From a virus, in the IMG/VR virus record IMGVR_UViG_3300033141_001404, positions 1-34,219 of that record: DNA of 34,219 bases. One strand, written 5' to 3'. This document shows, in pieces, positions 1 to 34,219 of this stretch. The notes under the pieces are model-generated. The model did no database searches. It was not told where the DNA came from and worked only from the letters and a program-made list of their open reading frames with translations. Numbering within the stretch: the first letter of the stretch is position 1; the number at the start of each line of letters is the position of its first letter. Made by a program: the position numbers and the translations under genes.

Positions 1-112
1 AGCTACACCTGAAAGATTTTGTGACATAATGTCTCCTTATCTGTTTTAATATGGTTGATTGTTTTGTCATTTGGAGGTGTCCTTGACCGACTCAAGGCTC
101 AAAATGCAAATA
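1..112. repeat. Direct terminal repeat, left copy (112 bp)
   Basis: Bases 1-112 are identical to 34108-34219. The repeat holds the capsid gene's first codons, its ribosome site and part of its leader, so it cuts through one continuous locus. This is what a circular assembly with an overlap looks like; a real short terminal repeat of a linear virion genome is the alternative. Confidence 0.95.
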
Positions 113-177
113 CATTTGAACTATTGAAACAGAGCAGGCTCTTAAAGAGGTATCTGGAGTTTTAATATTCTGATACC

Positions 178-183
178 ATTATA
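178..183 (-). promoter_or_regulatory. Putative leftward promoter of the capsid operon (-10 box)
   Basis: Read on the - strand this is TATAAT preceded by TGT, an extended -10 element. No good -35 box is seen. A start near 171 would give the capsid mRNA a leader of about 145 nt, ending in the ribosome site AAGGAG before the ATG (25-27 here, equal to 34132-34134). Confidence 0.55.
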
Positions 184-196
184 ACATAAATCTAAT

Positions 197-219
197 TGAT
201 TAACTTAATCAGTTTTTTT
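197..219 (+). terminator. Palindrome TGATTAAcTTAATCA followed by T7: terminator or operator
   Basis: Bases 197-211 are a perfect 15-base palindrome about the central C, followed by seven T on the + strand. It could be a weak rightward intrinsic terminator. It also lies just upstream of the leftward -10 box, where a -35 element or operator would sit. The stem is all A/T except one pair, so a terminator role is uncertain. Confidence 0.4.
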
Positions 220-245
220 GATTTTTATTATTGTTTGTTTGTTGG

Positions 246-251
246 TATAAT
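246..251 (+). promoter_or_regulatory. Putative rightward promoter of the small-gene block (-10 box)
   Basis: TATAAT preceded by TGG (an extended -10 element), with a strongly T-rich tract upstream in place of a -35 box, as is usual for Campylobacterota housekeeping promoters. Transcription would start near 258, giving the 270 gene a very short leader. Confidence 0.65.
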
Positions 252-269
252 TAATGAAAAAGGGTTTAT

Positions 270-476
270 ATGATGACTATAAAAGATGTCAATGGTAAAT
301 GGGTTACTATAGAAGAGAACGAGGTAATTAAAAAACTATTAGACTCAACTTTGTTTGGGATAAACATTGATGCCATCCTTGAATTCAAAAAAGTAATGAT
401 GATGGAAGGATTTGGTGTTTCAATTTCAATAGATGATGTGAAGGAGTTTCATGCTAGAACTAATTCAAAGGATTAG
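270..476 (+). CDS. Hypothetical protein, 68 aa, first gene of inserted block
   Basis: I do not recognise this protein. It is small and acidic, with no Cys pairs and no membrane segment. The start ATG ATG follows an AAAAGGG ribosome site at good spacing and lies about 20 bases after the TATAAT box. It opens a five-gene block transcribed opposite to the flanking head genes, which suggests an accessory (moron-like) cassette. The next gene begins 4 bases after its stop. Confidence 0.7.
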   Translation: MMTIKDVNGKWVTIEENEVIKKLLDSTLFGINIDAILEFKKVMMMEGFGVSISIDDVKEFHARTNSKD

Positions 477-479
477 CAA

Positions 480-725
480 ATGTTTTTAGGAAGTATAATT
501 AGTGTCGTTGGTGGTGCAAGTGCGATTATGGAAGAAGATGTTGCTTTTAATAGTTCAATCAAAGATTTGCCAGAAGATATCAAAAATAAACTGATAAAGA
601 GTAGGAAAAAGGAACAAGAAAAAAGATTAAAACAACTACAGTTAGAAAAAAGCAAGAAAAAAGATAATGTGCCGTCTTATGGTGTTATAGGGTTTTTATT
701 TGGCTTTTTATTGGGTAGCAACTAA
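480..725 (+). CDS. Small membrane-associated protein, 81 aa
   Basis: Family not recognised. The first ~16 residues are hydrophobic and small (Gly/Ala/Ser-rich), the centre (about 30-62) is very Lys/Glu-rich and probably helical, and the C-terminus (about 66-79) is a short Gly/Phe/Leu hydrophobic segment. That looks like a peripheral or doubly anchored membrane peptide. An AAAGGA ribosome site precedes the start. The stop overlaps the next ATG as TAATG, so the two are translationally coupled. Confidence 0.65.
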   Translation: MFLGSIISVVGGASAIMEEDVAFNSSIKDLPEDIKNKLIKSRKKEQEKRLKQLQLEKSKKKDNVPSYGVIGFLFGFLLGSN

Positions 726-946
726 TGCTAGAACTAATCCGAAAGATTAAACTATACACAGAGGCAGGGATTATCCTTGAGCATATGTATTTGTTTGATG
801 AGGTCGAAGTAGCCTCTGATAAGTTGCTAAGTAGAGAAGAGTATAAGAAAACGAAAGGGTGGACTCTTTGGGGGTCTATGCAAGAACAAAACTACATGGA
901 TTATGCCATAGATATCGTAGGAATAGAAAATGCAAAACACATTTAA
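725..946 (+). CDS. Hypothetical protein, 73 aa
   Basis: Unrecognised soluble protein with a mixed charged sequence and a Trp/Tyr-containing segment near residues 46-58. The start overlaps the upstream stop (TAATG), and its own last codons overlap the next gene by 17 bases. Its cytoplasmic nature beside two membrane proteins suggests a multi-component accessory function, but no function can be assigned. Confidence 0.6.
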   Translation: MLELIRKIKLYTEAGIILEHMYLFDEVEVASDKLLSREEYKKTKGWTLWGSMQEQNYMDYAIDIVGIENAKHI

Positions 947-1148
947 ACTAGATAAAACATGGACGGCACTAACTATCATACTTTTCGTAGGTATTTCGCT
1001 CATGATGTATTGGAGTGGAAGTAGCGGAGAGGATATGCTTAGAGTCTTAGCTCTTATGTTTGTGATGTTCTTCTTTGTGTTGGGGAGTGCTTTTTGGGTG
1101 GTGTTTCCTATTATGTGGGTGATTACACTTTTTAAGAAGGAGAAGTGA
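930..1148 (+). CDS. Two-pass inner-membrane protein, 72 aa
   Basis: Two clear hydrophobic helices (about residues 11-29 and 38-66) are joined by a short Ser/Gly/Asp loop and end in a Lys-rich tail. The size and topology fit a small inner-membrane protein such as a superinfection-exclusion or antiholin-like factor, but no family is recognisable. It overlaps both neighbours; its stop TGA overlaps the next ATG. Confidence 0.65.
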   Translation: MQNTFKLDKTWTALTIILFVGISLMMYWSGSSGEDMLRVLALMFVMFFFVLGSAFWVVFPIMWVITLFKKEK

Positions 1149-1390
1149 TGAGTAATACCATAGAAATACATTGTGATACCTGCAAGAGAACATATTGGTT
1201 TGGTCAAGGCAGAACATCAAACAGAATTAAACCACAAAATGTTACAGTATATAATCCTGAAAGATTAGGTGCATTTCTTTATGACCACAGAGGACATATC
1301 TTGTCAACTTCTGATAGTGATACAGGAGGTCAAGATGTGTATGAATATGAACCAGAAAGATATGACTATATAAAAGAGGAGTGGGATTAA
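1148..1390 (+). CDS. Hypothetical protein with N-terminal CxxC, 80 aa
   Basis: A GTG lies one codon upstream, but ATG at 1148 is preceded by AAGGAG at ideal spacing and couples to the upstream TGA, so I use it. The N-terminus has Cys-Asp-Thr-Cys, as in a half zinc knuckle, and the C-terminal third is Tyr/Glu/Asp-rich. Its stop overlaps the scaffold gene's stop tail-to-tail, and the overlap lies in the loop of a terminator-like hairpin. Confidence 0.65.
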   Translation: MSNTIEIHCDTCKRTYWFGQGRTSNRIKPQNVTVYNPERLGAFLYDHRGHILSTSDSDTGGQDVYEYEPERYDYIKEEWD

Positions 1391-1398
1391 CCCACTCC
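1378..1398. terminator. Hairpin spanning two convergent stop codons
   Basis: An 8-bp perfect stem, GGAGTGGG (1378-1385) with CCCACTCC (1391-1398), has loop ATTAA, which carries both stop codons. On the - strand the stem is followed by TCTTTTAT, a plausible U-run to end the leftward scaffold transcript. On the + strand the U-run is poor. It would keep head-operon and inserted-block transcripts from running into each other. Confidence 0.6.
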
Positions 1399-2070
1399 CA
1401 TCATATCAGCTTCCAATGCTTCAACCTTAGCTCTGTAAGCTGGGTCTATTGACATCTTACGCTCACCACTATTCTTGTCTATCGCAAATCTCATCTCGTT
1501 AAGAGTATCTTTGCTTACTGTCTGTGTCTGTTGTGCAGGTGCAGGTGATGTGCCTTGCATTTGCTTCATAAGACCTTCCATCATTTCAACACCTTTAGCA
1601 GAAGTTATCATACCTCCGAATGTATCCATCATCTCTTCACCTACTTGAGCCCTAGCCCAATCCGAAAGATTAGTGAGTCTTGTTTCTGCATCTTTGCCCA
1701 GTATTTCCTTTTGTTCTGTTACATAGGTTTCCTGTGCTTCCTTTGTGGCTTCCATATCCATTTGAACGATTGAGTTTAGAGCATCGTTATTGAGTTGGTT
1801 TTCTTTACCCCATGCTTGGAGTGCTTCGAGTCTTGGTGTAGTCTCAACACCTTCTGCCAATTCATAATTTTCTGGTGCTCCATCAAACCCTCCTAGTTTT
1901 TGTGAATAGCTCTTTTGTAGTTCTGAATATCCATCCTCTAGTGCTGATACACTGTCATACTTTCCATCTACATAACTAACGGTTTGTTCTGTTGCTTCTC
2001 CGTTGTTCTCTACTACTGTTTCTGTCTCAGTAGCGACTTGCTCTGAGGCTACTTGTGTTTCATCACTCAT
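1387..2070 (-). CDS. Capsid scaffolding (assembly) protein
   Basis: A 227-residue acidic, Gln/Glu/Thr-rich protein of low complexity at the N-terminus, helical in the middle, with a short basic C-terminal region (about 185-215). This is the profile of T7 gp9-type scaffolds. It would direct procapsid assembly and be released before DNA packaging. It lies after the portal and would normally sit directly before the capsid gene, which is next on the circle but separated by the inserted rightward block. AAGGAG precedes the ATG. Confidence 0.8.
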   Translation of the reverse strand: MSDETQVASEQVATETETVVENNGEATEQTVSYVDGKYDSVSALEDGYSELQKSYSQKLGGFDGAPENYELAEGVETTPRLEALQAWGKENQLNNDALNSIVQMDMEATKEAQETYVTEQKEILGKDAETRLTNLSDWARAQVGEEMMDTFGGMITSAKGVEMMEGLMKQMQGTSPAPAQQTQTVSKDTLNEMRFAIDKNSGERKMSIDPAYRAKVEALEADMMGVG

Positions 2071-2115
2071 AGGTATCTCCTTGCCAGTTTATCGAGGATA
2101 GGGCTCGTTTGTTTT

Positions 2116-2718
2116 CTAGAATATTGTTTTTTCCATCGCTCCGCTTGCTTGTGCAATCGTAATGTCTGTTGAAGAACTTGCTGTAGCATATAATTCCACA
2201 TAATCATCTACTACTAAATTGGCACTTGCTAAACGTAATATCGGAAATGGTGTTGAACCTTGCCCTGATAAAGTGATAGGTGTACCAAAAGGAGAACCAT
2301 TTTTATATATCTGCCATTCTATATCTACACTTACAGAATATGATATAAATGCTTCAAACCGTATCTTAAATACTCCGTCTAGTGTGACTATTGCTTTATC
2401 GTCTGCAATATTGCCTTCAACTCCTACCCCCTCTTGTATCATTAAAGTATCAAAGGTATTAACTTTGGTTGCAGATGTTCCTATGGTTTGTGGTGTCATA
2501 CTGTTACCTGTCATAACCATGAACCCTACTTCCCCAAGTATAGCTAGTGCTGCCTGAACAGATGCCGCGGATATACCTAGCCCTGCATCATCAAAAGATA
2601 CGTTGCCCCCGGTCATGTCGCTTTTCTTCTGCACTTTATGCGTGCTTGATGTCCCGCCTAAATAGATGGTATTTACACCGCCTGAGTTAAGTATCGTTTG
2701 TAATTCTTTATCTGCCAT
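2116..2718 (-). CDS. Putative head fibre / beta-rich virion protein
   Basis: A 200-residue Ser/Thr/Gly/Val-rich protein. The N-terminal ~60 residues look like a fibre shaft or particle-binding part. The rest (about 85-200) has the alternating hydrophobic pattern of a beta sandwich, resembling C1q/jelly-roll trimer domains on phage fibres. The position between a Bbp19-like gene and the scaffold argues for a head-exterior fibre or decoration. The start overlaps the upstream gene by 11 bases, with GGGAG ahead. The function is inferred from composition and context. Confidence 0.55.
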   Translation of the reverse strand: MADKELQTILNSGGVNTIYLGGTSSTHKVQKKSDMTGGNVSFDDAGLGISAASVQAALAILGEVGFMVMTGNSMTPQTIGTSATKVNTFDTLMIQEGVGVEGNIADDKAIVTLDGVFKIRFEAFISYSVSVDIEWQIYKNGSPFGTPITLSGQGSTPFPILRLASANLVVDDYVELYATASSSTDITIAQASGAMEKTIF

Positions 2719-2929
2719 GATTAATCTCCCTGAGTATGTCTTTTATAACGTCTGCTTGACCTTGTCTGTACGCTGTAGCCTCGAAAGTCTGTCCTTGGCT
2801 ATAAATGGGTCTATCTACATAAGCACGAGCAAGGTTCTCTAAACACTTCTTGCCTAGGTCTGTTTCAAATGTGCCAACTGTGATTTTGTGTATCTCATTG
2901 GATTTTCTTATTCTCTGTGCTTCGGTCAT
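2708..2929 (-). CDS. Bbp19-like phage protein
   Basis: A 73-residue protein matching the pattern of the Bbp19 family from Bordetella phage BPP-1: a central segment with Gly-Gln-Thr-Phe then Ala-Thr-Ala-Tyr-Arg-Gln-Gly-Gln and a final helix. These genes accompany portal genes in many podoviruses; their role is not well defined. The start overlaps the portal stop as ATGA. Confidence 0.6.
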   Translation of the reverse strand: MTEAQRIRKSNEIHKITVGTFETDLGKKCLENLARAYVDRPIYSQGQTFEATAYRQGQADVIKDILREINHGR

Positions 2930-4458
2930 GCTTGCTCCTCTGCAACTTGTGCTGCCGCCATCTCTTGTTGTTGCTGGGCTTGTTTCTGTCGCTGCTCTTG
3001 TCTTTGCATCTTCTCTTCCTCTGTCCGTTTGAACTTAGCAGGTAAACCTAAAATGTCTAACACTTCTGCCGGTACTTTCTCGACTGCAATTTCTTCATTG
3101 ACTAGCTCTGGTGGGAGGACTTGCATGTATTCCATAAACCTACCTATTGCAGCTAGTTGGCTTTCGTCTTGGCTTCTGCTCGATGGTGAAGTGAACTTGA
3201 TAGCTACTTCTTTGCCGTCTACTTTGAACTCTGCTATTTTACCTGCCTGTTTAAGCACATATACACATCGCGCTACAAGTCTTTCGAGTAACTCGTTTTG
3301 GATGCGTCCTGATGCACCTAGTGAACTCTTAGCCATATCTGCGTTACGAATACTCATCTCTGTAGCTGTCCTAACAGGTGACTCTTCTATGTTCCCGAAT
3401 GGCTTAGATATCATTATGCGTCTGATGTTGTCTTGTAGTGCTCTTATGTCATACTGGAGAACTTGATAATCTCCTGCGGGTGCTAGAGGTCTCAATGTTG
3501 GGTTATCATTAGCATTTGAGCCTACAGGTAAAACTGTACCAGGTTGCAATCGTACCGTGTAGGGGTTAATCACCCCATCATCTGTAGCCGTGTAGATTGG
3601 ATTTGCTGTGAAAGCTGCGGCTTTGAGGTGATCTTCTACCATTTTATTTAAGGTTTTAATATCTGGTAGGGCTCTCATTACTCTACCGCGACCCATTGTT
3701 TCACCAGGTATTGTAGACTCTCTGAATACTACCCAGGGGTTAGACTCTAGCGTTTGGTCTATAAGATAGTGCTTTTCTTCCTTGAATACTACTACGGAGT
3801 TGTATTTATCACCTTCTAAGTAGACACCCTCAAGGATTTCGACTTCTGTCGTGGGCTTGTCTTTGATGAGTTGTTTTAGCTTCTCATTGAGTTTTGCACC
3901 TTTCCATGTGGATGCTATGTCCTGTACTGGTATTTGAAACTCTCTAAATACCGTATCAACTATACCTTTGCTTGATTGTTCTAAGATTAACTCTGAGAGC
4001 GATACGCATCTAAAGTTAAGAGATGATTGTATTCCGTCTCCTGCTTCAACTATAACTGCACCTGTTGAGATACCCAAGTCTAAGAATGCTTCGTGAATTT
4101 GAGACGAGAAGTTGCTTGACTTGATGTGGTTAAACACAATGTCAGTAGTTTTCTCTAGGTATTCATTGACTGAGTCTTGTTCTTCTTCGGGAATGTCTGT
4201 ACCTACTTCTAGTTTCATCCAATTAAGATTTGGAGGTACTAATTCAAGTTCCATACGAGTAGCGAAGTCTTCTAGTGCGTCCTCTGCTGTAGAGTCAAAC
4301 ACATAGTCACGTTTCTTTGAGCCTTTACTCCATTTGTCTATGGTGTTACGTTGAGGCATGGCATAGCGGTAGCACTCTCTGATGTGGTGCTCCCATAAAG
4401 CTTTGTTTGCTTTAGCTGCACTAACACGCTTGATTAGTTTTTCATAACTAGAGCTCAT
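2926..4458 (-). CDS. Portal protein (head-tail connector)
   Basis: About 510 residues, the usual size for T7 gp8 / BPP-1-type connectors (head-to-tail connecting family). It would form the dodecameric ring at one capsid vertex through which DNA is packaged and ejected. The N-terminal region has the family pattern of aromatic/Arg-rich start, Pro-Gln-Arg and Phe-Asp-Ser-Thr, then long helical stretches. The C-terminus (after about 465) is Gln/Glu/Ala-rich coiled coil. An ATG lies 10 codons further upstream at 4488, but the ATG at 4458 has AAGGG at good spacing and overlaps the upstream stop by 11 bases, so I prefer 4458. Confidence 0.9.
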   Translation of the reverse strand: MSSSYEKLIKRVSAAKANKALWEHHIRECYRYAMPQRNTIDKWSKGSKKRDYVFDSTAEDALEDFATRMELELVPPNLNWMKLEVGTDIPEEEQDSVNEYLEKTTDIVFNHIKSSNFSSQIHEAFLDLGISTGAVIVEAGDGIQSSLNFRCVSLSELILEQSSKGIVDTVFREFQIPVQDIASTWKGAKLNEKLKQLIKDKPTTEVEILEGVYLEGDKYNSVVVFKEEKHYLIDQTLESNPWVVFRESTIPGETMGRGRVMRALPDIKTLNKMVEDHLKAAAFTANPIYTATDDGVINPYTVRLQPGTVLPVGSNANDNPTLRPLAPAGDYQVLQYDIRALQDNIRRIMISKPFGNIEESPVRTATEMSIRNADMAKSSLGASGRIQNELLERLVARCVYVLKQAGKIAEFKVDGKEVAIKFTSPSSRSQDESQLAAIGRFMEYMQVLPPELVNEEIAVEKVPAEVLDILGLPAKFKRTEEEKMQRQEQRQKQAQQQQEMAAAQVAEEQA

Positions 4459-4624
4459 ATTTTCCCTTTTCAAATTTCTTACATCCAAAGTCAGGAGGTG
4501 TTATTACTTCCGCATTTTTACCGCTTATTTTAGTGCAAACCCCGTCTTGATATTTCTTGAGTGGACGATACCAATACTTACAGTCAGCACAATTTACTTC
4601 TTCTGACCATTTTTCATTTGCCAT
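4448..4624 (-). CDS. Small zinc-ribbon-like protein, 58 aa
   Basis: A short gene filling the space before the portal. It has four Cys (12, 15, 30, 48) in CxxC...C...C order with aromatic residues after the first pair (KYWYR), consistent with a small zinc-binding fold. It overlaps the preceding gene's stop and the portal start by 11 bases each, which supports it as real and coupled. Function unknown. Confidence 0.65.
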   Translation of the reverse strand: MANEKWSEEVNCADCKYWYRPLKKYQDGVCTKISGKNAEVITPPDFGCKKFEKGKYEL

Positions 4625-4967
4625 CTTTTACCTCTTTCTTTTTGCGTGTATGTGGTTTTTTTAGTGTCTCGTCAATTTCTTTTCTATATTTTTTGTTACT
4701 CTCTTCTTGTAGCTTTAAGAGCTTGGTTGCTGTCATTGGTTTAGCTTCATCTGTAGAGTAGTCTTTTGGAGATTTGCTTAATATACCAATACCATTGATA
4801 GTCTCCCCTGCACTAAGCTTCATTACCTCTTTGCCGTCTGCATTAAGTATTCTTGCGTAAGAGCCTACTTTATACTTGCCCCTGAACGCTTCAAACGGTT
4901 GATTAGGTAGAAGAACCACATCATCACACTCTATGCCGTACAGCCTTGTATACTCATTGGTAAACAT
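4614..4967 (-). CDS. Hypothetical head-region protein, 117 aa
   Basis: Not recognised. The N-terminal ~70 residues look like a compact beta-rich domain, followed by a Lys/Glu-rich helix and a basic tail (about 95-117). GGAGG precedes the ATG, which couples with the upstream stop (TAATG). Lying between terminase and portal, it may be a minor head or packaging-related protein. Confidence 0.65.
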   Translation of the reverse strand: MFTNEYTRLYGIECDDVVLLPNQPFEAFRGKYKVGSYARILNADGKEVMKLSAGETINGIGILSKSPKDYSTDEAKPMTATKLLKLQEESNKKYRKEIDETLKKPHTRKKKEVKDGK

Positions 4968-5233
4968 TATGAGCCTCCTAGTAGTTGCCCGGTTGTGTCA
5001 CCTGTGATGCCTTGCTCTGTTCCACTTAGTAAAACGTTGCTTGACATCCTTGTTCGTCTCTCTTGTGCAGCTCTGTCTTGTTTTTCTTTTTCTGCTGCTA
5101 TCTTTTCTTCTTGTTTTTTAACTAACGCTGCTTGCTTTGCTGCATCTTTCTTCGCGTCTTGTGCTGCACTATATGAAGTAACAGCTCCTGCAACTCCTGC
5201 GACTGCTGCTATAATTGGTATTACGGGTGCCAT
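4967..5233 (-). CDS. Small virion-associated protein with N-terminal membrane helix, 88 aa
   Basis: An Ala/Val/Ile hydrophobic segment (about residues 4-22), then an Ala/Lys/Glu-rich coiled coil (about 25-60) and a Gly/Thr tail ending LLGGS. This resembles small internal or head proteins found near portals in podoviruses, but the family is not certain. AAAAGGA precedes the ATG, which overlaps the upstream stop. Confidence 0.6.
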   Translation of the reverse strand: MAPVIPIIAAVAGVAGAVTSYSAAQDAKKDAAKQAALVKKQEEKIAAEKEKQDRAAQERRTRMSSNVLLSGTEQGITGDTTGQLLGGS

Positions 5234-5568
5234 TAAAAAATCCTTTTTGTGATGAATGTTGGCAGAATATCTTTCATGTACTGCACCTCTGGATACGTTG
5301 CGAGTATGTATTTCAACCCTTTAGAGTAGGCTTTTACCCCTTGGTAAGAATTGTCACACCACGAATAACCCATGAATTTTGTGTTATTTATCACCATTAT
5401 ACAACAAAAAGCCATGATTTCATCAGCTTTATTGATACTTACTACATTTATGTGTTCGTTTGAGAAATAAGCATCAAAGTCCTCTTGGGTATAAACTGAG
5501 CTATTAATGGCTTTCATCTTGGCTTCTATGAAAGGTCTGATGCTGTCGTCCATCTCTTTGTATATCAT
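5233..5568 (-). CDS. Hypothetical protein, weakly GNAT / T7 gp13-like, 111 aa
   Basis: The middle of the protein (about 40-90) has a beta-beta-turn-helix pattern with Ile-Met-Ala-Phe-Cys-Cys and Trp-Cys-Asp-Asn followed by a Gly/Lys/Tyr helix. That faintly resembles the acetyltransferase-like fold of T7 gp13-type proteins (DUF2833). No acetyl-CoA loop is clear, so the assignment is tentative. It is coupled to the upstream micro-gene by an ATGA overlap. Confidence 0.5.
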   Translation of the reverse strand: MIYKEMDDSIRPFIEAKMKAINSSVYTQEDFDAYFSNEHINVVSINKADEIMAFCCIMVINNTKFMGYSWCDNSYQGVKAYSKGLKYILATYPEVQYMKDILPTFITKRIF

Positions 5569-5717
5569 CTTACAGAGAACCTTACTTCAGCTAGCTTTTG
5601 CCTTAGTCGGTTAACCTCATTATTAAGCTGTTTTGAGTGATTTACCTCCAAGAGATATGCCTCATAAATCTGCTCTTTAGTCCACTTGTCGAATATCTCC
5701 TGTTCTTCTTTAGTCAT
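5565..5717 (-). CDS. Small coiled-coil protein, 50 aa
   Basis: A short highly charged gene between the large terminase and the 5233-5568 gene. The sequence from about residue 12 on is a heptad-like helix (Leu/Ile/Val at regular spacing, many Glu/Lys/Asn). It overlaps the terminase stop (8 bases) and the next start (ATGA). Function unknown. Confidence 0.6.
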   Translation of the reverse strand: MTKEEQEIFDKWTKEQIYEAYLLEVNHSKQLNNEVNRLRQKLAEVRFSVR

Positions 5718-7026
5718 AGACACTCCAGTCGCTTGTACTTCCATGTGATTGTCTCCTATCTTGTTTACTTAATTGATCGTTCCAACTTAACGCGAAATAT
5801 CTCCATGCGTCAGCACCATGTGAAGCCCAATCATGTAAAGGCTTATCCTTAAATACATTATGCTTCTCGTCAAACTCTTTTCTATAGTTCTTTAGGCACT
5901 TAATACCATCTTTACAGTTCTCTGCATCAAACCATACTCGTCCTATGATGTTCCTACCTGCTTCTATGCCATCCATTAACCCTTTATTTGGCACAAGCCT
6001 GACATTGATACCCATCTTCCTAAGTGCCACTTCCCTGCTTTGCCCGGTACTAAGCTCTCTTACTCTTATATCATGTGGGAAATAGTGCCCTTCAAATACA
6101 AAGTCATGTGTATCTCTTAGATCATGTAACCAATTCACATAGTGTCTAAGCCCTTCCCCGCTATTCTCATAGTATGCAACTGCTCTCAGTTCGTTGCCAT
6201 GTGCCTGTATAACCCAAATACTTGTTGCATCTGCAATCCCTAAATCCCAATAAGAGAATGTTTTAAGCGTTGGTTCTATAGGTACATCTGTTATGCGTCC
6301 TGCTTTGGCTGCTACATTCATTTGTTTAATGTAGTATGCTCCCTCTATATCCATATCATCCCATGAACCGTCTAGCCATTGTTCTCTAAGCCCAGGAGGT
6401 AAACTCTCTAAGTATTTAAGATACCCTGGGTCTGCATCCATTAAATGAATATTGTCTCTTATGGTGGCAGGTATGTAAATCCTAGTCTTGCCGTCCACTT
6501 CAAACTTTATGCCGTGTGGTTTGTTGTCAATGTGAAATCTCTCTTTTACCCATTCGTGTCCTTGTCCTCCGGGGTTAGTGGTTAGGAATACTTGTGTATT
6601 AATGCCGGGAACCGTTGATCTAAGTGAGCCTAGTAGTTTCTCATATAGTTTTTCTGTGGGTATGTGTGTGACTTCTTCCATAAGTAGGCGATGTATTTCC
6701 CATCCTTGATACTTGGTGTAAGCGTCTGGTGTTGCTAGGTGTCCCGTGTAGATGGTTGCACCTGATGGGAAAGTGATTACTGTAGGGTTTCCTGCTAGTT
6801 TTGCTCCGAGTGGAGTGTATTTTGTTCTCGCTCTATCCACAAAGTCTGCTAAGTCTGTTGCATTACGCCTAATAACGAGTTGTCTTAGTGCTTTGTTGTC
6901 TATGTCATAGAGTAGCCATTGTAAAGCTGAGTCTGTTTTGCCGCCGCCTCTTGAACCTCCGAACAAAACCTCATCTGCTGTAGTTTCTAGTGATAGTTCT
7001 TGTTTAGGGGTTGGCTTCCATGTCAT
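5710..7026 (-). CDS. terL: Terminase large subunit (packaging ATPase-nuclease)
   Basis: A 438-residue motor that pumps DNA into the procapsid through the portal and cuts concatemers. Walker A is GGSRGGGKT (23-31). A Walker B-type strand, LLMEEVTH (114-121), carries the acidic pair E117/E118. A coupling-type segment, TTNPGG, follows near 150. The RNase H-like nuclease half has the acidic motif WDLGIAD (about 265) and a C-terminal GADAWRYF. The start overlaps the upstream stop as ATGA. Confidence 0.95.
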   Translation of the reverse strand: MTWKPTPKQELSLETTADEVLFGGSRGGGKTDSALQWLLYDIDNKALRQLVIRRNATDLADFVDRARTKYTPLGAKLAGNPTVITFPSGATIYTGHLATPDAYTKYQGWEIHRLLMEEVTHIPTEKLYEKLLGSLRSTVPGINTQVFLTTNPGGQGHEWVKERFHIDNKPHGIKFEVDGKTRIYIPATIRDNIHLMDADPGYLKYLESLPPGLREQWLDGSWDDMDIEGAYYIKQMNVAAKAGRITDVPIEPTLKTFSYWDLGIADATSIWVIQAHGNELRAVAYYENSGEGLRHYVNWLHDLRDTHDFVFEGHYFPHDIRVRELSTGQSREVALRKMGINVRLVPNKGLMDGIEAGRNIIGRVWFDAENCKDGIKCLKNYRKEFDEKHNVFKDKPLHDWASHGADAWRYFALSWNDQLSKQDRRQSHGSTSDWSVYD

Positions 7027-7214
7027 TGATTGTCTTTATTCTCTTCTATTAGTTTTATCAAATCAAGTATCTTTTCAACATCTTCATTTGTCATAAGTGA
7101 CATATACAGTGCTGTTTCATATACTGTTGGCATTCTTCCATGCTTATCACATAATTCATCTACACTAAACCTATACAGCTTTGTATTATCTTCAAACCCT
7201 TGTTGTGATACCAT
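7023..7214 (-). CDS. Hypothetical protein between terminase subunits, 63 aa
   Basis: A small acidic helical protein with no recognised domain. It couples to the small terminase stop (TAATG) and to the large terminase start (ATGA). The constant position between the two subunits suggests a packaging accessory role, but this is context only. Confidence 0.65.
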   Translation of the reverse strand: MVSQQGFEDNTKLYRFSVDELCDKHGRMPTVYETALYMSLMTNEDVEKILDLIKLIEENKDNQ

Positions 7215-7609
7215 TACTTCTCTTTGTCTTTCTTTGGTGCGTAGTAATGCACTTCCTGAGTAGACTTAATATCTATCTTCTCTGTGTATACACCCTCCAT
7301 CTTATTAAGCATGTCTATTGATTTACCATCGCCTTTTTTAGCCCATTTAGTAAGTAGTTGCTTTCTTTCTTCTATACTAAGTATGTGGCTTGAATACTCT
7401 TGCATTTGAAGCTCATGTACCCTTTGGGCTACCTTTGGGTTATGTAGTAATTTGTGCGCCTCTGTGTAGACTGTAGTTATCAGAGTATCTTCCCCTACGT
7501 CATACACCTCTTGGTAGGCTTTTGTTGCATTACCCCCATTAAGTACAAAGTTTACTGCAAAAAGTTCTTGCTTAACTGTACGTTGTGGTTTTGTTTTATT
7601 ATTGCTCAT
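7214..7609 (-). CDS. terS: Terminase small subunit
   Basis: The N-terminal region has the pattern of the terminase_2 family: Lys-Gln-Glu-Leu-Phe-Ala, then Asn-Gly-Gly-Asn-Ala-Thr-Lys-Ala-Tyr, an HTH-like DNA-recognition fold, followed by helices and a charged C-terminal tail. It would select phage DNA and stimulate the large subunit. I use ATG at 7609 (131 aa); a TTG two codons upstream (7615) is also possible and no strong ribosome site decides it. It overlaps the preceding micro-gene by 11 bases. Confidence 0.85.
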   Translation of the reverse strand: MSNNKTKPQRTVKQELFAVNFVLNGGNATKAYQEVYDVGEDTLITTVYTEAHKLLHNPKVAQRVHELQMQEYSSHILSIEERKQLLTKWAKKGDGKSIDMLNKMEGVYTEKIDIKSTQEVHYYAPKKDKEK

Positions 7610-7763
7610 TATCAATTATACCCATATCCTCTAATAAATCCAAATAGTCACCTGCTTTGCCCTTATCATAAAATATTTTAATTATGTGAAAACTACTCTT
7701 GTTTGTCCATTCGCATACATACCACATATCGCCATTGTCTCCTTCTAAAACAAATTTATCCAT
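7599..7763 (-). CDS. Hypothetical protein, 54 aa
   Basis: A short acidic protein with two Trp near residues 14-19 and a Gly/Lys/Asp segment near 34-41. It begins at TGATG with the ninG stop and ends inside the small terminase start region. Nothing identifies its function; the two-sided overlap supports translation. Confidence 0.6.
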   Translation of the reverse strand: MDKFVLEGDNGDMWYVCEWTNKSSFHIIKIFYDKGKAGDYLDLLEDMGIIDNEQ

Positions 7764-8386
7764 CACAATTCCTTGTGTTTAGCTTTATATGTCTCAATGA
7801 TCTCTTTAAGCTCATCAACTGTATAGCTCTTGGTTTCATTGTTTGCTTCCAACGTTTCTACCCTATCAAGTCCTATCTTCTCTATAAGTGCCACTCTGTA
7901 TGGTACCAGGTTGCCAGATAAGTGGTTGTTACATATACTACATTGGGAATGAGCATTATCTTCGTTAAACCGTAATTGGTGGTTTCTACCTGTAGGTCTA
8001 AAGTGTCCTGCGTGCCTTTGTCTTTGTGTTGCTTCTTTGGTTGGTACATATTCTAGTTCATCATCTTCATTGTATATGAGTGTTAAGCCGTCTTTATGTT
8101 TGCAAGATATACAAGGTAAATGCTCATCTCTCTTTCGTATGTACTTATTAAAGACTTGTTGTGCGACTTTGGTTAAGTGAGGTATATCACCGTCTTTAAA
8201 CTCTTTGAGGGCTTTTCTATTCTCTTTAAGTTTGCGTTTGGCTACTACTTCTTTTTGGTAGTCAATCGCACATCTCCACCCGCAAGCTTTATGCCATCCG
8301 TTATGAGGTATGAAAGTATTGTCACATTTGGAGTATGCACAAGTTTTTTCTTTGAGTTGTTTTTTTGTTTGCTGTGTTTTCGTCAT
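7763..8386 (-). CDS. ninG: NinG-family recombination protein
   Basis: A 207-residue member of the NinG (Rap) family, which in lambda promotes recombination and resolves branched DNA. An N-terminal treble-clef-like finger uses C16, C21, C35 and C39. A long basic helix follows (about 40-85). The C-terminal HNH-like core has C92/C95, the signature RHAGHF (124-129), then H146, C149, C152 and H155. It is part of a lambda-like recombination set with ninB, the annealing protein and SSB. The start overlaps the upstream stop as ATGA. Confidence 0.9.
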   Translation of the reverse strand: MTKTQQTKKQLKEKTCAYSKCDNTFIPHNGWHKACGWRCAIDYQKEVVAKRKLKENRKALKEFKDGDIPHLTKVAQQVFNKYIRKRDEHLPCISCKHKDGLTLIYNEDDELEYVPTKEATQRQRHAGHFRPTGRNHQLRFNEDNAHSQCSICNNHLSGNLVPYRVALIEKIGLDRVETLEANNETKSYTVDELKEIIETYKAKHKEL

Positions 8387-8604
8387 ACGCTATTCCTTAA
8401 CTCTTCAAGTAGCTTTTCTGTATGTCGCACCGCTTTAGCTACCCAATGGAGCTGTATTTGTTCATCTTCGGTTTTATCATGCTTTAAAAATAAGCGTCTG
8501 TAGTGTTTCGTTCCATACTCTAGTTTGGCTTTCAGGGCTTCTTCATATAGTTTATGTTGGAATACTGCGGGAGTACATCCAAACAAGTACATTGTAGTCC
8601 TCAT
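8383..8604 (-). CDS. Hypothetical helical protein, 73 aa
   Basis: Unrecognised, mostly helical and basic, with no Cys cluster or membrane segment. It overlaps both neighbours by four bases (ATGA) between the triple-finger protein and NinG, so it is probably co-translated with them. Confidence 0.65.
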   Translation of the reverse strand: MRTTMYLFGCTPAVFQHKLYEEALKAKLEYGTKHYRRLFLKHDKTEDEQIQLHWVAKAVRHTEKLLEELRNSV

Positions 8605-9233
8605 GCGTTCACCGATATGCTGTCTGCTCTATTGCCATTAGATATAAGCCCTCTCACTAAAAACCTCTTAGGAAGGCTAAACTCTTTAGGCTTTCCGTTC
8701 CCTCTCACTTTCTTTTCCTCAATGATAGTCTTTAGTTTATCCTTCTCCTTGATCGCATTTTCCCGCCATGCTCTCCTATTCTTTTCTGCCCGGCACTCAT
8801 CAGAACAGTATCGAGCTAATGACTTTCCTTTTTCAACTTCAAAGGTTTTATCGCATCCTTCTAATTTACATACTCTGTAAACGGGTTTGTGTTCTTTCTT
8901 GTTCGCGTCTCTGTGCTTTTTCGCTTCGAGTTGGTTCATTTTATATGCACAGTCTGTCCCCTGACAGTATTTCTTTGTAGCGTGGGCTTCTTTTGGCAGT
9001 AGTTTTCTACAATGGATATATTTACAGAACCTTGGCATTTGATTGTCTTTCTCTTTTTGCCTTTTAAGCTTTGCTTGCTCTTTGTGGTATTTATCGGTAC
9101 ACCCCTCATTACAAAACTTTGAATGGTGATAGGGTAGTATTTCGGAACATTGTTTGCATCGTTTTCCCACTCGTTTGCTTCTAATCCATTCCCTTTGATA
9201 TTGCTTTTTCTGTTCATGTGATTTAAACGACAT
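8601..9233 (-). CDS. Triple zinc-finger protein related to the NinG N-terminal finger
   Basis: With the start at 9233 (AAAGG ahead; the in-frame ATG codons further upstream lie deep in the previous gene) the protein has 210 residues. Three similar fingers are visible: C26/C29/C41/C45, C70/C75/C90/C95 and C122/C127/C143/C147, separated by Lys/Arg/Glu-rich helices. The C-x(2-4)-C...C-x(3-4)-C layout matches the single finger at the N-terminus of NinG next door. A nucleic-acid-binding role in recombination is likely, but no catalytic domain is seen. Confidence 0.75.
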   Translation of the reverse strand: MSFKSHEQKKQYQREWIRSKRVGKRCKQCSEILPYHHSKFCNEGCTDKYHKEQAKLKRQKEKDNQMPRFCKYIHCRKLLPKEAHATKKYCQGTDCAYKMNQLEAKKHRDANKKEHKPVYRVCKLEGCDKTFEVEKGKSLARYCSDECRAEKNRRAWRENAIKEKDKLKTIIEEKKVRGNGKPKEFSLPKRFLVRGLISNGNRADSISVNA

Positions 9234-9642
9234 TTGTAGCCTTTGTGTAAAATACGCAAAACTCATCAATCAAAGCCTTACACTTAATGAATACTTTATG
9301 ACTTGAAAATCCATCATTGAACCCAAACAATACCCTGCTTATAGAAGTTGAAAATCCATTCCAATTATTATAATGCCCGACCCTTTGCAGGTGCTTACTG
9401 AATTGACTTATCAGGGACAGGTCTTGGAGTAAGTAGTAAATGTCCGTTAAATGTGCTTTGATAGTGTCTTTCTCTGACATGTATTTGGTGTATGAGTTAA
9501 AGAGGTTGCTATCAAGTTTGGTCATATATTCCCATGCTTCCTTGTTGGTGCTTTTTAAGTGGGCGAAGTAGTTTTGGTTGATGTTTAGCTCTCTTGCTGT
9601 TTGTCGCATACTTGTTTTGTGGGTGGGTATTTTAGCTGTCAT
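9223..9642 (-). CDS. HTH-containing protein, 139 aa
   Basis: Residues about 10-35 (Met-Arg-Gln-Thr-Ala-Arg-Glu-Leu-Asn-Ile-Asn then Tyr-Phe-Ala-His-Leu-Lys) read as a helix-turn-helix. The rest is helical with aromatics and is unrecognised. It could be a DNA-binding regulator or a recombination accessory protein. ATGA overlap with the upstream gene; no strong ribosome site, so coupling is likely. Confidence 0.6.
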   Translation of the reverse strand: MTAKIPTHKTSMRQTARELNINQNYFAHLKSTNKEAWEYMTKLDSNLFNSYTKYMSEKDTIKAHLTDIYYLLQDLSLISQFSKHLQRVGHYNNWNGFSTSISRVLFGFNDGFSSHKVFIKCKALIDEFCVFYTKATNVV

Positions 9643-9821
9643 GCTTCTACGGTAATTTCCGTAACCCTCTCATCATGTAAACGCTTGTCGCTGTAGACTG
9701 TGACTTTCTTATTATGGATATAAGTGTAGTCTAATCTATTATGCATCATGTCTTTTACTTCTTTGATGATGTTTTCATCGGTTATAAATAAGCCGTCTCT
9801 GGTTTTGATTGTATGTTTCAT
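9639..9821 (-). CDS. Hypothetical protein, 60 aa
   Basis: A small basic protein with no recognised motif. GGAG lies ahead of the ATG, which overlaps the previous stop as ATGA, so it is part of the coupled chain. Confidence 0.6.
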   Translation of the reverse strand: MKHTIKTRDGLFITDENIIKEVKDMMHNRLDYTYIHNKKVTVYSDKRLHDERVTEITVEA

Positions 9822-9994
9822 GTTGTCTCCAGTAGTTCTACATCTTTACAGGGGACAAATATTAACTCATCCTTAATTTCTATCCCAAAAGTATACTCTC
9901 CAAAGTCTGCACTTACTATGTCAAAAACTTTACCTTTGTATATTAACTTCATCCCACCAGTAAACCTAATTTCTTTATATTTATTTTTGGTCAC
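9818..9994 (-). CDS. Hypothetical beta-rich protein, 58 aa
   Basis: I choose GTG at 9994 because AGGAG sits five bases ahead; the in-frame GTG at 10000 overlaps that same ribosome site and is too close to it. The protein alternates hydrophobic and charged residues (Gly-Gly-Met-Lys-Leu-Ile-Tyr-Lys-Gly-Lys), suggesting a small beta barrel. Function unknown. Confidence 0.6.
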   Translation of the reverse strand: MTKNKYKEIRFTGGMKLIYKGKVFDIVSADFGEYTFGIEIKDELIFVPCKDVELLETT

Positions 9995-10014
9995 AATCAC
10001 TCCTTAATTATATT

Positions 10015-10479
10015 TTAAAATGGTATTTCATCAGAGTCTATGTCAATCTCCGGCACTTGTGGGCTTGGCTGTGAAGCGTGTGCGTTCTGGGTTGGTTGTG
10101 AGGATTGGCTCTGTGGTTGGTTGGGTTGCTGTGGTGCGTCTTGTTGGTTGTCGTCTTTTGAGCCTAGCATCTGTAGGTTTTCAACTGTTACACTATGTTT
10201 GCTTCGCTTCGTGCCGTCTTGGGCTACCCACTGATCTAATTTTAAGCGTCCATCTACTAAAACCTTTGAACCTTTGCGTAGATATTGGTTAGCGATTTCG
10301 GCTGTGCGTCCAAAGAAAGTCAAGTCCACAAAGAGAGTTTCTTCTTTTTGTTCGCCTGTTTGAGATTTGAATTTGCGTGTAGTTGCTATGGCTGTGTTTC
10401 CAATTGCTGAACCGCCTTGTGTGTAACGTATTTCGATATCTCTTGTTAGGTTTCCAGCGAGGATTATTTTATTATACAT
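10015..10479 (-). CDS. ssb: Single-stranded DNA-binding protein
   Basis: A 154-residue SSB. The OB fold is at the N-terminus (Asn-Lys-Ile-Ile-Leu-Ala-Gly-Asn-Leu-Thr-Arg-Asp-Ile-Glu to about residue 110). A Gln/Pro/Ser-rich linker (about 112-142) follows, then the acidic tip ending DSDEIPF that docks host repair and replication proteins. This architecture and tail match bacterial SSBs of Campylobacterota, suggesting capture from a host. It would coat recombination and replication intermediates. The start overlaps the previous gene by eight bases. Confidence 0.93.
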   Translation of the reverse strand: MYNKIILAGNLTRDIEIRYTQGGSAIGNTAIATTRKFKSQTGEQKEETLFVDLTFFGRTAEIANQYLRKGSKVLVDGRLKLDQWVAQDGTKRSKHSVTVENLQMLGSKDDNQQDAPQQPNQPQSQSSQPTQNAHASQPSPQVPEIDIDSDEIPF

Positions 10480-10948
10480 TGATTTCTCCTGAGTTGAGGG
10501 CTTTGGCTATTCTTGTAGCTGCTTTTTCGCTCATGTAAACTGTGCCTATATTTCTAAGCAGTCTAACCCCTACCTGTAGATACTTTCCATCATCGAACTG
10601 TATAAGCCATTTAATTTGGTTTTTATCCTCCCAATCTTCTCTCCACTCAGCATCAATCACTCTACTATACGCTTCAAGTTTGTTCCGAGTGTTTGAATTG
10701 CTCATGGCTATTTCTGCGAGTTCTTTGGTTGGGTAGCATCTGCCATTTTCTATTTCTTTTACTGATGCTAATTGGTCTATCTTTTCATATCCAATAGTGT
10801 AGCCGTGAATCAACTTCAAAACATCACACTCTTTGAGTTGCTTTTCGAGTCCTTCTAATTTTGTTATTTCTCTTAGTGCTTGTTCTTGATAGCTTTGTAT
10901 CATACATTTTGTATTATTTATTCGTAATTCTATGTCTTGCTTGTTCAT
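10472..10948 (-). CDS. Conserved phage hypothetical protein, 158 aa
   Basis: Two parts: an N-terminal coiled coil (about 1-45) and a C-terminal domain with the pattern common in unnamed phage proteins, Pro-Thr-Lys-Glu-Leu-Ala-Glu, then Trp-Arg-Glu-Asp-Trp and a Lys-Ala-Ala-Thr-Arg-Ile-Ala-Lys-Ala-Leu helix. Function unknown. The ribosome site GAGGAGA can be hidden by an upstream leader structure, so translation may be regulated. SSB follows with overlap. Confidence 0.7.
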   Translation of the reverse strand: MNKQDIELRINNTKCMIQSYQEQALREITKLEGLEKQLKECDVLKLIHGYTIGYEKIDQLASVKEIENGRCYPTKELAEIAMSNSNTRNKLEAYSRVIDAEWREDWEDKNQIKWLIQFDDGKYLQVGVRLLRNIGTVYMSEKAATRIAKALNSGEINV

Positions 10949-11037
10949 ATTGATCTCCTCAAATCGTTGATTTAAAAATGTCTGCCAGCCCTGACTTGAG
11001 GAAGTTTAGAGCGACTGGCATTTTTAAATGCTCTTGT
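10949..11037 (-). promoter_or_regulatory. Structured leader that can sequester the 10948 ribosome site
   Basis: Read on the - strand, 11020-11028 pairs with 10971-10979 (9 bp) and CTGGC/GCCAG (11015-11019 with 10984-10988) adds 5 bp after a small bulge. Inside this stem-loop the segment UCCUCAAGUC (11002-10993) is complementary over 10 of 10 positions (one G-U) to GAUUUGAGGA (10965-10956), which contains the Shine-Dalgarno. Together they form a pseudoknot that would block initiation. A cis-acting translational switch is inferred. Confidence 0.6.
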
Positions 11038-11043
11038 GAGATT

Positions 11044-11049
11044 ATTTTA
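11044..11049 (-). promoter_or_regulatory. Putative leftward promoter (-10 box TAAAAT)
   Basis: Read on the - strand this is TAAAAT in the context ATTG-TAAAAT, the usual Campylobacterota form of the -10 element. No clear -35 box. Initiation near 11037 would begin just before the structured leader of the 10948 gene. Confidence 0.4.
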
Positions 11050-11144
11050 CAATAACCACATACTTAAGTATACCACTTTCCAACCCCAACACCAACTAAT
11101 CCGCGTTATTTGTGCTTGTTTGTTTGGAGTGCGTGGATATGTAA

Positions 11145-12374
11145 CTAAAACAGTCCTATACTTTCACCACGTCTTGCTTTTTCTATTTGGTTGAAGATCA
11201 TCTCTAGTATATTGACCGACATTGAGTTGCCTGCTTGTTTGTATGCTTGACTATCTGAAACTGCTATCTTGAAGTCATCTGGAAAGTCTTGTAGTCTTAG
11301 GCACTCTCTTGGCGTTAGTTTGCGTATTTTGTGGCTTTCTGCTATTTTAGTTTCACGTCCTCCTCCTGTGCAGGTATCAAGCGTTGGGCTTATGCCTTCT
11401 GTATTGAAGATTTGACCTCTCTGCTTAAATTTTGTCTGCAAGTAACCTTCTGTTATTATTTTAGGCTCAACCACAGCCTGATTACAAGCCGTGTCCAAAC
11501 ATTGTGCCACTTGCTTGCCTACTCTTCCTCGTCTTGTCTTGCTGTTTGGTACTGAAAGGTTTATACTATCACCTGTTGTGGCTGTTTCGTAGCCTTGCTT
11601 GGTTGCCGATGGTACTTGTATAAAATCATCGCTAATATAATTATCTGTGCCGGCTCTGTGCATTTTAGTCATTGTTGATGTTAGTGGTCTTGCTATATCA
11701 AGATTGATTTCGGGCTTATAATAAAAATTTTTAGTTCCACTTGACATCACATAATTTTTCATCTTTTGTGATAAATAGTATTTGTCATCAACATCATCTT
11801 CAAGCACATCTTTCAATCTCTTAATAAGTTTCTGCTTGTCTGCAAAATGGAACTTGTGATATAAATCGCTGTCTAAAAACCCAACCAAGAACAAACGCTC
11901 TCTGTTCTGTGGCACTCCATAGTCTTTCGTGTTCACTACTCCATAATGACAATGATAACCTATGTCTCTGAGTGCCTGAACGAAATCTTTTATCGTGTTT
12001 CCATTGTCGATACTCATAATGCCTTTGACATTCTCATATATGATTATCTTTGGTCTGCATTCATCAACTACTCTGATGTATTGATAAATTAATTGCCCTC
12101 TTTCGTCCTCTGTTCCTTGTCGTAGTCCTGCAAGTGAAAACGCCTGGCATGGTGAGCCACCTATTAAAATATCGACTTGATCTTTGTACTGTGTCGCGTC
12201 TAGGTCGTGTACGTCTTTATGGAAGTGTTCGGGTGCTATATCATAGTTTGCTTCATAGCTTTGCCTTGCGAACTTGTCAAACTCACAAGCGAAAACTACC
12301 TCATGTTTTGGATAAACCCGTTTTGCCCCTTGTTCTGGTGCACCGACGCCTGAGAAGAGTGTTGCTATTTTCAC
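11145..12374 (-). CDS. dcm: DNA (cytosine-5) methyltransferase
   Basis: A 409-residue enzyme transferring methyl from S-adenosylmethionine to C5 of cytosine. Motif I is FSGVG (7-11). Motif IV, SPCQ, has catalytic C76. Motif VI is ENV (114-116), motif VIII QNRER (156-160) and motif X GNS (382-384). The region about 190-350 is the target-recognition part. There is no adjacent restriction nuclease, so it is an orphan enzyme, most simply a shield against host restriction or an imprint for packaging or expression. The start is GTG with GGGAGG ahead, coupled to a 16-residue mini-gene. Confidence 0.93.
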   Translation of the reverse strand: MKIATLFSGVGAPEQGAKRVYPKHEVVFACEFDKFARQSYEANYDIAPEHFHKDVHDLDATQYKDQVDILIGGSPCQAFSLAGLRQGTEDERGQLIYQYIRVVDECRPKIIIYENVKGIMSIDNGNTIKDFVQALRDIGYHCHYGVVNTKDYGVPQNRERLFLVGFLDSDLYHKFHFADKQKLIKRLKDVLEDDVDDKYYLSQKMKNYVMSSGTKNFYYKPEINLDIARPLTSTMTKMHRAGTDNYISDDFIQVPSATKQGYETATTGDSINLSVPNSKTRRGRVGKQVAQCLDTACNQAVVEPKIITEGYLQTKFKQRGQIFNTEGISPTLDTCTGGGRETKIAESHKIRKLTPRECLRLQDFPDDFKIAVSDSQAYKQAGNSMSVNILEMIFNQIEKARRGESIGLF

Positions 12375-12421
12375 CCCACACCTCCCATCTCCAACCGTCC
12401 TTTTGCTTTGTGTTTATTCAT
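12371..12421 (-). CDS. 16-residue mini-gene bridging to the methyltransferase
   Basis: ATG overlaps the stop of the upstream 94-aa gene (ATGA). The stop TGA overlaps the methyltransferase GTG start (GTGA). The peptide (16 residues, basic then Gly-rich) is too short for a fold. Its exact fit between two overlaps suggests a translational coupling device, and the methyltransferase ribosome site lies inside it. It could be chance. Confidence 0.4.
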   Translation of the reverse strand: MNKHKAKGRLEMGGVG

Positions 12422-12702
12422 GGTGTTGCCCTTTCTATGTCTACACTTGCTCTTAAGAAAATATCTCCATATCTTTTGTGATATGTGAGATCAATATCCT
12501 TTTCTATCATATCAAGATTGTAATACTCTGCATTTATTTGCTTCCTTATATAATACATTAGTCTCGACTTGACATATTCCACTTCATCCCTAAAGAGATA
12601 TTGCAAACCTAGTGACTCATTCATCTTCTCTTCTTTTTCGGCAAGCAAAAGATTTCTACTCACCTTGTCTCTTGGTAATTTTATTTCAATATTGGGTCTC
12701 AT
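12418..12702 (-). CDS. Hypothetical protein, 94 aa
   Basis: A charged, helical, Tyr-rich protein with no recognised motif. It begins just after the stop of the previous gene with AAAGG/GAGAGG sequences ahead, and ends in an ATGA overlap with the mini-gene before the methyltransferase. Function unknown. Confidence 0.65.
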   Translation of the reverse strand: MRPNIEIKLPRDKVSRNLLLAEKEEKMNESLGLQYLFRDEVEYVKSRLMYYIRKQINAEYYNLDMIEKDIDLTYHKRYGDIFLRASVDIERATP

Positions 12703-12706
12703 CCTC

Positions 12707-13249
12707 TCATCCTTTCGCTTCCAGCAACCGCTTAACTTTTGTTTGGTTGTCGGTTAGGCTTGCGTATTTTGATTTGGCTACATACTTGCTCAAAAACAAC
12801 TGCATCAAACTCTCTTCAAGTTTATGCTGCTCCGACAACTCAACAATAACCGGACTTCTCCCTAGCCCCGAAAGTGCCTTGATTTCCTTATCCGTGAAAT
12901 ACGAATGACCATCCACCACCAAAGATGAAAAAGGCTTTCCATTCCCAAGTTCGATTTGGTTCTTTATGAATGTCCGGGCTTGCTCCACTTTGTGCGCGAG
13001 CTGCTTTGAGAAGTTCATCGCTGTTTCATGTGGGAGTTTTGCGTTTGCTTGTAGCTTTTTATACATTCGCGATAGTGTTAAAAGTCTTTCGGGTTTTGTT
13101 TCGTATTCGATACTGTTTTTTTTATCTTCTAGGAATTGATAAAACGCTTCTTTATCTTCTACTCCATGTAATGCCTCTGTGATTGCCACACCATGCTGAC
13201 TTGATTTTGAGTCTAAACCCATAAGGTTGCTAATTCTCAATGGTAACAT
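12707..13249 (-). CDS. Hypothetical protein, 180 aa, possible replication partner
   Basis: Unrecognised helical protein. AAGGAGG precedes the ATG, which lies inside the last codons of the DnaT/O-like gene (20-base overlap). Basic and charged helices (about 60-110) and a C-terminal Lys-rich helix would fit nucleic-acid or replisome binding. Tight linkage to the replication-like gene is the only clue to function. Confidence 0.6.
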   Translation of the reverse strand: MLPLRISNLMGLDSKSSQHGVAITEALHGVEDKEAFYQFLEDKKNSIEYETKPERLLTLSRMYKKLQANAKLPHETAMNFSKQLAHKVEQARTFIKNQIELGNGKPFSSLVVDGHSYFTDKEIKALSGLGRSPVIVELSEQHKLEESLMQLFLSKYVAKSKYASLTDNQTKVKRLLEAKG

Positions 13250-13517
13250 CTATAACCTCCTTATCTAAATTCATCATGTGTTCGATACTTCCAATTTCTG
13301 CGACTCTGTTACTTTTGGTAACTTTTATGTCAAAAAGCCCTTGCCACCCGTTTTGGATAGACTGCTCTAGAATTGCAACATGGTTTTCTTTGTGTTTCTC
13401 TAGGAATTTAAGTTGTCTGTTTATCGTGGTCTGCACAAGTTTCTTTTTAATCTCTTTGCGAAACTGTACCCATTCAGCCCAGGCTTCTTTGTTTAGCCAT
13501 TGTGGTAGGTCTTTCAT
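13230..13517 (-). CDS. Stand-alone DnaT / phage O-like C-terminal domain, 95 aa
   Basis: The order Trp-Ala-Glu-Trp...Arg-Lys, a Lys-rich helix, Ile-Asn-Arg-Gln-Leu-Lys-Leu and Gln-Ser-Ile-Gln-Asn-Gly-Trp-Gln-Gly-Leu-Phe matches the C-terminal module found in phage replication initiators and primosomal DnaT-like proteins, where it engages ssDNA or the host helicase loader. Here it lacks an origin-binding N-terminal domain. It is the only replication-like protein I can see in the genome. Start by ATGA overlap. Confidence 0.6.
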   Translation of the reverse strand: MKDLPQWLNKEAWAEWVQFRKEIKKKLVQTTINRQLKFLEKHKENHVAILEQSIQNGWQGLFDIKVTKSNRVAEIGSIEHMMNLDKEVIDVTIEN

Positions 13518-13714
13518 TTCAAATCTCTTTTTTGTGTAGATATATCTATTGTTTCTCTTTCACAATAAGGACACCTATAATGGTCTGACAATGCGGTTGT
13601 CCTTACATAAATCAATTTATCAATCTCCTCTTGTACTTCAAAAACAGTACCACAACAATAACATTCTGGATAATAACCTGTAAATTCAAAATCATCTAAT
13701 ATTAAAGTATTCAT
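13514..13714 (-). CDS. Small zinc-ribbon protein, 66 aa
   Basis: Two Cys groups, CYCC near residues 18-21 and CPYC near 48-51, form a typical zinc ribbon with a beta-rich centre. Such small proteins often bind RNA polymerase or nucleic acid, but nothing more specific is visible. The start overlaps the previous stop (ATGA) and its own stop overlaps the next start. Confidence 0.65.
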   Translation of the reverse strand: MNTLILDDFEFTGYYPECYCCGTVFEVQEEIDKLIYVRTTALSDHYRCPYCERETIDISTQKRDLK

Positions 13715-13884
13715 CTCACGTCCTTTGCTTTCACTATTAAAACCTTTTTTCTTTCAACCCTCGACTTTATCCGTCCTTGAAACTCTTTATCTCTCAAGTG
13801 CTTCAAGAGACAATCTTTGCTTGACATCTTTTTTCTTTGTGGGTAGATCATTGAGGTTAGTTTGATTTCTTTAGGTACGTTCAT
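13711..13884 (-). CDS. Small basic protein, 57 aa
   Basis: Fills the space between the 13514 and 13881 genes with ATGA overlaps at both ends. Very Lys/Arg-rich (especially residues 15-55), so probably nucleic-acid binding. No family recognised. Confidence 0.65.
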   Translation of the reverse strand: MNVPKEIKLTSMIYPQRKKMSSKDCLLKHLRDKEFQGRIKSRVERKKVLIVKAKDVR

Positions 13885-14123
13885 GAGTTGTCCTTAAATC
13901 TTGTATGGCACTCTTTAATATAAGTAGCCATTGCCTCAACAATATCATTTCTTATATCCTCGTCTATATCATTAAAACCATGTTTTATGCCTCCTCTATC
14001 TGTGAGGTCGGCTATGATTGTTCGTGCAGCTTTAAAAGTCCAGTCTTGGTTTTGCTCTTGTGTGTCATATGGATATTCTTCGCCTCTCTCTATTGTGCGG
14101 TCTAAGTATATTTCTTGCATCAT
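13881..14123 (-). CDS. Hypothetical acidic protein, 80 aa
   Basis: First gene after the non-coding 14124-14649 stretch. AAAGG lies ahead of the ATG ATG start. The protein is acidic, with a Trp near residue 28 and a helix of Asp/Glu residues near 50-62. Not recognised. If a promoter lies in the structured region, this would be the first gene of the long leftward operon. Confidence 0.65.
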   Translation of the reverse strand: MMQEIYLDRTIERGEEYPYDTQEQNQDWTFKAARTIIADLTDRGGIKHGFNDIDEDIRNDIVEAMATYIKECHTRFKDNS

Positions 14124-14649
14124 GTATCATCCTTTATTTACTTTTGTTAGATTAAGTGTTTGGCTTGTAAAGAATTGCCCAGCCTAAAAAGACTAGGTTT
14201 ACTTCCGTTGAGTATCGCGTAGGAAAGTTTATTCTTATACTGCATAGCTATTATAAATAAGAAAAGAGAAATAACTTAGATAGATGGGAGCCTTGTATCT
14301 ACCTCGACCATTAAGGTCAACTCTTAACTGCTTGTGTTCTCCGGGCATCGGTACGCTTTAAATGCGTGCTATGACACTCTATTTTCTGCTTAACGTTTAA
14401 ATTTCCGTTTGGACGCTCTCCAAACTCTGAGATTATTTAATGGAGTCTCATACTCTCGTTACTTGACAATGATAATTCTAAAGGGGGATAGTTCATAAAA
14501 GAAGAGTGTGCAAACCATCTTCTGTTATATCCTTTAACCAATCCGAAAATTGGTGACAGTTTGCACACTGGTTAAAAGATACTTATTCAACATTGTACCA
14601 TAATTACTTTAACCCAAACTTGTTGGGCTTTTGTGTTGTGGGTTATTGT
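14124..14649. other. Structured non-coding region (~525 bp), candidate ncRNA or origin
   Basis: No convincing gene. Inverted repeats seen: an 11-bp stem 14505-14515 with 14559-14569, enclosing CTGT/ACAG and ACCAAT/ATTGGT stems; GTTTGG/CCAAAC near 14407-14425; TGAGA/TCTCA near 14427-14449; GTACGC/GCGTGC at 14351-14369, capped by CAU/AUG and GUGU/ACAC; GACC/GGTC near 14307-14319; and GGTAGAT/ATCTATC (as read on the - strand) near 14280-14304. Wobble pairs favour different strands for different stems, so orientation is unresolved. Confidence 0.5.
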
Positions 14650-14670
14650 TTATCTTTTAACAATAAGTAT
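14571..14670. repeat. Overlapping alternative inverted repeats
   Basis: GTTAAAAGATA (14571-14581) is the exact inverse complement of 14651-14661, and the adjoining ATACTTATT (14579-14587) is the exact inverse complement of 14662-14670. In the right arm the two blocks are swapped, so the two stems compete. The right arm covers the end of the 32-residue membrane gene. Confidence 0.6.
14592..14597 (-). promoter_or_regulatory. Putative leftward promoter (TGG-TACAAT)
   Basis: Read on the - strand, TACAAT is preceded by TGG, an extended -10 element; no clear -35. Transcription from about 14585 would run through the structured region into the 14123 gene, making it a roughly 460-nt leader or a separate small RNA. 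Confidence 0.4.
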
Positions 14671-14748
14671 GCCGATTATCATAAATATACCAACTACTCC
14701 AACATTTAGTGACGTATAAATCCTCTGTAATATTTCAAACTCTGTCAT
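14650..14748 (-). CDS. 32-residue single-pass membrane micro-protein
   Basis: ATG overlaps the stop of the HTH_39-like gene (ATGA), with AGGGAG six bases ahead. Residues 1-13 are polar and 14-30 form one strong hydrophobic helix (Val/Ile/Gly/Phe/Met), ending Lys-Arg. It resembles small phage membrane peptides or toxin-like peptides, but no family is assigned. Its 3' end lies in an inverted repeat. Confidence 0.6.
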   Translation of the reverse strand: MTEFEILQRIYTSLNVGVVGIFMIIGILIVKR

Positions 14749-14951
14749 TTCGTCTCCCTTAGCTCGTATGAAGCATACGTCTTGCCGCCCTGCGTGATGT
14801 TCCTTGTGACTATATCCATGCCCTGGCTGCGAAGATCGAATATTCTTGAACTTAACCTAAAGCAGTCAAACATATTTAACGCCATTAAAGCTGTGAGGCT
14901 ATGACCGTCTTCCAAGTGTTGCCTGATTAGGTTGTTTTGTGATTGGCTCAT
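14745..14951 (-). CDS. Winged HTH DNA-binding protein (HTH_39-like), 68 aa
   Basis: The sequence matches the helix-turn-helix type common in phage and prophage: Ile-Arg-Gln-His-Leu-Glu-Asp-Gly, then Ala-Leu-Met-Ala-Leu-Asn-Met-Phe then Arg-Leu-Ser-Ser-Arg-Ile-Phe-Asp-Leu-Arg, followed by a beta wing. It probably regulates the early region. It is third in the PL operon; the start overlaps the previous stop. Confidence 0.75.
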   Translation of the reverse strand: MSQSQNNLIRQHLEDGHSLTALMALNMFDCFRLSSRIFDLRSQGMDIVTRNITQGGKTYASYELRETK

Positions 14952-15139
14952 TTGGTGTCCTTTAAAGATAATAGTCCTATTTCTATACCTTCTAGTATTT
15001 CCTCTGATATAAGAAGTGGCTCTTGAACATATCTAAGCAACGAAATTAAAGTAGCTTCTTCATCTTTATTTAAATACACTTGCCTTATTCCGTCTATGCC
15101 TTCTAGCTCTACTATAATATGTGCTTTTAGTATTTTCAT
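14948..15139 (-). CDS. Hypothetical early protein, 63 aa
   Basis: Acidic, Ile/Leu/Glu-rich small protein with no recognised motif. Its ATG begins one base after the HTH gene stop (TAAGATG), with GAGGAG overlapping the end of that gene as ribosome site. Early expression from PL suggests a takeover or anti-host role, but this is only context. Confidence 0.65.
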   Translation of the reverse strand: MKILKAHIIVELEGIDGIRQVYLNKDEEATLISLLRYVQEPLLISEEILEGIEIGLLSLKDTK

Positions 15140-15140
15140 C

Positions 15141-15302
15141 TTAAAAATGCTCCTCTCTACTTTTACTATGATCTTCTCTTTCTAGCTTTTCTTTCATAAA
15201 TACATAAAGTTTACGTCTCCAATTACTAGACTCCTGTTTTTTCCAATTAGCTAAAGTCCTAATTGGCATCTTAAATCGCTCTGCTATTTTCACATCTGTC
15301 AT
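15141..15302 (-). CDS. Small HTH regulator, 53 aa, first PL gene
   Basis: The N-terminus reads as a Cro/phage-type HTH: Lys-Ile-Ala-Glu-Arg-Phe-Lys-Met-Pro, turn, Thr-Leu-Ala-Asn-Trp-Lys. A basic helix follows, with Trp-Arg-Arg-Lys and a charged C-terminus. AAGGA lies ahead of the ATG, about 20 bases after the PL start point. As the gene nearest the divergent promoters it is the best candidate for binding the operator-like repeat between them. Confidence 0.75.
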   Translation of the reverse strand: MTDVKIAERFKMPIRTLANWKKQESSNWRRKLYVFMKEKLEREDHSKSREEHF

Positions 15303-15327
15303 ATTGTTCCTTATGTTAATATAAGAA

Positions 15328-15357
15328 AGTATATCACAATAAATGCAACATTGTCAA
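15328..15357 (-). promoter_or_regulatory. PL: leftward early promoter
   Basis: On the - strand, TTGACA (15357-15352), 18-base spacer, TATACT (15333-15328) with TGA directly ahead of the -10 box. This is near consensus for sigma-70. The start near 15321 leaves a leader of about 20 bases before the small HTH gene. Confidence 0.8.
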
Positions 15358-15379
15358 GAAAATTACATTTATTTTCATA
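15332..15379. promoter_or_regulatory. Operator-like inverted repeat between PL and PR
   Basis: The arm 15363-15379 (TTACATTTATTTTCATA) and the reverse complement of 15332-15348 agree at 14 of 17 positions. The left arm overlaps the PL -10 box and spacer; the right arm ends six bases before the PR -35 box. A regulator bound here could control both promoters; the 53-aa HTH protein is the likely binder. Confidence 0.55.
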
Positions 15380-15385
15380 AAACCC

Positions 15386-15414
15386 TTGACATTTAAAATA
15401 TTCTCTGCTACAAT
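15386..15414 (+). promoter_or_regulatory. PR: rightward early promoter
   Basis: TTGACA (15386-15391), a 17-base spacer and TACAAT (15409-15414): almost perfect sigma-70 consensus. Start predicted near 15421. It drives a long structured leader and then the 15837-17830 gene cluster. Confidence 0.88.
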
Positions 15415-15420
15415 TTGAGT

Positions 15421-15800
15421 AGAAGTTGAGTTTAGCTTCTGTGTTCTCTAACATTTTGAGCTTTTATAAGTGGTGTAGAGAGTTAAAGGTTTTAGATTAG
15501 TGCGAATACGTTTTCCAATGGGTAAAAACTTGGACTACCTTTGAAGTTAACATAAACCTACCTAGTTAGTATGTGTCCAAGCAGAACCCTTAATGAAAAG
15601 TCGCGACTATTTTACATAGTTACTACACCACTTATAAGAGCTTTTACATGAGCCGTCAGTTTTGATTTAACTCCTCCTTTTTCAAAATATCCCTTTCTTT
15701 GACGGCTCTTTTAAGAGCTTCAATGTTGACATGACCCAAGCAAATCTAATTCCCCTTTTCAAAATTAGATTTAAACTTCCTCCTTTTGCTTGGGTCTTGT
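15421..15800 (+). ncRNA. Three-hairpin leader / candidate small RNA with anti-SD loops
   Basis: Downstream of PR and without an open frame. After a short 5' hairpin (15421-15440) come three modules. H1: a 20-bp stem (15459-15478 with 15623-15642, one U-G) around a 144-nt folded insert that contains a CTTGGAC/GTCCAAG stem (15529-15535, 15576-15582). H2: GAGCCGTCA/TGACGGCTC (15650-15658, 15700-15708) with an inner TTTTGA/TCAAAA stem, followed by TTTT. H3: GACCCAAGC/GCTTGGGTC (15733-15741, 15788-15796) with an inner 10-bp AAATCTAATT/AATTAGATTT stem. H2 and H3 both expose UCCUCCUUUU, complementary to a ribosome-binding site. Each module is followed by a GAGCUU-type linker. Confidence 0.65.
15672..15787 (+). 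repeat. Repeated pyrimidine-rich loop motif TCCTCCTTTT
   Basis: The 10-mer TCCTCCTTTT occurs at 15672-15681 (H2 loop) and 15778-15787 (H3 side loop), each preceded by GATTTAA. The longer imperfect repeat spans about 18-20 bases. Its core matches the anti-Shine-Dalgarno tail of 16S rRNA and is complementary to AAAAGGA-type ribosome sites, such as the one at 15824-15830. Confidence 0.75.
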
Positions 15801-15836
15801 GAGCTTTGACTCTAATTTAAATGAAAAGGATTTAAA

Positions 15837-16052
15837 ATGAAACTAGAAACATTTTGGGAGATATTACAACAAGAGCAATACCAAGCCTTAACCGTGGCAG
15901 AATTTGTGGAGGTAGTGAAAGACTCGAAAGTTATGGAAGATGAACCGTTCCCTAGCTTTTCCGAGGAGTCGATAAGACTGCATGAAGAGAAGATGGAACT
16001 AAAAGAGAAGCGTGAGAGATTTGCGGACTATTCTGACCAGGAGGCAAAATAA
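15837..16052 (+). CDS. Hypothetical acidic early protein, 71 aa
   Basis: First gene after the PR leader. The ribosome site AAAAGGA is spaced seven bases from the ATG and is complementary to the leader loops. The protein is Glu-rich, helical, and not recognised; its C-terminal half is a Glu/Lys/Arg coiled coil. The stop overlaps the annealing-protein start (TAATG). Confidence 0.7.
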   Translation: MKLETFWEILQQEQYQALTVAEFVEVVKDSKVMEDEPFPSFSEESIRLHEEKMELKEKRERFADYSDQEAK

Positions 16053-16612
16053 TGAATAATGTATATAAAAAACTATTTGAACTTAAAAAGCTGACAGGCA
16101 AAGTAGTAAAAGGTGCTAGTAACCCCTTCTTTAAAACCAAATACTCTGATTTAAATAGCGTAATTGATGCCACAGAGTCAGCACTTGAAGAGGTAGGGCT
16201 TCTTTATCTTGATAGAGTAGAGGGCTTAGAGTTGATAAGTGATATTATTGACATTGAGAGTGGAGAAGTTATCACTACTAAAACACCTCTTTTATTGGCT
16301 AAACAAGACATGCAACAACTGGGCTCAGCGATTACATACGCTAGGCGATATGCACGAATGACTACATTAGGGCTACAGTCTGTCGATGATGATGGAGGAG
16401 TAGCTAGCGGAACGGTATTCATTAGACCTAAGCAGATCAAAGAGATAAATGAGCTAATACTTGCAACCAAAACCGATACTGTCAAGTTCTTGCAATATTT
16501 TCATACTGATGCTGTTAAGAACTTAACCGAACAAGCAGCAATACAAGCAATCAAAACACTTACACTTAAAAAAGAAAAAGGAGCGAAAGATGGAACTGAT
16601 AAAACCAACTAG
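16052..16612 (+). CDS. erf: ERF-superfamily single-strand annealing protein
   Basis: A 186-residue recombinase that pairs complementary single strands, acting with SSB. Family features: FKTKYSDLNSVIDA near 27-40, GSAITYARRY (91-100) and the acidic turn VDDDG (111-115). The C-terminal ~65 residues are helical and basic. P22 Erf-like proteins circularise and repair phage DNA. It overlaps the next gene by 23 bases. Confidence 0.9.
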   Translation: MNNVYKKLFELKKLTGKVVKGASNPFFKTKYSDLNSVIDATESALEEVGLLYLDRVEGLELISDIIDIESGEVITTKTPLLLAKQDMQQLGSAITYARRYARMTTLGLQSVDDDGGVASGTVFIRPKQIKEINELILATKTDTVKFLQYFHTDAVKNLTEQAAIQAIKTLTLKKEKGAKDGTDKTN

Positions 16613-17078
16613 CCTGGAAACATCAAAAGACATAAAAGAATGTCTCGAGTGGAAGATAAATTCTTTAATAGAGCAAGATAAAAATGTTTCAAATGGTCTT
16701 GCTGACTACTTCGGAATAGGACTTGATAACCTAGATGCTCAACTAAAACAACTTGATGAGGTGACAAAAGAGATAAATAGCCGTAAAAGTGATTTAAAGG
16801 CACAAATAACCGCGATTAAACAAGAAGGTGCATTGTTCCTAGAAAGTCAAGGAATTGATAAACTAGAGGGTGTTTTGACTTCTTCGGTAACGATCACAAA
16901 AGGTAAGCCCGAAACATCAAAAGTTAAATTTAAACTCTTGGTGGATAAAAAAGCAAGTGAAGCCTATTTGGTTGATGGTGGGTTGGCTGTGTATGAGAGT
17001 GTAGAAGTTTCTGCTACTAAAGATATGCTTAGGATAAACAAGAGAAAAATCGCACTTGCAGAAGTTGAAGGAGATTAA
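16590..17078 (+). CDS. Gp157-like coiled-coil protein
   Basis: A 162-residue protein with a long coiled coil (about 45-95), then a beta-rich C-terminal half with Thr-Ile-Thr-Lys-Gly-Lys-Pro. This is the layout of the siphovirus Gp157 family, often beside annealing proteins and linked in some phages to nuclease inhibition or resistance. It probably helps recombination or protects DNA ends. AAAGGAG lies ahead of the start. Confidence 0.7.
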   Translation: MELIKPTSLETSKDIKECLEWKINSLIEQDKNVSNGLADYFGIGLDNLDAQLKQLDEVTKEINSRKSDLKAQITAIKQEGALFLESQGIDKLEGVLTSSVTITKGKPETSKVKFKLLVDKKASEAYLVDGGLAVYESVEVSATKDMLRINKRKIALAEVEGD

Positions 17079-17080
17079 TA

Positions 17081-17275
17081 ATGAGTGGATTACCAAAAGA
17101 AATTTATGTAGTGGTCGCAGAGAGCGGTTATTCCATAAAAGAGAAAAAAGGCACACCAATAGCTTTTGAGTCAGAGGCACTAGATTTAGAAAGTGCTGAG
17201 GCTTTTCAGCAAAGAATAGGTAGTAAATATGGAAGGACTGCTATTTACAAAGCGGTCAAAATAGATGAAAATTGA
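17081..17275 (+). CDS. Hypothetical protein, 64 aa
   Basis: A small mixed alpha/beta protein placed between the Gp157-like gene and ninB, with GGAG ahead of its ATG and an 11-base overlap with ninB. No motif recognised. Confidence 0.65.
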   Translation: MSGLPKEIYVVVAESGYSIKEKKGTPIAFESEALDLESAEAFQQRIGSKYGRTAIYKAVKIDEN

Positions 17276-17663
17276 AGTCGAGATAGTTGATGAAGTCATG
17301 CAGTTTAAACAAATGCCCGGCTTCAAAAATGGAAGGTACGAGGTCGAGATCAAAAACCTAGACACTAGAACCATCAAACAAAACTCAGCCTTGTATCTGT
17401 GGCTCACTCAAATATCAAACAGATTAAACAATGAGAATATACCAACTACTCAGATACTAAAAGCTGATGTTACATGGACGATGGAAAAGGTTAAATATAT
17501 GTTTTTTAACCCTATTATGGAAATGTTGTATCAAAAGAAAAGCACGACTAGGTTAGCGAAAGATGAGTTTGAGCTTATCATAATGACTATGACTAAGGCT
17601 TTTGGTGGACGCGGTATCGAGTTGCCACCGTTCCCATCAATAGAGACAAAGGATAACAAATGA
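17265..17663 (+). CDS. ninB: NinB-family recombination protein
   Basis: A 132-residue member of the NinB (Orf) family, which in lambda works as a recombination mediator loading annealing protein onto SSB-coated DNA. Family features: Lys-Gln-Asn-Ser-Ala-Leu-Tyr-Leu-Trp-Leu near 45-54, Lys-Ala-Asp-Val-Thr-Trp-Thr near 71-77, and Lys-Ser-Thr-Thr-Arg-Leu. It shares an operon with the annealing protein, while ninG and ssb lie in the leftward arm. The stop overlaps the next ATG. Confidence 0.85.
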   Translation: MKIEVEIVDEVMQFKQMPGFKNGRYEVEIKNLDTRTIKQNSALYLWLTQISNRLNNENIPTTQILKADVTWTMEKVKYMFFNPIMEMLYQKKSTTRLAKDEFELIIMTMTKAFGGRGIELPPFPSIETKDNK

Positions 17664-17830
17664 CACATATAAACAGATTAAACAATATCATCTTTTTTCT
17701 ATTGCTTCTCTCTTTGCTTGTGATAGCATTGAGGGCTGAGTGTGAAGTCTTGAACCTAGATACGATGAAGTGTGAATTGATGAGTGAGCAGAATTTAACG
17801 CTTAATTCTGCTTGGGTTGAGTTTTACTGA
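17660..17830 (+). CDS. Small membrane-anchored or secreted protein, 56 aa
   Basis: ATGA overlap with ninB. Residues 8-24 form one hydrophobic Leu/Ile/Phe helix, followed by a polar C-terminal part with two Cys (28 and 38) that could form a disulfide in the periplasm. There is no lipobox. It ends in a 7-base tail-to-tail overlap with the amidase gene. A role in lysis or exclusion is possible but unproven. Confidence 0.6.
   Translation: MTHINRLNNIIFFLLLLSLLVIALRAECEVLNLDTMKCELMSEQNLTLNSAWVEFY
17788..17811. terminator. Hairpin at the convergent early/late operon ends
   Basis: GCAGAATT (17788-17795) and AATTCTGC (17804-17811) make a perfect 8-bp stem with an 8-base loop in the last codons of the 17660 gene, 12 bases from the amidase stop. 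Only a weak T-run follows on the + strand and none on the - strand, so it may be a weak or factor-assisted terminator. Confidence 0.4.
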
Positions 17831-18327
17831 TAGATATTTCTAATCTCATTCATATTCATTAAAGGGCATGACTTATTAACATTTGGAAGCTCTGTATGCC
17901 CTAGAATGTCACTAGGTAGTAAATGATACATATCATCTGAGATTAACAGCCTAGTTAGCTTCTGTATAGCTTTAATCTGCTCTCTTGTAGCGTCTAAGGT
18001 AGCGATGCCATCATTAGCCATCCCACCAATCCTACAAATACCGATACTATGACTATTCCATCCTCTAGCGTGAGACCCTGCATAATCTACCCACCTTCCT
18101 TTTTGTATTGTTCCATCCTCTAAGACTACATAGTGATAACCTATGCCACTTCCCCATCGTTCTTTATGCCATTTATCTATAGTAAAAGCAGTATCGCCGC
18201 GAAACTGAGGACTAAATGAACAATGTATAGCAATAGAAGTGATTTTCCTATTAGTCTTATATGTCTTTCCATTATTGATCTCTTCTGTAAGGTCTCTACC
18301 GATTGATGAAAATTTCTCATGTCTCAT
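17824..18327 (-). CDS. Endolysin: N-acetylmuramoyl-L-alanine amidase (T7 lysozyme-like)
   Basis: A 167-residue amidase_2 enzyme cutting the lactyl-L-Ala bond in peptidoglycan at lysis. Zinc ligands are H35 (IHCS), H144 (GHTELP) and C154, with catalytic Y64 and K152 in the expected places. There is no signal peptide, so it needs the holins upstream. T7 lysozyme also inhibits T7 RNA polymerase, but no phage RNA polymerase is present here. The start overlaps the holin stop. Confidence 0.92.
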   Translation of the reverse strand: MRHEKFSSIGRDLTEEINNGKTYKTNRKITSIAIHCSFSPQFRGDTAFTIDKWHKERWGSGIGYHYVVLEDGTIQKGRWVDYAGSHARGWNSHSIGICRIGGMANDGIATLDATREQIKAIQKLTRLLISDDMYHLLPSDILGHTELPNVNKSCPLMNMNEIRNIYQ

Positions 18328-18731
18328 TATTCACCTTTCCAAACTTTTACCATCTTTTCCCCTGATCTACCCACTATATAGCCCGTTAATCCTAATTGTA
18401 AAAGCGTCCACATATTCGGAGGAATATCAAGTGTAGGCACTACATATCCCCATGATTGGAAGTATGGTGCTACTATATAGTTATTTGCGATTATAGTTAC
18501 AAAGGTTAACATAGTGATAGGTCGCCATGAAGCTACCAACCAATGCTCACTATTTGCTTCTGCTACAATGGTTTTAGCCTTGGCTTCCATCATTTTGCTT
18601 TCAGCGTCTTGGATAGCGTTGAGTAGTTTCAGTTTCTCTGATGGGTCTTTTATTCCTTCACCAGTTATAGCTTCTCTTATATCTTTAAATATACTTCCAA
18701 TATCCCCTAATTTAAAATCAACTAATCCCAT
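18327..18731 (-). CDS. Holin (GTA-type 3TM family)
   Basis: A 134-residue protein. The N-terminal half is amphipathic and helical. Then come Trp-Arg-Pro-Ile-Thr-Met-Leu-Thr-Phe-Val (about 69-78) and Asn-Asn-Tyr, Ala-Pro-Tyr, Pro-Pro-Asn-Met-Trp, and a final Gly-Tyr-Ile-Val-Gly-Arg-Ser-Gly-Glu-Lys, the hallmark of this holin family. It would open the inner membrane for the amidase encoded next. AAGGA lies ahead of the ATG. Confidence 0.85.
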   Translation of the reverse strand: MGLVDFKLGDIGSIFKDIREAITGEGIKDPSEKLKLLNAIQDAESKMMEAKAKTIVAEANSEHWLVASWRPITMLTFVTIIANNYIVAPYFQSWGYVVPTLDIPPNMWTLLQLGLTGYIVGRSGEKMVKVWKGE

Positions 18732-18740
18732 ATATTATCC

Positions 18741-18851
18741 TTAACATCTAGTACACATTTTAAGTACTTCTAGTGCACTTACTAAAACTCCTATTGAGCA
18801 AAAAGTAACAAACCATGTTTTTACCCGTTCCTTTTTATTTCCTAGTAACAT
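18741..18851 (-). CDS. 36-residue single-pass membrane micro-protein in lysis cassette
   Basis: ATG lies inside the last codons of the 18835 gene, with GGAG eight bases ahead. A basic N-terminus (Lys-Lys-Glu-Arg-Val-Lys) precedes one hydrophobic helix (about 13-30) and a short tail with two Cys. The position between two membrane lysis genes suggests a holin modulator or antiholin. Not previously known to me. Confidence 0.55.
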   Translation of the reverse strand: MLLGNKKERVKTWFVTFCSIGVLVSALEVLKMCTRC

Positions 18852-19176
18852 TCTTGATCTCCAAGTATTTTGTTAACTTTTCCCGAAAAACTAAAGGCAT
18901 AAAAGTAATGACTACCCCTAGAGCCTCCATACTTATTAGTGAACTGAGAGCATAAAGAGATATTGCCAATTTACTATCGTCACCAATTCCTAAAACCTCA
19001 ATAACCGGTGATACAATATACATAGCCACAAACACACTTGATACTATAATTGTCATAGCTATTTTAATCGTCTTATTGCTTCCCAAAAAGAACTGAACGA
19101 ACATACCAAAAATAACAGCCGTCATAATCTGCGACTCGTGTATCGTCTCTGATAGTTCATGTAGCTTAGAGTGCAT
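18835..19176 (-). CDS. Three-helix membrane protein, putative second holin, 113 aa
   Basis: Three hydrophobic segments (about 15-32, 37-57 and 68-95) are joined by short loops, with a basic C-terminus. This fits a class I holin-like or antiholin protein beside the recognised 3TM holin and the amidase. The family is not certain. The next gene starts inside its 3' end. Confidence 0.6.
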   Translation of the reverse strand: MHSKLHELSETIHESQIMTAVIFGMFVQFFLGSNKTIKIAMTIIVSSVFVAMYIVSPVIEVLGIGDDSKLAISLYALSSLISMEALGVVITFMPLVFREKLTKYLEIKNVTRK

Positions 19177-19178
19177 AT

Positions 19179-19568
19179 CTAGAACCTAAACATCACATTT
19201 AAAAACGGTGCTTCTGTAGAGTGCTTATATCCAACCTCGAAGGATGTTTTGTTGACCGTGAAACCTGTACCGAAAACAAAGCCGTCATAGTCATTAACCG
19301 CATCTATTGACTTCTCAAAACCGATTAAGCCGTAAAAGTTTTCACCGGCTTTCATCTTTCCGTAAATGCCTACGTCCTGTGTATCCCCTCTCATGATGTG
19401 TGAGTATCTGCCCTCTATCGCAAATTTGTCATTAACTTGATAGCCAACTAAACCAAAGGCATAAGCTCTACAGTCCTCTTGCTTGTCGGTAAATGTTCCA
19501 CCTAGTCCGAAGTATGGATTAGCCATAAGCCCTGCTGTTAATACTAAAAATAAAAATATCTTTTTCAT
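19179..19568 (-). CDS. Small outer-membrane beta-barrel protein, 129 aa
   Basis: A classical signal peptide (Lys-Lys then Leu/Phe/Val core, cleavage after Leu-Met-Ala near 16) precedes about 110 residues of alternating hydrophobic/polar strands with Gly/Tyr/Phe, ending in the outer-membrane signature Phe-Arg-Phe. It is about the size of an eight-strand barrel. Phage-encoded barrels such as Lom alter the host surface or block superinfection; a lysis role is also possible given the adjacent holins. Expressed late. Confidence 0.75.
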   Translation of the reverse strand: MKKIFLFLVLTAGLMANPYFGLGGTFTDKQEDCRAYAFGLVGYQVNDKFAIEGRYSHIMRGDTQDVGIYGKMKAGENFYGLIGFEKSIDAVNDYDGFVFGTGFTVNKTSFEVGYKHSTEAPFLNVMFRF

Positions 19569-19961
19569 CTATTCTCCTATATTGTGTGGTGTGATTTTCA
19601 TAAACTCTATGAACTCACCATAGTTTAATGTGAAGCATAGACTATTATCCGTGCTTGCGTAATCCTCTTTGCCGTCTGAATATTCATGCTTTATAATAGA
19701 AGAAAGTATCTTATCATGGTGCTTCTTATTAAAACTAAGCTCTAAAGGTAAAAAACTGTAAAGCCCGTCTTTCATAGGTATAACAGTCTTGCCGGTCAAT
19801 TCTGCAAATTCATTCATAGACACTAAGACCGTTTGAGGATTACCCTCTTCGTCTATGTATGTGTGCTCATACTCTTTCTTATTAAATGCTTCATTAGGCA
19901 TAACTAAATATCCATTTGGATAAGCCTTATCCCCTGTTAGTTGTTCGTTTGTACTTGACAT
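19569..19961 (-). CDS. Hypothetical protein after tail fibre, 130 aa
   Basis: Soluble, mixed alpha/beta, with His/Lys/Asp/Glu-rich stretches. The position directly after the 451-aa fibre (TAATG-type overlap) suggests a fibre-assembly chaperone or an accessory tail protein, but no family is recognised. Confidence 0.5.
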   Translation of the reverse strand: MSSTNEQLTGDKAYPNGYLVMPNEAFNKKEYEHTYIDEEGNPQTVLVSMNEFAELTGKTVIPMKDGLYSFLPLELSFNKKHHDKILSSIIKHEYSDGKEDYASTDNSLCFTLNYGEFIEFMKITPHNIGE

Positions 19962-21316
19962 TATGTCTCCTCTATTTTAAATTCAGTTTGTGAATATGAT
20001 GTATAAGGGTCGACTGCTTCTTTTTGGTATGTTCCCTTACCTAGCAAATAGTCAGCATTTTCATTAGTATTGTCTGTATCTACTACAACTTGCTGAACCG
20101 TATCGATAGTTTCTGTGAGTCTCCAAGGAGCAACAAGTGTTGGGTTCCATTGAGTATCGCCATAACCTTTACTGTAAAATCTACACTCATCATAAACCAT
20201 ACCTGTAAGCCTCCCCGCACCATCTATATCAAGCATGGTTGTCTGAACACCTACTTTATTAAAGTCTACATTTTCATACATTGATGGTGCGTAGTTTGGT
20301 ATTTCGATTACATCAATTTCTTTTATTGAGTCTACACGAATATCCATGTCAAATATTCTTTCCGCAGCGTTTTGTGAGTTGAAAGCAAATGAAAAGTTTG
20401 AAGTGTTTACGGAACAATTATAAATCATATAGATTATTTCGGTTGACTCATAGTTGTCTGTAATTATATCACTCACATATTCAGACGTGTAAAATCTTCC
20501 CTTGTTGACAGTTCCACTATTTATAATAATACTATGCTTTATTAGATATGTTTTCCCACTTTCAAAAGCAGTTGTCATATTATGAATGTTAATAGTAGGT
20601 CTATTGCTTGCTGTATTTGCCGTAGAAGTTACTTCTACGTTGTTCCAACCAGAACCTAAATATGTAACAGTAACATCTGCCCCCGACCCTGCTGTCATGC
20701 CATTTGTATTGTCATGCTTCTCGCCACCCAATGCTGTAGCAATATCTTGCAAAAATTCTGCTTGCAAAATATTAGGGTTATATAAATGCTGGATATCTGC
20801 CTTAACAATACTCGTAAGATTTGTTGTTTCTTCAAGCCATAGATTAAGTATCTGCCAAGGTTCAGCGTCTAGTCTTGTTTTGTCGGTTGCGTCTGGTTCA
20901 TTATCCAAAGTAGCAATAATCCCGAATGTACCTTGACCTATAGTCCAAGATGGAGAGGATATAGTCGTTTGATATACCCACGCTTTTGTAGTGATATTAT
21001 AGTAAGCCACACAGTCGCTATCAGCTTCTACAGGTACATCGAACTCTTGTCCACTTGATACCTCTATCGGTTCGCCTGTGTTTAGGAGTAGGTCGTTTGT
21101 TGCTCCTGATGAGCCTTTGTTATCAAGTATGACTTCATCTGAGCCATTAAGTGCGTAGCTGTCTGCACTCCAAGTGTATTCTATGATGGCTTGTGCTGTA
21201 ACTACAGATATTGAGCCATGCGCAAGTCCAAAACCTAAGTTTCTATATGTTGCGGTTACTCGTTTTTTTCGCTTTTCATACTCTGCGTCTGTTTCGCTTA
21301 ACCTTTGCTGTGTCAT
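19961..21316 (-). CDS. Tail fibre or spike-like protein, 451 aa
   Basis: The N-terminal ~30 residues are charged. Then come beta-rich, Ser/Thr/Asn-rich segments and a middle domain (about 210-335) with the pattern of a carbohydrate-binding beta sandwich (Gly-Ser-Gly-Trp-Asn-Asn-Val, Thr-Ile-Asn-Ile). The C-terminus is Asn/Thr/Tyr-rich. Likely receptor binding, alongside the T7-fibre-like gene just upstream. GGAG precedes the ATG. Confidence 0.6.
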   Translation of the reverse strand: MTQQRLSETDAEYEKRKKRVTATYRNLGFGLAHGSISVVTAQAIIEYTWSADSYALNGSDEVILDNKGSSGATNDLLLNTGEPIEVSSGQEFDVPVEADSDCVAYYNITTKAWVYQTTISSPSWTIGQGTFGIIATLDNEPDATDKTRLDAEPWQILNLWLEETTNLTSIVKADIQHLYNPNILQAEFLQDIATALGGEKHDNTNGMTAGSGADVTVTYLGSGWNNVEVTSTANTASNRPTINIHNMTTAFESGKTYLIKHSIIINSGTVNKGRFYTSEYVSDIITDNYESTEIIYMIYNCSVNTSNFSFAFNSQNAAERIFDMDIRVDSIKEIDVIEIPNYAPSMYENVDFNKVGVQTTMLDIDGAGRLTGMVYDECRFYSKGYGDTQWNPTLVAPWRLTETIDTVQQVVVDTDNTNENADYLLGKGTYQKEAVDPYTSYSQTEFKIEET

Positions 21317-21327
21317 GTATCGACTCC

Positions 21328-22275
21328 TTATCTAAAGATAATTACAGATATGTCGTCTGTATCTTGGTTTGTGTTCGCATTGGTATCAAATACTCTTATC
21401 TGTAGTTGTGTTGTTGATTTAATCCCTGACTCTGTGTGGCAGACTGCTATATCTTCGCTAGTCGCTGTTCCTTTGGCAGATAAAGCATAACTATAGTTTG
21501 CATCCTCTAGAGCAGTAGTGAAAGTGATAGTATAATCACCAACTCCATTATCCGTAATTGAGGCTACATTCCCACTTCCTTTGATAGTTGGTGTTCCTGT
21601 GCCGTCAAAGTTTACCCATGCCCTGCAAGCATACATTGGTGCACTTCCTGACGCGTTCATTTTTGTAGCAGTTATCCCGTCAACATAGTCTTTTCTTGTG
21701 AGGTCTACACCCGCAGAAGGCGTGATGCCCTTGATTTGTCCGGTAACTGTTCCACCTGTTAGATTTAACTTTAGGTCATCTGCATCATCAACATAATCTT
21801 TCCTGGCTAAATCCTCGTCACTTACGGGAGTTATGCCTTTAAGATGCCCTGTCATAGTGTCGCCTGTTCTTTGAACAAAAGAAGACACGCCTACATCTCC
21901 TGCCTCAAGTGCGGCTATTTGGTCGTTTTGGTCTGCTATGAGATATGTTTGATATTCTTGGTCAATATTAAGCGTTTCTGCTCTCATGTCGCCGCTTGTC
22001 TGATATTCTGTTTCTCTTGTGATTGGAAGATCGCGGAGCATAGTTATAACATCGTCCTCGTCTGCCCCAGAGTTGAGAGTTAGTTCTCCTCCTGCATCTC
22101 CGTTTATGGTTACGGTGAAGTCGGTTGTGAGCTGTAGTAGTAGTGGGTCAGCAGAGCCTACGGTTTTGTAAGCTACTATATCTGAGTCTGCGTATATTTT
22201 GAATACAAACGGGAAAACAGTTTGTCCTGCTGTCGCTGTATATTCTGTTCGTGGTGCTGCGGAATTAAATGACAT
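21328..22275 (-). CDS. Tail fibre protein with T7 gp17-like N-terminus, 315 aa
   Basis: The first ~130 residues resemble the T7-type fibre anchoring domain (Tyr-Thr-Ala-Thr-Ala-Gly-Gln-Thr-Val-Phe-Pro-Phe). Two fibre repeats follow, each with Gly-x-Thr-x-Thr-Gly-x-x-Lys-Gly-Ile-Thr-Pro then Arg-Lys-Asp-Tyr-Val-Asp (about 137-165 and 173-201). The C-terminal ~100 residues carry the common marine phage fibre tip pattern Ala-Trp-Val-Asn-Phe-Asp-Gly-Thr-Gly-Thr. It binds the host surface and attaches to the nozzle. Confidence 0.82.
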   Translation of the reverse strand: MSFNSAAPRTEYTATAGQTVFPFVFKIYADSDIVAYKTVGSADPLLLQLTTDFTVTINGDAGGELTLNSGADEDDVITMLRDLPITRETEYQTSGDMRAETLNIDQEYQTYLIADQNDQIAALEAGDVGVSSFVQRTGDTMTGHLKGITPVSDEDLARKDYVDDADDLKLNLTGGTVTGQIKGITPSAGVDLTRKDYVDGITATKMNASGSAPMYACRAWVNFDGTGTPTIKGSGNVASITDNGVGDYTITFTTALEDANYSYALSAKGTATSEDIAVCHTESGIKSTTQLQIRVFDTNANTNQDTDDISVIIFR

Positions 22276-22300
22276 GATTATCCTTTGTGTTATTATATCA

Positions 22301-24850
22301 TTATTTCAAGATAAACTCTTGACCTCTTTGCTTCATATATTTTTCTCTGCGTCTAACTCGTTTCCTATAGTTAGGGTCAATCAGCTCTCCGAAAAATTCG
22401 CCTACTGTTCTTTCCATGATTGCACGTGTGTACCAAAGATTTTGACCAGGAATGTATTGTTTTGCTATGTTATAGTTTTGAGCCCATTTCTCTCGACTTA
22501 GCGGGTCTTTGACTGTTCCCATAACTTTAACTACGTCCTCTATTGTACCTCCTGGTACTCCTGCAAGAGTAGTTATGTAGGAATGTCCGTATCTGTCCGT
22601 ATCTGCTCCTAGCGTCAAATCTGCAAAAATTCCTAAGCCTCCTGATTTCAAGATTGACTCAACAATAAATTCTTTTTCTCTTCCCTTTATGTCCCTTGGT
22701 GTTTTACCTGTTACAGTATCATACATCATTAGAGTAATTCCACCCATAATGGTACTCATCCCAAGAAGTGCTGCTCCGTATGCAGCCTTTCCCATTGTAG
22801 AGTCTATTTTAGATACTCGTGCCGTGTGCATCATGAATACTGATATAGGAAAAGATTTAAATAGAAATATATTAGATGCTGCTTCTCTCTTTAGTGTTCC
22901 TTTTCTTGCTCCCCAAGTTGAGTATAGCCTCGTTCTGTCTGTTGCCATAACCACAAAAGAGTCCATCTCATTTGTTATCATTTCTCCTACTCGATATCCC
23001 AAGTCCTCATCCACTTCGTAGATTTTGTTTACATCCAGGAATTTTGCTCCGTCCATGTCTCTTGCTTTTGTTTTTCTGATAACATCCCACTCTTTAGATG
23101 TTATTCCATACTCTTTAAACAGTTTCCAAAATGGTGTATCGTCTAGTTTTTTACCGAAATTCTCTGCGAAATTTCCTGCAAGTTCTAGCCCTACAGTAGA
23201 CCTAAGCGATGTTGTATAGGCAGCTAATCCACTAGCCCTAATAACTACTTCTGCCGCCTTTTGAGCCCACCCTGTGCCCACCTCTGCATATCTACTATTT
23301 GTAAGTGAGGCTGATGCGAACTCACTCACTACTCCTATTCTGTTTGCTTTTTGTATGTTTTGTGCTGTTCCGCCTATTGTTGTTGCTTCTTGTAATAAGG
23401 TTTTAAGGCTTTCTCCTAATAAATGAATTGTGTCTAATCCTCTATACTCTGATGCAAGCACCATATTACCTATATCCGCAGTAGCAGCTATTTGGGCTGT
23501 CCCTAGAGAGCCTGCCGACTTCATCGCCCTATGTGTTCCCCCTATGCCTGCTATGAGAGCATCTCTACTATCTAATATTGCATCTCCGTCTGCTTGTCCT
23601 GTCGAAACTCTCCAAAGTGCATCTAGTTTCTCTCTCTTCCATGTTCCCATGCCATCTGCAACTGCAAGTTCTTTCATTTTATTAAAAGAGTCCTCAGGAT
23701 TTGAGCCAAATAATTTTAAGGTAGCTATCTCTTTCGATTGTTGTCTGATATGAGCGTCCATTGTTGAAAATATATCTGGATTTCCAAACTCATCCATGTA
23801 TTCTAATCCACTATCTGCATTCTTAAAATGTAAAACTCTATGAGCTTCCCCTCTTTTGGCGAGTACGCTTGTGCCTTTGCCCCCTACCGTCTCAACATTT
23901 GGTGCAGTTATGTTTTTATAGGACGACTCTAATACATCTTCAAGAGACCTGCTTTGTTCCGCCTCAATTCTGGACTTGTCTAGTTTGTCTCTAATGGAAT
24001 AGCTCCATTTCTCAAACCCTGCCTTTTTTATCTTTCTTGCATCATGGCTTTGTGGAAGTATCCAATCTTCTAGCTTCCCTACCCTTGCACCTGCTCTATT
24101 TCTAAGACTTTTAATCTTATTCGCACCTTTAGTCCATTGGTCGGCAACTTTAGTTACCTCTGCTATTCGTGCTTGATTTTTAATTATTCCATCTTTAAGA
24201 AGTCTATACATTTCACGACCTAACTCCCTATCTTGGGTAAACCCAAGCCACTTAGTCCTCATTCCCTCTTTTAATTCAAACATATCTGCATTTATTCTAT
24301 TGTAAAGAGCGTCTGACATTCCTTCAACAGAGCTAAAACTTTTCCCTGCTCCTGGGGTTCTAGCGAGTCTATTTGCTATTGCGTCTTCTGGTGCCATTCC
24401 CTCTGCTCTTTGCGTGATAAAAAGATTTGTGTTCTCTTGTTCCTTTTTTAGCTTATCTGCTTTTAAGTAAAGATCACGCTGTCTCTCTTGAAGTCTCTCT
24501 AGTCTCAACTCGTTTGACTCTGGGAGGTATTCTCCGAAAAGTTCTTTTTCCCATTTGGCTTCTTCTACTTTTTCTGTAATTTCAGCCTTCTTTGCATAGG
24601 TGGCTCTCGTATCTTTGACTATATCCTCTTCACGGACTTTTGCAAACTCTTCAACTTTGTCTTTTTTGAAAAACTCATCTACTGCTTTAACTCGTTCTTC
24701 TGCGGGGAGTTGTTTGATTTGTCCGGGTACTTCGCTTAACTCTTTAAAGGTTTTTCTAGGTGCTCTCTTGGCTACTGCTTTGGGGGCTTCTTTAATTACC
24801 TCTTCGGCAAGTGTTCCTAGTGTTTCTTTTACTATTTTACCTATAGGCAT
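22301..24850 (-). CDS. Large internal virion (core/ejection) protein, 849 aa
   Basis: Long helical, charged N-terminal half with coiled coils (about 90-150, 205-260). A likely membrane-inserting stretch rich in Gly/Ala/Met lies near 705-735. The C-terminus, with Asn-Leu-Trp-Tyr-Thr-Arg and Asp-Pro-Asn-Tyr-Arg-Lys then an Arg-rich helix, is shared by large ejection proteins of many podoviruses. By order (after the NlpC/P60 protein) it is the counterpart of part of T7 gp16, helping form the DNA channel across the envelope. Overlaps upstream gene. Confidence 0.7.
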   Translation of the reverse strand: MPIGKIVKETLGTLAEEVIKEAPKAVAKRAPRKTFKELSEVPGQIKQLPAEERVKAVDEFFKKDKVEEFAKVREEDIVKDTRATYAKKAEITEKVEEAKWEKELFGEYLPESNELRLERLQERQRDLYLKADKLKKEQENTNLFITQRAEGMAPEDAIANRLARTPGAGKSFSSVEGMSDALYNRINADMFELKEGMRTKWLGFTQDRELGREMYRLLKDGIIKNQARIAEVTKVADQWTKGANKIKSLRNRAGARVGKLEDWILPQSHDARKIKKAGFEKWSYSIRDKLDKSRIEAEQSRSLEDVLESSYKNITAPNVETVGGKGTSVLAKRGEAHRVLHFKNADSGLEYMDEFGNPDIFSTMDAHIRQQSKEIATLKLFGSNPEDSFNKMKELAVADGMGTWKREKLDALWRVSTGQADGDAILDSRDALIAGIGGTHRAMKSAGSLGTAQIAATADIGNMVLASEYRGLDTIHLLGESLKTLLQEATTIGGTAQNIQKANRIGVVSEFASASLTNSRYAEVGTGWAQKAAEVVIRASGLAAYTTSLRSTVGLELAGNFAENFGKKLDDTPFWKLFKEYGITSKEWDVIRKTKARDMDGAKFLDVNKIYEVDEDLGYRVGEMITNEMDSFVVMATDRTRLYSTWGARKGTLKREAASNIFLFKSFPISVFMMHTARVSKIDSTMGKAAYGAALLGMSTIMGGITLMMYDTVTGKTPRDIKGREKEFIVESILKSGGLGIFADLTLGADTDRYGHSYITTLAGVPGGTIEDVVKVMGTVKDPLSREKWAQNYNIAKQYIPGQNLWYTRAIMERTVGEFFGELIDPNYRKRVRRREKYMKQRGQEFILK

Positions 24851-27825
24851 TAGATATACTCCTTCATATGCTTAATTACAAACTCTTTCATCTTCTCTGA
24901 TGTCAAGGCTTTCCCTGCTATATGAACTCCTGCGGCACCTAGTGCTCCTTTGGCTACATTATAAGTCCAATATCCTTCTTCGTCTTGCTCAAAGCCGTAT
25001 AGTGCTCCTACTGTTTCAGGTTTCACAAAAGGCATTACTTCGGAAATTGTTTTGTCATCTAGTTTTTTGAGCGTTTCTATCTGCACTTCATTTGGTAGTG
25101 CTAAAAATGCTTCTTGCTTGTTCTCAGCTTTCTTTATGTATTCGGCTGTACTTAGCATATCTGCTTCATTTTTAGCGTCTATTCTTGATAGTTCAGCTTT
25201 AGTCATGGCTTTATATTCGGTGTCTTTTATTGTTCGCTTCTTCTGGACTTTCATCTTCTCTTTTATGATATCCTCGTCTGCTCCGTATTCTCTCTCGAGT
25301 GCTTCTCTTTTTGCTGCGACTCTTGCTTTTGCAGCTTCGCTTCTTTTGTTGACTACGACTTTTTCTTCTACTTGTGGCTCTTGCAGTTTATTAAACTCAT
25401 TCAGGTCTGCTTCTTCTTGCTTGAGTAGCGTTTTCTCCATTTGTGGTGTGATTTCTTCATCTATTACGACTTTACCTGTTGTCTCTCTAGGAGTTGGTGC
25501 TTCCGTTGGTACTCTTTCGCCAGGAGCTCCATCTTCTGTAAACCTCTTGGCTGAATAAAATCTATCTATGTATCCAGTGCTTAGCTCTTCTGTGACCGTT
25601 CCATACTTTTTACCTTTGGCGTGTGTCATTATGAATTTACCGTCTTTGATGCCTGTGATTATTCCCGTATGTGTAACCGGTGCATACTTTTTACCTGTTT
25701 GGCTTGGCTTAAAGTAGATAGTGTCTCCGACTTGCATATCATCGAAGGCTATATTTTTACCCTGACTTCCTTTTGCTTGTCCCCATGCTGTTCTAGGTAG
25801 GTTAATTCCTTGTTCTTTATGGATTGACTGAACGAAGCCCGAACAGTCAGCACCTTTTTTAAGGTCTGTTCCTCCCCATACATATTTGTTACCTTGTAGG
25901 GCTTGGGCTCTTTCTACTATGTTTCCCGTAGTTGCTGCTACTTTTGTTGCTTGTGTGCCTTTGAGTGCTTTATTTACCAACTCAGTATCGTAAATTGCTA
26001 TTTCATCGCCAAACTTAGCACCTTTATATCCTAGCCCTCTTGCTATTTCATGGTCAAATTCTTGTGCAAGTGCTAATAAGTCTTCGCTTGATGCTCCCCT
26101 TAATCCTTCTTCCATCCATCCAACATAAGTTCCTTTCTCGTCTGAGTCGAGAACTGCTTTGGCTCTATCGTGATAGTAGTGTTCTGTTTCTGCTTTCTTT
26201 TTGTCAAAAAACTGTAATGCTTCGTCCTTCTCTATTGGTGTCATTTCATCTGGTTCTGGAAAATATTTCTTTTTATATTCTCCATGTCCTGCAAGTCTCT
26301 CTTCTGGTACTGCTTCTTTTAATCTTGTTTCTATATCTGTTCGCTGTGCAGCTGTTAAGTTGTTCCAATCAAGAATGTTTTTTGTATCTAGCTCTATTTC
26401 TTTTATTATTTTCCCATATTGTTTTGCTTTCTCAAGAGTTGGCGTGAAGTAGTGTCCTAATCCTAAAGAAGTTAGCTTATCCCCCATGCGTCCAAATTCC
26501 TCAAATTCTACGTCTGTGCCATGATATAGTTTTGTTGCTTTGGCTATATCCTCTGCTTCTGGTAGCACTTCTTTGGGCGTTGGTTCTTTTATGGGCTGTT
26601 TAAGTTCAACTTCTATCGCTTCCATTTCTGCTTTGATTTCGGGGTCAAGTTCGCCCATTTCTCTTATAAGTTCATCGCCTTGCTCCTTGGTAGCCATTCC
26701 ATCGTAAATGTCTATTTCATCTGTTATCTCTTTTGGTTTGATCTCGTCTGCTTGTGCAAATTCTTCTTCAAACTTTTTAACTTCAACTTCGTAACCGTTA
26801 TCTATATCTCTTTTTACTAGTTCGTCTCTAAGGCTTATTTCTTCTATGTCTGGATTTGTTTTAGTGTTTATATCTATGTCTGTTGCATCTGCTATATCTA
26901 CGGGCATACCGTTATCTATATCCTCTTTAGCCTTAGCTATTAAAGCAAGATGTTTATTGGTATCTTGAGTTAACTTATATTCTTCTCTTTGAAAGAAACG
27001 ATTAACTATAGTTTTGTCTGTTGGGTCTGTGACTCGTTTACCGATTTCTCTAGCTGTCTTAGCATCTATAACCCCACTTCCTATCGCTCTGAAAGTTCCC
27101 CCAAGTCCTGCACCTAGCAAGATTTGCTGAACGCTATCCCATAAAGTATAGTCAAGGTCAGCTTTTTCCATGTGTTCACGGATACGTTGCTCTCTTGCTA
27201 CCTCTCCGACTAGCCCGACTGCTCCCTCTGCTACAAAGGCTTTCCCCATTCCTTTTAGAATAGTTGAGCCCATTATCTTTGCAGGGCTTGTGGCTATTTC
27301 TTGTAGTGACTCTGGTTGCATCATGTGACCGGCTATCACCCCACCTACATATCCTAGTGTACTTGTTCCCTCTCTCTGTTTGGAGATTTCTGTTGCTTTA
27401 CCTTTGGCAAGTTCGCTGTATTGAGCGTTAAAGGTATCTCTTGTATAGCCGTGTTTTCTAGCTAGTAACGCTCCTCTCATAGCGTCCATGTCAAAAAGTA
27501 TCTGCATCCCTTGAACACCGTTAGCACCTAAGATGATATTGTCACCTGCATCAAGTCTGAACTCGTCATTGTCTATAGCTTTTTCATATCTGACTATGTT
27601 TGTATTTCCCATAGTCCACTCATTAGAGGTTATCCATGCGTCATAATCTTTAGTGTTCTCTGTGTAGTCTGGGAAGGTTTTTACTATCTTTTGGTAAGTT
27701 TCCTCTTCAAGGTTTCCACCGTAGCTGAGTTGAGCAGTTTCCCACCCCGCACCGAAGCCCGAAGTCTCTGTTTTTAAAGCTTCGTTAACGTCTCCAAGTT
27801 CTTCGCCACCTTGATACATTTCCAT
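24850..27825 (-). CDS. Internal virion protein with ADP-ribosyltransferase and NlpC/P60 domains, 991 aa
   Basis: A multi-domain ejection protein. The N-terminal part (1-300) is structural with Gly/Ala-rich helices near 155-250. An ART-PolyVal-like domain spans about 431-621: YHGT with H435, LGHYFT with Y459, and the end strand DEIAIYDTE with E608, the expected His-Tyr-Glu triad. The NlpC/P60 peptidase spans about 640-760, with C661 (DCSGF), H719 and H735. A charged coiled tail precedes a hydrophobic C-terminal segment. It would be injected with DNA, cut peptidoglycan, and may ADP-ribosylate a host target. Confidence 0.85.
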   Translation of the reverse strand: MEMYQGGEELGDVNEALKTETSGFGAGWETAQLSYGGNLEEETYQKIVKTFPDYTENTKDYDAWITSNEWTMGNTNIVRYEKAIDNDEFRLDAGDNIILGANGVQGMQILFDMDAMRGALLARKHGYTRDTFNAQYSELAKGKATEISKQREGTSTLGYVGGVIAGHMMQPESLQEIATSPAKIMGSTILKGMGKAFVAEGAVGLVGEVAREQRIREHMEKADLDYTLWDSVQQILLGAGLGGTFRAIGSGVIDAKTAREIGKRVTDPTDKTIVNRFFQREEYKLTQDTNKHLALIAKAKEDIDNGMPVDIADATDIDINTKTNPDIEEISLRDELVKRDIDNGYEVEVKKFEEEFAQADEIKPKEITDEIDIYDGMATKEQGDELIREMGELDPEIKAEMEAIEVELKQPIKEPTPKEVLPEAEDIAKATKLYHGTDVEFEEFGRMGDKLTSLGLGHYFTPTLEKAKQYGKIIKEIELDTKNILDWNNLTAAQRTDIETRLKEAVPEERLAGHGEYKKKYFPEPDEMTPIEKDEALQFFDKKKAETEHYYHDRAKAVLDSDEKGTYVGWMEEGLRGASSEDLLALAQEFDHEIARGLGYKGAKFGDEIAIYDTELVNKALKGTQATKVAATTGNIVERAQALQGNKYVWGGTDLKKGADCSGFVQSIHKEQGINLPRTAWGQAKGSQGKNIAFDDMQVGDTIYFKPSQTGKKYAPVTHTGIITGIKDGKFIMTHAKGKKYGTVTEELSTGYIDRFYSAKRFTEDGAPGERVPTEAPTPRETTGKVVIDEEITPQMEKTLLKQEEADLNEFNKLQEPQVEEKVVVNKRSEAAKARVAAKREALEREYGADEDIIKEKMKVQKKRTIKDTEYKAMTKAELSRIDAKNEADMLSTAEYIKKAENKQEAFLALPNEVQIETLKKLDDKTISEVMPFVKPETVGALYGFEQDEEGYWTYNVAKGALGAAGVHIAGKALTSEKMKEFVIKHMKEYI

Positions 27826-29879
27826 TATTTAGCCTTTGGATATTTTAAAACGAATGGTGTTCCGTCCTCGTTCATGTGGATAATTGGCTTTCCGTTGTTT
27901 CTTGATTTTATCATGTATTCCCCTGGTGCATAGAACATGAGTTGTAAGTCTCCTGTACCGAAAAAGTCTGTTATATCCTGTAACCCTTCTTGTAGTTCGG
28001 GTTGTCCTGGTATCTCTATGTTATCAAGCCACTTCTCGAACTCATTTGTAGTGACACCTTGAGGAAGTATCGTATCTTTGTCGTTATATGTTTGGATTTC
28101 TCCGATAGAGTTTGCGAAAGTATCATCTATATCGCTACCTGATGAACTGATTTCCTCACCTTCTAGTGCCATTCCTTTTGCATAATCCATAACCCCATTA
28201 TAGTATCTATTGAATAGGTCACTTTTGTACCCTCCAAACGCGTTGCCAAGCCTTGTTTTAACTTCTGTTGCATAATCACTAGGCACAACAACGTCTGCAC
28301 CTTTGCCGAGCATAGCCACTCTTGCAGCCTCTTTATTCCCTGAGATTGAAAGTGCCGCAGCAAACCCAAATGTAGGAGCGTTCTTCCCACCTATTTGGTT
28401 AAAAATGAGAGTAGCATTTTCTGGCTGATTTATCTCGATAGCCTCTATAACTTCTATCTTTTTGGCTACAGGGATTTTAGGGCTGTTCATAAAATCCGAC
28501 CAACTCTTAGCGTCACCTTTTGACATCATATTATTATAAGCTTCTCCATACTTCGCTTTTAGTACATGGGTGTAGCCTTTCATTTGGTCTAGACCTTGCA
28601 TGAGTCCGTCTACACCGTCTTGCACTCCCATGCCTAGTGGTGCAGGGATTACTCCGTCTTGTACTGCAAGTCCTACTACGTCATTATCTGCCATCGTTCT
28701 TAGATTTTTAAGGTCTTTACCTATCTCTTGCATAACCTCAACACCTATTCGGTCTGCCTCATCTGTTCCTTTTAATGTGTTATATACATCTTCTTTCTCT
28801 GTAATGGTTAGGGTGTCTACTTTTTGAGTCTCTTCGTGTACTTGTTTGGCTACCTCAAACTCATGCTGTTTAGTTTCAGAGGCTAAATGTTTTTGACTTT
28901 CAAGCTCATCTATATCATCAGGGTATTTCCCTGCTTTAAAGATTTTTATTCCATCACCTAGTGCTATATTTGCGGTACTGCCTTGTGCTGTTTTGATGGC
29001 TTTTTGCTGAGTTAAATAGCTGTTCATTCTCTTTAGATGGTCTGCATAAGTCTTTTTATTCTCATTCATATCCATTTCAGGATTGTTTACCTCTTTGAGT
29101 CCTATTAAAAGCTCTCCTGCTTTGTCTATATTCCCTTCTGCTAAAAGAACATCAAAGTTTTTAAGTGAGGTTTCATTCGTTATTGTGAACTTAGAGCCTT
29201 TTGAGAGTTGGACTAATTGCTTAGCTTCCAAAAGCCCTGCATCTACCATCGCTTGACCTTGGGCTAATTTAGCTTCTATAAATACAGATGCCCCTGCTGT
29301 ATCTCCATTGTGTAGCATATCTGAGATTTGCGGGACTGCGTTAGCCCAACTATCTATAAATGTTTGGGTTTGATACTCTTTTAGCTCTCTATTCTCTTTG
29401 ATTGCAAGCCTACCAAAGCCTGAATTAGAAGTTTTCTTCCCATATATACCTATAACTGTCTTTAAAGAGGGTGTAGGGGCATTTTTAACAAGTCCTCCTA
29501 CATAAGAGTCCATAGCCTCGCTATAACCTACAGGGTCGTTCTCAAACTGTAGAGAAAACTCTTGAGCCTTTTGACTTATGGAGAGTTCAGCATTTGAAGC
29601 ATAGGTAGCACTTAGCGTGTTATTGTAGGCTTTCCCATAAACTGTGTAAACCTCTTCTTTATGGAATGGCACTCCTGCCGCTGAGTCTTTTAGGGCTTGG
29701 TCTTTAGCTTTGTCTGCTACTACTTCGGCTTGCTTTTGAAACATAGCTTGGGAGAACTGCTCTAGCCTTCCAGATAGTGAAGAAAGTTGTTGTGCTGCTT
29801 CTTGTTGTGCAGGTGCAACCATCGCCGGTGCCTGCTCTACTCTTACTTCTTTTGGCTGAAAACCTTTTAGTTTTGGCAT
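27825..29879 (-). CDS. Internal virion protein (T7 gp15-like by position), 684 aa
   Basis: A largely helical, Ala/Lys/Gln-rich protein with coiled coils (about 15-75, 275-365), no signal peptide, and a beta-rich C-terminal end. It lies between the gp14-like gene and the NlpC/P60 protein, so it is the probable core protein that stacks on the portal and is ejected. Sequence identity to a named family is not evident; the call rests on gene order, size and composition. The start overlaps the previous stop. Confidence 0.65.
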   Translation of the reverse strand: MPKLKGFQPKEVRVEQAPAMVAPAQQEAAQQLSSLSGRLEQFSQAMFQKQAEVVADKAKDQALKDSAAGVPFHKEEVYTVYGKAYNNTLSATYASNAELSISQKAQEFSLQFENDPVGYSEAMDSYVGGLVKNAPTPSLKTVIGIYGKKTSNSGFGRLAIKENRELKEYQTQTFIDSWANAVPQISDMLHNGDTAGASVFIEAKLAQGQAMVDAGLLEAKQLVQLSKGSKFTITNETSLKNFDVLLAEGNIDKAGELLIGLKEVNNPEMDMNENKKTYADHLKRMNSYLTQQKAIKTAQGSTANIALGDGIKIFKAGKYPDDIDELESQKHLASETKQHEFEVAKQVHEETQKVDTLTITEKEDVYNTLKGTDEADRIGVEVMQEIGKDLKNLRTMADNDVVGLAVQDGVIPAPLGMGVQDGVDGLMQGLDQMKGYTHVLKAKYGEAYNNMMSKGDAKSWSDFMNSPKIPVAKKIEVIEAIEINQPENATLIFNQIGGKNAPTFGFAAALSISGNKEAARVAMLGKGADVVVPSDYATEVKTRLGNAFGGYKSDLFNRYYNGVMDYAKGMALEGEEISSSGSDIDDTFANSIGEIQTYNDKDTILPQGVTTNEFEKWLDNIEIPGQPELQEGLQDITDFFGTGDLQLMFYAPGEYMIKSRNNGKPIIHMNEDGTPFVLKYPKAK

Positions 29880-30325
29880 TATTTATCTCCTATCGTGTAG
29901 AGTGATTTTCCCATAGTGGTTAAACCCCCAGAGATTGCCCCTAATGAACCGCCTATTAAAGCCGTACTTGCTGCTGCTCCGTACTGTGTTGCTTGTGCTT
30001 GATAGCCTGACTCTTGAATTTGTGCCGATAGTCTGGTAAAGTCTGCATCCCAGCTAAACTGCTCTTCGCCTGCTCTTGCTATTTGTTCGACACTCCCTCC
30101 AGAGCGTCCTTGTGCTGCTGCCATAACCACATTTGATGCCATAGTCTGGTTAAATTGTCTTTGAAGATTGAGAGCATCCGCCTCACCTTGCATTTTTGCT
30201 ATCTTGGCTCTTGTTTTGGCTTGTATCTTTTGAATATCATATTGAGAAGATTTAGCAAAAGCCGACCCTATTCCTGCTGCAATAGAGCCAATTCCTGATA
30301 TTTGTGCTAGTGTTGATGGTGTCAT
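29879..30325 (-). CDS. Internal virion protein, T7 gp14-like
   Basis: A 148-residue protein with Ala/Gly-rich ends and a Gln/Ala/Glu helix in the middle (about 25-75), then Gly-Arg-Ser-Gly-Gly-Ser-Val and a helix ending Gln-Tyr-Gly-Ala-Ala. This is the pattern of the gp14 core family, which inserts in the outer membrane during ejection. It starts the core-protein cluster directly after the nozzle gene. Confidence 0.75.
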   Translation of the reverse strand: MTPSTLAQISGIGSIAAGIGSAFAKSSQYDIQKIQAKTRAKIAKMQGEADALNLQRQFNQTMASNVVMAAAQGRSGGSVEQIARAGEEQFSWDADFTRLSAQIQESGYQAQATQYGAAASTALIGGSLGAISGGLTTMGKSLYTIGDK

Positions 30326-30334
30326 GCTGTCTCC

Positions 30335-32428
30335 TTAATATGCAACTTCATAACTTATAGCTCTAATAAGCATAGGCAATGGTTTTTCTTGTGTTATCTC
30401 TAGTTGTGTTATTCTATCATAACCTAAAAGGTATAACTCTTTAAAGCCTGTAAAGGGCTCCGGTGCCTGGTCTAACGCTACAGTAAACTTTCTATCTGAT
30501 GAATGAACATCTCTCACATATACACCTAGACTCTCATATACGTTAATATCTGCCTTGACTATCCGTTTCCTGCGGTGTAAAGTAGCTCCACTTCTCAAGT
30601 CTGTATTGAGGGGGAGTGTTATCACTTTTACATCAAAGCCTAATCCAACCTCTAGTCTATATGCGTTTCTATCTATTGTAAATTTATCGGTTTCCTGTTT
30701 TGCATCTGCCATAATAGAAAAATCTGCTATTACCTTAAAGTATGTATCGTCAAACACAGCATTAAAGTTAGTCTCAAGTTCTGTGATCGGTGTACCGGTG
30801 CTAAAGTCTGTATAGATTACATTATAGCCCTCGTCTGCCACATTATATATGCCCTCTATGACATTAAAACTTGTAGGCTCTGTTCCCGGTTGCACCACAC
30901 TATGGTCTGTATATGAGTCCTCATCCAATAGTTCGATGAAATACTCACCCTCTCTTTTAACCAGGAAATAAACATCTTTGTCAACTACACAAACATCAAG
31001 AAACTCTCCGTCTGTAGTCCAATGCGTCCACCCTAATATGCCCTCGTTTCTAAGTGTGTTCATTACTGCCAGGGTTCCGTCAGCATTAACTACATAAACA
31101 AAGTCAGATACATCAATATCCGTTCCTTTTATTGCTGCGATGGAGGTTATGTCTGATAGTAAATGAGAGGCTAAAAGCGTGATACTGTTCGATACATGTG
31201 CATCCTCATCAAAGTTATAAACAAATTCCCTAATAGTTTTTCCTGAACTGTCTACAAACAAAGTTGCTCCATCTATAAAGATAGGTCTTATCCCTTTTGA
31301 GCCATAACCTGTTTGAACCTCCCAGTTTGAGTCAGAAGGTGTGATAATGTCCGTCTTATTGTAATACTCTGAGCCTGTTGTAAATACCTGGAGCCCTCTA
31401 CCACTAAAGATGTTAATTATCTTATTGTATTGTCCTGCTTCTATAGTATCACTAACTGCATGATCGTCTGGGATTGTTCCGCTTAAACTTTTTGCTGTGA
31501 AGTCGAAAAACCCGTTAACTCTTGAACCCCAAACAGAGGTAGGCTTTGCTAGGCTTCCCCCAAACCATAAACGACCCTTGTGAAAAGTACAACTTACAGG
31601 ATAGCCTCTTATATCGCTCCATACAGGCTCTTTACCTACATTTAAATCTTCCCACACTGCACCGACTGTGTAATCTTCTGTGGCAAGGTCTATTTCTGCT
31701 CCAACCTCTCCCGCGTCTGGTCTAAACCTAGATACAAATTGTCTGTCTGGTGGCACATATTCCCCACCTCCAATGTCTGCCCATGTTGGTAAGGGTTGCG
31801 TTGGTAATGTTGTGGTGTCCGTGTTAGTTCCTATGTATCTATAAAATCTATTATGAACACCATTCACATCGTTTTCATCATTATTCCATACTATATCATC
31901 TGTTTTTAGTTTTACATTCTGCTCTTCACCGTTATTCTCATACCTATAAGGAAGCCCTACATAGTTTTCTAAAGGAGTAACGAGAGGGATTATATCTACT
32001 TCCCAACTAGAGTCACTATCTTTTCTTACTATCATTCTTGGTCTATAGTATTTATGTGTGATTATGACTGTATCTGCCGATTGAATAATATCTAATTCGT
32101 TAACTATCTCCATTGATGTATAAGGGATAACAAGATCAGCTAAAACTATCTCACCGTCTCTTAGTATGTCAACATAGCCTGCCTTAAATACTAATAGGTA
32201 TTGCTGTGTTTTATTAAATACAAAAGGAATAAGCCTAGCATCTTCACCGACTACCCCATCATCCATTTTTGCAAGTCCTGGTCTACGTCTTAACCCACCT
32301 TGAGGAACGATGATAACATTCTCTGCATGAGCCACAGAAGTCTTATATTTGTCTATATCTATACGAGCATGAAGCTCCGGTGCGATTTCTCCGCCTGTTA
32401 GATTAGATTGGACGTGTTCTACACCCAT
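30335..32428 (-). CDS. Tail nozzle protein (T7 gp12-like, tail tubular B)
   Basis: A 697-residue protein whose start (Asn-Leu-Thr-Gly-Gly-Glu-Ile-Ala-Pro-Glu-Leu then Arg-Arg-Arg-Pro-Gly) is the hallmark of podovirus nozzle proteins. The body is beta-rich. It forms the hexameric tip that seals DNA and binds fibres. The start overlaps the adaptor stop as TAATG. Confidence 0.88.
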   Translation of the reverse strand: MGVEHVQSNLTGGEIAPELHARIDIDKYKTSVAHAENVIIVPQGGLRRRPGLAKMDDGVVGEDARLIPFVFNKTQQYLLVFKAGYVDILRDGEIVLADLVIPYTSMEIVNELDIIQSADTVIITHKYYRPRMIVRKDSDSSWEVDIIPLVTPLENYVGLPYRYENNGEEQNVKLKTDDIVWNNDENDVNGVHNRFYRYIGTNTDTTTLPTQPLPTWADIGGGEYVPPDRQFVSRFRPDAGEVGAEIDLATEDYTVGAVWEDLNVGKEPVWSDIRGYPVSCTFHKGRLWFGGSLAKPTSVWGSRVNGFFDFTAKSLSGTIPDDHAVSDTIEAGQYNKIINIFSGRGLQVFTTGSEYYNKTDIITPSDSNWEVQTGYGSKGIRPIFIDGATLFVDSSGKTIREFVYNFDEDAHVSNSITLLASHLLSDITSIAAIKGTDIDVSDFVYVVNADGTLAVMNTLRNEGILGWTHWTTDGEFLDVCVVDKDVYFLVKREGEYFIELLDEDSYTDHSVVQPGTEPTSFNVIEGIYNVADEGYNVIYTDFSTGTPITELETNFNAVFDDTYFKVIADFSIMADAKQETDKFTIDRNAYRLEVGLGFDVKVITLPLNTDLRSGATLHRRKRIVKADINVYESLGVYVRDVHSSDRKFTVALDQAPEPFTGFKELYLLGYDRITQLEITQEKPLPMLIRAISYEVAY

Positions 32429-32985
32429 TAGTAACGAGCCTCAACATAAGGATTGTCAATAAACGATACTTGTGGATGTTGTGTAGAGTCTGCGAACTTA
32501 GCTCTCTTTAGCTCATTGAGATACATTCTTGAGAAGTAGTTTCCTTTCTCCATGTCTCCCGTAAGAGAAAGGGCAAACTGTGAGGCTAAAAAAAACTCAA
32601 ACATTTTTGCAAAATAAGGAGGAAGGTTATCTTCATTGACTCTATAAGTATAATCAGCTTCCACACTTAAATCATTACAATAAAGTTTGCTTCCGTATAT
32701 CTGATATTGTCGTGATGTTGTTTTAATTAGATATATCGAGTCAGAAGGTAACTGAAAAGCATACTTGTACTCATTTAACGGTTCTTCGGTAAGTCTTGCT
32801 AGTTGTGCTTTTTTTGTTGCAAATCTCCATCTATGGTTGGTTAATAGGCTTAGATAAGAAGTCTCATAAAGATTGGCTGCGATTGTAGCTCCTGCTGTTC
32901 CTTCATCAAAGCTTGCTATGGGTTGATGTCCTAGTAAAAGGAGAGCGTTTGAAGCGAGAGAGATGCTTGATGGTGTTCCTGTCAT
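32428..32985 (-). CDS. Tail adaptor protein (T7 gp11-like, tail tubular A)
   Basis: A 185-residue protein with Ala-Leu-Leu-Leu-Leu-Gly near 15, Ala-Asn-Leu-Tyr-Glu near 37 and a helical region Trp-Arg-Phe-Ala-Thr-Lys near 53, followed by Tyr-Ala-Phe-Gln-Leu-Pro. This matches the adaptor family that makes the ring joining portal and nozzle. AAGGAG precedes the ATG (strong). It follows the stable UUCG hairpin. Confidence 0.85.
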   Translation of the reverse strand: MTGTPSSISLASNALLLLGHQPIASFDEGTAGATIAANLYETSYLSLLTNHRWRFATKKAQLARLTEEPLNEYKYAFQLPSDSIYLIKTTSRQYQIYGSKLYCNDLSVEADYTYRVNEDNLPPYFAKMFEFFLASQFALSLTGDMEKGNYFSRMYLNELKRAKFADSTQHPQVSFIDNPYVEARY

Positions 32986-33006
32986 AGTTACTCCTTAGTA
33001 GATAGT

Positions 33007-33028
33007 GCAACCCTCCGAAGAGAGCTGC
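33007..33028 (-). promoter_or_regulatory. UUCG-tetraloop hairpin between decoration and adaptor genes
   Basis: On the - strand GCAGCTCTC, TTCG, GAGGGTTGC form a 9-bp stem (two G-U pairs) capped by a C(UUCG)G tetraloop, an unusually stable RNA hairpin. No U-run follows, so it is more likely an mRNA-stabilising or processing structure, protecting the capsid messages, than a terminator. Confidence 0.6.
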
Positions 33029-33035
33029 GTATCAA

Positions 33036-33287
33036 CTAAGCTACTGCTACATAGCCTGTATCTACCTCATCAGCGTCCGACTTAGTAACAACTAAGAGCA
33101 CAGAAGCGTCTGTTGCTGTTGCTAAGATAAAATCTCCTACCTTAACGATACCGATTAGCCCGACAAAATAATCATCTGCGATAACCGTTGCTTTATTGTC
33201 CGTTGCCGAACCGTAAACATAAAAACTTGGAGCGGCTGAACCTGCCCCTACATTGCCTGAAAAACTTGCTTTAGTAAAACCTGCCAT
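33036..33287 (-). CDS. Putative head decoration protein, 83 aa
   Basis: A beta-rich Ala/Val/Gly/Asp protein directly after the capsid gene, with Ser-Phe-Tyr-Val-Tyr and Asp-Lys-Ala/Asn-Lys-Ala-Thr-Val type strands as in small capsid-cementing proteins. No Cys, no membrane segment. AAGGAG lies ahead of the ATG. The function follows from position and composition. Confidence 0.6.
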   Translation of the reverse strand: MAGFTKASFSGNVGAGSAAPSFYVYGSATDNKATVIADDYFVGLIGIVKVGDFILATATDASVLLVVTKSDADEVDTGYVAVA

Positions 33288-33297
33288 TACTTACTCC

Positions 33298-34134
33298 TTA
33301 TGCTGCTGTTTTAAGATATTCTACAGGGATAATACCCTCGATATCAATTGCTACTGAGCCTGCTTTCCACATACCTAGTGATAACCAAGATGCTTTGTGA
33401 GCTACCCAATCAACACGAGTTTTCATGTCAATTCCTACTGCATGCCCGATAGCCGATTTATGGAACGCGAACCCTGTTCTTACTGTTGTTACGAATGGAA
33501 GTCCACCTTCTGCTCTTGCAGAACCAACGATTTTCCATTTGAAGCCCATGAATGTATCAATCTCACCACTCATTAAGAGTCTTACAGAGTTGTAATCTGC
33601 TGATGTGATACCTGTATCATTAAGAAGATCGTTAAGCCCTTTCTCTTCTACTAGGAAAAATCTATCTTCCATCGGTGCTTCAACTGAATTGAGCGATTGT
33701 GCTGCTTCTGTGATAGCTGCCAAGTCAAGTGCTTTTGTACCATCTCCTACTGCTGTAGTAGTTGAAGTGTTTAGTGCATCAATGATTGACTGATCGTCTC
33801 TACGTCCCATAGCTCCTGCGATTGTTTGTGCAAGTTCTACAACTTCATCAAAGTTCACTGTAGCTTTGTCGTAGATATCTGTGTACTCTGGTGCTTCGTA
33901 ATCTACTAATGTAGCTACTTTTAAGCTGTGAGCGATACCCATAGGAACTACATCCGCAGAACTACCTGTTCTTTGTGTTGCTGTACCTTTTCCCATTAGT
34001 CTAAAGTCGTATTTGTCTCCGACTACGTTGTTTCTTACTTTTGCACACTCTCTAAGTGTTTTAAGACCTTGATATGCGTGTTTTACTTCTGTGTCAAACT
34101 GCTCAGCAGCTACACCTGAAAGATTTTGTGACAT
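33298..34134 (-). CDS. Major capsid protein
   Basis: A 278-residue HK97-fold-type capsid protein of the podovirus type. The N-terminal arm has Phe-Asp-Thr-Glu-Val-Lys and Arg-Asn-Asn-Val; the E-loop/spine region holds Tyr-Glu-Ala-Pro-Glu-Tyr-Thr-Asp-Ile; the A-domain has Arg-Phe-Phe-Leu-Val near 158 and Leu-Leu-Asn-Asp. The C-terminus has Gly-Met-Trp-Lys-Ala-Gly-Ser-Val-Ala-Ile-Asp. AAGGAG precedes the ATG. Its promoter lies across the circle junction near 178-183, not directly after the scaffold gene. Confidence 0.88.
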   Translation of the reverse strand: MSQNLSGVAAEQFDTEVKHAYQGLKTLRECAKVRNNVVGDKYDFRLMGKGTATQRTGSSADVVPMGIAHSLKVATLVDYEAPEYTDIYDKATVNFDEVVELAQTIAGAMGRRDDQSIIDALNTSTTTAVGDGTKALDLAAITEAAQSLNSVEAPMEDRFFLVEEKGLNDLLNDTGITSADYNSVRLLMSGEIDTFMGFKWKIVGSARAEGGLPFVTTVRTGFAFHKSAIGHAVGIDMKTRVDWVAHKASWLSLGMWKAGSVAIDIEGIIPVEYLKTAA

Positions 34135-34219
34135 AATGTCTCCTTATCTGTTTTAATATGGTTGATTGTTTTGTCATTTGGAGGTGTCCTTGACCGACTC
34201 AAGGCTCAAAATGCAAATA
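34108..34219. repeat. Direct terminal repeat, right copy (112 bp)
   Basis: Exact copy of bases 1-112. Joining the two copies gives a circle of 34107 bp and places the leader of the capsid gene directly beside the 113-269 promoter region. Confidence 0.95.

Follow-up and report, generated by a model that had tools for sequence, protein, structure and literature searches.

A modular, structured 5' leader RNA at the head of a phage rightward early operon

Few structured phage leader RNAs are known. One of the closest described systems is the c4 RNA of phages P1 and P7, a phage-encoded structured RNA that originates in the leader of the operon it regulates. In P1, c4 blocks the ribosome site of ant, probably through its loops (PMC12197685). 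In Listeria, the free-standing host sRNA LhrC (RF00616), which ends in a terminator, carries three redundant CUCCC..UUUU sites that bind Shine-Dalgarno (SD) regions (PMC4132741). The put RNAs of HK022 are about 70 nt long, consist of two stem-loops with constrained sequence and are found behind both PL and PR (PMC9378689), while for boxA, the short element of rrn and nut sites, a gamma-proteobacterial consensus GYTCTTTAANA has been reported (PMC5725501). The RNA element presented here is undescribed; it would work most like the LhrC sRNAs and P1 c4 and, by the tests made, cannot be assigned to either. A search of Rfam 15 gave no match at gathering score in the whole window or in the arrays of relatives, which bears out the original prediction, made from the sequence of this phage, that no described family has such a layout, and no description of an array of this kind was found in the open-access literature.

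The window, that is, the whole stretch of DNA analysed, is a virus record of 34,219 bases with genes for a phage terminase (5710-7026), a head-tail connector (2926-4488), tail proteins, NinG, SSB, a cytosine methylase and an ERF recombinase; a terminase search of bacterial genomes found no close prophage. The leader region sits between two divergent promoters. Leftward, a promoter at 15357-15328 serves a small repressor operon (HTH_39 and others; 15302-14745). Rightward, a PR-like early promoter on the + strand (15386..15414; TTGACA-N17-TACAAT with a TG before the -10) matches the consensus at 11 of 12 positions. The first gene of the rightward early operon (15837..16052, + strand) encodes 71 aa, belongs to no family and has homologues in the related phages G003 and G004; the ERF recombinase gene (16052-16612, + strand) comes next. 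Between promoter and first gene, no + strand ORF of at least 50 aa lies inside the leader. No terminator-like site, including an intrinsic one at the 3' side of the LhrC type, was found in 14800-16500, and thus nothing there to release the modules.

The element is a structured, non-coding 5' leader RNA of this operon. The 420-nt leader folds at -117.9 kcal/mol against a shuffle mean of -83.2 (z -6.15), and none of 100 shuffles was equally stable. Of 340 200-nt stretches taken from both strands and folded (mean z -0.2, sd 1.35), the + strand stretch from 15621 was the extreme of the genome, with a z of -12.1 as compared with -4.7 for the next best, and its opposite strand folds less well (-50.8 vs -58.9). 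The second place is taken by 15200-15399 on the - strand, which spans the divergent promoter and the repressor start. Three hairpin modules, all strongly folded, lie within 15421-15836, between promoter and first early gene, and the leader helices have mean pair probabilities of 0.94-1.0. The original prediction had described a near-consensus promoter followed by about 400 nt free of genes, with three long stems of 20, 9 and 9 bp separated by GAGCUU-type linkers. The promoter and the folded, gene-free stretch were confirmed, the stem lengths are close to the computed outer helices of 21, 9 and 11 bp, and GAGCTT-type linkers are present at four sites (15458, 15638, 15715 and 15801).

The leader opens with an 8-bp hairpin, AGAAGUUGAGUUUAGCUUCU (15421..15440, + strand; pair probability 0.95), and between this hairpin and module 1 lies a boxA-like site, UGUUCUCUAACA (15442..15453, + strand). 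The modules that follow are bounded by a repeat, GAGCUUUU, with which the adjoining AAGAGCUU pairs over 8 bp including G-U. Because adjacent modules share the linker AAGAGCUUUU, as 3' arm of the first and 5' arm of the second, neighbouring clamps are mutually exclusive. Module 1 (15458..15643, + strand) consists of a 21-bp closing stem (15458-15478/15623-15643; helix probability 0.96) round a 144-nt insert in which there is neither a CU loop nor any shared content. Module 2 (15638..15721, + strand), of type A, features the GAGCUUUU clamp, a 9-bp outer stem (15650-15658/15700-15708), a 7-bp inner stem (15659-15665/15682-15688), the loop UUUAACUCCUCCUUUU and an 11-nt 3' bulge, AUCCCUUUCUU. Module 3 (15720..15813, + strand), of type B and represented by covariance model R2, has an 11-bp outer stem (15733-15743/15786-15796), an 8-bp inner stem (15744-15751/15763-15770), an inner loop with CCCCUUUUCA and the 3' bulge UUAAACUUCCUCCUU. 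Finally, a hairpin (15816..15836, + strand; pair probability 0.64) shows the SD of the first gene, GAAAAGG, in its loop. A hairpin of the same geometry, with an 11-bp outer stem, a 5'-side inner hairpin and a 3' bulge, was also seen on the - strand behind the leftward repressor operon (14505-14571), its bulge being the purine-rich UAAAGGAUAU in place of a CU-rich sequence. At the corresponding place in the relative G001 (6975-7154; about 2235-2414 in L002) there is a strong hairpin (z -6.6) with the outer stem GUGUCCAAGC/GCUUGGACAC and the inner stem GUCCUCC/GGGGGAC.

A terminase search of viral contigs yielded 24 relatives, and the array was found in the window and four other phages: the close relatives G001, G003 and L106, with one to three modules that follow the same promoter as in the window, and the distant L015, so that the comparison rests on five phages, all from metagenomes. 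In the window and the three close relatives, the array opens the early operon ahead of different first genes. G001 (IMGVR_UViG_3300033148_002074; TerL 98%) has one module behind the promoter, in a segment with 82% DNA identity to module 3 of the window together with the ribosome site there; it has the same geometry and ends at the ATG, and the stretch from module 3 up to the ATG is conserved even though an unrelated gene lies behind it. G003 (3300022540_000454; TerL 93%) carries the 5' hairpin of the window and three modules. A search of 2.9 million viral contigs found exact copies of the 21-nt TAGAAGTTGAGTTTAGCTTCT of this hairpin only in G003 and L106 (3300033153_004400), the latter having been found through it. 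L106 has two modules, of which one is nearly identical to window module 2 and the other, of 325 nt (4557-4881, - strand), has unrelated content; closed by GAAGUGAUAA/UUAUCACUUC, it resembles neither any Rfam family nor the inserts in module 1 of the window and of G003. The L106 array as a whole is the exception in stability (z -0.8), mainly because this 325-nt module is not clearly folded. Module 1 holds the same position with the same clamp in the window, G003 and L106 around unrelated inserts, and module 2 of G003 likewise shares the clamp and not the contents.

L015 (3300033562_000673; TerL 65%) has, behind two small + strand genes, 370 nt of structured non-coding sequence (z -6.3). It opens with AGAGCUUUUACAUG, identical to the module 2 clamp (E 0.002 in a search with covariance model R1), followed by a hairpin with the UUGAGUUUA loop of the window's 5' hairpin and then UGUUCUUUGAAA; its later hairpins are not homologous to those of the other arrays. 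Very stable hairpins were noted at 524-896, flanked by small regulatory genes on one side and a ParB/MT-A70-like gene on the other, including a 20-bp stem starting GCAAUUAAGAGAGGGCGAGC. It is possible that the L015 array is a distant version of the same device. In G004 (a 35.9 kb contig; TerL 88%), no array was detected by DNA or covariance-model search, and the first-gene homologue stands directly behind a promoter; the array thus appears dispensable for the group. Other searches added no relatives: blastn of the leader, the L106 array and the L015 array against phage records gave only chance matches of 28-32 nt, and the ERF, first-gene and HTH_39 proteins led to nothing or to the same contigs. 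The loop pattern TTTAAACNTCCTCCTTT gave 51 matches in viral contigs, with the module structure only in G001 and G003 and many of the others being the complement of ordinary ribosome sites, and TAACATTTNGAGCTTTT gave 53, real only in G003 and L106.

The strongest evidence for a functional RNA comes from comparing modules of one type. Type A comprises window module 2, L106 module 2 and G003 module 3, which share a 9-bp outer stem, a 7-bp inner hairpin, the loop UUUAA(A)CNUCCUCCUUUU and an 11-nt 3' bulge; covariance model R1 scores all of them (L106 106 bits, G003 83 bits), the three being its own training set. Between L106 and G003, all 27 pairs of this module are kept, 11 having changed on both sides and two on one side, so that 11 of the 16 pairs outside the clamp are double changes. 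Stem identity is about 28%, near background, as against about 88% for the loop UUUAAACNUCCUCCUUU. Type B comprises window module 3 and the G001 module, with an 11-bp outer stem, an 8-bp inner hairpin with the loop CCCCUUUUCAA and a 15-16-nt 3' bulge with UAAACNUCCUCCUU; of nine outer pairs compared by alignment and folds, five changed on both sides, one on one side and three not at all. Sequences are few and whole-module swaps may contribute, yet either way it is pairing and loop that are kept and not the sequence of the stems. Compensatory change and loop conservation, two of the points on which the original prediction had proposed to be judged, are both seen among the relatives, since the stems are replaced and still paired and the CU-rich loop is retained. 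By this comparison of sequences, the fold of the leader is under selection as RNA, with the CU-rich anti-SD segments of the last modules kept while their stems are replaced. Strand asymmetry agrees: for most modules the + strand is more stable than its reverse complement through G-U pairs (-26.3 vs -20.2 in window module 2, -33.1 vs -20.2 in L106 module 2 and -34.1 vs -28.7 in G003 module 3), which indicates RNA and not DNA, while the two strands differ little in window module 1 and in the G001 module.

What the loops display is mostly single stranded. The sequence TCCTCCTTTT occurs at 15672-15681 and 15778-15787, its sole two copies in the genome where 0.26 are expected, with mean unpaired probabilities of 0.98 and 0.83 (the last bases of the second are paired). 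Two further segments, TCCCTTTC (15690-15697) and TTCCCCTTTTC (15750-15760, its first two T paired), reach 0.997 and 0.83. The exposed CU-rich segments proposed from the sequence, one of them present twice, are thus recovered. The leader resembles LhrC in these redundant, SD-complementary single-stranded sites in hairpin loops and linkers (two UCCUCCUUUU, one UCCCUUUC and one CCCCUUUUC). LhrC, however, lacks clamp-bounded modules and is not the leader of an early promoter, and its covariance model scores 16.8 bits on the window against a gathering score of 110 (E 8.6). The conserved loop contains CCUCCUUU, the anti-SD core of 16S rRNA, and pairing with ribosome-binding sites is therefore the simplest reading.

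We tentatively prefer the reading in which SD-directed base-pairing of the CU-rich loops, in cis and/or in trans, lowers translation initiation. The transcript would present, in order, the 5' hairpin and boxA-like site, the clamp-bounded array and the ribosome-binding site of whichever gene comes first, and its CU-rich segments would pair with sites of the AAAAGGA/AAGGAGG kind. In the window and G001, the cis route would be a loop-loop contact in which CCUUUUCA of the last module pairs with UGAAAAGG of the first gene; once the transcript is cleaved, modules may also target other mRNAs, of phage or host, in trans. The loop of module 3, CCUUUUCA, is perfectly complementary over 8 nt to UGAAAAGG at the ribosome site of the first gene, whose AAAAGGA lies at 15824-15830. 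This is one of five non-self sites of at least 8 nt in 68 kb (both strands), with a chance of about 0.002 of falling on that ribosome site, uncorrected and ignoring purine bias, and it is retained in G001 ahead of an unrelated gene. In L106 and G003, the complementarity to the SD of the next gene, read by eye, is a generic 5-6 nt. Of the cis, trans or put-like roles and anti-SD loops put forward in the original prediction, a functional RNA is upheld and the predicted cis contact is specific only in the window and G001; as it is generic in L106 and G003, a trans or an antitermination role may apply instead. As in c4, a structured phage RNA would block a ribosome site through loops; c4 has no modular array, and the complementarity here, 8 nt or 5-6 nt in the own operon, is shorter. 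The best trans target in the window was the ribosome site of the head-tail connector gene, which probably starts at ATG 4458 (4456-4474, - strand) and whose UUUGAAAAGGG is complementary to the module 3 loop over 11 nt; it was rejected as a specific late-gene target, as relatives with 92-97% identical protein starts lack the match. Anti-SD pairing is generic, so SD complementarity by itself proves little; the missing CU loop in module 1 and the failure to find a terminator that could free the modules also speak against this reading.

The boxA-like motif ahead of the modules argues for a role in transcription and makes antitermination the main rival to SD pairing, although a somewhat unlikely one. 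Here, the hairpin and boxA-like site would load NusB/S10-type factors as in rrn and nut leaders, or the modules would bind RNA polymerase directly as HK022 put does, letting the polymerase read through both the early operon and the long untranslated leader ahead of it. The site UGUUCUCUAACA differs at one position from the consensus TGYTCTTTRAMA (P 0.001 for a stretch of this length), which may not be the consensus of the host and was merged after the sequences had been inspected, in part from the rrn boxA of E. coli and Bacillus. L015 has no mismatch, in an ambiguous alignment where MAFFT places another UUUAACA; G003 and L106 have two (P about 0.015, not independent) and G001 three (P 0.1), a poor match. 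The match is suggestive of a boxA but no proof of one. A hairpin and then a boxA-like dodecamer just behind the promoter recalls rrn and nut leaders, but the long hairpin array has no counterpart there. Likewise, put RNAs are two stem-loops downstream of early promoters (PMC9378689), made early and independent of the next gene, and the present array stands at the start of the early operon before different first genes in four phages. Against this, put and nut conserve specific stem or box sequences whereas loops and clamps alone are conserved here, and the window-type array, up to 400 nt with one to three modules, lies behind the rightward promoter only, the leftward leader being about 20 nt. 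Moreover, no N- or Q-like protein was identified, and antitermination leaves the CU loops unexplained.

Further readings are less probable. It is rather unlikely that the array is a set of interchangeable clamp-bounded cassettes, the first product of early transcription, acting in trans on functions of the host or of rivals; each cassette would carry its own payload, an anti-SD display in some and inserts of 100-325 nt in others. Quite improbable is a decoy, by which a host protein (for example an RNase, S1, Rho or a defence nuclease) would be titrated through modules that mimic either the 3' end of 16S rRNA, with its hairpin, CCUCCUUU and closing stem, or some other pyrimidine-rich site. The type B order of hairpin, UUUAAACNUCCUCCUUU and closing stem does match the pre-16S 3' end, and the modules, swapped as units, lead the early transcript, a place where functions against the host may be common; in type A, however, the motif sits in the hairpin loop and not behind the hairpin, and no candidate protein is known. 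Strong 5' hairpins protect mRNA ends, and a leader that merely stabilises or insulates the early mRNA would leave its stems free to change, as they are here; with loops far better conserved than stems, the reverse of what a stabiliser needs, an incidental loop sequence is very doubtful. Least probable is a palindrome cluster acting as DNA, for example as an origin of replication or a site of packaging or recombination: the modules are flanked by direct repeats of GAGCTTTT and are swapped, but G-U pairs favour the + strand RNA in most modules and are retained in the clamp variants.

Taken together, these observations indicate that the leader probably regulates the early genes, whether in translation or in transcription. 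Stems that are replaced, loops that are kept and modules that are swapped form a clear evolutionary signature, which opens the function to direct tests. Should the loops silence ribosome-binding sites, the element would be an anti-Shine-Dalgarno RNA with several sites, carried by a phage and built as a modular leader; if the leader serves antitermination, it would represent a new RNA design for that role.
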